Source of the DNA: Actinacidiphila sp. DG2A-62
GTDB taxonomy: Bacteria; Actinomycetota; Actinomycetes; Streptomycetales; Streptomycetaceae
Assembly: GCF_035825295.1 (NCBI RefSeq)
Contig: NZ_JAYMGI010000002.1
Coordinates: 5,385,501 to 5,449,500, forward strand
DNA: 64,000 nt
Direction: 5' to 3'
Shown here one piece after another: positions 1-64,000 of the stretch. The notes under the pieces were generated by a model that did not search any database, was not told where the DNA came from, and was given only the letters and a program-made list of their open reading frames with translations. The translations under genes were made by a program, and so were the position numbers. Within the stretch, counting starts at the first letter, position 1. Each line of letters begins with the position of its first letter.

Positions 1-296
1 CGGGCTACAGCAAGCAGTTGGAGATCAGCGGGGTCGGCTACCGCGTCCAGGCGAAGGGCTCCAACCTGGAGTTCGCGCTCGGCTACAGCCACCCGATCCT
101 CGTCGAGGCCCCCGAGGGCATCTCCTTCAAGGTCGAGAACCCGACCAAGTTCTCGGTCGAGGGAATCGACAAGCAGAAGGTCGGCGAGGTGGCGGCGAAC
201 ATCCGCAAGCTCCGCAAGCCCGACCCGTACAAGGCCAAGGGCGTGCGGTACGCCGGCGAGGTCATCCGCCGCAAGGTCGGAAAGGCTGGTAAGTAG
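1..296 (+). CDS. rplF: 50S ribosomal protein L6, C-terminal part (5' end outside window)
   Basis: The reading frame is open from base 3 and ends at TAG 294-296, leaving about 97 residues of a protein that is normally near 180. What remains is the second L6 domain, with the [10 protein letters not shown] strand near the start and the basic tail ending KVGKAGK. L6 binds 23S rRNA near the base of the L7/L12 stalk. The gene is followed two bases later by rplR, as expected in the spc operon. A TTG at 18 could be mistaken for a start, but the conserved frame continues upstream of it, so the gene is cut by the window edge. Confidence 0.95.
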
Positions 297-298
297 CC

Positions 299-682
299 AT
301 GGCATACGGTGTGAAGATCGCCAAGGGCACGGCGTACAAGCCCACCGCGCGCAAGCGCCGGCACATCCGCGTGCGCAAGCGCATCTCGGGCACCGCCGAG
401 CGTCCCCGCCTGGTGGTGACGCGGTCCAACCGCGGCATCGTGGCCCAGGTCATCGACGACCTGGCCGGTCACACGCTCGCGTCCGCGTCGACCCTCGACG
501 CGTCCATCCGCGGCGGCGAAGGCGACAAGAGCGCCAAGGCCCAGCAGGTCGGCCAGCTCGTGGCCGAGCGTGCGAAGGCCAAGGGCATCGAGGCCGTCGT
601 GTTCGACCGCGGCGGCAACCAGTACGCGGGGCGCATCGCCGCCCTCGCGGACGCCGCCCGCGAAGCGGGTCTGAAGTTCTGA
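299..682 (+). CDS. rplR: 50S ribosomal protein L18
   Basis: A 127-residue protein starting [10 protein letters not shown], with the conserved basic N-terminal segment [15 protein letters not shown] and the downstream core containing [18 protein letters not shown] that is typical of L18. L18 binds 5S rRNA in the central protuberance of the large subunit. The ATG begins two bases after the rplF stop, so its ribosome binding site lies inside the end of rplF and the two are probably translationally coupled. Length is normal for actinobacterial L18. Confidence 0.97.
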
Positions 683-758
683 CCCGCCCGTCGCCGCAGC
701 GGCCCCGGTCGCTGTGTGCAGCTGCGGACAACGCGATCAACGAGGAGAGGTAATTCCA

Positions 759-1364
759 ATGGCTGGACCCCAGCGCCGCGGAAGCGGTGCCGGTGGCGGC
801 GAGCGACGGGACCGCAGGGACCGGCGGGACGGCGGCCAGCAGGCCGAGAAGACCGCTTATGTCGAGCGTGTCGTCGCGATCAACCGCGTCGCCAAGGTAG
901 TGAAGGGCGGTCGCCGCTTCAGCTTCACCGCGCTCGTCGTGGTGGGTGACGGCGACGGCACCGTCGGTGTCGGCTACGGCAAGGCCAAGGAGGTGCCGGC
1001 CGCCATCGCCAAGGGTGTGGAGGAGGCCAAGAAGCACTTCTTCAAGGTCCCCCGCATCCAGGGCACCATCCCGCACCCGATCCAGGGCGAGAAGGCCGCG
1101 GGCGTCGTGCTGCTCAAGCCGGCGTCCCCCGGTACCGGTGTGATCGCCGGTGGCCCGGTGCGCGCCGTGCTGGAGTGCGCGGGCATCCACGACGTGCTGT
1201 CCAAGAGCCTCGGCTCGGACAACGCGATCAACATCGTGCACGCCACGGTGGCGGCGCTCCAGGGCCTGCAGCGGCCCGAGGAGATCGCGGCCCGCCGCGG
1301 CCTGCCGATCGAGGACGTCGCGCCGGCGGCCCTGCTGCGTGCGCGTGCCGGGGTGGGTGTGTGA
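759..1364 (+). CDS. rpsE: 30S ribosomal protein S5
   Basis: 201 residues from ATG 759, chosen because GAGGAGAGG at 742-750 sits about 8 bases upstream; the frame is open a little further upstream (714) but without support. A Gly/Arg-rich N-terminus ([10 protein letters not shown]...) precedes the double-stranded RNA-binding-like S5 domain ([19 protein letters not shown]) and the C-terminal domain ([16 protein letters not shown]). S5 acts in decoding fidelity with S4. The stop TGA overlaps the rpmD start as TGATG, indicating coupling. Confidence 0.97.
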
Positions 1365-1546
1365 TGGCTCGTCTCAAGGTCACGCAGACCAAGTCCTACA
1401 TCGGCAGCAAGCAGAACCACCGTGACACCCTGCGTTCGCTCGGGCTCAAGCGCCTGCACGACGTCGTGGTCAAGGAGGACCGCCCGGAGATCCGCGGCAT
1501 GGTCCACACCGTCCGCCACCTCGTCACGGTCGAGGAGGTCGACTGA
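1364..1546 (+). CDS. rpmD: 50S ribosomal protein L30
   Basis: A 60-residue protein, [20 protein letters not shown]..., with the L30/L7 ferredoxin-like fold sequence and the ending [10 protein letters not shown] usual in Streptomyces. Its ATG shares one base with the rpsE stop codon (TGATG), and the next gene rplO starts two bases after its own stop. It carries no ribosome binding site of its own outside rpsE, so expression should depend on read-through of the operon. Longer in-frame extensions upstream lie inside rpsE and are not used. Confidence 0.96.
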
Positions 1547-1548
1547 TC

Positions 1549-2001
1549 ATGGGTGACAACCCGATCAAGATCCACAACCTCCGTCCCGCCCCGGGCGCCA
1601 AGACCGCCAAGACCCGCGTGGGTCGCGGCGAGGCGTCCAAGGGCAAGACGGCCGGTCGTGGCACCAAGGGCACCAAGGCCCGCTACCAGGTTCCGGAGCG
1701 CTTCGAGGGCGGGCAGATGCCCCTCCACATGCGGCTCCCGAAGCTCAAGGGCTTCAAGAACCCGTTCCGCACCGAGTACCAGGTCGTCAACCTGGACAAG
1801 CTCGCCTCCCTCTACCCCGAGGGCGGCGAGGTGACCGTGGCCGACCTGGTCGCCAAGGGCGCCGTGCGGAAGAACCAGCTCGTCAAGGTGCTCGGCACCG
1901 GCGAGATCTCCGTCGCGCTGCAGGTGACCGTGGACGCGGCCTCCGGCTCCGCCAAGGAGAAGATCGCCGCCGCCGGCGGCACCGTCACCGAGCTCGTCTG
2001 A
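1549..2001 (+). CDS. rplO: 50S ribosomal protein L15
   Basis: 150 residues. The N-terminal extension rich in Gly and Lys ([18 protein letters not shown], then [20 protein letters not shown]) is the classic rRNA-penetrating tail of L15, followed by the globular domain ([20 protein letters not shown]) and a final domain ending [11 protein letters not shown]15 assembles late into the 50S subunit. The start is two bases after rpmD, and the gene is followed by a strong hairpin, so this part of the operon may end or be attenuated here before secY. Confidence 0.97.
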
Positions 2002-2017
2002 GCCCGGTGCGACACCC

Positions 2018-2054
2018 GACCGGGGACGCCCAGTACCAGGGGGCGTCCCCGGTC
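2018..2054 (+). terminator. Hairpin terminator/attenuator after rplO
   Basis: A perfect 14-bp stem: arms at 2018-2031 (GACCGGGGACGCCC) and 2041-2054, separated by a 9-base loop, followed by a moderately T-rich GTTCTCTGT. It lies 17 bases after the rplO stop in a 222-base gap before secY. The structure is seen directly; that it terminates part of the spc operon transcript is inference. The remaining 170 bases before secY show no other clear structure. Confidence 0.7.
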
Positions 2055-2223
2055 GTTCTCTGTCCGAGAGGGCTGTGACCGGTCTCTCCCGACCGGATCG
2101 GCAGCCGGGGGAGACGCGTCATTCCACCCAGGGCCGCCTCGCCGGTAAGGTGGCTCACGCTGCTCGTTTCCCAACCCCACCAGACCGTCCTTCCGCCGTG
2201 GCGCGGGGGGTGCAGGAGGCACC

Positions 2224-5125
<2,902 letters not shown>

Positions 5126-5192
5126 GACCGCCGCATAATGATCACCCAGCGTGGGCATACTCCCTGATTTCGTGTTTCCGGCAGCGGTGCCG

Positions 5193-5198
5193 TAGACT
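5193..5198 (+). promoter_or_regulatory. Possible -10 element upstream of infA
   Basis: TAGACT at 5193-5198 lies in an unusually A/T-containing stretch of the 143-base map-infA gap and matches the TANNNT pattern of vegetative Streptomyces promoters. No clear TTGNNN element stands 17-18 bases upstream, so support is modest. A promoter here would let infA-rpmJ and the alpha operon be transcribed separately from the spc operon. Confidence 0.35.
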
Positions 5199-5268
5199 CA
5201 TACGTCGGCCCCGCGTGTCTTCCGGCATGTCCGGAGCCGACCCCGGTAGCCGATCCCGAAAGCAGGAC

Positions 5269-5490
5269 ATGGCAAAGAAGCAAGGAGCCATCGAAATCGA
5301 GGGCACCGTGATCGAGTCTCTGCCGAACGCGATGTTCAAGGTGGAGCTGCAGAACGGTCACAAGGTCCTCGCGCACATCAGCGGCAAGATGCGGATGCAC
5401 TACATCCGTATCCTCCCCGATGACCGGGTCGTGGTGGAGCTGTCTCCCTACGACCTCACGCGCGGACGGATCGTCTACCGATACAAGTAG
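5269..5490 (+). CDS. infA: Translation initiation factor IF-1
   Basis: 73 residues, [20 protein letters not shown]..., a single S1/OB-fold domain containing [20 protein letters not shown] and ending [11 protein letters not shown], the near-invariant IF-1 sequence. IF-1 occupies the ribosomal A site during initiation. The ATG was chosen from the conserved N-terminus; in-frame codons continue upstream into the map region without coding sense. rpmJ follows 28 bases later, the standard infA-rpmJ-rpsM order. Confidence 0.97.
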
Positions 5491-5518
5491 ATCTCACGAC
5501 CCGGAGAACCTTAAGTCC

Positions 5519-5632
5519 ATGAAGGTCAAGCCGAGCGTCAAGAAGATCTGCGACAAGTGCAAGGTGATCCGCCGCCACGGCAGGGTCATGGTCATCTGCG
5601 ACAACCTGCGCCACAAGCAGCGCCAGGGCTGA
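5519..5632 (+). CDS. rpmJ: 50S ribosomal protein L36 (zinc-ribbon form)
   Basis: A 37-residue protein, [20 protein letters not shown]..., with the zinc ligands C-X2-C-X12-C-X4-H intact, so this is the zinc-binding (C+) paralogue rather than the zinc-independent spare found in many Streptomyces. L36 stabilises the 23S rRNA near the peptidyl-transferase arm. A GGAGAA lies about 9 bases upstream of the ATG. A 193-base gap without evident genes separates it from rpsM. Confidence 0.97.
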
Positions 5633-5825
5633 CGCACGCCGACCTCCTGCACTCCCGCAGACTTCGCGCGACGCACACACGTACATACGCAGCACCCGTC
5701 GTCCCACCCGAGCACCACCGGGGCGACGACACCCCCGGAGGAGGCCGGGGACCCGTGCCGTACCTGATACGGCGGCCGGGAGCCGGTGCTGCGGAAGACC
5801 TCCGCAACCATCAGGAGCCAAGGAA

Positions 5826-6206
5826 ATGGCACGCCTTTCAGGCGTTGACCTCCCGCGTGAGAAGCGCGTGGAGATCGCCCTCACCTACGTCTTCGGCATC
5901 GGGCGCTCGCTCTCCCAGCAGGTGCTGAAGGAGACCGGTGTGAACCCGGACACCCGCGTCCGCGACCTTGCCGAGGAAGACCTCGTCAAGCTGCGCGAGT
6001 ACGTGGACGCCAACCTCAAGACCGAGGGCGACCTCCGTCGTGAGATCCAGGCCGACATCCGCCGCAAGGTCGAGATCGGCTGCTACCAGGGCCTGCGCCA
6101 CCGCCGCGGCCTGCCGGTCCACGGCCAGCGCACTCACACCAACGCCCGCACCCGCAAGGGCCCGCGTCGCGCCATCGCCGGCAAGAAGAAGCCGGGCAAG
6201 AAGTAG
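5826..6206 (+). CDS. rpsM: 30S ribosomal protein S13
   Basis: 126 residues starting [20 protein letters not shown], with the helix-two-turn-helix core and the basic C-terminal tail ([19 protein letters not shown], then KKKPGKK) that contacts 16S rRNA and tRNAs at the A and P sites. It opens the alpha operon rpsM-rpsK-rpsD-rpoA-rplQ. AGGAGCCAAGG precedes the ATG. The upstream gap contains several short GC hairpins but no promoter I can call with confidence. Confidence 0.97.
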
Positions 6207-6275
6207 TCCTCAGCGGACCACCCATCAGCGGTCTTCGCTGTAGGACCGACCACCTCCACCGGGAGAAACCAGGAC

Positions 6276-6680
6276 ATGCCTCCTAAGGGCCGTCAGGGCG
6301 CAGTCAAGAAGGTGCGCCGCAAGGAAAAGAAGAACGTCGCTCACGGGCACGCCCACATCAAGAGCACGTTCAACAACACCATCGTCTCGATCACCGACCC
6401 GCAGGGCAACGTGATCTCCTGGGCCTCCGCCGGCCACGTCGGCTTCAAGGGCTCGCGCAAGTCCACCCCCTTCGCCGCGCAGATGGCCGCCGAGTCGGCC
6501 GCCCGCCGCGCGCAGGAGCACGGCATGCGCAAGGTGGACGTCTTCGTGAAGGGTCCCGGCTCCGGCCGCGAGACCGCGATCCGCTCGCTCCAGGCCACCG
6601 GCCTGGAGGTCGGCTCCATCCAGGACGTCACCCCGACCCCGCACAACGGCTGCCGCCCGCCGAAGCGCCGCCGCGTCTGA
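6276..6680 (+). CDS. rpsK: 30S ribosomal protein S11
   Basis: 134 residues, [20 protein letters not shown]..., with the S11 core ([18 protein letters not shown] and [20 protein letters not shown]) and the conserved C-terminus [16 protein letters not shown]11 forms part of the platform of the small subunit and the Shine-Dalgarno helix binding site. GGGAGAAACC lies upstream of the ATG. Spacing to rpsM (69 bases) and rpsD (26 bases) fits one transcript. Confidence 0.97.
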
Positions 6681-6706
6681 CCAGCTGAAACAGGAGATAC
6701 ACGACA

Positions 6707-7333
6707 ATGGCGCGTTACACCGGGGCCGACTGCAAGCGTTGCCGTCGGGAGAAGCAGAAGCTCTTTCTCAAGGGAGCCAAGTGCGAGAGCGCGAAGTGCC
6801 CGATCGAGATCCGTCCTTACCCCCCGGGTGAGCACGGACGCGGGCGCACCAAGGACAGCGAGTACCTGCTCCAGCTTCGCGAGAAGCAGAAGTGCGCGCG
6901 GATCTACGGTGTCCTCGAGAAGCAGTTCGTGAACTACTACAAGGAAGCGAACCAGAAGACCGGCAAGACCGGTGAGAACCTTCTGCGCATCCTTGAGACC
7001 CGCCTCGACAACGTGGTGTACCGGGCCGGCTTCGCCAAGTCCCGCGACCACGCCCGTCAGCTGGTCCGGCACGGACACATCACCGTCAACGGCCGCAAGA
7101 CCGACATCCCGTCGGCCCGCGTCGCCGTGAACGACATCGTCGAGGTCCGCGAGTCCTCCCGCAACCTGGTGCCCTTCCAGGTCGCCCAGGGCGAGGCCGG
7201 CGAGAAGACCGTGCCGGCGTGGCTGGAGGCCAACGCGGGCAAGCTGCGGATCCTCGTGCACAGCCTGCCCGAGCGCCAGGTCATCGACACCCAGGTGCAG
7301 GAGCAGCTGATCGTCGAGCTCTACTCCAAGTGA
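6707..7333 (+). CDS. rpsD: 30S ribosomal protein S4 (zinc-binding form)
   Basis: 208 residues. The N-terminal domain has cysteines at positions 9, 12, 26 and 31 (DCKRC, then KCESAKC), the zinc-finger type of S4, and a C-terminal S4 RNA-binding domain around RLDNVVYRAGFAKSRDHARQ and HGHITVNGRKTDIPS. S4 nucleates 30S assembly and in many bacteria represses its own operon by binding the mRNA. It lies in the alpha operon between rpsK and rpoA. Confidence 0.97.
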   Translation: MARYTGADCKRCRREKQKLFLKGAKCESAKCPIEIRPYPPGEHGRGRTKDSEYLLQLREKQKCARIYGVLEKQFVNYYKEANQKTGKTGENLLRILETRLDNVVYRAGFAKSRDHARQLVRHGHITVNGRKTDIPSARVAVNDIVEVRESSRNLVPFQVAQGEAGEKTVPAWLEANAGKLRILVHSLPERQVIDTQVQEQLIVELYSK

Positions 7334-7400
7334 TCTCGGCGTAGCCTCGTAGTACAGGGGGCGTCATATAGCGGGCGCCCACGACTGAAGGAACACAACC

Positions 7401-8423
7401 ATGCTGATCGCTCAGCGTCCCTCGTTGACCGAAGAGGTCGTCGACGAGTTCCGCTCCCGGTTCGTCATCGAGCCGCTGGAGCCGGGCTTCGGCTACACCC
7501 TCGGCAACTCCCTGCGCCGTACGCTGCTGTCCTCGATCCCGGGTGCGGCGGTCACGTCCATCCGCATCGACGGCGTCCTGCACGAGTTCACCACCGTGCC
7601 GGGCGTCAAGGAGGACGTCACCGACCTCATCCTGAACATCAAGCAGCTCGTGGTCTCCTCGGAGCACGACGAGCCGGTCGTGATGTACCTGCGCAAGCAG
7701 GGTCCGGGTGTGGTCACCGCGGCCGACATCGCCCCGCCGGCCGGCGTCGAGGTGCACAACCCCGACCTCGTGCTGGCGACGCTGAACGCCAAGGGCAAGC
7801 TGGAGATGGAGCTGACCGTCGAGCGCGGTCGCGGCTACGTCTCCGCGGTGCAGAACAAGCAGCAGGGCCAGGAGATCGGCCGCATCCCGGTCGACTCCAT
7901 CTACAGCCCGGTGCTCAAGGTCACCTACAAGGTCGAGGCGACCCGTGTCGAGCAGCGCACCGACTTCGACAAGCTGATCGTCGACGTCGAGACCAAGCAG
8001 GCGATGCGGCCGCGTGACGCCATGGCGTCGGCCGGCAAGACCCTGGTCGAGCTGTTCGGCCTGGCCCGCGAGCTGAACGTCGACGCCGAGGGCATCGACA
8101 TGGGCCCGTCCCCCACGGACGCCGCCCTGGCCGCGGACCTGGCGCTGCCGATCGAGGAGCTGGAGCTGACCGTCCGCTCCTACAACTGCCTCAAGCGCGA
8201 GGGCATCCACTCGGTGGGCGAGCTGGTGGCCCGCTCCGAGGCGGACCTGCTCGACATCCGCAACTTCGGCGCCAAGTCGATCGACGAGGTCAAGGCGAAG
8301 CTGGCCGGGATGGGCCTGGCGCTCAAGGACAGCCCGCCCGGATTCGACCCGACCGCCGCGGCCGACGCGTTCGGCGCGGACGACGACGTCGACGCCGGCT
8401 TCGCGGAGACCGAGCAGTACTGA
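7401..8423 (+). CDS. rpoA: RNA polymerase alpha subunit
   Basis: 340 residues. The N-terminal domain (about 1-230) includes the dimer and assembly signature [20 protein letters not shown]; the C-terminal domain (about 250-320) includes [20 protein letters not shown] and [17 protein letters not shown], which bind UP elements and activators. It ends in an acidic tail ([16 protein letters not shown]). Alpha dimerises to scaffold the beta and beta-prime subunits. The gene sits in its usual place between rpsD and rplQ. Confidence 0.98.
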
Positions 8424-8546
8424 CCCCCTCGGGGGTGAGTTCCCCGCGCCCCCTGGGGCGCGGCCCATTCCGGGCCGGCGGCCGCCGGCCCGGACACTGA
8501 CACCGGTACCTGACACGGCCGGTGCAGCGGAGAAGGAGAAAGATCC
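8424..8546. repeat. rpoA-rplQ gap: 14-base core repeat and 24-bp perfect palindrome
   Basis: This 123-base gap holds three structures: a small hairpin ACCCCCTCGGGGGT at 8423-8436; an inverted copy of the window's 14-base repeat core (GTTCCCCGCGCCCC, 8439-8452); and a perfect 24-bp palindrome at 8470-8493 centred on GGCGGCCGCC. The palindrome could act as an attenuator or processing site between rpoA and rplQ. The rplQ ribosome binding site GGAGAAGGAG follows at 8530-8539. Confidence 0.75.
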
Positions 8547-9116
8547 ATGCCTCAGCCCGCCAAGGGCGCCCGTCTGGGCGGCAGCGCCGCGCACGAGAAG
8601 CTGCTCCTCGCGAACCTCGCGAAGTCGCTCTTCGAGCACGGCCGCATCACCACCACCGAGGCCAAGGCGCGCCGTCTGCGCCCGGTCGCGGAGCGCCTGA
8701 TCACCAAGGCGAAGAAGGGCGACATCCACAACCGTCGCCAGGTGCTGCAGCAGATCACCGACAAGGGGGTCGTGCACACGCTCTTCACCGAGATCGCGCC
8801 GCGGTACGAGAACCGCCCGGGTGGCTACACCCGCATCACCAAGATCGGCCCCCGTCGCGGCGACAACGCCCCGATGGCGGTCATCGAGCTGGTCGAGGCG
8901 CTGACCGTGCAGCAGACCGCGGTCAACGAGGCGGAGGCCGCCACCAAGCGCTCCGCCAAGGACCGCGCCGGCGACGAGGCCCTCGCGGACCTGAAGAAGG
9001 ACGCGGAGCCCAAGGACGCCGAGCCCGAGGACGCCAAGCCCGAGGCCGCCAAGCCCGAGGCCGCCGACGCGGCCGAGGACGCGGCCCCCGCGGACGAGGA
9101 GTCCAAGGACGCCTGA
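8547..9116 (+). CDS. rplQ: 50S ribosomal protein L17 with acidic C-terminal extension
   Basis: 189 residues. The first ~120 are canonical L17 ([37 protein letters not shown]). The remaining ~65 residues form a low-complexity tail of Glu/Asp/Lys/Ala/Pro with repeated [19 protein letters not shown] units, longer than the E. coli protein (about 127) but typical of Actinobacteria. L17 lies near the peptide exit tunnel. It is the last ribosomal gene of the alpha operon and is followed by a strong terminator-like hairpin. Confidence 0.96.
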
Positions 9117-9144
9117 GCGTCCTCGTCCTGAACGACGGCAGGAG

Positions 9145-9179
9145 CGGGCCCGCACCCTTCACCAGGGGGTGCGGGCCCG
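9145..9179 (+). terminator. Hairpin after rplQ
   Basis: A perfect 13-bp stem, CGGGCCCGCACCC at 9145-9157 paired with 9167-9179, loop of 9 bases, 28 bases after the rplQ stop. It is well placed to end the alpha operon, although truA starts only 43 bases later and may be reached by partial read-through. There is no long T-tract, as usual in Streptomyces. Confidence 0.7.
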
Positions 9180-9222
9180 TTCCGCGTGACGAACCATCGG
9201 CAGCGAAGCGGTGAGGACAGGC

Positions 9223-10079
9223 GTGAGCGACGACCCCGCCCCCGGGTACGTACGGGTCCGGCTGGACCTGGGGTACGACGGGGGGACTTCTCCGGGTGGG
9301 CCAGGCAGCGTGAGCGGCGGACCGTCCAGGGGGAGCTGGAGGACGCGATCCGCACGGTGCTGCGGCTGGCCGAGCCGGTCGAGCTGACCGTGGCCGGACG
9401 CACCGACGCCGGTGTGCACGCCCGCGGCCAGGTCGCGCACGTCGACCTGCCGGCCGGGGTGTGGGAGGCCGAGGGCGGCCGGCTGCTGCGGCGGCTGGCG
9501 GGCCGGCTGCCGTGGGACGTACGGGTCTGGGACGCCACCCGCGCGCCGGCCGGCTTCAACGCCCGGTTCTCCGCGGTGTGGCGGCGCTACGCCTACCGGG
9601 TCGGGGACCACCCCGGCGGCGTGGACCCGCTGCTGCGCGGGCACGTGCTCTGGCACGACCGGCCGGTCGACGTCGAGGCGATGAACGCCGCCGCGCAGCT
9701 GCTGCTCGGCGAGCACGACTTCGCCGCCTACTGCAAGAAGCGCGAGGGCGCGACCACCATCCGCACCCTGATCGACCTGCACTGGCGGCGCACCCCGCAG
9801 GGGCTGGCGGAGGCGACCGTGCGGGCCGACGCGTTCTGCCACAACATGGTGCGCGCGCTGGTCGGCGCGATGATCCTGGTCGGCGACGGGCACCGTCCGG
9901 TGGGCTTCCCCGCCGAGGTGCTGGCCGGGCGGGTCCGGCACTCGGCGGTCAACGTGGTGCGGCCGCACGGCCTGACCCTGGAGGAGGTCGGCTACCCGGC
10001 CGACGCGGACCTGGCCGCGCGCAACCGCGAGGCGAGGAACCTGCGCACCCTGCCCGGCGCCCTCCCCGCCTGCTCCTGA
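9223..10079 (+). CDS. truA: tRNA pseudouridine(38-40) synthase TruA (frameshifted as sequenced)
   Basis: TruA converts uridines 38-40 of tRNA anticodon arms to pseudouridine. From GTG 9223 the start reads [20 protein letters not shown] and then loses frame in the G run at 9280-9285. The conserved continuation DFSGWARQ lies one frame over, so one G appears to be missing from the run. After that the gene is complete, including the catalytic Asp in [13 protein letters not shown] and the motif [11 protein letters not shown]. Corrected length is 285 residues, normal. An in-frame upstream start at 9186 would give an unrelated N-terminus and is not credible. The homopolymer context points to a sequencing error. 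Confidence 0.88.
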
Positions 10080-10100
10080 CCGCTCCTGATCCCTCCTGAT

Positions 10101-10120
10101 CGGGGGCCGCGCGGCCCCCG
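10101..10120. terminator. Bidirectional terminator between truA and the convergent gene
   Basis: CGGGGGCCGC at 10101-10110 and its exact complement at 10111-10120 form a perfect palindrome lying between two convergent stop codons (10079 and 10127). It can serve both strands. Confidence 0.7.
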
Positions 10121-10126
10121 GCGCGT

Positions 10127-11646
10127 TCAGTTGCGGGCCGGGTCGGCCGCCGCGGCGTCCTTGCCGCGCTGGATGATCCGCTGGAAGGCGAAGTTCGACG
10201 CGTCGTTGGCGGCGGTCAGCGCCGCGGTGTCGGTCGCCGTGATGGTCTTGCCGTTCTTCAGCCCGGCGATCGCGAAGTAGGCGTAGCGGCCGACCGAGTT
10301 GGAGGTCATCCGGCACGCCACCGCGTGGCAGAAGTCCTTGACGCCGCCGCCGTTGAGCGGGGCGAGGTACTGGGCGGTCTTGCGCAGCTTCGCCGCGTGC
10401 GCGGTGTCGTCGAAGACCGCGACGCCCACGGTGACCGCGACGCCGCCGGCGGTGTACGTCGTGCGGATCAGCCGGCGGCAGCCGTTCGCGGCGAGCGCCT
10501 GGGAGAGGGCCGAGCGCGCGCCGGCCGCGCAGGAGGTGGTGGTGCTCGCGGCGGTCTTGGCGTAGGGGTGGCCGTTCCACAGGAACTGCTTGCCCGGGAA
10601 GAGGGTGTTCGGCGTCAGCGGCGCCTTGTCCTTGGCCGCGGTGCCGATGTAGTCGAGCGGGTTCGCCGGGGGCGGCGGGGCGACGGAGGAGAACGTCGGC
10701 TCCGGCGGCAGCGACGCCTGGCTCGTGCCCGCGCCGGTGGAGCCGCTGGGCGAGACGGTCGCGGTGTCGGAGCTCTTGCCGGAGACGACGACGGCGGTGG
10801 CGACGCCGCCGGCTATCACGACCGTCGCGACTATGCCGCCGGTCAGCATCATGATCTTGCGCTTGCGGCGGCCCGAGGCCTCCTGCGCCTCGGCCAGCGC
10901 GCCCCAGTCCGGCGTGCCGGGGGAGGGGGCGCCGGGGCCGGCGGGGCCGCCGGGACCGGCGGGGCCCGCGCCGGGCGGGGTGGGCGGCGGGCCGGCCGGG
11001 GGCGGGGTCTGCGCGGCGGCGGCCGGCGGGCGGGCGGTCCAGGGCGCGGCCTGCGGCGCGCTCTGGGGCGCGGGGGCGGCCTGTGCGGGCGGCTGGGCGC
11101 TCTCGGGCGGCGCGGCCGGTGCCGGAGCCTGCTGCTGGGCGGCGCGCGCCGCCTGGGCCGCCTGAGCCGCTTGCACGGCCTGCTGGGCGCCCTCGCCGCG
11201 CGGGATCTGCGGGCGCTGCACGGCGTCCGCGGGGAGCCGCTGGGGGAGTCCGCCGGGGGTCTGCGGGGGCTGCGCCGCGGGGGGCTCCGGTGCCTGGGCC
11301 TGCGGCTGGGCCGGCCCTGCGGCTGGGGCTGACCTTGCGCCTGGGCCTGGGCGCTCTGCACGGACCACGCCTCGCCGATCTCCGGACCGGTGCCGGGACG
11401 CTGCGGGGTCGCGGGGGCGTTCCGCGCGGCCTGGGGCGACCACGCCTGGCCCTGCGCGGGTGCGGGCGGCGGCTCGTCCGCGGCGGGGGGCTGCGCGATG
11501 TACTGGCGCCGCGGGTCGTCCTGGGGCGAGGCGTGGCGTGGCTGCCGGCGGGAGGGGATGACGAGGCCCTCCAGGACCTCGCGGCTCTCCTCGGGGGCGC
11601 GGTCACGCGGTTCCTGCGGGGGCTGCGGCCCCGGCCCTTCACTCAT
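10127..11646 (-). CDS. Membrane-anchored protein of unknown function (frameshifted as sequenced)
   Basis: I do not recognise a named family. From ATG 11646 (MSEGPGPQPPQEPRD) comes a ~250-residue cytoplasmic region very rich in Pro, Gln and Ala, then one membrane segment (IMMLTGGIVATVVIAGGVAT) and a ~200-residue outer domain containing TLFPGKQFLWNGHPYAKTAA and three cysteines. The frame shifts at 11312-11317: QPQPQG continues as PAQPQAQAPEPP one frame over, consistent with one missing base. Corrected length is about 506 residues. Low-complexity N-termini of this kind are common on Streptomyces membrane proteins. It is convergent with truA and followed upstream by 551 bases without genes. Confidence 0.65.
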
Positions 11647-12197
11647 GCCGCGCATCATAGTGACCCCCGGCCCACCTCACGCTGGGCGCTCCGCTCCCCG
11701 CTTCCCGGCCCACCTCACGCTGGGCGCTCCGCTCCCCGCGTCCCCACGCTCGGCGTTCCCCCGACGCCCGACGTCGAGTCACCGGAGCCCGGCCCCCTTT
11801 CCCCCGGCACGTCAGCGCCGGACGCTGCCCCTCCGCGGCCCGGCTCCTCGTCGTCAGCTCGGCGCTGGGCGTGTTTATCAGGGGCGCGGGGAACTGCGCG
11901 AGCAACCCACCACCGGGCCGGTGGTCCGGAGCGAACCGATCTGCCCCTTCGGGCCGGTGACGACCTGCGGGCCGCTGGGGGTGCCTCCCAGGCGAAGCTC
12001 TGGGGGAGGCTGGTCGCGCAGTTCCCCGCGCCCCTGGGGTTGAGGTCCAGCGCCGAGCTGACGTACAACCGCGCACCAGCCAGCGCAGCGCCCAGCGCCG
12101 AGCTGACGTACAACCGCGCACCAGCCGGCGCAGCGCCCAGCGTCGTGCTGGGGAAAACGGGTTGGGGTGGGGGCGGCCCGGAGGGAGAATTCGGCGT
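11647..12197. other. 551-base intergenic region with tandem and structured repeats
   Basis: No gene is supported here. From left to right: a near-duplicate 'cccacctcacgctgggcg' type direct repeat at about 11667-11730; the large hairpin element at 11879-12037; and a 45-bp tandem repeat from about 12048 to 12145 (unit beginning CAGCGCCGAGCTGACGTACA, 2.2 copies). The ABC-F start follows at 12198, with GGAGGGAG at 12180-12187 as its ribosome binding site. I see no clear promoter for either flanking gene. Confidence 0.7.
11879..12037. repeat. Structured intergenic repeat, copy A (23-bp outer stem, three inner hairpins)
   Basis: The outer arms are 11880-11901 and 12014-12035, a perfect 22-bp inverted repeat extended by a C-G pair. 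Between them are CCACCGGGCCGGTGG (11908-11922), a CCCC-TTCG-GG type tetraloop hairpin near 11944-11953, and GCCTCCC paired with GGGAGGC (11983-12010 region). Bases 11879-11934 are identical over 56 positions to copy B at 44972-45027. It has no coding capacity of note. It may be a non-autonomous repeat, a structured RNA or a chromosomal structural element; the sequence does not decide. Confidence 0.75.
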
Positions 12198-13844
12198 ATG
12201 GGACATGTCGAGGCCGCGCACGCGGAGTACTACCTGCCCGACGGGCGCGCGCTGCTGGGCGACGTGACCTTCCGGGTGGGAGAGGGCGCCGTCGTCGCCC
12301 TGGTCGGCCCGAACGGCGCCGGCAAGACGACCCTGCTCCGGATGATCTCCGGCGAGATCACCCCCCACGCCGGCACGGTCACCACCTCCGGCGGCCTCGG
12401 CGTGATGCGCCAGTTCATCGGCAGCGTCCGGGACGACAGGACCGTCCGCGACCTGCTGGTCTCCGTCGCGCACCCGCGCATCCAGGCCGCGGCCAAGGCC
12501 GTCGACGCCGCCGAGCTGGCGATCATGGCGCAGGACGACGAACCGGCCCAGATGGCGTACGCGCACGCGCTCAGCGAGTGGGCCGAGGCGCGCGGCTACG
12601 AGGCCGAGACGCTGTGGGACATGTGCACCGTCGCCGCGCTGGGCGTGCCCTACGAGCGGGCGCAGTGGCGCGAGGTGAAGACGCTCTCCGGCGGCGAGCA
12701 GAAACGCCTGGTGCTCGAAGCCCTGCTGCGCGGCCCCGACGAGGTGCTGCTGCTGGACGAGCCGGACAACTACCTGGACGTCCCCGGCAAGCGCTGGCTG
12801 GAGGACCAGCTCGCGCAGACCAAGAAGACCGTGCTGTTCGTCAGCCACGACCGGGAGCTGCTGACCCGCAGCGCCGAGAAGATCGTCAGCATCGAGACCG
12901 GCCCGGCCGGCGCCACCGCCTGGGTGCACGGCGGCGGCTTCGACACCTTCCACGCCGCCCGCAAGGAGCGCTTCGCCCGCTTCGAGGAGCTGCGCAGGCG
13001 CTGGGAGGAGGAGCACGCCAAGCTCAAGGCGATGGTGCTGCGGCTGCGGCAGCAGGCCGCCAACAGCCCCGAGATGGCCTCGCGCTACCACGCCGCGCAG
13101 ACCAGGCTGCGCCGCTTCGAGGAGGCCGGCGCCCCGCAGGAGCCGCCGCGCGAGCAGGAGATCACCATGCGGCTGCACGGCGGCCGTACCGGCGTCCGCG
13201 CCGTGACCTGCGAGAAGCTGGAGCTGACCGGCCTGATGAAGCCGTTCGACCTGGAGGTCTTCTACGGCGAGCGGGTCGCGGTGCTCGGCTCCAACGGCTC
13301 CGGCAAGTCGCACTTCCTGCGGCTGCTGGCCGGCGACGGCTCGGTCGCGCACACCGGCGCGTACAAGCTGGGCGCCCGGGTGGTCCCCGGCCACTTCGCG
13401 CAGACCCTCCCCCTACCTTCGGCGGGGGGACCCCCACACCCCGAGCTGGCCGGCCGCACCCTGGTCGACATCCTGTGGACCGAGCACGCCCGCGACCGCG
13501 GCCGGGCGATGTCGGTGCTGCGCCGCTACGAGCTGGAGCGGCAGGGCGACCAGCCCTTCGACCGGCTGTCCGGCGGCCAGCAGGCCCGTTTCCAGATCCT
13601 GCTCATGGAGTTGCAGGGCACCACCGCGCTGCTGCTGGACGAGCCGACCGACAACCTCGACCTGGAGAGCGCCGAGGCGCTCCAGGAGGGCCTGGAGTCG
13701 TACGAGGGCACGGTCCTCGCGGTCACCCACGACCGCTGGTTCGCCCGGTCCTTCGACCGCTTCCTGGTCTTCGGCTCCGACGGCGTGGTCCGCGAGACGC
13801 CCGGACCGGTGTGGGACGAGCGCCGGGTGGAGCGCGAGCGCTGA
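12198..13844 (+). CDS. ABC-F family ATP-binding protein
   Basis: 548 residues with two ATP-binding cassettes and no membrane domain. Cassette 1: Walker A GPNGAGKT (37-44), signature TLSGGEQKRL, Walker B LLLDEPDNYLD. Cassette 2: GSNGSGKS, signature RLSGGQQARF, and LLLDEPTDNLD. Between them lies a charged linker (RRRWEEEHAKLKAMVLRLRQ) typical of ABC-F proteins, which act on ribosomes in translation control or antibiotic resistance rather than transport. The start at ATG 12198 (MGHVEAAHAE) is preceded by GGAGGGAG. Its place beside rplM-rpsI suggests a housekeeping ribosome role; the specific substrate cannot be told. Confidence 0.88.
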   Translation: MGHVEAAHAEYYLPDGRALLGDVTFRVGEGAVVALVGPNGAGKTTLLRMISGEITPHAGTVTTSGGLGVMRQFIGSVRDDRTVRDLLVSVAHPRIQAAAKAVDAAELAIMAQDDEPAQMAYAHALSEWAEARGYEAETLWDMCTVAALGVPYERAQWREVKTLSGGEQKRLVLEALLRGPDEVLLLDEPDNYLDVPGKRWLEDQLAQTKKTVLFVSHDRELLTRSAEKIVSIETGPAGATAWVHGGGFDTFHAARKERFARFEELRRRWEEEHAKLKAMVLRLRQQAANSPEMASRYHAAQTRLRRFEEAGAPQEPPREQEITMRLHGGRTGVRAVTCEKLELTGLMKPFDLEVFYGERVAVLGSNGSGKSHFLRLLAGDGSVAHTGAYKLGARVVPGHFAQTLPLPSAGGPPHPELAGRTLVDILWTEHARDRGRAMSVLRRYELERQGDQPFDRLSGGQQARFQILLMELQGTTALLLDEPTDNLDLESAEALQEGLESYEGTVLAVTHDRWFARSFDRFLVFGSDGVVRETPGPVWDERRVERER

Positions 13845-14160
13845 GCCCGGCGGCGGGCCGGAGGAGCCCCGGCCGGGGGCCCGGCGGGGGCGGCGGCCGG
13901 GGCACGGGGGCCGCGTTTTGACCCCCGTGGGCGTCGAACGGTACCCTTCAGGTCTGTTATGCGTATTGGCTTGCTCTGTCTCACGTGAGGGGCCCTTACG
14001 CCGGTCCACCGGGCCGATGACCAGCGGCAGGCACACGGGTTGCGTCCCCGTGCGCCGCCAAGGCTGTCGTGATCGTCCGGGTGGCCTTGTCAGGACCCCA
14101 GTCCCGCGGTCCGCGCGACCCCGGGGCGACACCGACTGAGAAGAAGCGAAGGCTACGACC
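13845..14160 (+). promoter_or_regulatory. rplM-rpsI promoter and ~200-base leader
   Basis: TTGACC at 13918-13923, an 18-base spacer and TACCCT at 13942-13947 form a good vegetative-type promoter. Upstream of it (13855-13912) are G/C hairpins that probably end the ABC-F transcript. From the expected start near 13953 there are about 205 bases of untranslated leader before the rplM GTG, containing pairable stretches such as GCACACGGG with CCCCGTGCGC near 14030-14054. An autoregulatory ribosomal-protein leader is possible but is inference. Confidence 0.6.
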
Positions 14161-14604
14161 GTGCGTACGTACAGCCCCAAGCCCGGCGACGTCCAGCGCC
14201 AGTGGCACATCATCGACGCGCAGGACGTCGTCCTGGGCCGCCTGGCCAGCCAGGCCGCGACCCTCCTGCGGGGCAAGCACAAGCCCATCTACGCGCCCCA
14301 CGTCGACACCGGCGACTTCGTCGTCGTGATCAACGCGGACAAGGTGCACCTGTCCGGGAACAAGAAGACCCAGAAGATGGCGTACCGCCACTCCGGCTAC
14401 CCGGGCGGTCTGCGCTCGGTGCGCTACGACGAGCTGCTCGCCAAGAGCCCCGAGAAGGCGATCGAGAAGGCCGTCAAGGGCATGCTCCCCAAGAACTCCC
14501 TGGGCCGGCAGATGCTCTCGAAGCTCAAGGTCTACGCGGGCGACCAGCACCCGCACGCTGCGCAGCAGCCGGTCCCGTTCGAGATCACCCAGGTCGCGCA
14601 GTAG
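14161..14604 (+). CDS. rplM: 50S ribosomal protein L13
   Basis: 147 residues from GTG 14161 ([20 protein letters not shown]), with the conserved segments [37 protein letters not shown] and [21 protein letters not shown]13 is an early-assembling 23S-binding protein. The GTG start is fixed by family alignment. It is followed 39 bases later by rpsI, the universal rplM-rpsI pair, under the promoter at 13918-13947. Confidence 0.97.
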
Positions 14605-14643
14605 TCCCGGCCACCAGCTACCAGAAAGAATCTGAGGAGAACC

Positions 14644-15159
14644 GTGGCTGAGACCACCGCCGAGACCCCCCTCGAGGGCGAAGAGTCCTACGACGAGATC
14701 ACGACCTTCGAGTCGGACGCCGTCGAGGGCGAGTACACCTCCGAGTCGCTCGCCTCCCGCTTCGGCGACCCGCAGCCAGCCGCCGGCACCGGCCGCCGCA
14801 AGCGCTCCATCGCCCGCGTCCGGATCATCCCGGGCTCCGGCAAGTGGAAGATCAACGGCCGCACCCTGGAGGGCTACTTCCCCAACAAGGTGCACCAGCA
14901 GGAGGTCAACGAGCCCTTCAAGGTGCTCGAACTGGACGGCCGTTACGACGTCGTCGCCCGCATCAGCGGCGGCGGCATCTCCGGCCAGGCCGGCGCCCTG
15001 CGCCTGGGCGTGGCCCGCGCGCTCAACGAGGCGGACGTGGACAACAACCGCGGCCCGCTGAAGAAGGCCGGCTTCCTGACCCGCGACGACCGCGCGGTCG
15101 AGCGGAAGAAGGCCGGTCTGAAGAAGGCGCGCAAGGCGCCGCAGTTCAGCAAGCGCTAG
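14644..15159 (+). CDS. rpsI: 30S ribosomal protein S9
   Basis: 171 residues from GTG 14644, with GAGGAGAACC just upstream. The first ~45 residues are an acidic extension ([20 protein letters not shown]) found in actinobacterial S9. The core follows: [39 protein letters not shown] and the basic end [11 protein letters not shown], whose C-terminal tail reaches the P-site tRNA. A strong terminator lies 56 bases downstream. Confidence 0.97.
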
Positions 15160-15214
15160 CCGCCCTCCGGCGGGGCGGGCCGATGCCGATATCGGCCGGT
15201 TCCCGCCGCGGCGC

Positions 15215-15258
15215 GACGAACGCCCCGGAGACACACTGGTGCCTCCGGGGCGTTCGTC
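15215..15258 (+). terminator. Terminator after rpsI
   Basis: A perfect 16-bp stem (arms 15215-15230 and 15243-15258, GACGAACGCCCCGGAG and its complement) with a 12-base loop that can itself extend the pairing by CAC/GTG. It lies between rpsI and glmM. Confidence 0.85.
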
Positions 15259-15304
15259 GTACCGGCGCGGTCCGCGGGTTACCGTCGGGTGACGAGCAGA
15301 CGTC

Positions 15305-15328
15305 GTACGGCCGTCGGAACGGCCGTAC
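15305..15328 (+). promoter_or_regulatory. Inverted repeat upstream of glmM
   Basis: GTACGGCCG (15305-15313), a 6-base spacer and CGGCCGTAC (15320-15328) form a perfect inverted repeat 65 bases before the glmM start. It could be an operator or a leader hairpin. A short spacer and symmetric arms fit a dimeric repressor site, but no known consensus is matched. Confidence 0.4.
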
Positions 15329-15392
15329 AACCATTCGGCGCTCCCGGGGCGTCATCAGCACGTACGGCCAGGCACCAATCGGAGGAACGACT

Positions 15393-16751
15393 GTGGGACG
15401 ACTCTTCGGCACCGACGGGGTGCGGGGCGTGGCGAACGCCGACCTGACCGCCGAGCTGGCGCTCGGCCTGTCGGTCGCGGCGGCGCACGTCCTGGCCGAG
15501 GCGGGCAGCTTCGCGGGGCACCGGCCGGTGGCCGTGGTCGGCCGCGATCCGCGGGCCTCGGGCGAGTTCCTGGAGGCCGCCGTGGTGGCGGGCCTGGCCA
15601 GCGCGGGCGTGGACGTCCTGCGGGTCGGTGTGCTGCCCACCCCCGCGGTGGCGTATCTCACCGGCGCGCTGGGCGCCGACCTCGGCGTGATGCTCTCCGC
15701 GAGCCACAACCCGATGCCCGACAACGGCATCAAGTTCCTCGCCCGCGGCGGCCACAAGCTGGACGACGTGCTGGAGGACCGGATCGAGGCGGTGTACGAG
15801 GAGCACCGCACCGGCGCGCCCTGGAACCGCCCGACCGGCGCGGGCGTGGGCCGGGTCAAGGACTACGACGAGGGCTTCGACCAGTACGTGGCGCACCTGG
15901 TCGCGGTGCTGCCCAACCGGCTGGACGGCCTGCGGATCGTGCTGGACGAGGCGCACGGCGCGGCCTCCCGGGTCTCGCCCGAGGCGTTCTCGCGGGCCGG
16001 CGCGACCGTGGTCACCATCGGCGCGCAGCCCGACGGCCTCAACATCAACGACGGCTGCGGCTCCACCCACCTGGACCTGCTCAAGGCCGCGGTGGTCGAG
16101 CACGGCGCGGACTTCGGCATCGCCCACGACGGCGACGCCGACCGCTGCCTCGCGGTGGACGCGGCCGGCCAGGAGGTCGACGGCGACCAGATCCTCGCCA
16201 TCCTCGCGCTGTCGCTGCGCGAGCGCGGCGCGCTGCGCGAGAACACGGTGGTCGGCACGGTGATGTCCAACCTCGGCTTCAAGCTGGCGATGGAGCGCGA
16301 GGGCATCCAGCTGGTGCAGACCGCGGTCGGCGACCGCTATGTGCTGGAGTCGATGAAGGAGCACGGCTACGCGCTGGGCGGCGAGCAGTCCGGGCACGTC
16401 ATCGTGCTCGACCACGCCACCACCGGCGACGGCACGCTGACCGGGCTGCTGCTGGCCGCCCGGGTCGCGCAGACCAAGCAGCCGCTGGCGGAACTGGCCG
16501 CGGTGATGGACCGGCTGCCGCAGGTGCTGATCAACGTGCGCGACGTCGACAAGAGCCGGGTGGCCACCTCGCCCGAGCTGGCCACGGCGGTCGCCGAGGC
16601 CGAGGCCGAGCTGGGCGCGACCGGCCGGGTGCTGCTGCGCTCCTCGGGCACTGAGCCGCTGGTACGGGTCATGGTGGAGGCCGCCGACATCGACCACGCG
16701 CACTCGGTGGCGGCGCGGCTGGCCGACACGGTGAAGTCCGCGCTGGGCTGA
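15393..16751 (+). CDS. glmM: Phosphoglucosamine mutase
   Basis: 452 residues from GTG 15393 ([19 protein letters not shown]), with GGAGGAACG at 15381-15389. It converts glucosamine-6-phosphate to glucosamine-1-phosphate on the way to UDP-GlcNAc for cell wall synthesis. The phosphoserine loop is [17 protein letters not shown] (Ser near 103), the Mg site [11 protein letters not shown], the sugar loop [12 protein letters not shown] and the phosphate loop [14 protein letters not shown]. All are intact and the length is typical. The partner glmS is not visible in this window. Confidence 0.97.
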
Positions 16752-16833
16752 GACCGCACGCGCCGTCGCGGCGCCGAGACCGTCCGCGGGCGGTCGCGGG
16801 GCCGAGACCGTCCGCGGGCGGGCCGGCGCACGC

Positions 16834-17766
16834 TCAGCGCGCGACGGCCCGCCGGCGGTCCCAGAACCACTTCTGCGCGAGCAGGGTGAGGGAGCCGGCC
16901 AGCGCGATGCCCGCGAGGTTGAGCGCGAGCTGCGCGAGGGAGCCCCAGACCTCGTGCCAGGCGGTGTAGGACACGGCGAGCGCGGCGTTCGCGGCGGCCG
17001 GCACGGTGGTCACCGAGATCGCGACGCCGACCAGCGCGCCGGACTTGGCGGAGGTCAGCGAGAGGATGCCGGCGATGCCGGCGAGGAAGGCGACCACGAA
17101 GGAGTCCGCCGTCGGCTGCCAGATGAACTGGGTGGCCGGGTGCGGCGCGCGGAACTGGTGCCTGCTGAACAGCCCGAAGGCGTCGAGGAGTTCGGCGAAC
17201 GCCCCGGTGATCAGGACCGCGGCGAGGAAGCCGGCCACCAGCGCCACCAGCGAGCGCCGCAGCAGCGCCCGGTCCCGCCGCACCAGGCCGGTGCAGAACG
17301 CGGCGAGCGGTCCGAACTCCGGGCCGACCACCATCGCGCCGACGATCAGGATCGAGCTGTCCAGCATCACGCCGTACGCGGCGAGCATCGTCGCCACCGA
17401 CAGGAACACCAGGTAGGTGACGGTGAGGGTGGACTCCTCATGGGTGGCGTCGGCGAGCGACTCCCACACCACGGCGTCCGCGCCCTCGCCCGGGGCCTCC
17501 GTCTCGGCCCGGTCGGCGCTCGCGGACAGCGAGAGGTCGACCGACTCCACGGCGATCGACCCGGACTCGTCGATGCCGAGCGCGCGCAGCCCGGCCAGCA
17601 GCGGGTCGGCCGCCTCCCGGGCCACGTCGCAGGTGAGCAGGTCGCCGGGCGGTTCGACGGCGGCGCCCCTGAGCGCCACGAGATGGGTGGCGCCGACGGT
17701 CCGCGCCACCAGGGCGGTGACCGCGTCGGTGCGGTCGGCCGGAACGATCATCCGCAGATGGAGCAC
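16834..17766 (-). CDS. DUF389 integral membrane protein
   Basis: 310 residues from ATG 17766. The first ~110 residues are a soluble domain with a ferredoxin-like look (LRMIVPADRTDAVTALVA). The remainder has about six hydrophobic segments and the family hallmark LDSSILIVGAMVVGPEFGPL followed by ALLRRSLVALVAGFLAAVLI. DUF389 proteins are conserved membrane proteins without an established function. It is convergent with glmM across an 82-base gap containing a duplicated GAGACCGTCCGCGGGCGG. A role linked to its neighbours cannot be inferred. Confidence 0.85.
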   Translation of the reverse strand: MLHLRMIVPADRTDAVTALVARTVGATHLVALRGAAVEPPGDLLTCDVAREAADPLLAGLRALGIDESGSIAVESVDLSLSASADRAETEAPGEGADAVVWESLADATHEESTLTVTYLVFLSVATMLAAYGVMLDSSILIVGAMVVGPEFGPLAAFCTGLVRRDRALLRRSLVALVAGFLAAVLITGAFAELLDAFGLFSRHQFRAPHPATQFIWQPTADSFVVAFLAGIAGILSLTSAKSGALVGVAISVTTVPAAANAALAVSYTAWHEVWGSLAQLALNLAGIALAGSLTLLAQKWFWDRRRAVAR

Positions 17767-17895
17767 GGTGCGGGTCTTCTCCTCGGGTCCGGTGCGGGGA
17801 TACGGGTTCTGGTCGGAGGCGGACGCGGATTCCGGTCGGGGGCGGGACGCGGGTTCCGGTCGGCGGCGGGACGCGGGTTTCCGGTCCGGGCGGGC

Positions 17896-18885
17896 TCACA
17901 GCTTGCGCAGGCTGAGCCTGCGCACCTTGTGGCCGGGACCCTTGCGCAGCACCAGGGTGGCCCGGCCGCGGGTGGGCAGCACGTTCTGCTCCAGGTTCGG
18001 CCGGTTGACGGTCCGCCACATCAGCCGCGCGTAGTCCAGCGCCTCGTCCTCGGGCACCAGGGTGTACTTGCGGAAGTACGACTCCGGGTCCTGGAACGCG
18101 GTCTGCCGCAGCTTGCGGAACCGGTCGAGGTACCACTGCTCGATGTCCTCGGTGCGCGCGTCAACGTACACGCTGAAGTCGAAGTGGTCGGCGAGCGCGA
18201 CCCGGGTGCGGCCGTCCTTGCCGGGCAGCGCGGGCTGCAGCACGTTCAGGCCCTCGACGATGAGGATGTCGGGGCGGCGCACGGTCAGCCGCTCGCCGGG
18301 CACGATGTCGTACACGAGGTGCGAGTAGACCGGCGCGGTCACCTCGGGCCTGGCCTTCACGTCGGCGACGAAACGCGTCAGCGCGCGCCGGTCGTAGGAC
18401 TCCGGGAAGCCCTTGCGCGACATCAGGCCGCGCCGGGTCAACTCCGCGTTCGGGTAGAGGAAGCCGTCGGTGGTCACCAGCTCCACCCGGGGGTGCTCGG
18501 GCCAGCGGGCGAGCAGCGCGCGCAGCAGCCGCGCGGTGGTGGACTTGCCGACCGCCACGCTGCCCGCGACGCCGATCACGAACGGCGTGCCGGGCTGCGC
18601 GCCCTCGCCGAGGAAGGTGTTCAGCGCGCCGCGCAGGCCGCTGTGCGCGGCGACGTAGAGGTTCAGCAGCCGCGACAGCGGCAGGTAGACGTCCTCGACC
18701 TCCGCGAGGTCGACCACGTCGCCGAGGCCGCGCAGCCGCTCCACCTCGTCCGCGGTCAGCGGCAGCGGGGTGCGGTCGCGCAGCGCGCTCCACTGCTCGC
18801 GGGTGAGGTCGACGTACGGGCTCGCGGGCGCGGCGGCCGGGCTGTCCGCGGACGCCGCGGTGGCGGCGGGGGTGGATGAGGGCAC
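17896..18885 (-). CDS. coaA: Pantothenate kinase type I
   Basis: 329 residues from ATG 18885. It phosphorylates pantothenate, the first step of coenzyme A synthesis. Visible motifs are the P-loop [32 protein letters not shown] and the substrate-binding end [20 protein letters not shown]. The first ~20 residues are an Ala/Ser/Pro-rich leader that may not be needed. acpS, which consumes CoA, is divergent about 160 bases away, so the two may share regulatory DNA. Confidence 0.96.
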
Positions 18886-19043
18886 GGGCCCATTGTGCGG
18901 GCCGCCGTCCGGCGCGGGCCCGGGGGGTGCGGCGGGGCGCGGCGCGGCGGTGCGTCGGGCGCCGCCGCGCCGCGCGGCGCAGACCCTAAGCTGACCGGCA
19001 TGTGCGCGACCGGGAGCCGGACAGGGACGACGGGGGTGGCCGG

Positions 19044-19418
19044 GTGATCGTCGGGGTGGGGATCGACGTCGCCGAGATCGAGCGGTTCGGGGCGGCGCTG
19101 GCCCGCACGCCCGGGATGGCGGAACGCCTCTTCACGCCCGCGGAGTTGCTGCTGCCGTCGGGCGAGCCGCGCGGCACCGCCTCGCTCGCGGCCCGGTTCG
19201 CGGCGAAGGAGGCGCTGGCCAAGTCGCTGGGCGCGCCGTCCGGGATGAGCTGGCTGGACGCCGAGGTGCACACCTCGCCGTCCGGGCAGCCCTCGTTGAC
19301 GGTGCGCGGCACGGTCGCCGCGCGCGCCGCGGCCCTCGGCGTGACCTCGTGGCACCTCTCGCTCTCCCACGACGCGGGCGTGGCCTCCGCGGTCGTCATC
19401 GCCGAGTCGGCCGGCTGA
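19044..19418 (+). CDS. acpS: Holo-[acyl-carrier-protein] synthase
   Basis: 124 residues from GTG 19044 ([20 protein letters not shown]). It transfers the phosphopantetheine arm of CoA to acyl carrier protein. The Mg-binding Asp of [12 protein letters not shown] and the helix [14 protein letters not shown] are intact, and [15 protein letters not shown] is the conserved C-terminal strand. An in-frame GTG at 19002 would add 14 residues ([13 protein letters not shown]) unlike the family, so the shorter start is preferred. Length matches AcpS (about 120-125). Confidence 0.94.
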
Positions 19419-19419
19419 G

Positions 19420-19491
19420 CCGCGCGCGTTCCCGTACCGCCGGACCGTCCGCGGGCCGCGCGCGTTCCCGTACCGCCGGACCGTCCGCGGG
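19420..19491. repeat. Two-copy 36-bp tandem repeat
   Basis: The unit, beginning CGCGCGCGTTCCCGTACCGC, is repeated with a 36-base period at 19421 and 19457 immediately after the acpS stop. Each unit contains GGACCGTCCGC, so the pair can also fold as hairpins and may serve as a terminator. Confidence 0.7.
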
Positions 19492-19608
19492 CCCGCGCGG
19501 TGGGACGCATCGCACACCGGGCAGGTGCGGCGTCGGGCTGCCGGGACCGGCCCGGGAGTGGAGGATGGGCGGGAAGGACGCGGCCGGGACCGGAGCGAGG
19601 GGCAGCGC

Positions 19609-21060
19609 ATGAGGTACGGGCACGACGTGGCGACCGTCAGAGCCGCGGAGGCAGCGGTGATGGCACGACTTCCCGAGGGCGCGCTGATGCAGCGCGCCGC
19701 GACCGGCCTGGCCGCCGCCTGCGCCGACGCGCTCGGCCGTACGTACGGCGCCCGTGTCGCCGTCCTCACCGGCAGCGGGTCCAACGGCGGCGACGCGCTG
19801 TTCGCCGCGGCCCGGCTGGTCCGGCGCGGGGCCGGCGCGACCGCCGTGCTGCTCGCGCCCGACCGCGCGCACCCGGGCGGCCTGGCGGCGCTGCGCGCGG
19901 CCGGCGGCCGGGTGGTCGACGCCGTGGCGGAGCCGGCCGAGGCGCTGGCCGCGGTCTCCCGCGCGGACCTGGTGCTGGACGGCATCACCGGCATCGGCGG
20001 CAAGGGCGGGCTGCGCCCGGAGGCCGAGGAGCTGGTGGAGGCCGCGCACGACGGGCCCGGCGCGGTGGTCGCCGTCGACCTGCCCAGCGGCGTCGACGCG
20101 GACACCGGCGAGGTGCCGGGCGCGGCGGTGCGCGCGGACGTGACGGTCACCTTCGGCACGTACAAGCCGGCGCTGCTGGTGGACCCGGCGGCGGAACTGG
20201 CCGGCGCGCCGCGGCTGATCGACATCGGCCTGGGCGCGGACCTCGGGCCGCCGGTGCTGGAGGCGCTGCAGCACGCCGACGTGGCCGCGCTGCTGCCGCG
20301 GCCCACCGGCGAGAGCGACAAGTACCGGCGCGGTGTGGTCGGCGTCGCGGCCGGCTCGCGCCGCTACCCGGGAGCGGCGGTGCTCGCCGTGTCGGGCGCG
20401 CTGCGCGGCGGCGCGGGGGCGGTGCGCTACGCCGGGCCCGGCGGCGAGGCGGTGCTCGCGCGGCATCCGGAGACGCTGGTCACGCCCGGGTCGCCGCACG
20501 GCGCGGGCCGCGTCCAGGCGTGGGTGGTCGGCCCGGGCCTGGGCGACGGCGCGGACGCGCGCACCGCGGTGGAGGAGGCGCTGGACACGGACGTGCCGGT
20601 GCTCGTCGACGCGGACGGGCTGCGGATGCTGGACCCGCGGGCGGTGCGGGAGCGGACCGCGCCGACCCTGCTCACGCCCCATGCCGGCGAGGCGGCGGCG
20701 CTGCTCGGCCGGGTCCGCGAGGACGTCGAGGCGCACCGGCTGGATTCGGTACGGGAGTTGGCGGCGCGGTTCGGGGCGACGGTGCTGCTGAAGGGGTCGA
20801 CCACCCTGGTCGCCGACCCGTCGGCGGGGGTGCCGGTGCGGGTCAACTCCACGGGGGTCGCGTGGCTGGCCACGGCCGGGAGCGGCGACGTCCTCTCCGG
20901 CCTCGCCGGGTCCCTCCTCGCGGCCGGCCTCGCGCCCCGCGACGCCGCGTCCGTCGCGGCCTACCTCCACGGCCTGGCCGCCCGCCTCCTCGACCCCCCG
21001 CTGACCGCCCTCGACCTCGCGGCAGCCCTCCCGTCCGCGTGGAACAACGCAGCGCGCTGA
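19609..21060 (+). CDS. nnr: Bifunctional NAD(P)H-hydrate repair enzyme (epimerase + dehydratase)
   Basis: 483 residues from ATG 19609 (MRYGHDVATVRAAEAAVMAR). The N-terminal YjeF_N epimerase half (to about residue 205) has GSGSNGGDALFAARL-like and VAVDLPSGVDADTGEVPG motifs. The C-terminal dehydratase half has the ribokinase-like GRVREDVEAHRLDSV and the signature ATAGSGDVLSGLAGSLLAAG. It repairs damaged NAD(P)H hydrates. GGGGCAGCG lies just upstream of the ATG, and in-frame codons further upstream are not conserved. It is 190 bases after acpS and probably cotranscribed. Confidence 0.94.
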   Translation: MRYGHDVATVRAAEAAVMARLPEGALMQRAATGLAAACADALGRTYGARVAVLTGSGSNGGDALFAAARLVRRGAGATAVLLAPDRAHPGGLAALRAAGGRVVDAVAEPAEALAAVSRADLVLDGITGIGGKGGLRPEAEELVEAAHDGPGAVVAVDLPSGVDADTGEVPGAAVRADVTVTFGTYKPALLVDPAAELAGAPRLIDIGLGADLGPPVLEALQHADVAALLPRPTGESDKYRRGVVGVAAGSRRYPGAAVLAVSGALRGGAGAVRYAGPGGEAVLARHPETLVTPGSPHGAGRVQAWVVGPGLGDGADARTAVEEALDTDVPVLVDADGLRMLDPRAVRERTAPTLLTPHAGEAAALLGRVREDVEAHRLDSVRELAARFGATVLLKGSTTLVADPSAGVPVRVNSTGVAWLATAGSGDVLSGLAGSLLAAGLAPRDAASVAAYLHGLAARLLDPPLTALDLAAALPSAWNNAAR

Positions 21061-21259
21061 GCCCGCTGGGGGCGCGGGGCTGACGCCCGGCGTCAAGGTG
21101 CCCTTTTTGGGGGTGGGTCAGCGTGACGCCGAGCGTTGCCTTGCAGGGGCGCGGGGAACGGCGCGACAAGCCCTCGCGGCGCGGCAGGTCGTCACCGGCC
21201 CGAGGGGGCCAACGGGGTCGGCCCGCACGACGCCGGGCCTCGCGTCACCCCCCGTCGGC
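21061..21259. other. Intergenic region with one arm of the dispersed repeat
   Basis: 199 bases between convergent genes. It holds the sequence GGGGCGCGGGGAAC at 21146-21159, the 14-base core of the dispersed repeat. No matching 3' arm was found, so this copy appears incomplete. A second partial core (GGGGGCGCGGGGCTG) lies near 21067. No coding sequence is supported. Confidence 0.6.
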
Positions 21260-22732
21260 TCAGCGCCCAGCGTGGTCGCGGCCCGCGTCGTTGCGAAACA
21301 CCAGCGCCGTGGCCGCGAGGCCGATCGCGAAGATGGCCGCGGACCACCAGAACGCCGTGGTGTAGCTGTGCAGCTGCGCGTGCGCCGCGGTGAGGGGCGA
21401 CCGCGGGCGCCCGTGCGCGTAGTGTGTCGCCGCGTTGGTCGCGATCGTGTTGAGCAGCGCCGTCCCGATCGACCCCCCGATCTGCTGCATCGTGTTGACC
21501 GTCGCCGACGCGGCCCCCGCCTCCCCGGCGTCGACGCGCGCCGTCGCCTGGTTCATCGCGGGCGGCAGCACGTGTCCGAGGCCGAGCCCCATGACCAGCA
21601 GCGGCGGCAGCACCTGCCCCGCGTAGTCGGAACTCAGGCCGATCCCGGTCAGCCAGACCATCCCGCCCGCGGCCAGCGCCATGCCGACGGGCACGGCGAT
21701 CCGCGCGCCGACCCGCGGCACCGTGAGGTTGACCGCGAGCTGCGCGGAGACCATCAGCGCGCCGATCATCGGCAGGAACGCGAGCCCGGTCTCCACCGGG
21801 CTGAACCGCAGCGTGGCCTGGAGGTAGTAGGTCAGGAAGAGGAACACGCCGAACATCCCGGACGCCGCCACGATCACCGCGGCCAGCGACGCCGCGCGGT
21901 TGCGGTCACGGACGATGCGCAGCGGCAACAGGGGGTGCGCCGCCCGCGTCTGCCACGCTCCGAACAGCGCGACCAGCGCGGCCCCGCCGATCAGGAAGCC
22001 CCAGGTCATCGCCGAGGACCAGCCGTGCGAATCGGCGTTGGACAGGCCGTAGACGACGCAGAACAGGCCGCCGGAGACGAGCACCGCCCCGGGCAGGTCC
22101 AGCCGCGCGTCGCGGTCCCGGCCCGAGCGGGCGAGCAGCACCAGGCCGCCGGCGAACGCGAGGACGGCGAAGACCAGGTTCACGTAGAGGGTCCAGCGCC
22201 AGCTGAGGTGCTCGGTGAGCAGCCCGCCGAGCAGCAGCCCGATCGCGCCGCCGGTGCCGGCGATCGCGCCGTAGACGCCGAACGCGCGGGCCCGGTCCTT
22301 GCCCGCGGCGAAGGTCGTGTTCAGCACGGACAGCGCCGCGGGGGCGAGCAGCGCGCCGAACATGCCCTGCAGCGCCCGGCCGCCGATCAGCACGCCGAAG
22401 CTGCCGGCCGCGCCGGCCAGGGCGGAGGCGCCGGCGAAGCCGACCACGCCGGTGAGGAAGAGGAGCTTGCGGCCGAGCAGGTCGGCCAGCCGGCCGCCGA
22501 GCAGCAGCAGGCTGCCGAACGCCAGCGAGTAGGCGGTGACCACCCACTGCCGGTCGCTGTCGGAGAAGCCCAGGTCGCGCTGGGCCGAGGGCAGCGCGAT
22601 GTTCACGATCGTGGCGTCGAGCACCACCATCAGCTGGGCCAGGCCGACGACGGCGAGCACCCACCAGCGGTGGGCGGCCGGCCGGTCGGCGGTGGAGGCC
22701 GGGGAGGTGGTCAGGGAGGTGTCCGCGCTCAT
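21260..22732 (-). CDS. MFS drug exporter, DHA2 (EmrB/QacA-like) type
   Basis: 490 residues from ATG 22732 (MSADTSLTTSPASTADRPAA). About 14 membrane segments; motif A GGRLADLLGRKLLF follows the second segment, the D1 helix reads VVLDATIVNIALPSAQRDLG, and motif C-like GAIAGTGGAIGLLLGGLLTE is present. This family exports drugs or metabolites in exchange for protons. A TetR regulator is divergent upstream, with an inverted repeat close to the exporter start, the usual drug-inducible arrangement. The open frame continues far upstream through repeats but has no start or coding sense there. The substrate is unknown. Confidence 0.9.
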   Translation of the reverse strand: MSADTSLTTSPASTADRPAAHRWWVLAVVGLAQLMVVLDATIVNIALPSAQRDLGFSDSDRQWVVTAYSLAFGSLLLLGGRLADLLGRKLLFLTGVVGFAGASALAGAAGSFGVLIGGRALQGMFGALLAPAALSVLNTTFAAGKDRARAFGVYGAIAGTGGAIGLLLGGLLTEHLSWRWTLYVNLVFAVLAFAGGLVLLARSGRDRDARLDLPGAVLVSGGLFCVVYGLSNADSHGWSSAMTWGFLIGGAALVALFGAWQTRAAHPLLPLRIVRDRNRAASLAAVIVAASGMFGVFLFLTYYLQATLRFSPVETGLAFLPMIGALMVSAQLAVNLTVPRVGARIAVPVGMALAAGGMVWLTGIGLSSDYAGQVLPPLLVMGLGLGHVLPPAMNQATARVDAGEAGAASATVNTMQQIGGSIGTALLNTIATNAATHYAHGRPRSPLTAAHAQLHSYTTAFWWSAAIFAIGLAATALVFRNDAGRDHAGR

Positions 22733-23369
22733 GGCTGGCGCTCCGTTCCCGTGGACGTCGGTGAATTCAATGCCTGTTGAATTGATACGGATAGAATTCT
22801 GCACGTGTTGAATTCCCGCGTCAACCGCCAGCGACGCGGCGGCCGTGCGACGCGCGACGCGGCGGCCGGGTGGCCCGCGGCGCGGCGCGGGCGGGCGCAC
22901 GAGGCGGTGCGTGCGACGCGCGACGCGGCGGCCGGGTGGCGCGCGGCGCGGCGCGGGCGGGCGCACGAGGCGGTGCGTGCGGCGCGGGGCGCGGTGCGGG
23001 GGGCGTGCGGCACGGCGCTGTGCGGGCTGCCGCGGGCGGCGCGGTGCCCGCGGGCGGCGCGGTGCCCGCGGGCGGCGCGGTGCCCGCGGGCGGCCGGGGG
23101 GCGACACGGCTGGCGGGCGGCGCACGAGGCGGCGCGGGCGGCCGGAGACGGCGCGGTGCGGTGCGGATGGCGCATAGCGCGGCGCGGCTGGGCGCACGAG
23201 GCGGTGCGTGCCGCGTGCGGCGCGGTGCGGGTGGCCGGGGGCGGTGGTGTGCGGGCGGCGCGGTGATGGTGGTCGGGGTGGGCGTGCGGCGCGGTTGTGG
23301 TCGCGCGCGGGGTACCGTTCGCGAGAGGGCCGGGTGCCGGGCGGGCCGGCGGCGACGACGGGAGCGGAT
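22733..23369. other. 637-base MFS-TetR intergenic region with AT-rich operator and GC tandem repeats
   Basis: The first ~85 bases are A/T-rich and contain three GAATTC sites (22763, 22794, 22810) and the inverted repeat described separately. The rest is extreme G/C sequence: a 66-bp unit twice (22849-22914 and 22915-22980), then an 18-bp unit CGCGGGCGGCGCGGTGCC in 3.5 copies (23031-23094). Open frames cross the repeats on both strands because stops are rare, but none looks like a real protein. Confidence 0.75.
22764..22783. promoter_or_regulatory. Likely TetR operator upstream of the MFS gene
   Basis: AATTCAA (22764-22770), 6 bases, TTGAATT (22777-22783): a perfect inverted repeat 31-51 bases before the exporter start, in an AT-rich island that contrasts with the surroundings. 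Further GAATTC half-sites follow at 22794 and 22810. Size and position fit binding of the divergent TetR protein; the assignment is inference. Confidence 0.6.
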
Positions 23370-23981
23370 GTGACGGAGATGGCGTCGCGGCGGCGGGCCG
23401 GCCGCCCGGCCGGGGAGAGCCGGACCCGCGAGGACATCCTCGCGGCGGCCCGCGTGCGCTTCGCGGAGACCGGCTACGACCGCACCTCGCTGCGCGGCGT
23501 CGCCGCCGCGGCCGGCGTCGACGTCGCGCTCGTGTCGCACTACTTCGGCAGCAAGCAGCGGCTCTTCGCCGAGGCCGCCGAGCTGCCGGTGGACCCGGCG
23601 GAGGCGGTGCCGCGGGTGCTGTCCGGGCCGCGCGAGGAGATCGGGCGGCGGCTGGCCGAGCGGGTGCTCGACGTGCTCGGCACGCCCGAGGGGCAGCGCC
23701 GGGTCGTCGCGCTGATCCGCGCGGCGGCCTCGGAGGAGGACGCGGCGGCGATCGTCCGCGAACGCATCACCCGCGAGCTGCTCATGCCGCTCGCCACCGG
23801 CCTCGGCCTGCCGGACGCGCCGCTGCGCGCGGCCCTGATGACCACGCAGGTCGTGGGGCTGGTGATGAGCCGGCACATCGTCCAGGTCGACCCGCTGCCC
23901 GGCACCGACCGCGCCGTCCTGGTCGACGCGCTCGCCCCCACCCTCCAGCGCTACCTGGCCGGCGACCTGACCGCGGGCTGA
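23370..23981 (+). CDS. TetR/AcrR family transcriptional regulator
   Basis: 203 residues from GTG 23370 (GGGAGCGG just upstream); ATG 23379, three codons later, is an alternative. The N-terminal helix-turn-helix is TREDILAAARVRFAETGYDR with the recognition helix region VDVALVSHYFGSKQRLFAEA. The C-terminal ligand-binding half matches the TetR_C pattern seen in Streptomyces regulators. It is divergent from the MFS exporter and most likely represses it until a ligand binds. The gap between them is far longer than usual because of tandem repeats. Confidence 0.88.
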   Translation: MTEMASRRRAGRPAGESRTREDILAAARVRFAETGYDRTSLRGVAAAAGVDVALVSHYFGSKQRLFAEAAELPVDPAEAVPRVLSGPREEIGRRLAERVLDVLGTPEGQRRVVALIRAAASEEDAAAIVRERITRELLMPLATGLGLPDAPLRAALMTTQVVGLVMSRHIVQVDPLPGTDRAVLVDALAPTLQRYLAGDLTAG

Positions 23982-24137
23982 CGGCGACCTGACCGCGGGC
24001 TGACGGCGGGCCGACCTCGGGCCGACCTCCGGCGGGCCTCGCCCGGGTCCCCGGGGGCGACCGCGGGCTGACCCCGCCCCGACCGCGCGGTCCGCGGGCC
24101 CGCCGGCCCGCCGCCGCGCGGGTCCCCGCACACCCGC

Positions 24138-24758
24138 TCAGGGGCAGTGCTCGCCGATCTTCACCGCGGTGAACGTCACCGCCTGCCCGTGGTACGCGGC
24201 GCCCGGCTCCGGCGACTGGGAGCAGACCGTCCAGTCGGAGCCGAGCAGGACCACGCGGCCCCGGCTGCTCGCGTCCTTCTCGGTCACCTTCGCGTCCCGC
24301 GGCAGGCTGTTCCGCGCGGCCAGCAGGCCCTTGCCAGTGAAGTCGGGCATCGTCGCGCCGACCTTGGCGGGCGGCTTGCGGTCCGTCGCCGGGCAGTTCT
24401 CGGAGCGCTTCACGGCGGCCAGGTCGACCGTCGTGCCCGTGGACGCGGTGGCGCCCGCCGCGGGCGTCTGGAAGCACACCTTCCAGTCCCGGTCGAGGAT
24501 CTGGTGCCGCAGGCCGCCCGTGGCGTCGTGGGAGGTGAGGTGGCGGAACCCGGCCGCCTGGGCGGCGTCCTGGGCGCTCTGCAGGCCCTTGCCCACCAGG
24601 TCCGGCACGGTCCTGTCCACCCCGGACGCCGAGGGCGCGGCGCCGGCGCCCGAACCGCCGGAGCCCGTGCTGTGCGGATCGCAGGCGCCGACGGCCACGA
24701 GCGCCGCCACGGCGAGGCCGAGCGCGGCGCGGGCCCCGCGGTTCTGATGCGTCGTCAT
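24138..24758 (-). CDS. Lipoprotein with two PASTA domains
   Basis: 206 residues from ATG 24758. The N-terminus is a lipoprotein signal (RAALGLAVAALVAVGAC, cysteine about residue 26), followed by a Gly/Ser/Ala linker and two PASTA repeats: VPDLVGKGLQSAQDAAQAAG (about 50-115) and MPDFTGKGLLAARNSLPRDA (about 135-200). Each repeat holds a WKVC/WTVC...P pattern, so each domain may carry a disulfide with the C-terminal ENCP or EHCP. PASTA domains usually bind peptidoglycan fragments and occur on Ser/Thr kinases; a free-standing lipoprotein form is common in Actinobacteria. It is convergent with the TetR gene. Confidence 0.82.
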   Translation of the reverse strand: MTTHQNRGARAALGLAVAALVAVGACDPHSTGSGGSGAGAAPSASGVDRTVPDLVGKGLQSAQDAAQAAGFRHLTSHDATGGLRHQILDRDWKVCFQTPAAGATASTGTTVDLAAVKRSENCPATDRKPPAKVGATMPDFTGKGLLAARNSLPRDAKVTEKDASSRGRVVLLGSDWTVCSQSPEPGAAYHGQAVTFTAVKIGEHCP

Positions 24759-24932
24759 ACCGGAAGCCTGCTCGCCCCCGCGCGATCAACTCCCCCTTTC
24801 CACGGACGATTCGGACGCACGCACCCCCGATACGCCGCCCCGCCCGCCGCCCGCCGCCCGCCGCGTCCGCCGAGCGCCGCGTCCGCCGCCCGCCGCGGTG
24901 TCCGTCGCCGTCGACGGGGAAGGCAGGCCCCC

Positions 24933-25811
24933 ATGGGTGACGTCAGGGTAGGCACGTGCTCGTGGACCGACCGCGCGCTGGTCGCCAGCGGCTGGTACCC
25001 GCGCGGACTGCGCGACGCGGCGGGGCGGCTGAAGCACTACGCCGGGCAGTTCGCCGTGGTGGAGGCGGACGCGACGTACTACGGCCTGCCCACCGCCCGC
25101 ACCAGCGCCCTGTGGGCCGAGCGGACGCCGGCCGGCTTCCGGTTCGACGTCAAGGCGTTCTCCCTGCTGACCGGCCACCCCACCCGCCCGCAGGCGCTGC
25201 CCGCCGACCTGCGCGACGCGGTCGCCGCGCGCGGACGCGCGGCGGCGGACGACGACGCCCTGCTGGACGAGGTGTGGCGGCGCTTCGCCGCGGCCCTCGC
25301 GCCGCTGCGCGCGGCCGGCCGGCTGGGCGCGGTGCTCTTCCAGTTCCCGCCCTGGCTCGCGCCCGGCCCCGCGGCGGCCGAGCGGCTGCGGCGCTGCCGG
25401 GAGCGGACGGCCGGGTGGCCGGTGGCGATGGAGTTCCGGCACCCGGGGTGGTGGCAGGGCGAGCAGGCGGCGCGGACCGCCGAACTGCTCACCGCCTGGG
25501 ACGTGCCGGCGGTCGCCGTCGACATGGCGCAGGGCCTGCCGGCGTCGGTGCCGCCGGTCGCCGTGGCCACCTCCGCGCGGCTCGCGGTCGTCCGCTTCCA
25601 CGGCCGCAGCACCGCCTGGGGCTCGGGGACGAAGGAGGACCGTTTCCGCCACCGCTACACCCCGGCGGAGCTGGCGGAGTGGACCCCGCGCGTCCGCGCC
25701 CTGGCCGAACGCGCCGACGAGGTGCACGTGCTGTTCAACAACTGCTGCGCGGACGCGGCCGTCACCGCCGCCCGGACGATGGCCGACCTCCTCGACGCGG
25801 CGCCCGCGTAG
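24933..25811 (+). CDS. DUF72 (YecE-like) protein
   Basis: 292 residues from ATG 24933 (MGDVRVGTCSWTDRALVASG). The DUF72 features are GTCSWTD at the start, VVEADATYYGLPTARTSALW, FQFPPWL, MEFRHPGWWQ and VHVLFNNCCADAAVTAARTM near the end. The family has a TIM-barrel fold and no firmly assigned reaction. It is divergent from the PASTA lipoprotein across 174 bases and followed by about 200 bases of CCGGTCCGG-rich sequence without genes. A more upstream start in the same frame would run antisense through the lipoprotein gene and is rejected. Confidence 0.88.
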   Translation: MGDVRVGTCSWTDRALVASGWYPRGLRDAAGRLKHYAGQFAVVEADATYYGLPTARTSALWAERTPAGFRFDVKAFSLLTGHPTRPQALPADLRDAVAARGRAAADDDALLDEVWRRFAAALAPLRAAGRLGAVLFQFPPWLAPGPAAAERLRRCRERTAGWPVAMEFRHPGWWQGEQAARTAELLTAWDVPAVAVDMAQGLPASVPPVAVATSARLAVVRFHGRSTAWGSGTKEDRFRHRYTPAELAEWTPRVRALAERADEVHVLFNNCCADAAVTAARTMADLLDAAPA

Positions 25812-26013
25812 CCCGTACGACACGCGGGGCCCGCGGACCCCCCCGCGGACCCCCGTGACGTCCGGACGCCGGACCGGCCCGCTCCGGCCGGACGGCGCCA
25901 CCACCAGGCCGGTCCGCTACCACCTGGCCGGTCCGGCGTCACCCGGCCGGTCCGGGACCCGCGCCACCGGACCGACAGCCGCGCCGCCGGTCCGGCACCC
26001 GCGCCGGTCCCGG

Positions 26014-26721
26014 CTACGACCTGTCGTCGACCAGGGCCGCGGTGAGCGCGGAGAAGTCCTCCTGGGCCCAGCGCGGACCGATGCCGGTGATCGTCACGTC
26101 GCGCACGTCGTCGCCGCTGCCGTCCTCGCCGGCGTCGCCGTCCCCCGCGCCGGGGAAGCCGTTCCCGGACGCACCGGCCGCACCGGCCGCACCGGCCGCA
26201 CCGGACGCACCGGACGCACCGGACGCACCGGACGCACCGGCCGCCGGGGTGCCGAGCGCCGGGTCCGCGGGCGTACCGCCGACCGTGCGGCCGATGACGA
26301 CCTGGAGGCGGGCCTCGGAGAGTTCCTCCACCTTGCCCTCGCCCCACTCCACGACCACCACCGACTCCGGCAGCGACACGTCGAGGTCGAGATCCTCCAT
26401 CTCGTCCAGCCCGCCGCCCAGGCGGTACGCGTCGACGTGCACCAGGGCCGGGCCGCCGACCAGCGAGGGGTGCACGCGGGCTATGACGAAGGTCGGCGAG
26501 GTGACCGCGCCGCGGACCTGGAGGCCCTCGCCGAGGCCGCGGGTCAGCGTGGTTTTGCCGGCCCCCAGCTCGCCGGTGAGCAGGACCAGGTCGCCGGGGG
26601 CCAGCAGCCCGGCCAGCCGCAGCCCGAGCCGGTGCATGTGCCCGGCGGTGCGGACGGTGAGGCGGACGGCGGGCGCGTCCTGCGCGGTACCCGTGGAGTA
26701 CCGGTCGTGCGGTGTACCCAT
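26014..26721 (-). CDS. tsaE: tRNA t6A biosynthesis ATPase TsaE with repeat-bearing tail
   Basis: 235 residues from ATG 26721. TsaE is the ATPase that powers the TsaB-TsaD complex making threonylcarbamoyl-adenosine at tRNA position 37. It has Walker A LTGELGAGKTTLTRGLG, SPTFVIARVH, HVDAYRLG and the VVVVEWGEG motif. After residue ~165 an extra low-complexity tail begins: seven to eight Gly-Ala-(Ser/Ala) triplets encoded by a 9-base tandem repeat at 26171-26242, then an acidic stretch. Such a tail is unusual compared with the ~150-residue family core. tsaB, rimI and tsaD lie 4.5 kb away on the other strand. Confidence 0.93.
   Translation of the reverse strand: MGTPHDRYSTGTAQDAPAVRLTVRTAGHMHRLGLRLAGLLAPGDLVLLTGELGAGKTTLTRGLGEGLQVRGAVTSPTFVIARVHPSLVGGPALVHVDAYRLGGGLDEMEDLDLDVSLPESVVVVEWGEGKVEELSEARLQVVIGRTVGGTPADPALGTPAAGASGASGASGASGAAGAAGAAGASGNGFPGAGDGDAGEDGSGDDVRDVTITGIGPRWAQEDFSALTAALVDDRS
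26171..26242. repeat. 9-bp tandem repeat inside tsaE (8 units)
   Basis: Units GCACCGGCC and GCACCGGAC alternate in two blocks over 72 bases. Being a multiple of three, copy number changes would keep the frame and only vary the length of the Gly-Ala-Ser tail of TsaE. Confidence 0.85.
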
Positions 26722-26732
26722 ATCGGCGAATG

Positions 26733-27941
26733 CTACGCGTCGAGCGCGGGTGCCGTGAGCGCTCGCAGCGGAGCGGACACCGGCGCGCGCACCGCGTCGG
26801 CCGCGGCCGCGATCAGCCGGGCCAGCGCGGCGTTCACCAGCTCGGCCCGTTCCATGATCACCAGGTGGCCGGCGCCCGGCACCACCACCAGCGTCGCCTC
26901 CGGCAGCCGCTCGGCGATCTCCGCGCTGTGCGCGCTGGGCGTCAACAGGTCCTTGTCGCCCGCCAGTACGAGCGCGGGCAGGCCGTCCAGCACCGCCAGC
27001 GCGTCGCCCTTCTCGTGCTCGGTGAAGGCCGGGTAGAACTCCGCGACCACGTCGATCGGGGTGGCCTCGATCAGCCGCTCGGCGAACCGCTCGACCGCGG
27101 GGTCCACGTCCTGCGCGCCGAAGGAGTAGCGCTTGATGACGCCCGCGAAGAGGTCGGCGGTGGCCCGGCGTGTCCGCTCCACCAGGTCGACCTGGCTGCC
27201 CAGCATCCGCAGCAGGCCGGGCGCGACCGCCCGGAAGGCCCGTGCGCCTGCCGCTGGCAGCCCCAGCGTGACCGCGGCGAGCTTGCCCGCGGAGGTGGAC
27301 AGGAACGCGACGCCGGCGACGCGCTCGCGGACGTAGTCCGGATACTGCTCGGCGAACGCCATCACCGTCATGCCGCCCATCGAGTGCCCGGCCAGCACCA
27401 CCGGGCCCTCGGGCGCCGCCGCGTCCAGCACGGCCTTCAGGTCGCGGCCGAGCTGGTCGATGGTGGCCAGGCCCGCGGCCTGGTCCCGGCCGCGCTCGCT
27501 GCGGCCGTGGCTGCGCTGGTCCCAGTAGACCGCGCGCACGCCGCCGCGCAGCGCCGCGCGCTGGAAGTGCCAGGAGTCCTGGCTGAGGCAGTAGCCGTGG
27601 CAGAACACGACGGTCAGCGGCTGCGCCGGCGGCGCCGGGCGGGAGCGGCCGCGGCGCAGCAGCCGGCCGCGCCTGGCCGGCGCGGGCGGGCCGGTGTCGG
27701 CCGGCGCGGCCTCCTCGACCTCGTAGTACAGCGCGGTGCCGTCCTCGGCGACCGCGGTGCCGGGCGTGCCGCGCAGGGTGCCGTACGGGCCCGCGGCGTC
27801 CAGTGCGAGCCGGGCGCGGCGGCGCATCCCGCGGCCCACGGTGACGCGCTCGATGGCCACGCCCGCGGCGGCCCCGGCCGCGAGGACGCCGACGGCCGCG
27901 CCGACCAGGCCGGCCCGCTCCCAGGGAGAGTTCTCCGCCAC
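26733..27941 (-). CDS. Alpha/beta hydrolase with N-terminal membrane segment
   Basis: 402 residues from GTG 27941 (VAENSPWERAGLVGAAVGVL), five bases after the alr stop. A hydrophobic stretch (AGLVGAAVGVLAAGAAAGVA, residues 9-28) suggests a membrane anchor. The hydrolase domain shows the oxyanion region VVFCHGYCLSQDSW, nucleophile elbow AGHSMGGMT, acid region LVLAGDKDLLTP and catalytic His in GAGHLVIMERAE. The enzyme's substrate is unknown. It lies between alr and tsaE with tight spacing (12 bases to tsaE), so the three are probably one operon on this strand. Confidence 0.85.
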   Translation of the reverse strand: MAENSPWERAGLVGAAVGVLAAGAAAGVAIERVTVGRGMRRRARLALDAAGPYGTLRGTPGTAVAEDGTALYYEVEEAAPADTGPPAPARRGRLLRRGRSRPAPPAQPLTVVFCHGYCLSQDSWHFQRAALRGGVRAVYWDQRSHGRSERGRDQAAGLATIDQLGRDLKAVLDAAAPEGPVVLAGHSMGGMTVMAFAEQYPDYVRERVAGVAFLSTSAGKLAAVTLGLPAAGARAFRAVAPGLLRMLGSQVDLVERTRRATADLFAGVIKRYSFGAQDVDPAVERFAERLIEATPIDVVAEFYPAFTEHEKGDALAVLDGLPALVLAGDKDLLTPSAHSAEIAERLPEATLVVVPGAGHLVIMERAELVNAALARLIAAAADAVRAPVSAPLRALTAPALDA

Positions 27942-27946
27942 GCCGG

Positions 27947-29092
27947 TCAGCCGTTTCCGGCGACCGGGCCCGCGCCCGCGTAGACGCGGGGGACGCGGGC
28001 GCCGACGCGGGTCACGATCTCGTACGCGATGGTGCCGGCCGCGCGGGCCCAGTCCTCGGCGGTGGGCTCGCCGTCGTCGCCGGGGCCGAACAGCACCGCC
28101 TCGTCGCCGGGGGACGCGGCGTCGCCGCCGAGGTCCACCACGAACTGGTCCATCGCCACCCGTCCCGCCACCGTCCGCCATTTGCCGGCCACCAGCACGG
28201 GGCCCGCGCTGGAGGCGTGCCGGGGCACACCGTCTGCGTACCCCAGCGGGACCAGCGCAAGCGTCGTCTCGCCCGGCGTGACGTAGTGGTGGCCGTAGCT
28301 GACGCCGTGGCCGCCGGGGACCCGCTTGACCGAGGCCAGCCGGGCGGCCAGCGTCATCACCGGCCGCAGCCCGAAGTCCGCGGGGCCGCCGAGCTGCGGC
28401 ACCGGCGAGATCCCGTACATCGCCACGCCCGGCCTGACCAGGTCGAAGTGCGACTCGGGCAGGGTGAGGGTGCCGGGCGAGTTGGCGATGTGCCGGACCT
28501 CGGGGGTCAGCCCGGCGTCCTCGGCCTGGCGCAGCGCGCGGCGGAAGACGGCGAGTTCGCGGTCGATCGACGGGTGGCCGGGCTCGTCGGCGCAGGAGAA
28601 GTGGGCCCAGACGCCGGTGACGCGGATCAGGCCGTCGCGTTCGGCGGCGCGGGCGGCGTGGACCAGGTCGGGCCAGTCGGCGGGCTGCGCGCCGTTGCGG
28701 CCGAGGCCGGCGTCGATCTTGAGCTGGACGCGGGCGGGGCGGCCGGCGGCGCGGGCGGCGAGGGTGACCTCGGTCAGCGCCCAGCGGGCGCTCACGGTGA
28801 CGTCGATGTCGGCGTCGACGCAGGCGCGCCAGGGGCCGCCGGGGGTCCACAGCCAGCACAGCACCCGGCCGCCGAGGCCCGCGGCGCGCAGCGCGAGCGC
28901 TTCCTCGGGCGTGGCCGTGCCGAGCCAGTCCGCGCCGGCCTCCCGCGCGGCGCGGGCGCACGGCACCATGCCGTGGCCGTACGCGTCGGCCTTGAGCACG
29001 GCCATGAACGCCGCGCCGGGCGCCTTGGCGCGCAACGTCCGCACGTTCGCGCGCAGGGCGTCCAGATCGATCCCCGCGTAGGCCCTCAACAT
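27947..29092 (-). CDS. alr: Alanine racemase
   Basis: 381 residues from ATG 29092 (MLRAYAGIDLDALRANVRTL). It makes D-alanine for peptidoglycan with PLP. The PLP lysine is in VLKADAYGHG near residue 35 and the second catalytic tyrosine in the C-terminal domain (NPG-like RPGVAMYGISP and GYADGVPR regions). Candidate starts at 29113 and 29122 have their purine runs touching the ATG, while 29092 has GAGGAC 7-9 bases upstream and matches the family length; I prefer 29092. It heads the alr-hydrolase-tsaE cluster. Confidence 0.93.
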   Translation of the reverse strand: MLRAYAGIDLDALRANVRTLRAKAPGAAFMAVLKADAYGHGMVPCARAAREAGADWLGTATPEEALALRAAGLGGRVLCWLWTPGGPWRACVDADIDVTVSARWALTEVTLAARAAGRPARVQLKIDAGLGRNGAQPADWPDLVHAARAAERDGLIRVTGVWAHFSCADEPGHPSIDRELAVFRRALRQAEDAGLTPEVRHIANSPGTLTLPESHFDLVRPGVAMYGISPVPQLGGPADFGLRPVMTLAARLASVKRVPGGHGVSYGHHYVTPGETTLALVPLGYADGVPRHASSAGPVLVAGKWRTVAGRVAMDQFVVDLGGDAASPGDEAVLFGPGDDGEPTAEDWARAAGTIAYEIVTRVGARVPRVYAGAGPVAGNG

Positions 29093-29534
29093 CCCGCTGT
29101 CCTCGTACGTCATCCTCCCCATCCTCTCAGCAGGACGCCGGGCGCTGGGCGCTGGGCGTTGGGCTGTGAGGGGCGCGGGGCTGCGTGGGCGCCGGGCGCT
29201 GGGCTGTGAGGGGCGCGTGGTGTCGCGCGGGCGCTGGGCGTTGGGCTGTGACCACCCCTTCGGGGCGGGGCGGGGTCTCGGGCGTGTCGCGTCGCGTGGG
29301 CGCTGGGCGCTGGGCTGTGAGGGGCGCGGGGAACGGCGCGGGCGACGGGTCGCCGGGGGAGGGTCCGGGTGCGGACGGGAACCACCCCTTCGGGGCGGGC
29401 CCCAGACACGACATCGCGAAGCTTCGCCGACACGATGTCGGGAAGATGTTGCGCCCCACGGCCGAGACGTGGTGTGCTGGGGTGGACACACCAGTTAGGT
29501 GAACCTAACTTCGTCCGCATGGGGAGGCGCACAC
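29093..29534. other. 442-base intergenic region rich in repeats and palindromes
   Basis: It contains several GCGCTGGGCG(T/C) direct repeats (29145-29250, 29300-29315), the dispersed 14-base core at 29321-29334, two copies of ACCACCCCTTCGGGGCGGG (about 29251 and 29381), and a nested palindrome: CGACATCG (29409-29416) with CGATGTCG (29433-29440), enclosing GCGAAGCTTCGC (29416-29427). The AGTTAGGT palindrome described separately follows. No gene is supported here. Confidence 0.7.
29493..29510. promoter_or_regulatory. Palindrome resembling a shortened iron box
   Basis: AGTTAGGT-GA-ACCTAACT is a perfect 18-base palindrome 25 bases upstream of a small gene. The TTAGGT/ACCTAA half-sites are those of DmdR/IdeR iron boxes, but the centre is five bases shorter than the usual 19-base box, so DtxR-family binding is only a suggestion. 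Confidence 0.5.
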
Positions 29535-29804
29535 ATGTCGTCCCACGACCCGCAGGTCCCCGAGAACGCCCAGGCCCGGCAGCCGTCCCCGCGCCCAGCG
29601 GCACCGCTGACCGCGCCCGCGACCACGTCCGTGTCCGCGCCCGGAAGCGCGGCCCCGTCCATGGGCGACCTGCTCGCCACCTGCGCCGCGGCCCGCGCCG
29701 TCTCGACGCCCCCGTCCGAGTCGACGGAGCACGCCGCCCCGGAATCCGCAGCGCCGCGCGCGACCCCCGTGCGGGACGCGCCGCCGCGCCGTGACGCCGC
29801 CTGA
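29535..29804 (+). CDS. Small orphan protein (89 aa)
   Basis: 89 residues from ATG 29535 with GGGGAGG at 29521-29527. I do not recognise a family. The sequence is Pro/Ala/Ser-rich, with a more structured-looking core SMGDLLATCAAARAVSTPPS in the middle and a basic end (RDAPPRRDAA). No signal peptide or membrane segment is evident. It is preceded by the AGTTAGGT palindrome and convergent with the YkuD-like gene. The good ribosome binding site and operator support it being real; the low complexity argues for caution. Confidence 0.6.
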   Translation: MSSHDPQVPENAQARQPSPRPAAPLTAPATTSVSAPGSAAPSMGDLLATCAAARAVSTPPSESTEHAAPESAAPRATPVRDAPPRRDAA

Positions 29805-29880
29805 GCCCCCACCCGAATCCCCACCCGAACGGGTGATTTGGCGCGGCGCCCCCTGATGAGCACCCCGCAGGGGACCGCGG

Positions 29881-30984
29881 CTACGTGACGACGTCCACCG
29901 TCCGGCCCAGCGTCGCGAAGACCCAGAGCGCGCGCCCGTCCGCGCGCTGCTCCCGGATCGCGGTGCCGAGCTTGGCCGGATCGGGATCGCGGGTGGCCGC
30001 GGTGTCGCGCATCGGCGCGCTGAAGCCGACGTTCGAGCCGTCCACCTTCGCGAAGAACACCGCGTGCTCGACCTGGACGCCGTCCGCGCCGACGCCCTGC
30101 GCGCGCCGCGCGAACACCTGGTAGACGCCCAGGGGAGCGGGCGTGCCGCCCGGCGTGACGTCGAAGCGCCGCCGTACCCGCCCGTCCGGGCCGACGAGCC
30201 AGACCCGCTGCTGCGCGAGGCTGTAGACCACCCGCGCGCCGGTCGCCGCGCCGCGCGGCAGCCCCGCCCGGTCGGCCGGGGATCGCTCGTGCGCCGCCGC
30301 CCCGCGGGTCGCCGCCGCGGCTTCCCCGGCCGCGGCGTCCGAGGCGTCGGCGGCCAGCGAGCCGAGCGTGATGAACGCCGCCGCGAGCAGCGCCGCGACC
30401 AGCACTCCCGCGGGCGCGCGCGGCACCTCCAGTCCCGCCCACCCCTGCCGCGCGGCCTCCACGCCGCGCCGACCCCACGCCGCCGCCCTGCGCGCGACCC
30501 CGCTCCCCACCTCCCGAGCCCGCACCCCGATTCCCACGCCCGCCCCGGCAAAGCTTCCCGCCCCGCCCGCCTCGGCCTCGCTGCTCGGGCGGCCCGCGCT
30601 GCCCGCCGCCGTCCGGCCGCGCCCGTCCCGCGCCCCCGGTTCCGCCGGTCCGTCCGACCCCGCTGCCTCGCCGGCGCTTCCCGGCTCACCCCGCACCGCC
30701 GGGTTCCCCGGCTCATTCGGCGTCGGCGAACTCTTCGGCCTGCCGGCCCCGCCCGGCTCGGACACTTCGGCTTGCTTGGCCCCGCGCCCTGCGGCTGTCG
30801 TCCGGCCGCGCGCGCCCCGCGCCCCCGGTTCCGCCGGTCCGTCCGACCCCGCCGCCTCGCCGGGGCTTCCCGGCCCACCCCGCGCCGCCGGGTTCCCCGG
30901 CCCACCCGGCGTCGGCGAACCCTTCGGCCCGCCTTGCTCGCCTTGCTCGCCTTGCTCGGGCATCTTCGCTGATCCGCTTCCCAC
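29881..30984 (-). CDS. Membrane-anchored protein with degenerate YkuD (L,D-transpeptidase-like) domain
   Basis: About 367 residues from GTG 30984, chosen because GGGGAG stands 6 bases upstream; ATG 30963 is an alternative. Residues ~1-170 are a cytoplasmic Gly/Pro/Ser/Glu region containing a tandem duplication (189-base period). One membrane segment follows (APAGVLVAALLAAAFITLGS), then an outer domain with VVYSLAQQRVWLVGPDGRVR, a turn GGTPAPLGVYQVFAR and EHAVFFAKVDGSNVGFSAPM, which resembles the YkuD fold. The catalytic SxGC-type cysteine is absent; there is no cysteine in the domain. It may therefore bind peptidoglycan rather than cross-link it. Confidence 0.6.
   Translation of the reverse strand: MGSGSAKMPEQGEQGEQGGPKGSPTPGGPGNPAARGGPGSPGEAAGSDGPAEPGARGARGRTTAAGRGAKQAEVSEPGGAGRPKSSPTPNEPGNPAVRGEPGSAGEAAGSDGPAEPGARDGRGRTAAGSAGRPSSEAEAGGAGSFAGAGVGIGVRAREVGSGVARRAAAWGRRGVEAARQGWAGLEVPRAPAGVLVAALLAAAFITLGSLAADASDAAAGEAAAATRGAAAHERSPADRAGLPRGAATGARVVYSLAQQRVWLVGPDGRVRRRFDVTPGGTPAPLGVYQVFARRAQGVGADGVQVEHAVFFAKVDGSNVGFSAPMRDTAATRDPDPAKLGTAIREQRADGRALWVFATLGRTVDVVT
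30611..30935. repeat. 189-bp imperfect tandem duplication in the YkuD-like gene
   Basis: Identical runs such as GCCCCCGGTTCCGCCGGTCC occur at 30632 and 30821, a period of 189 bases (63 codons). The two copies encode related Gly/Pro-rich segments, each containing GEAAGSDGPAEPGAR. Confidence 0.8.
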
Positions 30985-31246
30985 CGCGTGCTCCCCGTGG
31001 GTCGGGCTCTCCGTGCCGGTCGCGCCCGACCGGCCGCCGGCCGTCCGGTCGCGAGAGGCGCCCGGCCGTACGGCCGGTTCGGCCCCCAGGGCCCGGTGCG
31101 GGCCGCGCGCGGGCGGGCTCCGGTCTCGGGAGAGCGCATGGTCCGGTCTGCCGAAAAGTCTGTAATGCGCGCTTTGTGAAGATCGACGGTAGCAGCGAAC
31201 CCCGCCGCCGCCGCGGCGGCACGCGCCCGCGCCGTAGGCTTGGCGC

Positions 31247-31912
31247 GTGCTGCTGCTTGCCTTCGACACCGCCACGCCCGCCGTCACCGCCGCCCTGCAC
31301 GACGGGCAGCGGGTGCTCGCCGAGTCCACCGTGGTGGACGCGCGCCGGCACGGGGAGTTGCTCGTTCCCGCCGTGGACCGGGTGCTCGCGACCGCCGGGC
31401 GGGAGATCGGCGAGGTGACCGGCGTGGTCGTCGGGACCGGGCCGGGGCCGTACACCGGGCTGCGGGTCGGGCTGGTGACCGCCGCCGCGTTCGGCGACGC
31501 GCTGGACGTGCCGGTGCACGGCGTCTGCACGCTGGACGGGCTGGCCTGGGCGGCCGGCGAGGCCGGGCTCGCGGGACCGTTCGTGGTCGCGACCGACGCC
31601 CGCCGCAAGGAGGTGTACTGGGCGCGCTACGACGGCCCGCTGCACCGGACCGCCGGGCCCGCCGTGGACCGTCCCGCCGAGCTCCCGGTCGAGGTGACCG
31701 ACCTGCCCGCGGTCGGCGCGGGCGCCGCGCTCTACCCCGAGGTCTTCACCGCCCACCGCCCCGACCCCGCGCACCAGTCGGCCGGCTCGCTCGCCGCGCT
31801 GGCCGCCCGCCGGCTCGCCGACGGCGCTCCCTTCGACCCGCCGCTGCCGCTGTACCTGCGGCGGCCCGACGCCCAGGTCCCGGCCGGCTACAAGGCGGTA
31901 CTGCCCAAGTGA
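31247..31912 (+). CDS. tsaB: tRNA t6A biosynthesis protein TsaB
   Basis: 221 residues from GTG 31247 (VLLLAFDTATPAVTAALHDG). TsaB is the non-catalytic partner that activates TsaD in making t6A37 of ANN-decoding tRNAs. It shows the ASKHA-type start DTATPAVTAAL and the loop VVGTGPGPYTGLRVGLVTAA. Its stop overlaps the rimI GTG by four bases (GTGA), and rimI in turn overlaps tsaD, so the three are a coupled operon. It is divergent from the YkuD-like gene. Confidence 0.95.
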   Translation: MLLLAFDTATPAVTAALHDGQRVLAESTVVDARRHGELLVPAVDRVLATAGREIGEVTGVVVGTGPGPYTGLRVGLVTAAAFGDALDVPVHGVCTLDGLAWAAGEAGLAGPFVVATDARRKEVYWARYDGPLHRTAGPAVDRPAELPVEVTDLPAVGAGAALYPEVFTAHRPDPAHQSAGSLAALAARRLADGAPFDPPLPLYLRRPDAQVPAGYKAVLPK

Positions 31913-32613
31913 CCGGCGGAGCGACCGGCGGCGCGGCGGGCGGCGCGACCGGCGCGACGCCCGCGGCGGGCGTCGCGCTGCGGCCGATGCGCTGGTGGGA
32001 CATGGACGCGGTGATCGCGCTCGAACACGACCTCTTCCCCGAGGACGCCTGGTCGCGCGGCATGTTCTGGTCCGAGCTGGCCGACACCCGGCACCCGGGC
32101 GCGACCCGGACCTACGTCGTCGCCGAGGAGGCCGCGACCGGCCGGCTGGCCGGCTACGCCGGGCTCGCCGCGGTCGCCGGCACCGGCGACGTGCAGACCA
32201 TCGCCGTGGCCCGCGACCACTGGGGCACCGGCCTCGGCGCCCGGCTGCTGACCGCGCTGCTGCGGGCCGCGACCGCCGCCGAGTGCCACGAGGTGCTGCT
32301 GGAGGTACGGGTCGACAACGCCCGCGCCCAGCGCCTCTACCGGCGCTTCGGCTTCGAGCCGATCGGCCTGCGCAAGGGCTACTACCAGCCCGGGAACGCC
32401 GACGCCCTGGTGATGCGCCTCGCCGACCCGGCCGCGGCCCCGGCGCACGACCCCGTCGTGGCCCCGGCACACGACCCGGCCGCGGCCCCGGCGCACGACC
32501 CCGCGGCGGACCCCGGCGATCGGGCGGACCCCGCCGACCCCGCCGACCCCACCGCCACGGCCCCCGCCCCCGACACCGCCCGACCCGAACCGTCCGAGGA
32601 AAAGCATGGCTGA
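31909..32613 (+). CDS. rimI: Ribosomal-protein-alanine N-acetyltransferase (RimI-type GNAT) with repeat tail
   Basis: 234 residues from GTG 31909. A short Gly/Ala/Thr leader precedes the GNAT domain (about 25-165) with the acetyl-CoA loop [20 protein letters not shown] and the typical [20 protein letters not shown]. After that comes an unusual ~65-residue tail with three PAHDP repeats encoded by a 24-base unit (32436-32510) and then Asp/Pro/Ala-rich sequence. It is expected to acetylate the N-terminus of S18. Tight overlaps with tsaB and tsaD show an operon. Confidence 0.92.
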
Positions 32614-33781
32614 CGAACCCCTTGTCCTGGGCATCGAGACCTCCTGCGACGAGACCGGCGTCGGCATCGTGCGCGGGCACACCCTGCTGGCCGACGCCGT
32701 CGCCTCCAGCGTCGACGAGCACGCCCGCTACGGCGGCGTCGTCCCCGAGGTGGCCAGCCGCGCACACCTGGAGGCGATGGTCCCCACCATCCGCCGGGCG
32801 CTGGCCGAGGCCGGGGTCAGCGCGCGCGACCTCGACGGCATCGCGGTCACCGCGGGCCCCGGCCTGGCCGGCGCGCTGCTCGTCGGCGTCTCGGCCGCCA
32901 AGGCGTACGCCTACGCGCTCGGCAAGCCGCTCTACGGCGTCAATCACCTCGCCTCGCACATCTGCGTCGACCAGCTCGAACACGGCGCGCTGCCGGAGCC
33001 GACGATGGCGCTGCTGGTCTCCGGCGGCCACTCCTCGCTGCTGCTGGCCCCCGACATCACCAGCGACGTACGGCCGCTGGGCGCGACGATCGACGACGCG
33101 GCGGGCGAGGCGTTCGACAAGGTCGCCCGGGTGCTCGGGCTCGGCTTCCCCGGCGGCCCGGTCGTCGACCGCCGGGCCCGCGAGGGCGACCCGGCCGCGA
33201 TCGCCTTCCCGCGCGGCCTGACCGGCGGGAAGGACCCGCTGTACGACTTCTCCTTCTCCGGCCTGAAGACCGCGGTGGCGCGCTGGGTCGAGGCCCGTCG
33301 CAGGGCGGGCGAGGAGGTGCCGGTGGCCGACGTCGCCGCGTCGTTCCAGGAGGCCGTGGTCGACGTGCTGACCCGCAAGGCGGTCCGCGCCTGCAAGGAC
33401 AACGGGGTCGACCACCTGATGATCGGCGGGGGAGTGGCCGCCAACTCCCGGCTGCGCGCGCTGGCGCTGGAACGCTGCGAGGCCGCCGGCATCCGGCTGC
33501 GGGTGCCGCGGCCCAAGCTGTGCACGGACAACGGCGCGATGGTCGCCGCGCTCGGCGCCGAGATGGTCGCGCGGGGGCGGGCCGCGTCGACGTTCGACCT
33601 GCCCGCGGACTCCTCGCTGCCGGTCACCGAGATCTCCGTGCCCGGCCACACGCACGACGACGCCCACGGCCACGACGACGGCCACGATCACGGGCGCGGC
33701 CACGGCCACGGTGGCGGCCACGGCCGGGCCCACGACCACGACCATGTGCACGAGTTGAGCAAGGACAACCTCTACGGATGA
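32606..33781 (+). CDS. tsaD: tRNA N6-adenosine threonylcarbamoyltransferase TsaD with His-rich tail
   Basis: 391 residues from ATG 32606, overlapping rimI by 8 bases. TsaD is the catalytic subunit of t6A synthesis. Motifs: [14 protein letters not shown], the metal-binding HLASH (residues ~114-118), [42 protein letters not shown] and the metal Asp in [10 protein letters not shown]. The family core ends near residue 345; residues 348-382 then hold 13 histidines among Asp and Gly. This tail is absent from ordinary TsaD. It may bind metal ions; that is inference. Confidence 0.96.
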
Positions 33782-34044
33782 CCGTCACGCTGATGTGGGA
33801 GGCCGCCGCTGCCGAGGGACGCGGCGGCGAACTCCTCGACTGGGCGCGGGAGTCGGCGACGTCGCTGCCCGGCGTCCCGCGCCGCAGGGAGTTCCTCACC
33901 GCGCCCGGCGACCGGGTCCTGGTGCTCACCTGGTGGGACGCGCCCTACGCCGCGGAGCTGCCGGAACTCGCCGACCCGCCGGCCGAGTTGGTCCGCCGCG
34001 AGGTGCACCGCTGGCGCTTCGTCTCGGTGTCGGTGGAGAACTGA
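33778..34044 (+). CDS. Small hypothetical protein coupled to tsaD
   Basis: 88 residues, [20 protein letters not shown]..., whose ATG overlaps the tsaD stop as ATGA, so it is almost certainly translated from the same mRNA. The pattern (MWEAxAxxGRxxELLx[23 protein letters not shown]) looks like a small alpha/beta ferredoxin-like or dimeric barrel domain. I cannot assign a function. The length and frame are clean. Whether it takes part in t6A chemistry is unknown. Confidence 0.75.
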
Positions 34045-34084
34045 CCGTCGGACGCCCGGCCGTGGGCGGGGAACCGGCGAGGCG

Positions 34085-35263
34085 TCAACTTCCTTGGAGC
34101 GGGCCGCCGATCAGCATCGACGGCGCGCCCGCGACCCGGGTCAGGAAGACCGTCGCCGCGTGCGGGCCCTTCGGCCTGACCCGCCGCCTGACCTCCTCCG
34201 GCTCCACCGCCGAGCCCCGCTTCTTCACCGTCAGCGTGCCCACCTCGCGTTCGCGCAGCAGCGCCTTGAGCCGCTTGAGGTGGAACGGCAGCACGTCGTG
34301 GATCTCGTACCCGGTGGCGTACGGGGTGGGCAGCGGCTCGTCCGCGGTGACGTAGGCGATGGTCGGGTCGATCAGCCCGCCGCGCAGCCGTGCCGCCACC
34401 TCGCCGACCAGGTGGGCGCGGATCACCGCGCCGTCCGGCTCGTACAGGAACCGGCCCGGCGCGCGGACCGGCGGGATCTCGGGGGCGGCGGCCCGGCCGG
34501 CCAGGTGCGCGCCGGACGGCAGCAGCGTGGCGCGCACGGAGCCGGGCCCGGTGCCGAACCACAGCGCGGCCTCCTTCACGTCGCCGCCGTCCGACACCCA
34601 CTCCGCCTCGGCGTCGTGCGGCACCGCGTCGTGCGGGACGCCGGGGGCGACCTTCACCGCGGCGTACCGGACCGCGCGGGCGGCGGCCACCGCCCAGGAC
34701 AGCGGCGGCTGGTACGCCTCGGGGTCGAAGGTGCGGCCGCGGGCGGTGCGGCGGGCCGGGTCCACGAACACGGCGTCGTAGCCGGCGGTGTCGACGTCCG
34801 CGACGTCGGCGCAGCGCACCTCGACGCGGTCGGCCAGGCCGAGCGCGTCGGCGTTGGCACGGGCCACCGCGCAGGTCAGCGGATCGCGGTCGACCGCGAG
34901 GACCTCGATGCCGGCGCGGGCCAGGGCGAGGGCGTCACCGCCGATGCCGCCGCAGAGGTCGGCGAGGCGGCGGACGCCGAGGGCGCGGAAGCGGTCGGCG
35001 CGGTGGGCGGCCACGGTGGCGCGGGTCGCCTGCTCGGCGCCGTGCGGCGTGAAGTACATGCGGGCCGCGTCCGCGCCGAACTTGGCGCTCGCGCGGCGGC
35101 GCAGGAGGGCCTGGGTGAGGGCGGCGGCGACCAGCTCCGCGTCGTGCGTGCGCCGCAGCCGGGTGGCCGCGCCGAGCTCCTCCCCGGCGCGCAGGTCGCG
35201 CACCTCCTCCAGCACGGCCTGCCCCTCGGGCGTGAACAGCCGCCCGAACCCCTCAACGTCCAT
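34085..35263 (-). CDS. SAM-dependent methyltransferase with THUMP-like C-terminus
   Basis: 392 residues from ATG 35263 (MDVEGFGRLFTPEGQAVLEE). The SAM motif I is RLADLCGGIGGDALALARAG, motif for the adenosine pocket is LAVDRDPLTCAVARANADAL and the active-site region FVDPARRTARGRTFD holds a DPARR in place of the usual catalytic tetrapeptide. The C-terminal ~100 residues (HDVLPFHLKRLKALLREREV, TVKKRGSAVEPEEVRRRV) match the THUMP-like domain seen in actinobacterial homologues. The substrate is probably nucleic acid but is not established. It is convergent with the 88-residue gene. Confidence 0.82.
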   Translation of the reverse strand: MDVEGFGRLFTPEGQAVLEEVRDLRAGEELGAATRLRRTHDAELVAAALTQALLRRRASAKFGADAARMYFTPHGAEQATRATVAAHRADRFRALGVRRLADLCGGIGGDALALARAGIEVLAVDRDPLTCAVARANADALGLADRVEVRCADVADVDTAGYDAVFVDPARRTARGRTFDPEAYQPPLSWAVAAARAVRYAAVKVAPGVPHDAVPHDAEAEWVSDGGDVKEAALWFGTGPGSVRATLLPSGAHLAGRAAAPEIPPVRAPGRFLYEPDGAVIRAHLVGEVAARLRGGLIDPTIAYVTADEPLPTPYATGYEIHDVLPFHLKRLKALLREREVGTLTVKKRGSAVEPEEVRRRVRPKGPHAATVFLTRVAGAPSMLIGGPLQGS

Positions 35264-35362
35264 CCCGCCATTCTCCCGGTGTCCGCGCGTGCCCTGGCCC
35301 GGGCGTGCCCTGGCCCGGGCGTGCCCGACTCGCGCGTGCCCCCGGCCCGGGCGTGCCCCGGC

Positions 35363-36286
35363 CTACGCCGCCGACGTGCGCGCCGCGCGTCCGGCGCGCA
35401 CCCGCTGGCCGAGGAAGAGCGCCGCGCGCTCCAGTGCCTCGTCCGCCTCGTCCAGGACGCCGGCGAACGCCTGGAACACGTGCGGCACGTCGGCGGTGAC
35501 GTCCAGGATGACGTCCACCCCGGCCGCCCGCGCACGCGCGGCGAGGCGGGTGGAGTCGTCCAGCAGGATCTCGTTCGTGCCCACCTGGATCAGCAGGGGC
35601 GGAAAGCCGGTCAGGTCGGCGAGGACGGCCGGGCTGAGCAGGGGCTGGCGGGGGTCGGCTCCGGCGAGGTACATGGCCCCGGTGTGCTCGACGGCCTCGC
35701 GGGTGAAGACCGGGTCGACGCCTTCCTTGGTGTCCATGCTCTCGCCCGTGCGGGTGGCGTCGAGGCCCGGGGAGAACGCCACGAGGGCGGCGGGCAGGGG
35801 GAGGCCGGCGTCACGGGCGGCGAGGCAGGTGGTGACGGTGAGGCCGCCTCCGGCGGAGTCGCCGGCGAACACGACGGCCGAGGGGTCCGCGCCGGCGTCC
35901 AGGAGGGCGCGGTAGGCGCTCAGGGTGTCCTCGATCGCGGCCGGGAAGGGGTGCTCGGGGGCGAGCCGGTAGTCCGGCGAGTACGCCCCGAAGCCGGTCC
36001 TGGCCACCAGGTGGCCGGTCAGCGACAGGGCGGTCTCGGGGGAGCCGAACACGAAGCCGCCGCCGTGGAAGTACAGGATCGTCCCGGCGCGGGGCCCGCG
36101 CGCGGGCTCGACCCGCAGGGCGGGCCGGCCGCCGAGCGTCGTGCGCGTGGTGTCGATGGTGTCGGGCACGGTCATCCGCGCCATCAGCGCCGCGAATCCG
36201 GCGCGCAGCTCCTCGACCGGCCGGGGGCCCGCGGGCCGTGGCTGTCGCAGCATCGCGTCGATCCGGGCACGCTGTTCCCTGCTCAT
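35363..36286 (-). CDS. Alpha/beta hydrolase of the hormone-sensitive-lipase family
   Basis: 307 residues from ATG 36286 (MSREQRARIDAMLRQPRPAG), chosen because AGGAG lies 7 bases upstream; an in-frame start six codons earlier is less well supported. The oxyanion motif is YFHGGGFVFGS, the nucleophile motif VFAGDSAGGGLT, the acid is in LIQVGTNEILLDDS and the His in DVPHVFQAFAG. Such enzymes hydrolyse short-chain esters or lactones. A MarR regulator is divergent 57 bases away and probably controls it. The C-terminal residues AGRAARTSAA are ragged, and downstream DNA has repeated GCGTGCCCTGGCCCGG units. Confidence 0.9.
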   Translation of the reverse strand: MSREQRARIDAMLRQPRPAGPRPVEELRAGFAALMARMTVPDTIDTTRTTLGGRPALRVEPARGPRAGTILYFHGGGFVFGSPETALSLTGHLVARTGFGAYSPDYRLAPEHPFPAAIEDTLSAYRALLDAGADPSAVVFAGDSAGGGLTVTTCLAARDAGLPLPAALVAFSPGLDATRTGESMDTKEGVDPVFTREAVEHTGAMYLAGADPRQPLLSPAVLADLTGFPPLLIQVGTNEILLDDSTRLAARARAAGVDVILDVTADVPHVFQAFAGVLDEADEALERAALFLGQRVRAGRAARTSAA

Positions 36287-36309
36287 GGGGCACTCCTGGC
36301 ACACATATC

Positions 36310-36349
36310 TTCCACGGCACTAGCTTCCACTACACTATATGCCATGGAA
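36310..36349. promoter_or_regulatory. Imperfect inverted repeat in the esterase-MarR divergent promoter
   Basis: TTCCACGGCA (36310-36319) and TGCCATGGAA (36340-36349) are inverted with one mismatch, and a further TTCCAC occurs at 36325-36330. The right arm covers the marR start codon and the left lies 24 bases before the esterase start, so a repressor bound here would block both genes. The intervening AT-rich TACACTATAT resembles a -10 region. Confidence 0.6.
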
Positions 36350-36820
36350 TCTAAGTCGAGCGGTGGCGAGGTCGACCTTCCGGGCTTCTTCGACGATCTG
36401 GTCCGGTGCGAGACGCGTCTGTACAACGCCCTCAACGACCGTCTGCGGGAGCGGCACGGGATCGTCACCTCGCAGTTCGAGTGCCTGCGCTTCCTGCGGG
36501 ACCGTCCCGGCGCCCGGGTGGCGGACGTCGCCGCCGAGTTCGCCATCGGCGTCGGGGCGGCCAGCAAGGGCGTGGACCGCCTGGAGACCCGGGGATGGGT
36601 CGTCCGGCAGCCCAACCCCTCCGACCGGCGGTCCTCCCTGCTGGCCCTGACCGACGACGGCTCGCGGCTCGTCGACGCGGCGGCGCGGACCTTCGCCGAC
36701 GGCCTCGCCGCGCTGATCGGCGGCACGCTCGACGGCCCCTCGACCGCGGCCGCCGCCCGCGCCGTCGCGACGCTGCGCTCCGTGCTCGAACGCGACCGGA
36801 TCGGCACGCCCACCGGCTGA
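36344..36820 (+). CDS. MarR family transcriptional regulator
   Basis: 158 residues from ATG 36344 (MESKSSGGEVDLPGFFDDLV). The winged-helix core is VTSQFECLRFLRDRPGARVA, the recognition helix GVGAASKGVDRLETRGWVVR and the wing NPSDRRSSLLALTDDGSRLV. MarR proteins are dimeric repressors released by small ligands. Its start codon is inside the inverted repeat upstream, suggesting autoregulation. The divergent esterase is the likely target. The long open frame upstream of the ATG lies antisense to the esterase and is not coding. Confidence 0.9.
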   Translation: MESKSSGGEVDLPGFFDDLVRCETRLYNALNDRLRERHGIVTSQFECLRFLRDRPGARVADVAAEFAIGVGAASKGVDRLETRGWVVRQPNPSDRRSSLLALTDDGSRLVDAAARTFADGLAALIGGTLDGPSTAAAARAVATLRSVLERDRIGTPTG

Positions 36821-36839
36821 CCGGACCCGGCCGGGACTC

Positions 36840-37751
36840 CTAGCGCGAGGCGTAGGCCGCGATGTCGGCGAAGAGGGTGGGGCGGGTGGGGCGCCAGCCG
36901 AGCAGCTCGCGGGTGGCCGCGCCGGACGTCGGGTTGTCGACGCCGACCAGCGCGCCGAGGAAGCCGAAGTGCGCCGCCGCGTCGGCCGCGGCGACGGGCC
37001 GGACCGGCACGCCGACGCCCCGCCCGATCGCCTCCGCGATCTCGCGGAACGCCACCCCCTCCTCCGCCACCACGTGCAGCCGCGTCCCCGCCGGCGCCGA
37101 CTCCAGCGCGAGCCGCAGCAGCCGCGCCGCGTCGAGCCGGTGCACCGCGGGCCAGCGGTTGGCGCCGTCGCCCACGTACCCCGAGAACCCCTTCTCGCGG
37201 GCGATCGCGACCAGCCGCGGCATGAACCCGTGGTCGCCCGTGCCGTGCACGGTCGGCGCGAACCGCGCGATCGACGTGCGCACCCCGCGCCGCGCCAGAG
37301 CCAGCGCCGCGTTCTCGCTGGCGATCCGCGGCTCCGTCGACGCCGGGTCGGCCACGACGTCCTCGGTGGCCACCACCCCGGGCCCGGTGATCCGCGCGGC
37401 CATCAGCGTCCCCGACGCGATCACCAGCGGCCGGCCCGACCCTTCGAGCACCCCGCCCATCGCCTCGATCGCGGTGAGGTCCTTGCGCGCGTTGGCCGCG
37501 AAGGTGGCCTCGAAATCGCTCAGGTCGTGGTTGTAGGCGAGGTGCGCGACCGCCTCGGCGGACGCCGCGCCCGCGCGCAGGGCGTCGAGGTCGTCCAGGT
37601 CCCCGCGGTGCGGCCGCGCCCCGGCCTCGGTCAGCGCCTTCGCGCCGGCGTCGGAGCGCGCCAGCGCGAGAACCTCGTGCCCGGCGTCGAGCAGCTCGCG
37701 GACGAGGGCGGAACCGATGAAACCGGTGCCGCCGGTGACGAAAACACGCAT
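36840..37751 (-). CDS. NAD-dependent epimerase/dehydratase (atypical SDR)
   Basis: 303 residues from ATG 37751 (MRVFVTGGTGFIGSALVREL). The Rossmann motif TGGTGFIGSALV is at residues 6-17, DLDDLDALRAGAASAEAV follows, and the late segment RLHVVAEEGVAFREIAEAIG matches the extended/atypical SDR group that acts on nucleotide sugars or small aldehydes. The typical YxxxK is not clearly present (region around STEPRIASENAALALARRGV), so catalysis is uncertain. A LysR gene is divergent 213 bases away and may control it. Confidence 0.82.
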   Translation of the reverse strand: MRVFVTGGTGFIGSALVRELLDAGHEVLALARSDAGAKALTEAGARPHRGDLDDLDALRAGAASAEAVAHLAYNHDLSDFEATFAANARKDLTAIEAMGGVLEGSGRPLVIASGTLMAARITGPGVVATEDVVADPASTEPRIASENAALALARRGVRTSIARFAPTVHGTGDHGFMPRLVAIAREKGFSGYVGDGANRWPAVHRLDAARLLRLALESAPAGTRLHVVAEEGVAFREIAEAIGRGVGVPVRPVAAADAAAHFGFLGALVGVDNPTSGAATRELLGWRPTRPTLFADIAAYASR

Positions 37752-37964
37752 GGTGCGGTCCTTCGCGGAAGATGCGGGCGGGATACGCGGCAGGCGGGCG
37801 CCGAGCCCGCGCCCGGGCCCCGCCGCCGTCTCCTCCATCGTCGGAACGCGCCCGGTCCCGCGTCCAATGCCTGGTGCGTACGGCGCAATACGGATCGGGC
37901 AACACCCCAGCTCGTACGGCATCGCCCGGCTCCGTACCCGCCGGGCCGTGATTACGCTGGAGGC

Positions 37965-38895
37965 ATGACGGCACCCGTCCCGCCCGCCGCGGACCTCGAC
38001 CTGCGGCTGGTCCGCTACTTCACCGTCGTCGCCGAGCACCTGCACTTCGGCCGCGCCGCGCAGGCGCTGCGGGTCGCGCAGCCGTCGCTGAGCCGGCAGG
38101 TCCGCCGGCTGGAGGAGCAACTGGGCGCGCGGCTGCTGGAGCGCACCCCGCAGGGCAGCCGGCTGCACCGAGGCCGGCGAGGTCTTCCTGCCGCGCGCCA
38201 GAGCGCTGCTGCGCGCGGCCGCGCAGGCGTCCGCGGCCACCCGGGCCGCCGCCGAGCCCGGCCGGTTCGTGATCGGCTACACCACCGGCCTGATCGTCAC
38301 CCCCGCCGTCCGCGAACTGCGCCGCCGGCACCCCCAGGCGCAGGTCCAGAGCACGCACGTCAGCTGGCGGGAGGCCCGTACCGCGCTGCGGGACCGCCGG
38401 GTCGACGCGCTGGTGACCCGGCTGCCGTTCCCCACCGAGGGCCTGGACGTCACGGTGCTGTACTCCGAGCCGCGGGTGCTCGTGGTGCCGCTCGACCACC
38501 GGCTGGCCGGCCGGGAGTCGGTCACCCTCGACGACATCGCCGACGAACCGCTGCCGCGGATACGGGACTTCGACCCGGACTGGAGCGCCTTCTGGCGGAT
38601 CGACCCGCGCCCGGACGGCCGGCCCGCGCCCGGCGGCCCGGTGATCGACGCGCTGGAGGACAAGTTCGAGGTCGTCGCGGCCGGCGAGGCGGTGGCGATC
38701 GCGGCCCGGGTGCGCGGGGTGGGCCTGCGGCCCGACCTGACCTCGGTGCCGCTGGAGGGCGTCGAGCCGAGTCATGTGGTGCTGGCCGTGCGGTCCGGCG
38801 AACGCGGCCGGCTGCTCGCCGACTTCCGCACCCTCGCCCGCCGCCTCGCCGACGACCACCGGGACCCGCCCGCGCCCGCCGCGCCCGGCGGCTGA
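37965..38895 (+). CDS. LysR family transcriptional regulator (frameshifted as sequenced)
   Basis: From ATG 37965 (MTAPVPPAADLDLRLVRYFT) the helix-turn-helix is intact (GRAAQALRVAQPSLSRQVRR). After ERTPQGSRL the frame is lost at 38163-38169: CTG is followed by an extra C, and the expected continuation TEAGEVFLPRARALLRAA is one frame over. Beyond this the ligand-binding domain is complete (GRFVIGYTTGLIVTPAVREL through DFRTLARRLADDH). Corrected length is 309 residues, normal for LysR proteins. It is divergent from the epimerase. A single-base insertion error is likely. Confidence 0.85.
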
Positions 38896-38962
38896 GCCCC
38901 GGCGCGAGGCCCGCGCCGGCCCCGCGCGGGTGCGGTCCTGCGCGCGGCTCCGTGTCGCGACT

Positions 38963-38989
38963 CTGGCACTCCGCTTGACCGAGTGCTAA
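38963..38989 (+). promoter_or_regulatory. CIRCE operator 1 (HrcA site) of groES-groEL
   Basis: CTGGCACTC, nine bases, GAGTGCTAA: a CIRCE element with the standard N9 spacing. It overlaps the -35 region of the promoter at 38975-39003, so HrcA binding should block transcription until heat shock. Confidence 0.93.
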
Positions 38990-39003
38990 GCGCGTCCTAG
39001 TCT
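38975..39003 (+). promoter_or_regulatory. groES-groEL promoter
   Basis: TTGACC (38975-38980), 17-base spacer, TAGTCT (38998-39003). It is placed between and within the two CIRCE elements, about 135 bases before the groES start. Confidence 0.85.
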
Positions 39004-39008
39004 CGGTC

Positions 39009-39035
39009 CTGGCACTCGGCGCCGCTGAGTGCCAG
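39009..39035 (+). promoter_or_regulatory. CIRCE operator 2 of groES-groEL
   Basis: CTGGCACTC, nine bases, GAGTGCCAG: a perfect inverted repeat just downstream of the -10 element, covering the expected transcription start. Two operators in tandem are typical of streptomycete groES operons. Confidence 0.93.
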
Positions 39036-39136
39036 ACTGAAGCGACGGGCAGGTCCGGCACCCGCGACGACGGGCCTACCAGGTCGCCGACCCAGACAGA
39101 CACTCCCGTGAGCCCTTTGAAGGGGGAGGTCGGATC

Positions 39137-39445
39137 GTGACGACCGCCAGCACCAAGGTTGCCATCAAGCCGCTCGAGGACCGCATCGTGGTCCAGCCGC
39201 TGGACGCCGAGCAGACCACGGCCTCGGGCCTGGTCATCCCGGACACCGCCAAGGAGAAGCCCCAGGAGGGCGTCGTCCTGGCCGTGGGCCCGGGCCGCTT
39301 CGAGGACGGCAACCGGCTGCCTCTCGACGTCGCCGTGGGCGACGTCGTGCTCTACAGCAAGTACGGCGGCACCGAGGTGAAGTACAACGGCGAGGAGTAC
39401 CTCGTCCTCTCGGCTCGCGACGTCCTCGCGATCATCGAGAAGTAG
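39137..39445 (+). CDS. groES: Co-chaperonin GroES
   Basis: 102 residues from GTG 39137, with GGGGGAGG upstream at 39122-39129. The mobile loop is around [20 protein letters not shown] and the protein ends [15 protein letters not shown]. GroES caps GroEL during folding of client proteins. Expression should be heat-induced through the two CIRCE operators. groEL follows after 174 bases containing a long-loop hairpin. Confidence 0.97.
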
Positions 39446-39477
39446 TCCCCGGCTCTTCTTCACCCACAGCCGTGATC

Positions 39478-39520
39478 CCGCCCCGGGAGTCCGAGTCCTT
39501 GAGGCCGGGACCCGGGGCGG
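39478..39520 (+). other. Hairpin between groES and groEL
   Basis: CCGCCCCGGG (39478-39487) pairs with CCCGGGGCGG (39511-39520) around a 23-base loop. It could be a processing site or partial terminator giving a separate groES mRNA. No promoter for groEL alone is clear, although TTGACC occurs at 39527-39532. Confidence 0.55.
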
Positions 39521-39610
39521 TGTCGTTGACCGTCCTTGACGACGCGCGCCGGCCGCCGTCCGCCCTCCGCGACACGACAGCCGACGACCACTGACGATTA
39601 GACGAGGTAG

Positions 39611-41245
<1,635 letters not shown>

Positions 41246-41316
41246 CGCGACCGCCCTCCTCCCGGAGGACGGCAGTCCGGCAGTACCGCGGCGCCGCGGC
41301 GCGCGGCGCACCGCTC

Positions 41317-41363
41317 CACGGCCGAGGCCCGGCCCCCACCCCGGGGGCCGGGCCTCGGCCGTG
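41317..41363 (+). terminator. Terminator after groEL
   Basis: A perfect 21-bp stem: arms 41317-41337 and 41343-41363 with a 5-base loop, 71 bases after the groEL stop. It may also serve the convergent SDR gene. Confidence 0.88.
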
Positions 41364-41487
41364 CGCGCTCCTCTGCCGCGGTGTCTGCCGTGGTGCCTGC
41401 CGCCGCACGGGGACGCCGCACCCGTACGCCGTGCGCGGTCGCCGTGCGCGGGCGCCGTTCGCGGTCGCCGTGCGCGGGCGCCGTACG
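41364..41487. repeat. 26-bp tandem repeat before the SDR stop
   Basis: GCGGTCGCCGTGCGCGGGCG begins at 41435 and again at 41461, a 26-base period (about two copies) in an otherwise featureless GC-rich gap. No gene is seen. Confidence 0.55.
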
Positions 41488-42264
41488 TCAGCCCCGGGGG
41501 TCGTAGCCGCGGCCCGCGCGGGTGGAGGCCGCGCCGAAGACCGACGTCGGCAGGTGCCGGGCCAGCGCGACGGCGACCTTGTAACGGGCGGACGGGACCG
41601 AGACCGTACGGCCGCGGGCCAGGTCGCGCAGCGCCGCGGCGACCACCCGGTCCGCGTCCAGCCAGGCGAACGACGGCAGCCGCGAGGCGTCCATGCCGGC
41701 CCGCGCGTGGAACTCGGTGCGGACGAACCCCGGGCACAGCGCGAGCATCCGCACGCCGCTGCCGCGCAGCTCCCGCGCCGCGTTCTCGGTGAAGCGCACC
41801 ACCCACGCCTTGCTCGCGCCGTAGGTGCCGCGCGGCATGAACGCCGCGACCGACGCGACGTTGATCACCGTGCCGCGGCCTCCGCCGCGCATCGTCTCCG
41901 CGGCGGCCGAGGTGAGCCGCAGCACCGCCTCGCAGTGCACCCGCAGCATCCGCACCTCGTCCTCGACCGGGACCTTCAGATAGGTGCCGCGGTTGCCGAA
42001 GCCGGCGTTGTTGACCAGCACGTCGACCGGCCGCGCGGTGTCCCGCAGCCGCGCCTCGACCGCGGCCACGCCGGCGTCCCGCGCGAGGTCCGCGGGCAGC
42101 GTCTCGACCTCGACGCGGTACCGCTCGCGCAGCCGCGCCGCGCTGTCCGCCAGCCGCTCGGCGTCCCGCGCCACCAGCACCAGGCCGTGCCCGTCGGCCG
42201 CCAGCCGCCGGGCGAAGGCCGCGCCGATCCCCGCCGTCGCACCCGTCACGAGTGAAGTCGTCAT
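41488..42264 (-). CDS. Short-chain dehydrogenase/reductase
   Basis: 258 residues from ATG 42264 (MTTSLVTGATAGIGAAFARR). The cofactor motif is VTGATAGIGAAFA, the structural motif VNNAGFGNRG, the catalytic Ser in VINVASVAAFMP and the YxxxK as TYGASKAW. It is a classical SDR; the late segment LCPGFVRTEFHARAGMDAS is common to the group of actinobacterial oxidoreductases acting on lipids or ketones. The substrate is unknown. The open frame upstream reaches into the MOSC gene but the family start is clear. Confidence 0.9.
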   Translation of the reverse strand: MTTSLVTGATAGIGAAFARRLAADGHGLVLVARDAERLADSAARLRERYRVEVETLPADLARDAGVAAVEARLRDTARPVDVLVNNAGFGNRGTYLKVPVEDEVRMLRVHCEAVLRLTSAAAETMRGGGRGTVINVASVAAFMPRGTYGASKAWVVRFTENAARELRGSGVRMLALCPGFVRTEFHARAGMDASRLPSFAWLDADRVVAAALRDLARGRTVSVPSARYKVAVALARHLPTSVFGAASTRAGRGYDPRG

Positions 42265-42374
42265 GCGCGCCAGCCTAGGGTGCCGCGGACGCGCGTCCAG
42301 GGCGTCCCGCGCGGCGTCCCGTGCGGGCGTCCCGTGCCCGGCGCCGCGGCGGGGGCCCGCGGGCGCGGACGGGC

Positions 42375-43082
42375 TCAGGCGCCCGCGGGGTCGGGTGCGG
42401 CCAGGCGGTGCCTGATGACCTCCGCGTAGGTCGCGTTCATCGCGTCGCCGGCCGCCTCCAGCGCGCGCGGCAGCAGCTCCGGCGCGGTGGTCATCGCGCG
42501 GAAGAGGTAGGCGACGCTGACCTCGTGGCCGGGGCGGGACAGCACGGTCAGCGGGTCGCCCGCCGCGACCGGCCCCGGTGTGACCACCCGCAGGAACGGG
42601 CCGGGCCGCGCCGCGTGCGTGAACCGCTTCACCCAGCCGGTGGCGTCCGCGCCGTTCTCGTCCAGCCAGCCGACGAAGGTGCGGCACGGGATGCGCCCCG
42701 AGGTCACTTCGAGGACCAGTCGGGCGCCGATCCGCCAGCGTTCGCCGATCAGCGCGGAGTTGAGGTCGTAGCCGGTGGTGGTGAGGTTCTCGCCGAAGGC
42801 GCCGTCGGGCAGCGGGCGGCCCAGTTGCCGCTGCCAGTGGTCGAGATCCTCGCGGGCGTAGGCGTAGACCGCCTGGTCGTCCCCGCCGTGGAAGCGCAGG
42901 TCGCACACCGCGTCGCCGGCCAGCCCGCTGCCGCCGGCGCCGCGCGGTCCGGGCGCCGCGACCTCGACGGGCCCGGCCACCGGACGCTTGCCGATGCCGG
43001 TGAGGCCGCCCGCGGCGTCGGTGTACGGAACGACGCGCGGGCGCGAGGTGTTGACGGAGATCACGCGGGCCGGGGCATCCAT
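42375..43082 (-). CDS. MOSC domain protein (copy 1)
   Basis: 235 residues from ATG 43082. MOSC proteins bind sulfur via a conserved cysteine and act in molybdenum-cofactor or related sulfur chemistry. The cysteine is in SGRIPCRTFVGW; other marks are RFHGGDDQAVYAYAREDLDH and GAFGENLTTTGYDLNSALIG (YiiM-type MOSC). The gene is adjacent to a paralogue in the same orientation, and 174 bases (42706-42879) are 170/174 identical to that paralogue while flanking parts differ much more. Confidence 0.88.
   Translation of the reverse strand: MDAPARVISVNTSRPRVVPYTDAAGGLTGIGKRPVAGPVEVAAPGPRGAGGSGLAGDAVCDLRFHGGDDQAVYAYAREDLDHWQRQLGRPLPDGAFGENLTTTGYDLNSALIGERWRIGARLVLEVTSGRIPCRTFVGWLDENGADATGWVKRFTHAARPGPFLRVVTPGPVAAGDPLTVLSRPGHEVSVAYLFRAMTTAPELLPRALEAAGDAMNATYAEVIRHRLAAPDPAGA
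42706..42879. repeat. Near-identical tract shared by the two MOSC genes (first copy)
   Basis: Aligned without gaps to 43424-43597 (offset 718); I count four mismatches in 174 bases. Outside it the two genes fall to ordinary paralogue similarity, which suggests recent gene conversion. Confidence 0.85.
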
Positions 43083-43122
43083 GCGCGCAGCCTAGGCCGT
43101 CCCCGACGTCCCGCGCCGCCGG

Positions 43123-43791
43123 TCACGCGCCGCGGGTCAGCCGGCGGCGGATCGCCTCGCGGTCGGCGGCGGGGAACGCGGCGACCTCCAGCAGGGCCGG
43201 CAGCAGCTCCGGCTCGGTGGTCAGCGCGCGGAAGCTCGACGCGACGGTCACCGCGTGCTCGGCGGGCCGCGACACCACCTCGATCCGGTCGCCCGCGGCG
43301 ACCTCGCCGGGCTCCACCACCCGCAGATAGGGCCCGGGCAGCGCGGCCCGGGTGAAGGCCCGCGTCCAGCCCTTCTCGCCGAGCCAGCCGGCGAACGTCG
43401 CGCACGGGATGCGCGGGCAGGAGACTTCGAGGACCAGCCGGGCGCCGATCCGCCAGCGTTCGCCGATCAGTGCGGAGTTGAGGTCGTAGCCGGTGGTGGT
43501 GAGGTTCTCGCCGAAGGCGCCGTCGGGCAGCGGGCGGCCCAGTTGCCGCTCCCAGTGGTCGAGGTCCTCGCGGGCGTAGGCGTAGACCGCCTGGTCGGCG
43601 CCGCCGTGGTGCTTCACGTCGTACGCCCGGTCGCCGGCCAGTCCGACCGCGCCGTCGCCCTTCGGCCCGGGCGCGGTCACGGCCACCGGCCCGGCCACCG
43701 GGCGCTTGTCGATGCCGGTCGCCGGCAGCCGCTTCCACGGATTGGGCCGTGGACGGCCGATGTTCACGCTGCGCACGTGGCCCTGATGCAT
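43123..43791 (-). CDS. MOSC domain protein (copy 2)
   Basis: 222 residues from ATG 43791 (MHQGHVRSVNIGRPRPNPWK). The conserved cysteine is in CPRIPCATFAGW and the core GAFGENLTTTGYDLNSALIG is shared with copy 1. The N-terminus SVNIGRPRPN...GIDKRPVAGPV is the YiiM-like start. It lies 40 bases upstream of copy 1 on the same strand, so they probably form an operon created by tandem duplication. A LysR gene is divergent 179 bases away and is the obvious candidate regulator. Confidence 0.88.
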   Translation of the reverse strand: MHQGHVRSVNIGRPRPNPWKRLPATGIDKRPVAGPVAVTAPGPKGDGAVGLAGDRAYDVKHHGGADQAVYAYAREDLDHWERQLGRPLPDGAFGENLTTTGYDLNSALIGERWRIGARLVLEVSCPRIPCATFAGWLGEKGWTRAFTRAALPGPYLRVVEPGEVAAGDRIEVVSRPAEHAVTVASSFRALTTEPELLPALLEVAAFPAADREAIRRRLTRGA

Positions 43792-43970
43792 CCCGGCATC
43801 CCACCACGCGGCGGCCTCGGCGCCAACGCGTTTTTCCCGGCGGCGCCGCCGCCGGCGTGCCGTCGCCGGCCGCCGGCGTGCCGCCGCTCCCGAAGCGCCG
43901 GCGTGGCGCCGCTCCCAAAGCCCAGCGGCAGGTTCGCCGCCGTGCCCCAAGCCGCGCTTATGGTGGGGGG

Positions 43971-44876
43971 ATGATCGAGGCCCGCCACCTGCGCGTCCTG
44001 CGCGCCGTCGCCCGTACCGGCTCCTTCTCCGCCGCGGCCCGTGAGCTGGGCTGCACGCAGCCCGCCGTGAGCCAGCAGATGAAGGCGCTGGAGAACAGCG
44101 CCGGCACGCCGCTGCTGGTCCGCGGGCCGCGCGAGATGCGGCTGACCGAGGCGGGCGACGCGCTGGTGCGGCACGCCGCGGGCATCCTCGCCGGGCTGAC
44201 CGCCGCGGAGGAGGAGATCGCGGCGATCGCCGGGCTGCGGGCCGGACGGGTGCGGCTGTGCTCGTTCCCCTCCGGCAGCTCCACGCTGGTCCCGCGCGCC
44301 GTCGCCGACATGCGCGCGCACCACCCGGGCACCAAGGTCTCGCTGGTCGAGGCCGAGCCGCCGCACTCGGTCGACATGCTCAGGGCCGGCGACTGCGACA
44401 TCACGCTCGCCTTCCGCTACGTCGACCTGCCGACGCCGGCCGAGGAGTCCTGGGACGACCTGGTGGTCCGCCCGCTGCTCACCGACCGGCTGGTCGGCGT
44501 GGTGCCCGAGGACCACCCGCTGGCCGGGCGGTCGGGGCCGACGGCGATCGAGGAGCTGGCGGACGAGCAGTGGATCGCGGGCTGCCCGCGGTGCCGGCGG
44601 CACCTGGTGGAGGTCTGCGAGCGGGCGGGCTTCACGCCGCGGATCGATTTCGCCACGGACGACTCGCCGGCCGTGGTCGGCCTGGTCGCGGCGGGGCTCG
44701 GCGTGGCGGTCCTCCCCGAGCTGGCGCTGGGCCCGGTGCGGGCGGCGGGCGTCGCGGTGCTCGACGTCCGCCCCGCGGTGGAACGTGAGGTGGTGGCCCT
44801 CACGCTCCCGGACCTCGCGCACGTCCCCGCGGTCAGCGCGATGCTCGGTCGCCTCGCGCTGAGCGTTGCCCCGTAG
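43971..44876 (+). CDS. LysR family transcriptional regulator
   Basis: 301 residues from ATG 43971 (MIEARHLRVLRAVARTGSFS). The helix-turn-helix is SAAARELGCTQPAVSQQMKA. The effector domain runs from about residue 90 (GRVRLCSFPSGSSTLVPRAV) and includes a CPRCRRHLVEVCERAG segment with three cysteines, which could sense metal or redox state (inference). It is divergent from the MOSC pair. The gap between them carries degenerate GCCGGCGTGCCG repeats (43845-43920). Confidence 0.9.
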   Translation: MIEARHLRVLRAVARTGSFSAAARELGCTQPAVSQQMKALENSAGTPLLVRGPREMRLTEAGDALVRHAAGILAGLTAAEEEIAAIAGLRAGRVRLCSFPSGSSTLVPRAVADMRAHHPGTKVSLVEAEPPHSVDMLRAGDCDITLAFRYVDLPTPAEESWDDLVVRPLLTDRLVGVVPEDHPLAGRSGPTAIEELADEQWIAGCPRCRRHLVEVCERAGFTPRIDFATDDSPAVVGLVAAGLGVAVLPELALGPVRAAGVAVLDVRPAVEREVVALTLPDLAHVPAVSAMLGRLALSVAP

Positions 44877-45218
44877 CGGTCGCGCCCCCTGCCCGTCAGC
44901 CCCGCGCTGGGCGTCAGCCCGTCTTTCAGGGGCGCGGCCCCTGCCGTCAGCTCGACACCGAGCTTCAACCTCAGGGGCGCGGGGAACTGCGCGAGCAACC
45001 CACCACCGGGCCGGTGGTCCGGAGCGATTTGAACAGCCCCTTCGGGACGGTGACGCACCGCGGACGCGCGGTGGCTAGTGGGGGTACCTCCCGGACGGAG
45101 TCTGGGGGAGCAGTTCCCCGCGCCCCTTGGGTCAAGGCTCGGCGTCGAGCTGACGGCAGGGGCCGCGCCCTGAAAGACGGGCTGACGCCCAGCGCGGAGC
45201 TGACCGGGGCGGAACGTT
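44877..45218. other. 342-base intergenic region holding structured repeat copy B
   Basis: Between the LysR and whiD stops. Besides copy B (44972-45127) it contains a degenerate CAGGGGCGCGGCCCCTGCCGT unit at about 44928-44948 and its inverted counterpart near 45153-45172, so an even larger fold-back is possible. No gene is supported. Confidence 0.7.
44972..45127. repeat. Structured intergenic repeat, copy B
   Basis: The outer arms are AGGGGCGCGGGGAACTGC (44973-44990) and its exact complement (45110-45127), an 18-bp stem. Inside are CCACCGGGCCGGTGG, CACCGC/GCGGTG around 45056-45073 and CTCCC/GGGAG around 45089-45109. The left 56 bases are identical to copy A, the right part has diverged while still folding, which suggests selection on structure. 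Confidence 0.75.
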
Positions 45219-45590
45219 TCAGCGGCTGTGGGCGGCCGCCGAGTGCCGCGCATCCTCGTGCTCGGAGTCGACCTCCGGCGCGTCGTCGTACTCCGCCACG
45301 TCGTGATCCCGGGAGCGGGACCGCCCCATCATCGCCTCGCGCTCGTCCTCCGTGAGCCCGCCCCACACTCCGTACGGCTCGCGTACGGCCAGCGCGTGCG
45401 TCGCGCACTCCGCGCGGACCGGGCACCGCATGCACACCTCTTTCGCGGCGGTCTCGCGCGCGCTCCGCGCGGCCCCCCGCTCGCCCTCGGGGTGGAAGAA
45501 CAACGAGCTGTCGACGCCGCGGCAGGCGGCCACGAGCTGCCAGTCCCAGAGATCGGCGTTCGGTCCGGGAAGGCGGGAGAAGTCTGCCAT
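45219..45590 (-). CDS. whiD: WhiB-family Fe-S regulator WhiD
   Basis: 123 residues from ATG 45590 with GAGGGG 8 bases upstream. The four cluster-binding cysteines are C24, C53, C56 and C62 (AACRGVDS, VCMRCPVRAEC), followed by the WhiB turn EPYGVWGGLTEDERE and a charged C-terminus. WhiD is a nitric-oxide- and oxygen-sensitive 4Fe-4S protein required for spore maturation; the sequence and its position next to bldM and shbA match the whiD locus. It is divergent from bldM over 478 bases rich in inverted repeats. Confidence 0.92.
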   Translation of the reverse strand: MADFSRLPGPNADLWDWQLVAACRGVDSSLFFHPEGERGAARSARETAAKEVCMRCPVRAECATHALAVREPYGVWGGLTEDEREAMMGRSRSRDHDVAEYDDAPEVDSEHEDARHSAAAHSR

Positions 45591-45653
45591 TGCTCATCCC
45601 CTCGAAGCGGGCGTGAAGGTCGACGGGCCGATCTTCCGATCGTCTCCGACGGT

Positions 45654-45676
45654 ACATCTACTGTCGTAGTAGATGT
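45654..45676. promoter_or_regulatory. Inverted repeat 1 upstream of whiD
   Basis: ACATCTACT, five bases, AGTAGATGT: perfect 9-bp arms, 64-86 bases before the whiD start. Candidate operator or leader hairpin. Confidence 0.6.
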
Positions 45677-45685
45677 AAATATGAC

Positions 45686-45706
45686 TCATCGCCAATCTAG
45701 CGATGA
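45686..45706. promoter_or_regulatory. Inverted repeat 2 upstream of whiD
   Basis: TCATCGC, seven bases, GCGATGA: perfect 7-bp arms, nine bases beyond inverted repeat 1. The pair of adjacent palindromes suggests two dimeric regulators or one tetramer. Confidence 0.6.
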
Positions 45707-45907
45707 TTAGCCCACGGAACAGAAAAGAGCCGCCAAACAGTGCAAAGCGCGGCATAACACCCGATCGGCAGCACCCTCCGCACGCCGAGTGGCGTTCCGG
45801 GCCGTGCCGCACCTTCGAAATTGCTCTCCTCTCACCCGTCTGACCTGCGGCGTAGTCGACTCGTACGCGCATGATCACGTAGAGTGCCGAAAGTGGCGTC
45901 CCGGCTC

Positions 45908-45935
45908 CGTAACTCTTTCGGGTGAGGGTCGTTGA
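45908..45935 (+). promoter_or_regulatory. Sigma-BldN-type promoter of bldM
   Basis: CGTAAC (45908-45913), exactly 16 bases, CGTTGA (45930-45935). This is the sigma-BldN consensus as I know it from S. coelicolor, where bldM is a direct BldN target. Transcription would start near 45943, leaving a leader of about 125 bases. Confidence 0.88.
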
Positions 45936-46039
45936 GTGTGGCGGAAGCGGTTGGCGGAGCAGGAGAAATCGGGCAGGCGCCCGAGGCCGTCCGCCGCAAC
46001 GGTGAAGATCTCGTACTTCGTACAGCCTGGAGGCACAAC

Positions 46040-46072
46040 GTGACGCGGTTCTGCTGCGGGGGGCGGTCATGA
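46040..46072 (+). CDS. Putative 10-residue leader peptide upstream of bldM
   Basis: GGAGG at 46029-46033 stands 6 bases before GTG 46040, which opens a frame of ten codons (M/V-TRFCCGGRS) whose TGA overlaps the bldM ATG as ATGA. The stronger ribosome binding site belongs to this mini-ORF rather than to bldM. Translation of bldM could be coupled to it, and two adjacent cysteine codons could make it sensitive to cysteine supply. All function is inference. Confidence 0.4.
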   Translation: MTRFCCGGRS

Positions 46073-46680
46073 CTTCCGTCCTCGTCTGTGACGACTCCCC
46101 GCTCGCCCGAGAGGCCCTGCGCCGCGCGGTGGCGACCGTGCCCGGTGTCGAGCGCGTAACCACCGCTGCCAACGGCGAGGAAGTGCTCCGCCGCTGGGGT
46201 GCCGACCGCTCGGACCTCATCCTGATGGACGTGCGGATGCCCGGCCTCGGCGGGGTGGAAACGGTGCGGCGGCTGCTGTCCGCCGACCCCGGCGCCCGCA
46301 TCATCATGCTCACCGTCGCCGAGGACCTGGACGGCGTCGCTCTCGCGGTGGCCGCCGGCGCCCGCGGCTACCTGCACAAGGACGCCTCCCGCGCGGAGTT
46401 GCGGGCCACCGTCACCCAGGCGCTGGCCGACCCCACCTGGCGGCTGGCCCCGCGCCGGCTGCGCTCGGCCGAGATGGGTGCCGCGCCCACCCTGACCGCG
46501 CGCGAGATCCAGGTGCTGGAGGGGATGAGCCACGGCCGGTCCAACGCGGAGATCGGCCGCGAGCTGTTCCTGTCGGAGGACACCGTGAAGACGCACGCCA
46601 GGCGGCTGTTCAAGAAGCTCGGCGCCTCGGACCGGGCCCACGCGGTGGCCCTGGGCTTCCGCTGGGGCCTGGTGCGGTAA
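46069..46680 (+). CDS. bldM: Response regulator BldM
   Basis: 203 residues from ATG 46069 (MTSVLVCDDSPLAREALRRA). The receiver domain (about 1-120) keeps the acidic pair and LILMDVRMPGLGG, while the C-terminal LuxR-type helix-turn-helix reads TAREIQVLEGMSHGRSNAEIGRE split across ~140-165, ending RAHAVALGFRWGLVR. BldM is an atypical regulator needed for aerial hyphae and sporulation and is known to work as a homodimer or with WhiI. The sigma-BldN promoter lies 134 bases upstream, and whiD is divergent. Confidence 0.95.
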   Translation: MTSVLVCDDSPLAREALRRAVATVPGVERVTTAANGEEVLRRWGADRSDLILMDVRMPGLGGVETVRRLLSADPGARIIMLTVAEDLDGVALAVAAGARGYLHKDASRAELRATVTQALADPTWRLAPRRLRSAEMGAAPTLTAREIQVLEGMSHGRSNAEIGRELFLSEDTVKTHARRLFKKLGASDRAHAVALGFRWGLVR

Positions 46681-46959
46681 GCACTCCGGTGAACTCCCGC
46701 GGTGCGGCCGGCGTCGCCCGCGAGTCCTCGGTTTCCCGGGGGAGGACGCATGCTTGAAGGTATGGACTTCCTCGGGGATCGGCGGGGGCCGCACGTGGCG
46801 GAGACGGCGGAGGCTGTGGAGGCGGCAGAGACCGCAGGGGCCGCAGGGGTCGCGGAGGCGACGGCCGGACCACCGGCGCGCCGCGCCGCGGATAACGCTT
46901 CGATGCAGAAGTTCGGCCGCGATGCCGCGGATCGTCCCGCGGCGAGGCACCATGGGTGG
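46681..46959. other. bldM-shbA intergenic region
   Basis: 279 bases. An open frame continues upstream of the shbA start (from 46702) and includes an Ala/Glu-rich stretch from a degenerate GCGGAGGC repeat (46797-46862), but it lacks conservation signals I recognise. A short A/T patch (GATAACGCTTCGATGCAGAA, 46889-46908) could hold the shbA promoter. Confidence 0.5.
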
Positions 46960-47571
46960 ATGCGTGACGACGAGACCTCGCCCATCGGTGCTCTCGTCCG
47001 CCGCGCGGCCGACGGCGATCAGCGGGCCGTGCACGACCTGCTGGCGCACGTCCACCCGCTGGCCGAGCGCTACTGCAGGACCCGGCTGTCCCGGCTGCCC
47101 GGCGAGGCCCGGCACTTCGTCGACGACCTCGCGCAGGAGGTGTGCCTGGCGGTGCTGTGCGCGCTGCCGCGCTACCGCGACCTGGGCCGGCCGTTCGAGG
47201 CCTTCGTGGTCTCCATCGCCGCGCACAAGGTCGCCGATCTGCAGCGCGCCGCCATGCGCGGCCCCGGCAGCACCGCGGTGCCCTCCGACGAGATGCCGGA
47301 GAAGCCCGACGACTCGCTCGGCCCCGAGGAGCGCGCGCTGCTCAACAGCGACGCCGCCTGGGCCAAGAAACTGCTCGAACGGCTCCCCGGCCACCTGCGC
47401 GAACTGGTGCTGCTGCGGGTCGCGGTCGGGCTGAGCGCGGAGGAGACCGGGCAGGTGCTGGGCATGTCGCCCGGGGCCGTACGGGTGGCGCAGCACCGCG
47501 CGCTGAGCAGGCTGCGGGCGATCGCCGAGGAGACCGCGGGCGCGCGGGCCGGCGAGGGCCTCACCGCGTAG
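46960..47571 (+). CDS. shbA: ECF-type RNA polymerase sigma factor ShbA
   Basis: 203 residues from ATG 46960 ([20 protein letters not shown]). Region 2 is [20 protein letters not shown] with [20 protein letters not shown], and region 4 is [20 protein letters not shown] followed by [15 protein letters not shown]. In Streptomyces ShbA drives transcription of hrdB, the principal sigma gene, so it is central to growth. The locus bldM-shbA-guaB supports the identity. Upstream in-frame starts exist (46903, 46753); the chosen start gives the family length but has only a weak purine tract. Confidence 0.9.
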
Positions 47572-49326
<1,755 letters not shown>

Positions 49327-49397
49327 CCTGCGCGCGGCCGCCGCGGCCGCGGTAGGGGATGATGGGGGCGCAAGCCGGACAGAGAGGCGCGGGTGCT

Positions 49398-50519
49398 GTG
49401 ACTGAGATCGAGATCGGACGGGGCAAGCGGGGCCGCAGGGCGTACGCGTTTGACGACATCGCCGTGGTGCCCAGCCGGCGGACCCGGGACCCCGAGGAGG
49501 TCTCGATCGCCTGGCAGATCGACGCCTACCGGTTCGAGCTGCCGTTCCTGGCCGCGCCGATGGACTCGGTGGTCTCGCCGGAGACCGCCATCAGGATCGG
49601 CACCTTCGGCGGCCTGGGCGTGCTCAACCTGGAAGGGCTGTGGACCCGCTACGACGACCCCGAGCCGCTGCTCGCGGAGATCGCCGAGCTGGACGACGCG
49701 CGGGCCACCGCGCGGCTGCAAGAGATCTACGACGCGCCGATCCGCGAGGAGCTGATCGGCCAGCGCATCAAGGAGGTCCGCGAGGCCGGCGTGGTCACCG
49801 CGGCCGCGCTGTCGCCGCAGCGCACCGCGCAGTTCTCCAAGGCCGTGGTGGACGCGGGGGTGGACCTGTTCGTGATCCGCGGCACCACGGTCTCCGCCGA
49901 GCACGTCAGCGGGTCGCACGAGCCGCTGAACCTCAAGCAGTTCATCTACGAGCTGGACGTGCCGGTCATCGTCGGCGGCTGCGCCACCTACACCGCGGCG
50001 CTGCACCTGATGCGCACCGGCGCGGCCGGCGTGCTGGTCGGCTTCGGCGGCGGCGCGGCGCACACCACCCGCAGCGTGCTGGGCATCCAGGTCCCGATGG
50101 CGACCGCGGTGGCCGACGTCGCCGCGGCCCGCCGCGACTACATGGACGAGTCCGGCGGCCGGTACGTGCACGTGATCGCCGACGGCGGCTTCGGCGTCAG
50201 CGGCGACCTGCCCAAGGCGATCGCCTGCGGGGCCGACGCGGTGATGATGGGCTCCCCGCTGGCCCGCGCCACCGACGCGCCGGGCCGCGGCTTCCACTGG
50301 GGCATGGAGGCGGTCAACCCCGAGCTGCCGCGCGGCAAGCGGATGAACCTCGGCACCACCGGCACCACCGAGGAGATCCTGCTCGGCCCCTCGCACGCCC
50401 CCGACGGCTCGATGAACTTCTTCGGCGCGCTGCGCCGCTCGATGGCCACCACCGGCTACTCGGACCTGAAGGAGTTCCAGCGCGTCGAGGTCACGGTCTC
50501 CCCGACCCACCACCGCTAG
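49398..50519 (+). CDS. GuaB3 family IMP dehydrogenase-related protein
   Basis: 373 residues from GTG 49398 (VTEIEIGRGKRGRRAYAFDD). The IMPDH-like barrel is recognisable (LPFLAAPMDSVVSPETAIRI, HVIADGGFGVSGDLPKAIAC, GADAVMMGSPLARATDAPGR) but it has no CBS domains. The loop that corresponds to the catalytic SICTT of IMPDH reads GFGGGAAHTTRSVLGIQVP, so histidine stands where the cysteine is expected. It cannot be a standard IMP dehydrogenase; a reductase role has been proposed for the family and is not settled by sequence. It follows guaB by 71 bases. Confidence 0.9.
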   Translation: MTEIEIGRGKRGRRAYAFDDIAVVPSRRTRDPEEVSIAWQIDAYRFELPFLAAPMDSVVSPETAIRIGTFGGLGVLNLEGLWTRYDDPEPLLAEIAELDDARATARLQEIYDAPIREELIGQRIKEVREAGVVTAAALSPQRTAQFSKAVVDAGVDLFVIRGTTVSAEHVSGSHEPLNLKQFIYELDVPVIVGGCATYTAALHLMRTGAAGVLVGFGGGAAHTTRSVLGIQVPMATAVADVAAARRDYMDESGGRYVHVIADGGFGVSGDLPKAIACGADAVMMGSPLARATDAPGRGFHWGMEAVNPELPRGKRMNLGTTGTTEEILLGPSHAPDGSMNFFGALRRSMATTGYSDLKEFQRVEVTVSPTHHR

Positions 50520-50530
50520 GCCGCTCCGCG

Positions 50531-50586
50531 GGGACATGCGTCAGGGCCCGTACCCCGCCCGGGGTACGGGCCCTGACGCATGTCCC
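50531..50586. terminator. 26-bp perfect stem-loop between convergent guaB3 and membrane protein
   Basis: Arms 50531-50556 and 50561-50586 are perfectly complementary over 26 bases with a 4-base GCCC loop. It begins 11 bases after the guaB3 stop and lies 19 bases from the convergent stop, so it should terminate both genes. It is the longest perfect stem seen in the window. Confidence 0.9.
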
Positions 50587-50605
50587 ATCAGCGGACGGCT
50601 CCGCG

Positions 50606-51214
50606 TCAGTTCGCGACGCGCTTGGTGATGAGGAAGCCCTCCAGCCCGGCGATGCCGAAGAACAGGATGTCCTTCGCGTCCATCGCGTCCTTCCAGGAGT
50701 CCTGGAGGAAGGAGTAGTGGTCGGTGAGTGCCGTCGTCACGCTGACGTCGTTCACGGACGCCGCGATCAGCGCGAGGCCGAAGATCTGCCCGAAGTAGAC
50801 CCCGAGCAGCGCCAGCGGCACGCCGACGAACGGCAGCGCCGGGTGGCGTCCGCCGATCTTGCCCAGCGCGAGGCCGACCAGCGCGCCGACGCCGAGCGCC
50901 GCGTACCCGATCTCGTGCTTGGTGCCCTTGATCAGCAGGCCGTAGAGCACCGCGGCCACGAGCATCGCCCCCACCCCGACCAGGATGCCGAGCGCGGGGT
51001 TGCCCGCGGCGCGGGCCATCGGGCCGCCGGGCGGCGGGTAGGCGGCCGGGTCGAAGCCCTGGGGCTGCGGGCCGCCCCAGCCGCCCTGGGGCTGCTGCTG
51101 GCCGCCCCACCCGGCCGGGGGCTGCTGTCCGTACGGCGCCTGCGGCTGCTGCGGGGCGTACGGGTTCTGGCCGGGCGCGGGCTGCTGTTGCGGCGGCGGG
51201 TAGTTGGCGCTCAT
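50606..51214 (-). CDS. Small polytopic membrane protein with Pro/Gln-rich N-terminus
   Basis: 202 residues from ATG 51214 (MSANYPPPQQQPAPGQNPYA). The first ~75 residues are a low-complexity Pro/Gln/Gly/Tyr region. Then come about four hydrophobic segments (LGILVGVGAMLVAAVLYGLL, YAALGVGALVGLALGKIGG, LPFVGVPLALLGVYFGQIFG, and a weaker one at ILFFGIAGLEGFLITK). No family with known function is recognised; such proteins are frequent in Streptomyces. GGGGGAACC precedes the ATG. It is convergent with guaB3. Confidence 0.75.
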   Translation of the reverse strand: MSANYPPPQQQPAPGQNPYAPQQPQAPYGQQPPAGWGGQQQPQGGWGGPQPQGFDPAAYPPPGGPMARAAGNPALGILVGVGAMLVAAVLYGLLIKGTKHEIGYAALGVGALVGLALGKIGGRHPALPFVGVPLALLGVYFGQIFGLALIAASVNDVSVTTALTDHYSFLQDSWKDAMDAKDILFFGIAGLEGFLITKRVAN

Positions 51215-51336
51215 GAAGGGTTCCCCCGAGGACGCGTGCGGACCGGCGCGGACGAGCGGCGCCGGTGCGGATGAGTGACGCCGAAATCTAGCAGGGGGGC
51301 ATGACAATAGGACAAGCTCGTTCATACGGTCGTTAC

Positions 51337-51393
51337 AGGACCACTACAGCCGGACAGGACCACTACAGCCGGACGGGACCACTACAGCCGGGC
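51337..51393. repeat. Three 19-bp direct repeats
   Basis: AGGACCACTACAGCCGGAC at 51337 and 51356, and a one- or two-base variant at 51375-51393. The third copy overlaps the last codons and TAG stop (51382-51384) of the dehydrogenase gene. The spacing is perfectly regular, as in iterons or a tandem operator. Confidence 0.85.
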
Positions 51394-52665
51394 CGCCGCG
51401 CCGGCGGGGGTCGCGCCGCGGGTGTCCAGCAGCAACTGCGCCTTGACCGCCAGCCCTTGCAGGTCGTACGTGCGGTGGTGCTGGAGCAGCAGCGTCAGGT
51501 CCGCCTCGGCGGCGGCCTCCCACAGCCCCTCCGCGCGCGGCACCGGCCGGTCCAGCACCCGCCAGCCGGGCACGTACGGATCGTGGTAGCACAGCTGCGC
51601 GCCCAGTTCGATCAGCCGCGCGCCGATCTCCCGCGCCGGCGCGCCCTGCTGGTCGGCGGTGTCGGCCTTGTACGTGACGCCCAGCAGCAGCACCCGCGCG
51701 CCGCGCAGCGACTTGCCGTGCTCGTTGAGCAGCGCGGCGGCGCGCTGGACGACGTAGCGCGGCATCCGGGCGTTGACCTCCTGGGCGAGTTCGACCATCC
51801 GCAGCGGGTGGCCGGGGGTGCGGGCCCGCCCGTCCAGCAGCCCGGGGGCGGCGAACGGCGGCGCGGCGTTGGGGTCCAGGGCCGGCGCGTGGCCGCCGAC
51901 GCCGGGCCCGGGCCGGAACGCCTGGAAGCCGAACGGCTTGGTCTCCGCGCAGCGCACCACGTCCCACAGGTCGACGCCCAGGTCGTGGCAGAGCACCGCC
52001 ATCTCGTTGGCGAAGGCGATGTTGACGTGCCGGTAGTTGGTCTCCAGCAGCTTGACCGCCTCGGCCTCGCGCGGGCCGCGGGCGCGGACCACCCGCTCGG
52101 TCAGCCGGCCGTAGAAGGCCGCCGCGGCCTCGGTGCACGCGGGCGTGCACCCGCCCACCACCTTGGGGGTGTTGGCCAGGTGGAAGACCCGGTTGCCGGG
52201 GTCGAGGCGGCTGGGGGAGTAGGCCAGGTGGAAGTCCCGCCCGGCGCGCAGCCCGTGCGACTCCAGCAGCGGGCGCAGGTACTGCTCGGTGGTGCCCGGG
52301 TAGACCGCCGACTCCAGCACCACCGTGGTGTGCGGGCGCACATGAGGGGCGAGCGCTCGGGCGGCGGCGGCGACCGCGCCGAGGTCCGGCGCGTGGTCCT
52401 CGCCGAGCGGGGTGGGCGCGCAGATCACCGCGGTCCGCACCCGGCCGAGCACCGCGGGGTCGGAGGTGGCGCGGAAGCCGCAGGCGAGCATCCGGCGCAG
52501 GTCGGCCGCGGCGAGCGCGCCGGGCGGCACCCGGCCCGCGGTGATGTCGGCGACGACGGCGGGGTCCGGGTCCCAGCCGATCACGCCGATCCCGGCGGCG
52601 GTGGCCGCCTGCGCGAGGGGAAGACCGGCATGGCCGAGTCCGAGTACGGCGAGGTCTGCTGGCAT
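51382..52665 (-). CDS. Nucleotide-sugar dehydrogenase lacking the catalytic cysteine
   Basis: 427 residues from ATG 52665 (MPADLAVLGLGHAGLPLAQA). It has the UDP-glucose/ManNAc dehydrogenase layout: NAD motif GLGHAGLPLAQA, ESAVYPGTTEQYL, central helix VKLLETNYRHVNIAFANEMA, and C-terminal domain LLLGVTYKADTADQQGAPAR. In place of the near-universal GGHCIPxDP the protein has GVGGHAPALDPN, so the catalytic cysteine is Ala. With no nucleophile the usual two-step oxidation should fail; it may work as an epimerase-like, reductase or binding protein, or be decaying. No glycosyltransferase neighbours are present. Confidence 0.85.
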   Translation of the reverse strand: MPADLAVLGLGHAGLPLAQAATAAGIGVIGWDPDPAVVADITAGRVPPGALAAADLRRMLACGFRATSDPAVLGRVRTAVICAPTPLGEDHAPDLGAVAAAARALAPHVRPHTTVVLESAVYPGTTEQYLRPLLESHGLRAGRDFHLAYSPSRLDPGNRVFHLANTPKVVGGCTPACTEAAAAFYGRLTERVVRARGPREAEAVKLLETNYRHVNIAFANEMAVLCHDLGVDLWDVVRCAETKPFGFQAFRPGPGVGGHAPALDPNAAPPFAAPGLLDGRARTPGHPLRMVELAQEVNARMPRYVVQRAAALLNEHGKSLRGARVLLLGVTYKADTADQQGAPAREIGARLIELGAQLCYHDPYVPGWRVLDRPVPRAEGLWEAAAEADLTLLLQHHRTYDLQGLAVKAQLLLDTRGATPAGAAARL

Positions 52666-52940
52666 GGCTGTCCGCCCTCCGCTGGGCCCACCTCATGGCT
52701 GCTAAAACAGGCTAACCAGACAAATCACTGATATGACCGCGCGGCGCGCCGACGACACCGCGCGGACCTCTCGGCAGGACCACCCCCGCGCGCCCGGACC
52801 GCCGGGCCTGGCCGGACCACCCGGGCTGGCCGCTCGCCGCCGATCCGGTCACTATCGAAGAGGCGCGGACATCACCATGAGCGCCGCACCGGCACTGAAC
52901 GCACCGAGACCGCAGCACCGACGCAGCCACGGAGGCACGG
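52666..52940. other. Dehydrogenase-glpD divergent region
   Basis: 275 bases. An A/T-rich patch at about 52694-52735 (CTGCTAAAACAGGCTAACCA, then ACAAATCACTGATATGACC) probably contains promoters for one or both directions. The sequence nearer glpD is GC-rich. No operator of known type was recognised. Confidence 0.5.
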
Positions 52941-54647
52941 ATGCGCACCACCACGCTCAGCCCCGCCCAGCGAGCCGAGGACCTGGCCCGGATGGCCGAA
53001 CAGGAACTCGACATCCTCGTCGTCGGCGGCGGCGTGGTCGGGGCCGGCACCGCCCTGGACGCCGTCACCCGGGGCCTTTCCGTCGGCATCGTCGAGGCCA
53101 GGGACTGGGCGTCCGGCACGTCCAGCCGCTCCAGCAAGCTCATCCACGGCGGCCTGCGCTATCTGGAGATGCTGGACTTCGCGCTGGTCCGCGAGGCGCT
53201 CAAGGAGCGCGGCCTGCTGCTGGAACGCCTGGCCCCGCACCTGGTACGGCCCGTGCCGTTCCTCTACCCGCTGCAGCACAAGGGCTGGGAGCGGCTCTAC
53301 GCGGGCTCGGGCGTCGCGCTGTACGACGCGATGTCCGTCTCCTCAGGACACGGCCGCGGCCTGCCCGTGCACCGCCACCTCAGCCGCCGGCACGCCCTGC
53401 GCGTCGCCCCCGCGCTGCGCAAGGACGCCCTGGTCGGCGCGCTGCAGTACTACGACGCCCAGGTGGACGACGCGCGCCTGGTGGTCACGCTGGTGCGCAC
53501 CGCCGTCGCCTACGGCGCGCTGGCCGCCAACCAGGCCCGCGTCACCGGCTTCCTGCGCGAGGGCGAACGAGTGGTCGGCGCGCGGGTGCAGGACGGCGAG
53601 CAGGGCGGCGAGTACCAGGTCAGGGCCCGCCAGGTGGTCAACGCCACCGGCGTGTGGACCGACGACACGCAGGCGCTGATCGGCGAGCGCGGCCAGTTCC
53701 ACGTCCGCGCCTCCAAGGGCATTCACCTGGTGGTGCCCAAGGACCGCATCCACTCCACCACCGGGCTGATCCTGCGCACCGAGAAGAGCGTGCTGTTCGT
53801 CATCCCCTGGGGCCGGCACTGGATCGTCGGCACCACCGACACCGACTGGGACCTGGACAAGGCCCACCCGGCCGCCTCCAGCGCCGACATCGACTATCTG
53901 CTCGAACACGTCAACTCGGTGCTGCACACCCCGCTCACCAGGGACGACGTGCAGGGCGTGTACGCCGGGCTGCGCCCGCTGCTGGCCGGGGAGTCCGACG
54001 CGACCAGCAAGCTGTCGCGCGAGCACACCGTGGCCCATCCGGTGCCCGGCCTGGTCGTGGTGGCCGGCGGCAAGTACACGACGTACCGGGTGATGGCCAA
54101 GGACGCGGTCGACGAGGCCGTGCACGGCCTGGACCGCCGGGTCGCCGACTGCTGCACCGAGGAGGTGCCGCTGATCGGCGCCGAGGGCTACCACGCGCTG
54201 TGGAACGCCCGCGCCCGCATCGCCGCCCGCACCGGCGTGCACGTCGCCCGGGTGGAGCACCTGCTCAACCGCTACGGGTCGCTCGCCGAGGACGTCCTCG
54301 ACCTGGTCGCGCAGGACGCCGAGCTGGGCCGCCCGCTCACCGGCGCCGACGACTACCTGCGCGCCGAAGTGGTCCACGCCGCCTCGGCGGAGGGCGCCCG
54401 CCACCTGGACGACGTGCTGGCCCGCCGCACCCGCATCTCCATCGAGACCTTCGACCGCGGCACCCGCTGCGCCCGCGAGTCCGCCGAGCTGATGGCGGGC
54501 GTCCTGGGCTGGGACACGGCGCAGATCGACAAGGAAGTCGCCTACTACGAGAAGCGCGTGGAGGCCGAGCGCGAGTCCCAATTGCAACCTGACGACCAGA
54601 CCGCGGATGCGGCCAGGCTCGGCGCGCCGGATATCGTGCCCCTCTAG
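52941..54647 (+). CDS. glpD: Aerobic glycerol-3-phosphate dehydrogenase (FAD)
   Basis: 568 residues from ATG 52941 (MRTTTLSPAQRAEDLARMAE). It oxidises glycerol-3-phosphate to dihydroxyacetone phosphate and feeds electrons to menaquinone at the membrane. Motifs: the FAD fold DILVVGGGVVGAGTALDAV, SSRSSKLIHGGLRYLE, WIVGTTDTDW and the late VVVAGGKYTTYRVMAKDAVD. The C-terminal domain (about 400-540) is the usual helical cap. It is followed by the kinase cluster with a 60-base gap. Confidence 0.95.
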   Translation: MRTTTLSPAQRAEDLARMAEQELDILVVGGGVVGAGTALDAVTRGLSVGIVEARDWASGTSSRSSKLIHGGLRYLEMLDFALVREALKERGLLLERLAPHLVRPVPFLYPLQHKGWERLYAGSGVALYDAMSVSSGHGRGLPVHRHLSRRHALRVAPALRKDALVGALQYYDAQVDDARLVVTLVRTAVAYGALAANQARVTGFLREGERVVGARVQDGEQGGEYQVRARQVVNATGVWTDDTQALIGERGQFHVRASKGIHLVVPKDRIHSTTGLILRTEKSVLFVIPWGRHWIVGTTDTDWDLDKAHPAASSADIDYLLEHVNSVLHTPLTRDDVQGVYAGLRPLLAGESDATSKLSREHTVAHPVPGLVVVAGGKYTTYRVMAKDAVDEAVHGLDRRVADCCTEEVPLIGAEGYHALWNARARIAARTGVHVARVEHLLNRYGSLAEDVLDLVAQDAELGRPLTGADDYLRAEVVHAASAEGARHLDDVLARRTRISIETFDRGTRCARESAELMAGVLGWDTAQIDKEVAYYEKRVEAERESQLQPDDQTADAARLGAPDIVPL

Positions 54648-54707
54648 GCGAGATTGCCTGGGCGCGGGAGCGGACGCGCGGGCGGGGGAGCAGGCGGAGG
54701 GCACGTA

Positions 54708-56648
54708 ATGGTCGGACAGGTGGACGAAGGGCGGTTGGTCGCGGGCCGCTACCGACTGCTCGAACGCATAGGGCGCGGTGGCATGGGCACCGTCTGGCGG
54801 GCCGAGGACGAACTGCTCGGGCGGCTCGTCGCGGTCAAGAAGCTCCACCCGCCGCAACCGCACATGGACGACGACGAACTGGCCACCCTCTTCGAGCGCA
54901 CCCGCCGCGAGGCCCGGGCCGCGGCCAGGATCAGCCACCCCAACGTCATCGTGGTGCACGACGTGGTCGACGACGACGGGCTGCCGTCCATCGTCATGGA
55001 GTACGTCCCCTCGCTGACGCTGGGCGAGCGGCTGAAGCAGCAGGGCGCGCTGCCGGTCCCCGAGGTCGCCAGGATCGGCCGCGGCATGATCGCCGCGCTG
55101 CGCGCCGCCCACCACGCCGGGGTGCTGCACCGCGACGTCAAGCCCGGCAACGTGCTGCTCGGCGAGCCGGGCAGCTCCACCGGCACCCAGTCGGTCAGCT
55201 ACGAGGCCGACGGCACACCGGTCGAGGGGCCCGGCGGCCGGGTCGTGCTCACCGACTTCGGCATCGCGCAGGCGTCCGGCACCTCGACGCTGACCCGCAC
55301 CGGCGAACTCATCGGCTCCATCGACTTCCTGTCGCCGGAGCGGATACGCGGCGTGCCGCCGGGCCCCGAGGCCGACCTGTGGGCGCTGGGCGCCACGCTC
55401 TTCCAGGCCGTCGAGGGCGTCTCGCCGTTCCGCCGCCCCACCGCGATCGAGACCGCCTACGCCATCGCCGAGGAGCCGGTCCCCGAACTCGACGCGGGTG
55501 CGCTCACCCAGGTGATCGCCGGGCTGCTGGCCAAGGAGCCCGAGCAGCGGCTGTCCGCGGAGGACGCCGAGCGGATGCTGCGGCTGCCGGCCGCCGAGGC
55601 CGACACCGCGCTGGTCGACCGGGCCCGCTTCCAGCAGACCAAGCCCCCCGCCCCGGACCCCGCGGGCGACACCACCGGCCACGGCGCCGGCCACGGCGCC
55701 CCGCCGCCGAGCGCGTACGGACAGCAGGGCACCTACGGCGGCCCGGGCGCGTACGCGGGCGGGCAGACCGGGCAGACCGGGCAGACCGGGCAGACCGGAC
55801 CCACCGGCCAGGGCACGTACGGCGGCGGGCAGACCGGGCCCACCGGCTCAGGTGCGCGCACCGGCCCCGGCGCGTACGGCGGCCCCGGCGCGTACGGCTA
55901 TCCGCAGCAGGGCGGCGGGTACGAGCCGCCGACCGGGCAGACACAGCAGACGCCGCAGCCCGCGCCCTGGCGGCGCTCCCGGCGCGCCGGGCGCTGGGTC
56001 GCCGCGGCCGTCGCGATCGCCGTGCTGGCCGCGGGCACCGCCGTGCTGGTCGGCCACTACCGGTCGCGCGGCGACGACGCCGGGCGTCTCACCCCCTCGC
56101 CCACGCCGCCGACCAGCGGACCGGCCACCCCGACCAGCACCGCACCGACCACGCCCGCCACCCCGACCACGCCGCCCTCCTCGCCGCCCGCGGTGCCGGA
56201 CGGCTACCACCTGGCGAGTGTCCCCGACCGCGGCTACTCGGTGCCGGTGCCGGACGGCTGGACCCGGCAGAAGGCCGGACCCAAGGGCGACGACGAGGTC
56301 AACTGGGTCAGCCCGGACGGCAAGAGCGGACTCAAGGTCAGCGCGCTGGACTTCGGCACCAGCGACCCGTACCAGCACCTGGTCGCGCTGGAGCCGCAGA
56401 CGCAGTCGCAGGTCGACGACTACCACCGCGAACGGCTGGACTCCACCCAGCAGTTCGGCGGGCCCGCGGCCATCTGGGAGTTCACCTTCCAGGGCAGCAA
56501 ACGCCGTTACCACGCCATCGACCTGGACTTCGGCAAGCCGGGCGGCATCGAGTACGCCGTCTACCTGAACGCGCCGGACGCCAAGTGGCAGGAGCAACTC
56601 CCGGTGTTCCAGAACGCGGTGGCCGGTTTCCGGCTTTCCGGCCAATAG
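54708..56648 (+). CDS. Receptor-type Ser/Thr protein kinase 1
   Basis: 646 residues from ATG 54708 with GGCGGAGG upstream. The kinase domain (about 12-285) is complete: G-loop IGRGGMGTVWRAED, VAVKKL lysine, HRDVKPGNVLL, DFGIAQ and SPERIRG. A linker of Gly/Gln/Thr/Tyr repeats (GQTGQTGQTGQTGPTGQG) runs to one membrane segment (WVAAAVAIAVLAAGTAVLVG, about 435-455). After a Thr/Pro stalk comes an outer domain of ~140 residues beginning GYHLASVPDRGYSVPVPDGW. It heads three kinase-type genes in a row, matching the kinase cluster next to guaB in S. coelicolor. Confidence 0.92.
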   Translation: MVGQVDEGRLVAGRYRLLERIGRGGMGTVWRAEDELLGRLVAVKKLHPPQPHMDDDELATLFERTRREARAAARISHPNVIVVHDVVDDDGLPSIVMEYVPSLTLGERLKQQGALPVPEVARIGRGMIAALRAAHHAGVLHRDVKPGNVLLGEPGSSTGTQSVSYEADGTPVEGPGGRVVLTDFGIAQASGTSTLTRTGELIGSIDFLSPERIRGVPPGPEADLWALGATLFQAVEGVSPFRRPTAIETAYAIAEEPVPELDAGALTQVIAGLLAKEPEQRLSAEDAERMLRLPAAEADTALVDRARFQQTKPPAPDPAGDTTGHGAGHGAPPPSAYGQQGTYGGPGAYAGGQTGQTGQTGQTGPTGQGTYGGGQTGPTGSGARTGPGAYGGPGAYGYPQQGGGYEPPTGQTQQTPQPAPWRRSRRAGRWVAAAVAIAVLAAGTAVLVGHYRSRGDDAGRLTPSPTPPTSGPATPTSTAPTTPATPTTPPSSPPAVPDGYHLASVPDRGYSVPVPDGWTRQKAGPKGDDEVNWVSPDGKSGLKVSALDFGTSDPYQHLVALEPQTQSQVDDYHRERLDSTQQFGGPAAIWEFTFQGSKRRYHAIDLDFGKPGGIEYAVYLNAPDAKWQEQLPVFQNAVAGFRLSGQ

Positions 56649-56760
56649 GCCGGGTTCGCTTCGCCGTCCCCCGTTCGGGGATGATGGACGGGCGCGCCGG
56701 CGACGGCGCGACAAGTCGACAACAGCCGGCACAGCGGCGGCACACTTAAGGACAGCACCC

Positions 56761-59048
56761 ATGAGCGAGGTCGAAGGCCGTACCGAGGGACGTGTGCTCG
56801 CCGACCGGTACCGCCTCGGCGACGTGCTCGGCAAGGGCGGCATGGGCACGGTGTGGCGCGCGGTCGACGAGACGCTGGGCCGCAGCGTGGCGGTGAAGGA
56901 GCTGCGCTTCCCCGGCGACGTCGACGAGGACGAGAAGCGCCGCCTGGTCACCCGGACGCTGCGCGAGGCCAAGGCCACCGCGCGCATCCGCAACACCGGC
57001 GCCATCACCGTCTTCGACGTGGTCAAGGAGGACGACCGGCCCTGGATCGTGATGGAGCTGGTCGAGGGCCGCTCGCTGGCCGACGTGATCCGCGACGACG
57101 GCCCGCTGGAGCCGCGGCGCGCCGCCGAGGTCGGCCTGGTGCTGCTCGACGTGCTGCGCGCCGCGCACGCCGAGGGCATCCTGCACCGCGACGTCAAGCC
57201 GTCCAACGTGCTGATCGCGGACGGCGGTTCCGGGGCCGCGGGCGCCGGCGGCGGGCGCGTGGTGCTCGGCGACTTCGGCATCGCGCAGATCGACGGCGAC
57301 CCCTCGGTGACCTCCACCGGCATGCTCGTCGGCGCGCCGTCGTACATCTCCCCGGAGCGGGCCCGCGGGCACAAGCCCGGCCCGCCGGCCGACCTGTGGT
57401 CGCTCGGCGCGCTGCTGTACGCCGCGGTCGAGGGCCGGCCGCCCTACGACAAGGGCTCGGCGATCGCCACGCTGACCGCCGTGATGACCGAGCCGGTCGG
57501 GCCGATGCCGCACGCCGGGCCGCTGGCCGAGGTGATCCGCGGGCTGCTGGACAAGGACCCGGAGCGCCGCCTGGACGAGCCGGGCGCGCGGGCACTGCTG
57601 ACCGCCATCGTCAACGCGCCGGAGCGGCCCGCGGTGCCGCCGGCCCGCTCCGGCGACGACCGGACGATGGTGCTGCCGGCGGGCGCGGCGGGCGCGGCGG
57701 CGGGCGCGGCGGGCGCGGCAAGCGCCGCCGGTGCGGCGGGTGCCGCGCGGGCGCCGGGTTCCGCCGGCGCGGGCAAGGGGGCGTCGGGCGCGGGGACGCC
57801 GGGAGCCTCCGGCGCCGCGGCGACCGCCGCCACCAAGCCGCTCGACGCCGCGCGGACGCCGCCGCGGCCGACCGCACCGCCGTCCGTGCCGCCGTCGTTG
57901 GCCGGGCCCGCGAGCGCGGCGGCGGCCGGCTCCGTCGCCGAGCCCGCGGCGCCGGACGCCCCCGGCACGCCCTCCGGCACGCGAGGGTCCGCGCCCGCCG
58001 CCCCCGGCACACCGCCCGTGCCGCCCTCCGCGCCGCCGACCGTGCCGCACGGCATCACGGCCAGGTCCGGGCAGGGCCCGCTCGGCGGGATCGACCCGGC
58101 CCGGATACGCGCCGCGCTCGGCTCGGTGCGCAGGGCCGCCGCGAAGGCGAGACCCGCGCCCGAGCCCGGCACCCCCGAGAGCACCCGGCGCCCGGCTCCG
58201 TCCTCGCTCACCGACGTGGTGCCGCGCCGTACCCTGATCATCGCGGTCGCCGTCCTCGTGCTGGCGATCCTCGGCACGGTCATCGGCATCGCGGTGGCCA
58301 ACTCCGGCGGCGGCGACGGCGGTTCCGACAAGCCCGGCACCGGCAAGCCCACCCCGAGCGCGACCCGTACCGGCACCTCCGGCGCCGGAACCGCGGCGAC
58401 GGGCGGCGACGGCAAGAACGGCGCGGGCAAGAAGGACGGCGCCACGTCCTCGGACGACGACACGAATGCGGGCCGCGGCAAGGCGTCCGGCGACGACTCC
58501 GGCGACGACGCGCAGTCCTCCGGCGCGACCTCCGGCGCGAAGTCCGGTCCGGGCAAGGGGAATCCGGCCGCCCCGGGCAGCGCCGAGTCCCTCCCGGCCG
58601 GCTGGCACTGGGCGACCAGCACCCGCTTCCACTTCGCCATCGGCCTGCCGGCCGGCTGGCGGCAGACCGGCACCACGGAAGGCGGCTCCGGCGCGATCTT
58701 CAGCGCGAACGGCGGATACCCGCGCTCCAGGTCGACTTCACCTCCTCGCCCGGCAAGGACGCCGCCGCGACCTGGCGGCAGAACGAGCCCTACACCCGCA
58801 GCACCAGCACCGACTACCACCTCATCGGCATCCACACGATCCAGTGGCGCGGCTATCCCACTGTCGCCGACTGGGACTTCCTGCGCACCGCCTCGGGCAC
58901 CAAGGTGCACGTGAAGGACCGCGGCTTCGTCGTGGACGCCGACCACGGCTACGCGATCATGGCGTCGATCCCGGCCGGCTCCTGGGACAGCCCGGCCATG
59001 ACGGCCCTGCGCAACGGTTTCTACGCCACCTTCCGAGTGGTCGGTTGA
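56761..59048 (+). CDS. Receptor-type Ser/Thr protein kinase 2 (frameshifted as sequenced)
   Basis: From ATG 56761 (MSEVEGRTEGRVLADRYRLG). The kinase domain is intact: LGKGGMGTVWRAVDE, VAVKELRF, HRDVKPSNVLI, DFGIAQ, SPERARG. An Ala/Gly/Pro-rich linker (about 300-485), one membrane segment (TLIIAVAVLVLAILGTVIGI) and a second charged linker precede the outer domain (FHFAIGLPAGWRQTG...). The frame slips at 58720-58724, where CCG is followed by CG and then CTC CAG GTC; one G seems missing. Restored, the protein continues LQVDFTSSPGKDAAATWRQN to a clean end NGFYATFRVVG, about 762 residues. The outer domain resembles those of kinases 1 and 3. Confidence 0.88.
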
Positions 59049-59340
59049 CCCACCGGCCGAACTTCCGGGCCGCCGGGCCGGATTGGCCGGCCCGCGGCTG
59101 GGTACCGCTGGTACGGGCACACCGCGCGGGCGTGCCGCACCGCCGCCGGCAGCGGCGGAATCGGGCGGACGGGGGCCGCTCGTGCCAATCCGCGCCTGCG
59201 GAGCGCCCGTAGCACGTATCGTGAGGAAGTGCGGACTGTCCGCATCCGCAAACGTGCGCGACCGGAGCGTCTCCGGTCGCCGCGGGACCGGATCGGACCG
59301 GTGCGCGACAGGAAGTGAACGGGCCGGGAAGGGGGGCGCC
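59049..59340. other. Gap between kinase 2 and kinase 3
   Basis: 292 bases. Around 59216-59262 there is a more A/T-containing stretch (GTATCGTGAGGAAGTGCGGA, then GCATCCGCAAACG) that could include a promoter, followed by GACCGGAGCGTCTCCGGTC, a small hairpin at 59270-59288. An open frame on the plus strand continues upstream from 59341 but looks non-coding. Confidence 0.45.
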
Positions 59341-61409
59341 GTGGAGGAATACGCAGGGCGGGTGCTCGCCGAGCGCTACCGGCTGCCCAGGCCGCCGGCC
59401 GACGAGTTCGAACTCGTCGAGACCCGCGCCTTCGACACGTACAGCGGCCAGGAGGTCCTGGTCCGCCAGGTGCTGCTGCCCGAGGTGGTGACCGCCGAAC
59501 TCGTCGGCGACGAAGGCGACTTCGCCGACCCGGAGGGGCTGGGCGACAGCGCCCGCCGGGCGCTGTCCGCGGCCCGTGCGGCCGCCGCGATACCCGACCA
59601 CCCGCGCCTGGTGCAGGTCTTCGACATCTTCGTCGAGGACGGCAGCCTGTGGATCGCGAGCGAACTGGTGTCCGCACGGCCGCTCGCCGCGCTCCTGGCC
59701 GAGCAGCCGCTGGACCCCTACCGCGCCGCCGAGGTCGCCTCCGACGTGCTGACCGCGCTGCGCGCCCTGCACGCCCACGGCTGGACGCACCGCAACGTCA
59801 CCGCGAGCACCGTGCTGATCGCCGACGACGGCCGGGCGATGCTCGGCGGGCTCGCGGCCGGCGCCGCCCAGGAGGCGCTGTGCGGCTACGACCCGCTGCC
59901 CGAGGAGGTGCTCGCCGGCGGCGACGGCGCGCCCGCCGAAGCGCCCTGGCACGGCCCGCAGAGCGCGCTGGAGCAGGAGCGCGCCCGGCAGAACCGGATC
60001 ACCGTGGTCGGCGCGGTCACCGAACGGTGGGCCCCCGAACAGGCCCACGAGGTGCACGAGAACTGGCGGCTGTCGCCCCCGGTCGGCCCGCCCGCCGACC
60101 TGTGGGCGCTCGGCTCGCTGCTCTTCCGCAGCGTCCAGGGCCACCCGCCCTACCCCGAGGAGTCCGCCGCCGAACTCGTCCAACTGGTCTGCGCGGAGCC
60201 GCCCGCCTTCGCCGAGGAGTGCGGCGCGCTGCGGCCCGTCGTCGAGTCGCTGCTCCGGCCCGACCCCGAAGAGCGGCCGGACGCCGAGGAGTTGGGCGGC
60301 TGGCTGCGGTCGCTGATCCGGTCCGCGCCCGAGCCCGACATCGGCGCCCACACCGTCCAGGTGCCCACCGACCCGGCCCGGCTCCCGGTCAAGCGCCGCC
60401 GCGGCGAGCTGGTGCGCCGCCGCCGCAGGGCCGCCGCCGCGGAGAACGCCGTGCAGGGCGGCCACCGCCGGCACGCCCGCGGCAAGCAGGCCCGCCCGGC
60501 CCGCCCGGCGCGACCCGCCAAGACGCCGCGCCCGGCCAAGGACGGCGCCCGGCCCGCCAAGGCGGTGCGCCCGGCCGCGTCCGGCCCCGTGGACGAGCTG
60601 AGCGAGATGCGCATGGGCCAGCTCTTCCACCGCGAGCAGGTGGTCTCCTCGGGGCCGGCGCCCGCGCCGAGGAGGCCCCGCGCCGCCTGGGCGTACGCCT
60701 GCTGGTCGCGGTGCTCGTGATCCTGCTGGCCGTGGTGCTCTACGCGCTGCTGGTGATGCCGCACCGCAACACCGACTCCAGCGGCTCGGACGGCACCCGC
60801 AGCGTCCCGGCGGAGGTCACCGGCGGCGGCGACGGCACGTCCGGCACCAGCGCCCCGCCGACCGCCGCGGCCACCACGCCGTCGGCGAAGCCGACGACCG
60901 CGCACCCCACCCGCCCGCCCACGACCGCGCCGCACACCACCGCCGCGCCGCCGCCCGACCTCGGCCCGGACTTCGCGATGCACACCGACCCGGCCGGCTT
61001 CACCGTCGCCGTGCACACCGGGTGGGTGCGCTCGGGCAAGAACGGCAGGGACCGGGTGGTCTTCTCCGGCAGCGGGCTCCGGATGACCGTCGTCCCCGGC
61101 CGGGACAAGGCGTCCGGCGACTCCCAGGACCCGCTGGCGTACCAGCTGGTCGAGTCCGAACTCGCCGACTTCCGCGCCTCCTCGTGGTCCTCGGCCTCGG
61201 GCCTGCAGGCGCTGTCGGTGCGCGGCCACCCGGCCGCCGAGGGCGAGTACACCTGGCGCGACAGCGCGGACAACACCGTCTACGCCCGCAACCTCGCGAT
61301 CCAGATCGGCGGCCGCTACCACGTCGTCCTGGTCTCCGGCTCGGACGCCGACCGCGCGGCCGTGCAGCGCGCGTTCGACAAGGTCGTGGAGACCTACACC
61401 GCCGGCTGA
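59341..61409 (+). CDS. Membrane pseudokinase (frameshifted as sequenced)
   Basis: From GTG 59341 (VEEYAGRVLAERYRLPRPPA). The fold is clearly kinase-like: TAVLIADD-type hinge, HAHGWTHRNVTASTVLIAD, PPADLWALGSLLFRSVQGHP. All catalytic residues are changed: no glycine loop, VAVK becomes VLVRQV, HRD becomes HRN, and DFG becomes LGG in AMLGGLAAG. It should bind or regulate rather than phosphorylate. A Lys/Arg/Pro/Ala linker leads to a membrane segment (VRLLVAVLVILLAVVLYALL) and an outer domain (PAGFTVAVHTGWVRSGKNGR to the end). The frame slips at 60652-60660 within GGGGCCGGCGCCC; one base is missing. Corrected length is about 689. Confidence 0.85.
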
Positions 61410-61535
61410 CGCGTCCCGGGCCGGCCCGTGACGCCCTTCCGAGCCGGCCCGGGGCGCCTTCCCGAGGCGTCCCGGGCCGGCCCGGCCCCCCGCCGGGCGC
61501 GCCCGGGGCGTCCCCAGCGTCCCGCGCACCCGGCC

Positions 61536-62657
61536 TCACTGGCTGCCCTGGCTGCCCTGGCCGTCCTGGTTGTTCCAGGCGAGCCAGGTCTGGACGGCGG
61601 CCTGCGGCAGCCCCGCGTCCGCGCCCACCGCGGCCAGCGCCCCGCGCGCGGCCGGGCCGTCGGCCGCCGCGCCGAACAACTGCTCCGCCAGCCCCGCCGC
61701 GATGCTCATCGCCGGCGCCACGTTCCCGGTGAGCGCCATCGCGCCGACCCCGGCCGAGGCCCGGACCACCTGGGCCAGGACCCGCAGGTTCTCCGCGCGC
61801 GCCGCCTCGTACGGGTCGAACCGCACCACCCGCCCGGCGGCCTCGGCGATGACGTCCAGCGGGAGGAACAGGCGGTGGCCGACGCCGATGACCGCGAACT
61901 GCAACATGCGGTAGTGGTGCGACAGCAGGTCCAGCTCCGAGCGGTACTCCGCCCGCGCCCGGTGCGCGAAGTGCTCCCCGCCGCTGCGTGACATGCCCAG
62001 CCGCACGAGCAGCGGGACGATCCGGCGCGCGGCGGCCTCCTCGCCGGCCGCGTTCGCGTGGGCGTGGAAGGCGTACGTGGCCACCGCGTCCCGCGCGCCG
62101 TCCTGCAACGGCGGGACCGTCAGCGCCTGGTACGACGTCGGCAGCGGCGCCGCCGCGAGCCGCGCCCTGGCCGCGGCGGTCAGGTCCAGCGCGTCGAGCA
62201 CCCGCCAGCGCAGCGCCTCGTTGTACGCGTTCACCCGTCCGTCCGCCGTGGCCGCCAGGCTGACCGCCTGCCACACCAGCCGGCCGACCTCCTCCCGCCG
62301 CCGGCGCTCGTCGTAGTGCACCTTGGCCCGGGCGATGCCGCCGCCGACGACGCCCCCGACGACGCCCAGCAGCTCGACCAGCTCCGCCTCCTCCGCGCGC
62401 CGGGTCGCCGAGACGCCGAACATCCGGCCCCAGCGCGACCGGCCGCGCTCGTTGACGTGCTGGGCCAGCACGCCTCCGACCGTGGTGCCCGCGCGGGCGC
62501 CCTGGTCCAGCAGCCGCTGCGCGTCCCGCTGTTCCTGCGGCGCCCGGTCGAGCATGCGCCGCATCTCGCCGAAGACGGTCTCCCCGCGCGTGCTCGGCAG
62601 ACAGCTCTCCAGCCGGGTCAGCCCGCGGCCCATGGTCCGCGGAATCTCGGTGGTCAT
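61536..62657 (-). CDS. Hypothetical protein (373 aa)
   Basis: From ATG 62657 (MTTEIPRTMGRGLTRLESCL). No recognised family. The protein is mostly alpha-helical in appearance and rich in Ala, Arg and Glu, with a Gly-rich amphipathic stretch ELVELLGVVGGVVGGGIARA and a hydrophobic C-terminal stretch VGAMALTGNVAPAMSIAAGL. No signal peptide is seen. It ends in a low-complexity NNQDGQGSQGSQ. It lies convergent with the pseudokinase and may be transcribed after the lipoprotein 54 bases upstream. A structural role at the membrane is possible but unproven. Confidence 0.7.
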   Translation of the reverse strand: MTTEIPRTMGRGLTRLESCLPSTRGETVFGEMRRMLDRAPQEQRDAQRLLDQGARAGTTVGGVLAQHVNERGRSRWGRMFGVSATRRAEEAELVELLGVVGGVVGGGIARAKVHYDERRRREEVGRLVWQAVSLAATADGRVNAYNEALRWRVLDALDLTAAARARLAAAPLPTSYQALTVPPLQDGARDAVATYAFHAHANAAGEEAAARRIVPLLVRLGMSRSGGEHFAHRARAEYRSELDLLSHHYRMLQFAVIGVGHRLFLPLDVIAEAAGRVVRFDPYEAARAENLRVLAQVVRASAGVGAMALTGNVAPAMSIAAGLAEQLFGAAADGPAARGALAAVGADAGLPQAAVQTWLAWNNQDGQGSQGSQ

Positions 62658-62711
62658 CGCACCGCCCCTGTCCCCTCGTCCGACGTCTCACCCGACGCCT
62701 CGTCCGACGCC

Positions 62712-63357
62712 TCACCCGAAGTCGACGTCCATCTGCGCGTCCCACGCCACGGAGGTGGCGGACGCGAACTGCTGGTCGTCCACGACGGCCCCCATTGCCG
62801 CTCGACGCGATCCAGTGCAGGCTCATCGTCCGGTCGCCGAGGTCCACGCTGCCCTGGACCTCCAGCGTCGAACTGCCGGCCGGCCCCTGGGTCTGCGTCT
62901 GGCCCTCGAAGTCGACCTCGGAGCCTGAGACGGTGTACGAACCCGTCACCGGCACCCCGACCGTGTCCACCGTGGTGAAGCTGAACGCCCCGCCGGGCGC
63001 CAGGTCCAGCACCACGTTGCCCGCCCGGTCACGGGCCCCCGACTCCCACTGCGGCTGCCCCTGCTCCAGCTCGAACGCCGTCACCTCGGTGGCCCGCACC
63101 TCGGACGGCACCTCGGGCGTCGCGTCGTCCTCGGGCGTCGCGTCGTCCGGCGTCGACACGTCGTCCTCGGGCGTCGCGTCGTCCAGCGTCGTCGCTTCGT
63201 CGTCGGGGGAGGACGCGGCCTGCGCCGGGTCCGTCGACGACGACACCACGTCCGGCGTACTCGTGTCCGACCCCCCGGAACCGCCGCCGCACCCGGCGAC
63301 CGACACCAGTACCACGGGTACCACGAGCCATCCGGCCCGGCGCCGCATCCCCTTCAT
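62712..63357 (-). CDS. Lipoprotein with Asp/Thr-Pro repeat linker (frameshifted as sequenced)
   Basis: From ATG 63357 (MKGMRRRAGWLVVPVVLVSV). The signal ends in a VAGC lipobox with Gly-rich sequence after the cysteine. A linker of repeated DDATPEDD-like units (about 50-85) leads to a beta-rich domain (NVVLDLAPGGAFSFTTVDTV, GSYTVSGSEVDFEGQTQTQG). After SLHWIASSG the frame changes at 62794-62797 (one extra A or two missing bases), and the natural continuation MGAVVDDQQFASATSVAWDA ends at the TGA 62714-62712. Corrected length is about 214. It is upstream of the hypothetical gene on the same strand; function unknown. Confidence 0.78.
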
Positions 63358-63442
63358 CTCCCACCCCTTCGTCCCCCCTGGTCCGGGCCGTTCCGCCCGG
63401 CCCGGCGCGTTCCTCACGGTAGGGGAACGAACCTGGTGAAAC

Positions 63443-63462
63443 CATCCCAGATCCCTGGGATG
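63443..63462. promoter_or_regulatory. Inverted repeat and possible leaderless promoter of the last gene
   Basis: CATCCCAG, four bases, CTGGGATG is a perfect inverted repeat ending 17 bases before the ATG at 63480. TACTCT at 63468-63473 could be a -10 element, placing the transcript start on or next to the ATG. A regulator bound to the repeat would cover the -35 region. Confidence 0.5.
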
Positions 63463-63479
63463 TCTCCTACTCTGACGCC

Positions 63480-64000
63480 ATGTCAGGACACCGAACCGGA
63501 CCCGTGGCCGGTGGGTCCGCGCGCCCGTCCCGGCCGGCCGCCGACGCCCTCTCCGCGGCCGTCGCGGGCAAGCCGATCGACGTGCTCGCCGCGGTCGGCG
63601 ACGAGTTGCTGCGGGCCGTCCCCGCCGACGTCTGGTGCGCGGTCATGCTCGATCCGGCCACGCTGCTGGACACCGGGGGACTGCACGAGCACGGCTTCCC
63701 CGCCGCGGTGATGCCCCGGCTGTTCGAGATCGAGCACGGCACCCAGGACAGCCCCGACCACATCCGCGCGCTCGCCGCGCGGCCGGGCGTCACCAGCCTG
63801 CTCAGCAGGTCGGCCCGCGGCGCCCACCGGGACGGCGTCTACCACCGCGACGTCCTCGCCCCGGCCGGTCTCGACGACGAGTTACGGGTCGTGCTCAAGG
63901 CCGACGGCCACACCTGGGGACTGTTCTGCCTGTGCCGCGGGCCGCGCTCGCGCCCCTTCACCGCGGACGACCTGCGGCGCGCGGAGGCGGTCAGCGCCAC
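63480..64000 (+). CDS. Regulator with GAF-like domain, start only (3' end outside window), TTA codon
   Basis: At least 173 codons from ATG 63480 (MSGHRTGPVAGGSARPSRPA), open to the window end. The part seen resembles the N-terminal sensory domain of Streptomyces LuxR-type regulators: VWCAVMLDPATLLDTGGLHE, YHRDVLAPAGLDDELRVVLK, GHTWGLFCLCRG and FTADDLRRAEAVSA form a GAF-like fold. The DNA-binding part would lie beyond the window. Codon 135 (63882-63884) is TTA, the rare leucine codon decoded by the bldA tRNA, so translation should be developmentally gated. There is no evident ribosome binding site, consistent with a leaderless mRNA. Confidence 0.75.
   Translation, partial: MSGHRTGPVAGGSARPSRPAADALSAAVAGKPIDVLAAVGDELLRAVPADVWCAVMLDPATLLDTGGLHEHGFPAAVMPRLFEIEHGTQDSPDHIRALAARPGVTSLLSRSARGAHRDGVYHRDVLAPAGLDDELRVVLKADGHTWGLFCLCRGPRSRPFTADDLRRAEAVSA

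Follow-up and report, generated by a model that had tools for sequence, protein, structure and literature searches.

A putative membrane-anchored pseudokinase kept by selection beside PkaH- and PkaD-type kinases in Actinacidiphila

The closest described counterpart of the locus is the eSTPK cluster of Streptomyces coelicolor, SCO4775–SCO4779, which consists of pkaH, SCO4776, pkaD, pkaI and pkaJ. According to the published cluster study, the cluster influences the spore wall and its five genes are transcribed separately, with differing expression profiles; in E. coli, MreC and PBP2 are substrates of PkaI, and two-hybrid assays show PkaD and PkaA as binding partners of a PkaI fragment (PMC4416010). 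SCO4776 is named there as an eSTPK. An extra copy of it gives aberrant spores and vancomycin-sensitive germination, published as the outcome of excess phosphorylation, and no single cluster gene, SCO4776 included, restores the five-gene deletion (PMC4416010). The SCO4776 protein is reported from S. coelicolor and S. lividans proteomes in a further study (PMC9739823). In the literature searched, which covered few subscription papers, no publication was found that connects SCO4776 with a pseudokinase.

The second point of comparison is ActPs2, a recently described pseudokinase family of unknown function. In ActPs2 the β3 Lys is replaced by Arg in almost all members, the HRD Asp by Asn, and the DFG motif is mostly deleted; ∼90% of members carry a ∼32-residue insertion between β3 and αC, and ∼90% an activation-loop extension of ∼250 residues (PMC12599244). 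The words Streptomyces, extracellular and PsbP are absent from the main text of that paper. WP_053198479.1 is an accession given by the ActPs2 authors.

The window analysed here is a 64,000-nucleotide stretch of Actinacidiphila sp. DG2A-62, in which three genes, K1, K2 and K3, encode related proteins (Table 1). The order of kinase fold, low-complexity linker, one membrane helix and outer domain holds for all three, as the original prediction had proposed, although K2 and K3 do not run as single frames in the window.

Table 1. Positions in the window of the three genes and of the features recognised in them.
Feature	Position	Strand	Basis or remark
K1, active-type Ser/Thr kinase, PkaD-like	54708..56648	+	ORF, motifs, Pfam Pkinase, tree
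K1 membrane helix	55995-56054	+	Gly/Gln/Thr-rich linker after K1 kinase domain
K1 outer domain	56226..56645	+	profile comparisons; same family as K3 outer domain
K2, active-type Ser/Thr kinase, PkaH (SCO4775) type	56761..59048	+	motifs, Pfam, tree
K2 membrane helix	58231-58299	+	
K2 outer domain	58627..59045	+	broken by frame change; profile comparisons made with relatives
K3, pseudokinase, SCO4776 type, fits ActPs2	59341..61409	+	motifs, tree
K3 β3 strand QEVLVRQV	59449..59472	+	Arg (residue 42) replaces ATP-binding Lys
K3 catalytic loop HRNVTAST	59788..59811	+	catalytic Asp to Asn, Lys to Thr
K3 GLA at the place of DFG	59848..59856	+	active kinases carry DFG here
K3 C-lobe landmarks ERWAPE and ADLWALG	60022..60114	+	retained
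K3 membrane helix	60687-60758	+	C-terminal to kinase fold, after frame change
K3 outer domain, predicted PsbP/Mog1/LpqN-like fold	60957..61406	+	

The glycine loop, VAVK, HRDVKPxN and DFG are all present in K1 and K2, in agreement with the two active-type kinases originally claimed. In a kinase tree, limited to kinases that reach at least 140 bits in comparison with the domains of the window, K1 is placed beside PkaD-type genes (support 88/90), K2 falls inside a PkaH-type clade of 20 rows (98/93), and K3 belongs to a separate clade of 20 rows (100/100). The Pfam Pkinase score of K3 is 54.7 bits, compared with 136.4 for K1 and 137.1 for K2. None of the residues expected of an active Ser/Thr kinase (the catalytic Lys, the HRD Asp and the DFG Asp) is found in K3; the glycine loop is missing, QEVLVRQ stands in place of VAVK, HRNVT in place of HRDVK and GLA in place of DFG, whereas APE and DLWALG are kept. 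HRNVT is invariant in the 32 aligned rows from the genus, and the catalytic motifs are gone in all 32. The loss of glycine loop, Lys, HRD and DFG originally noted for the third protein is confirmed in the window. Among 61 named loci, a set that overlaps the 31 fetched genus loci and is not independent of them, the catalytic loop reads HRN in 54 and HGN in one; of the six without a motif match, one reads HHN and five are without that part of the sequence. HRD is absent from the K3-type genes of the 55 of these 61 loci that have a matched catalytic loop. The β3 position is Arg in 45 of the 61, His in 7 and unread in 9. We conclude that K3 is, as judged by its motifs, a catalytically dead, membrane-anchored Hanks-type pseudokinase that is conserved as such. 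A structure prediction for its kinase fold gave a mean pLDDT of 34, and the model was set aside.

By the published motif description, K3 fits ActPs2 (PMC12599244). Arg is found in place of the β3 Lys at residue 42, HRD has become HRN, a membrane helix lies C-terminal to the kinase fold, and there may be extra residues between β3 and αC; DFG is lost as in ActPs2, by substitution (GLA or similar) rather than by a clear deletion. The span between the β3 and αC motifs is 26–44 residues in 30 of the 31 genus loci, counted in full, including what an active kinase also has there. Part of the Streptomyces members show the very long activation-loop extension, whereas the loop is short in the genus of the window: the distance from catalytic loop to APE is 69–106 residues in all 31 genus loci; of the 53 named loci that could be read, 19 have 253–812 residues and the others fewer.

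An AlphaFold3 complex of an ActPs2 representative with ATP (iPTM 0.87) predicts R42 and R177 at the phosphates (PMC12599244), and Arg occupies residue 42 in 32 of the 45 named loci that were numbered. Such a picture would suit a K3 that still binds nucleotide or is otherwise catalytic, as a low-activity or alternative enzyme, but His takes the place of Arg in 7 of the 45, and with the glycine loop, the DFG Asp and the catalytic Asp all gone we regard this as improbable.

Purifying selection acts on the kinase-like domain of K3 as strongly as on the kinase domains of its active neighbours, with a median dN/dS of 0.223 compared with 0.225 for K1 and 0.223 for K2 (465 pairs each). In all 31 fetched relatives each of the three genes runs from kinase to outer domain in a single open frame, K1 being cut by a contig end in one of them. 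These two observations rule out the K3 family as a decaying pseudogene. In the window the frame of K2 changes at ∼58722–58725, within the outer domain, and that of K3 between ∼60654 and 60687, just 5′ of the membrane helix; of the 44 window stretches matched to one relative, 5 show a frame change against it, K2 and K3 included. Because the relatives are intact and further stretches also look broken, the two breaks are likely to be assembly indel errors, with a real mutation in the window strain still conceivable as their source. A programmed frameshift is unsupported, since all 31 relatives read through both genes without a change of frame. That K3 is a decaying gene, the breaks being real inactivations in this strain, would account for frame changes in two of the three genes, but it sits badly with a dN/dS equal to that of the active neighbours, with the intact relatives and with the other frame-broken stretches, and we consider it very improbable.

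A search with the K3 kinase-like domain covered the 34 other genomes in the genus and matched 33; the one without a match is 71% complete. At 1e-20 it matched 389 of 394 genomes of the family; this is only an upper bound for K3-type genes, because rereading of 25 matched genomes gave a degenerate catalytic loop in 19, the C-terminal half only in 2, and ordinary HRD kinases only in 4. HRD does not occur in the K3-type genes of the genus itself or of nine of the 11 other genera reread, and the remaining two (g2 and g18) yielded ordinary kinases only. In one other genus six homologues lie in open stretches of just 364–387 aa, in which a K3-type outer domain is not clearly recognisable. At the level of the order, 13 of the 15 genomes examined beyond the family gave weak matches, at a level that ordinary kinases also reach (the window's own genome has a second match), so we make no claim beyond the family.

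Profile–profile comparisons of the outer-domain families give E-values of 9.8e-16 for K1 and K2, 2.6e-7 for K1 and K3, and 1.7e-9 for K2 and K3, compared with 0.12 for one unrelated control; these are single comparisons, with the K2 profile built from relatives only. They indicate that the three outer domains are homologous beyond chance, and unrelated outer folds, which the original prediction had named as its refutation, are therefore not the case. The aromatic start and the GW of the predicted opening pattern are found, but the actual pattern is aromatic-x-V/I-x-x-x-x-G-W, with two extra positions before GW. Structure prediction, proposed for all three, gives a PsbP/Mog1/LpqN-like fold for the one domain modelled, that of K3. 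Among 177635 sequences of solved structures none matches the K3 outer-domain profile up to E 1, so the fold assignment rests on the model. Pfam PsbP matches 23 of 30 members of the K1 outer-domain family (best E 5.4e-5), the window's own member being unmatched, and Pfam Lpp-LpqN and PsbP each match 4 of 29 members of the K2 family weakly. The same outer domain is present in 6 of 6 PkaD-type and 8 of 8 PkaI-type proteins from eight chosen loci, typed by the tree.

LpqN, Rv0040c and Apa of M. tuberculosis, PsbP and Mog1 resemble the K3 outer domain in predicted fold, but they are not kinase ectodomains and show 11–15% identity in VIA alignments. The PASTA kinases of the PknB/StkP type share with K1–K3 the succession of kinase, juxtamembrane linker, single helix and outer sensor part. 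The outer part of K1–K3 is, in contrast, PsbP/Mog1-like, and a Pfam scan up to E 1 gave no match to PASTA repeats. A likely common sensor fold, distinct from PASTA repeats, can be named for the cluster kinases.

A PkaH-type gene lies upstream of the K3-type gene on the same strand in all 52 named loci with enough sequence (49 above 350 bits and 3 at 341–350; 9 of the 61 loci were too short); in these 52 loci the K2-type and K3-type genes thus occur together. In the listed Streptomyces loci the order is PkaH-type, pseudokinase and then, in part of them, a PkaD-, PkaI- or PkaJ-type gene; a K1-type gene upstream of the K2-type gene occurs in none of these. Two Streptomyces loci, L101 and L120, have a PkaH-type gene, the HRN gene, a PkaD-type gene, a PkaI-like gene (named by its activation loop, 13 of 14 residues) and a PkaJ-type gene. 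L120 carries a sixth kinase. Since the Streptomyces clusters differ in make-up, gene order points to the PkaH-type gene and the pseudokinase, and not exactly the K1–K2–K3 trio, as the conserved unit. The window shares with SCO4775–SCO4779 its receptor-type kinases and the succession of PkaH type and pseudokinase, but differs in having the PkaD-like K1 upstream of K2 and no kinase directly after K3. From gene order, the tree and the PkaI-like peptide we infer orthology, with K2 of the PkaH type, K3 of the SCO4776 type and K1 PkaD-like.

The most likely reading, which we hold at about even odds, is that K3 acts in the membrane as a partner without catalysis and determines the effect of neighbouring kinases on the building of the spore wall. 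K3 would be the counterpart of SCO4776, maintained by selection among receptor-type kinases with a common PsbP/Mog1/LpqN-like outer domain (in the window, the PkaH-type K2 and the PkaD-like K1), and its kinase-like lobes and outer domain would pair in the membrane with PkaH-type kinases, and perhaps with PkaD- or PkaI-type kinases too; pairing would set kinase activity, or access to substrates in the spore-wall synthesizing complex. The pairing, the direction of its effect and an envelope ligand are what we infer here. If K3 is non-catalytic, the extra-copy phenotype of SCO4776, read as excess phosphorylation, needs another explanation. Against a partner role, no interaction of this pseudokinase with a kinase is known, the available text on the PkaI-fragment two-hybrid names PkaA and PkaD and not SCO4776 (PMC4416010), and both K2 and K3 carry a frame break in the assembly of the window genome. 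The separate transcription of the cluster genes, the failure of any one of them to restore the five-gene deletion, the six short homologues and the two genera with ordinary kinases alone also count against it. A bolder form, tentative and rather unlikely, would make K3 the bacterial counterpart of receptor pseudokinases: a dead kinase that pairs with PkaH-, PkaD- or PkaI-type kinases through PsbP/Mog1-like ectodomains sensing an envelope ligand, and so times spore-wall building, the SCO4776 dosage phenotype being its first known activity, without phosphotransfer. ActPs2 can be tied to a tractable and already mutated S. coelicolor cluster, where two questions become testable together: the role of the family, and the cause of the spore-wall disturbance that an additional copy of a presumed kinase produces.

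A dead Hanks fold tied to envelope synthesis is also known from the pseudokinase domain of mycobacterial MviN/MurJ (ActPs3), which, unlike K3, is one part of a larger membrane protein that peptidoglycan synthesis requires. In M. tuberculosis PknB phosphorylates the tail of MviN, which recruits FhaA (PMC12599244). By analogy, K3 might be a phosphorylated docking platform, its neighbours phosphorylating the juxtamembrane part and this bringing FHA-type proteins to the wall machinery, without any tuning of the kinases. We think this unlikely: MviN shows other motif losses and belongs to another pseudokinase family, and further along the K3 linker no Thr or Ser is kept in 90% of rows. One Thr just past the kinase-like domain (∼residue 334 in L047) is nevertheless conserved in 90% or more of the 31 rows, beside a conserved basic stretch.

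The kinase motif set is complete in K1 and K2, the PkaD-like and PkaH-type membrane kinases, and all three catalytic residues are gone from the adjoining SCO4776-type protein, K3. K3 has no glycine loop, carries QEVLVRQ in strand β3 where active kinases have VAVK, HRNVT in the catalytic loop in place of HRDVK, and GLA at the DFG position; the C-lobe landmarks ERWAPE and ADLWALG are still present. Pfam kinase scores (136.4, 137.1 and 54.7 bits for K1, K2 and K3) are in line with the motifs.

A search with the K3 kinase-like domain finds it in 33 of 34 other same-genus genomes, and all 32 aligned genus rows carry HRNVT unchanged. Among 61 named loci the catalytic loop reads HRN in 54 and HGN in one; of the six without a match, one has HHN and five lack that part of the sequence, and HRD was seen in none of the 61. 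The β3 residue in these loci is Arg in 45, His in 7 and unread in 9. When 25 genomes from 11 other genera were reread, the loop proved degenerate (HRN, HGN or a more decayed form) in 19; 2 showed the C-terminal half only, and 4, which belong to two genera, gave ordinary kinases only. Median dN/dS for the kinase domains (465 pairs each) is 0.225, 0.223 and 0.223 for K1, K2 and K3, with maxima of 0.975, 0.443 and 0.423; absolute values are rough, as they come from simple counting in G+C-rich DNA. Six pseudokinase homologues in another genus, g27 (L161, L162, L163, L164, L167 and L168), lie in open stretches of just 364–387 amino acids and have HGN loops. A clear K3-type outer domain was not found in these six, L163 giving one weak match (31.6 bits, place unchecked), and they look as if they had been deprived of the ectodomain in that genus.

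A 2025 review (PMC12599244) describes the ActPs2 family as actinobacterial pseudokinases of unknown function, with β3 Lys changed to Arg (R42 in the representative), HRD Asp to Asn, DFG lost, a membrane region on the C-terminal side, and a 32-residue insertion before αC plus a 250-residue activation-loop extension (about 90%); its main text does not contain the word Streptomyces. By its sequence K3 would be a good fit to this description, loop length in the window's genus excepted. Residue 42 is Arg in the window; of the 45 named loci that could be numbered, 32 likewise have Arg at this place and 7 have His. The β3 to αC motif distance is 26–44 residues, this being the whole span and not the excess over an active kinase. 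In contrast to the long extension of the family, the loop-to-APE span in the window's genus is only 69–106 residues; among the 53 named loci where it could be read, 19 have a span of 253–812 residues. By motif matching, this stretch varies from 63 to 812 residues across species in the named Streptomyces loci L083–L120.

Two named Streptomyces loci, L101 and L120, share the order PkaH-type gene, HRN gene, HRDVKPGN gene, PkaI-like gene and HRDVKPDN gene, L120 having a sixth kinase gene besides. In the fourth gene, 13 of 14 activation-loop residues agree with the PkaI peptide in the literature. Judged by order, motifs, this peptide and a tree, the arrangement fits the cluster listed in PMC4416010, SCO4775 (pkaH), SCO4776, pkaD, pkaI and pkaJ. 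The tree, of 78 kinase domains from the window and 19 named loci, contains a pseudokinase clade (20 rows, support 100/100), a PkaH-type clade that includes K2 (20 rows, 98/93) and a PkaI-type clade (11 rows, 100/100); K1 falls in a group sister to PkaD-type genes with support of 88/90, under the strict threshold. A same-strand PkaH-type gene lies upstream of the pseudokinase in every one of the 52 named loci whose upstream sequence extends for 2.6 kb or more, 9 others being too short. The neighbourhood upstream of K1 is matched in one relative; from sequence resemblance we take it to hold two guaB-type ORFs, a glycerol-3-phosphate dehydrogenase-like ORF and, on the opposite strand, a UDP-sugar dehydrogenase-like ORF. 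Cluster and pseudokinase family had each been described before; added here are the connection between them, the wide retention of the pseudokinase, and a shared PsbP/Mog1-like ectodomain.

Aberrant spores are reported both on deletion of the five genes, which no single gene restores, and when one of them, whichever it is and SCO4776 included, is present in an extra copy; germination becomes vancomycin-sensitive in the deletion and with extra copies, pkaI excepted (PMC4416010). According to the same report PkaI phosphorylates MreC and PBP2 on co-expression in E. coli, a fragment of PkaI binds PkaI, PkaA and PkaD, and the authors attribute the extra-copy effects to overbalanced phosphorylation. 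SCO4776 is among the cluster proteins detected in a 2022 proteome study (PMC9739823). Gene order and motifs indicate that SCO4776 is the dead member of the cluster, and if so its extra-copy effect would be better explained by binding than by phosphorylation: SCO4776 may titrate, pair with or block an active kinase or a substrate of that kinase. The main rival, by analogy with the mycobacterial protein MviN, is that K3 would act as a docking protein once phosphorylated, and one Thr after its kinase-like domain is retained in at least 90% of rows; as a second rival, K3 might retain nucleotide binding.

The original prediction of two kinases and a pseudokinase is real, but frame breaks in K2 and K3 need to be added. 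K1 is a single open frame in the window, while the frame changes within the outer domain in K2 and ahead of the membrane helix in K3. In regions from 31 same-genus relatives (31 of 32 located, among 34 genomes) all three genes are single-frame from kinase to outer domain, one K1 being cut by a contig end, and indel errors are the simplest reading of the two changes. Compared with one relative, 5 of 44 matched window stretches change frame, K2 and K3 included, a rough count because antisense frames may be present among the stretches selected. Besides K2 and K3, there are three stretches whose match to an ORF of one relative is split between two frames; they suggest that indels are scattered through the assembly.

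Window positions of the genes, frame changes and other stretches
Feature	Position	Strand	Basis
K1, K2 and K3 (three genes)	54708-61409	+	ORFs and motifs
K2 frame change	~58722-58725		
K3 frame change	between ~60654 and ~60687		
Upstream neighbourhood	47836-54647		
Two-frame match	3519-4179		
Two-frame match	6019-6816		
Two-frame match	45835-47171
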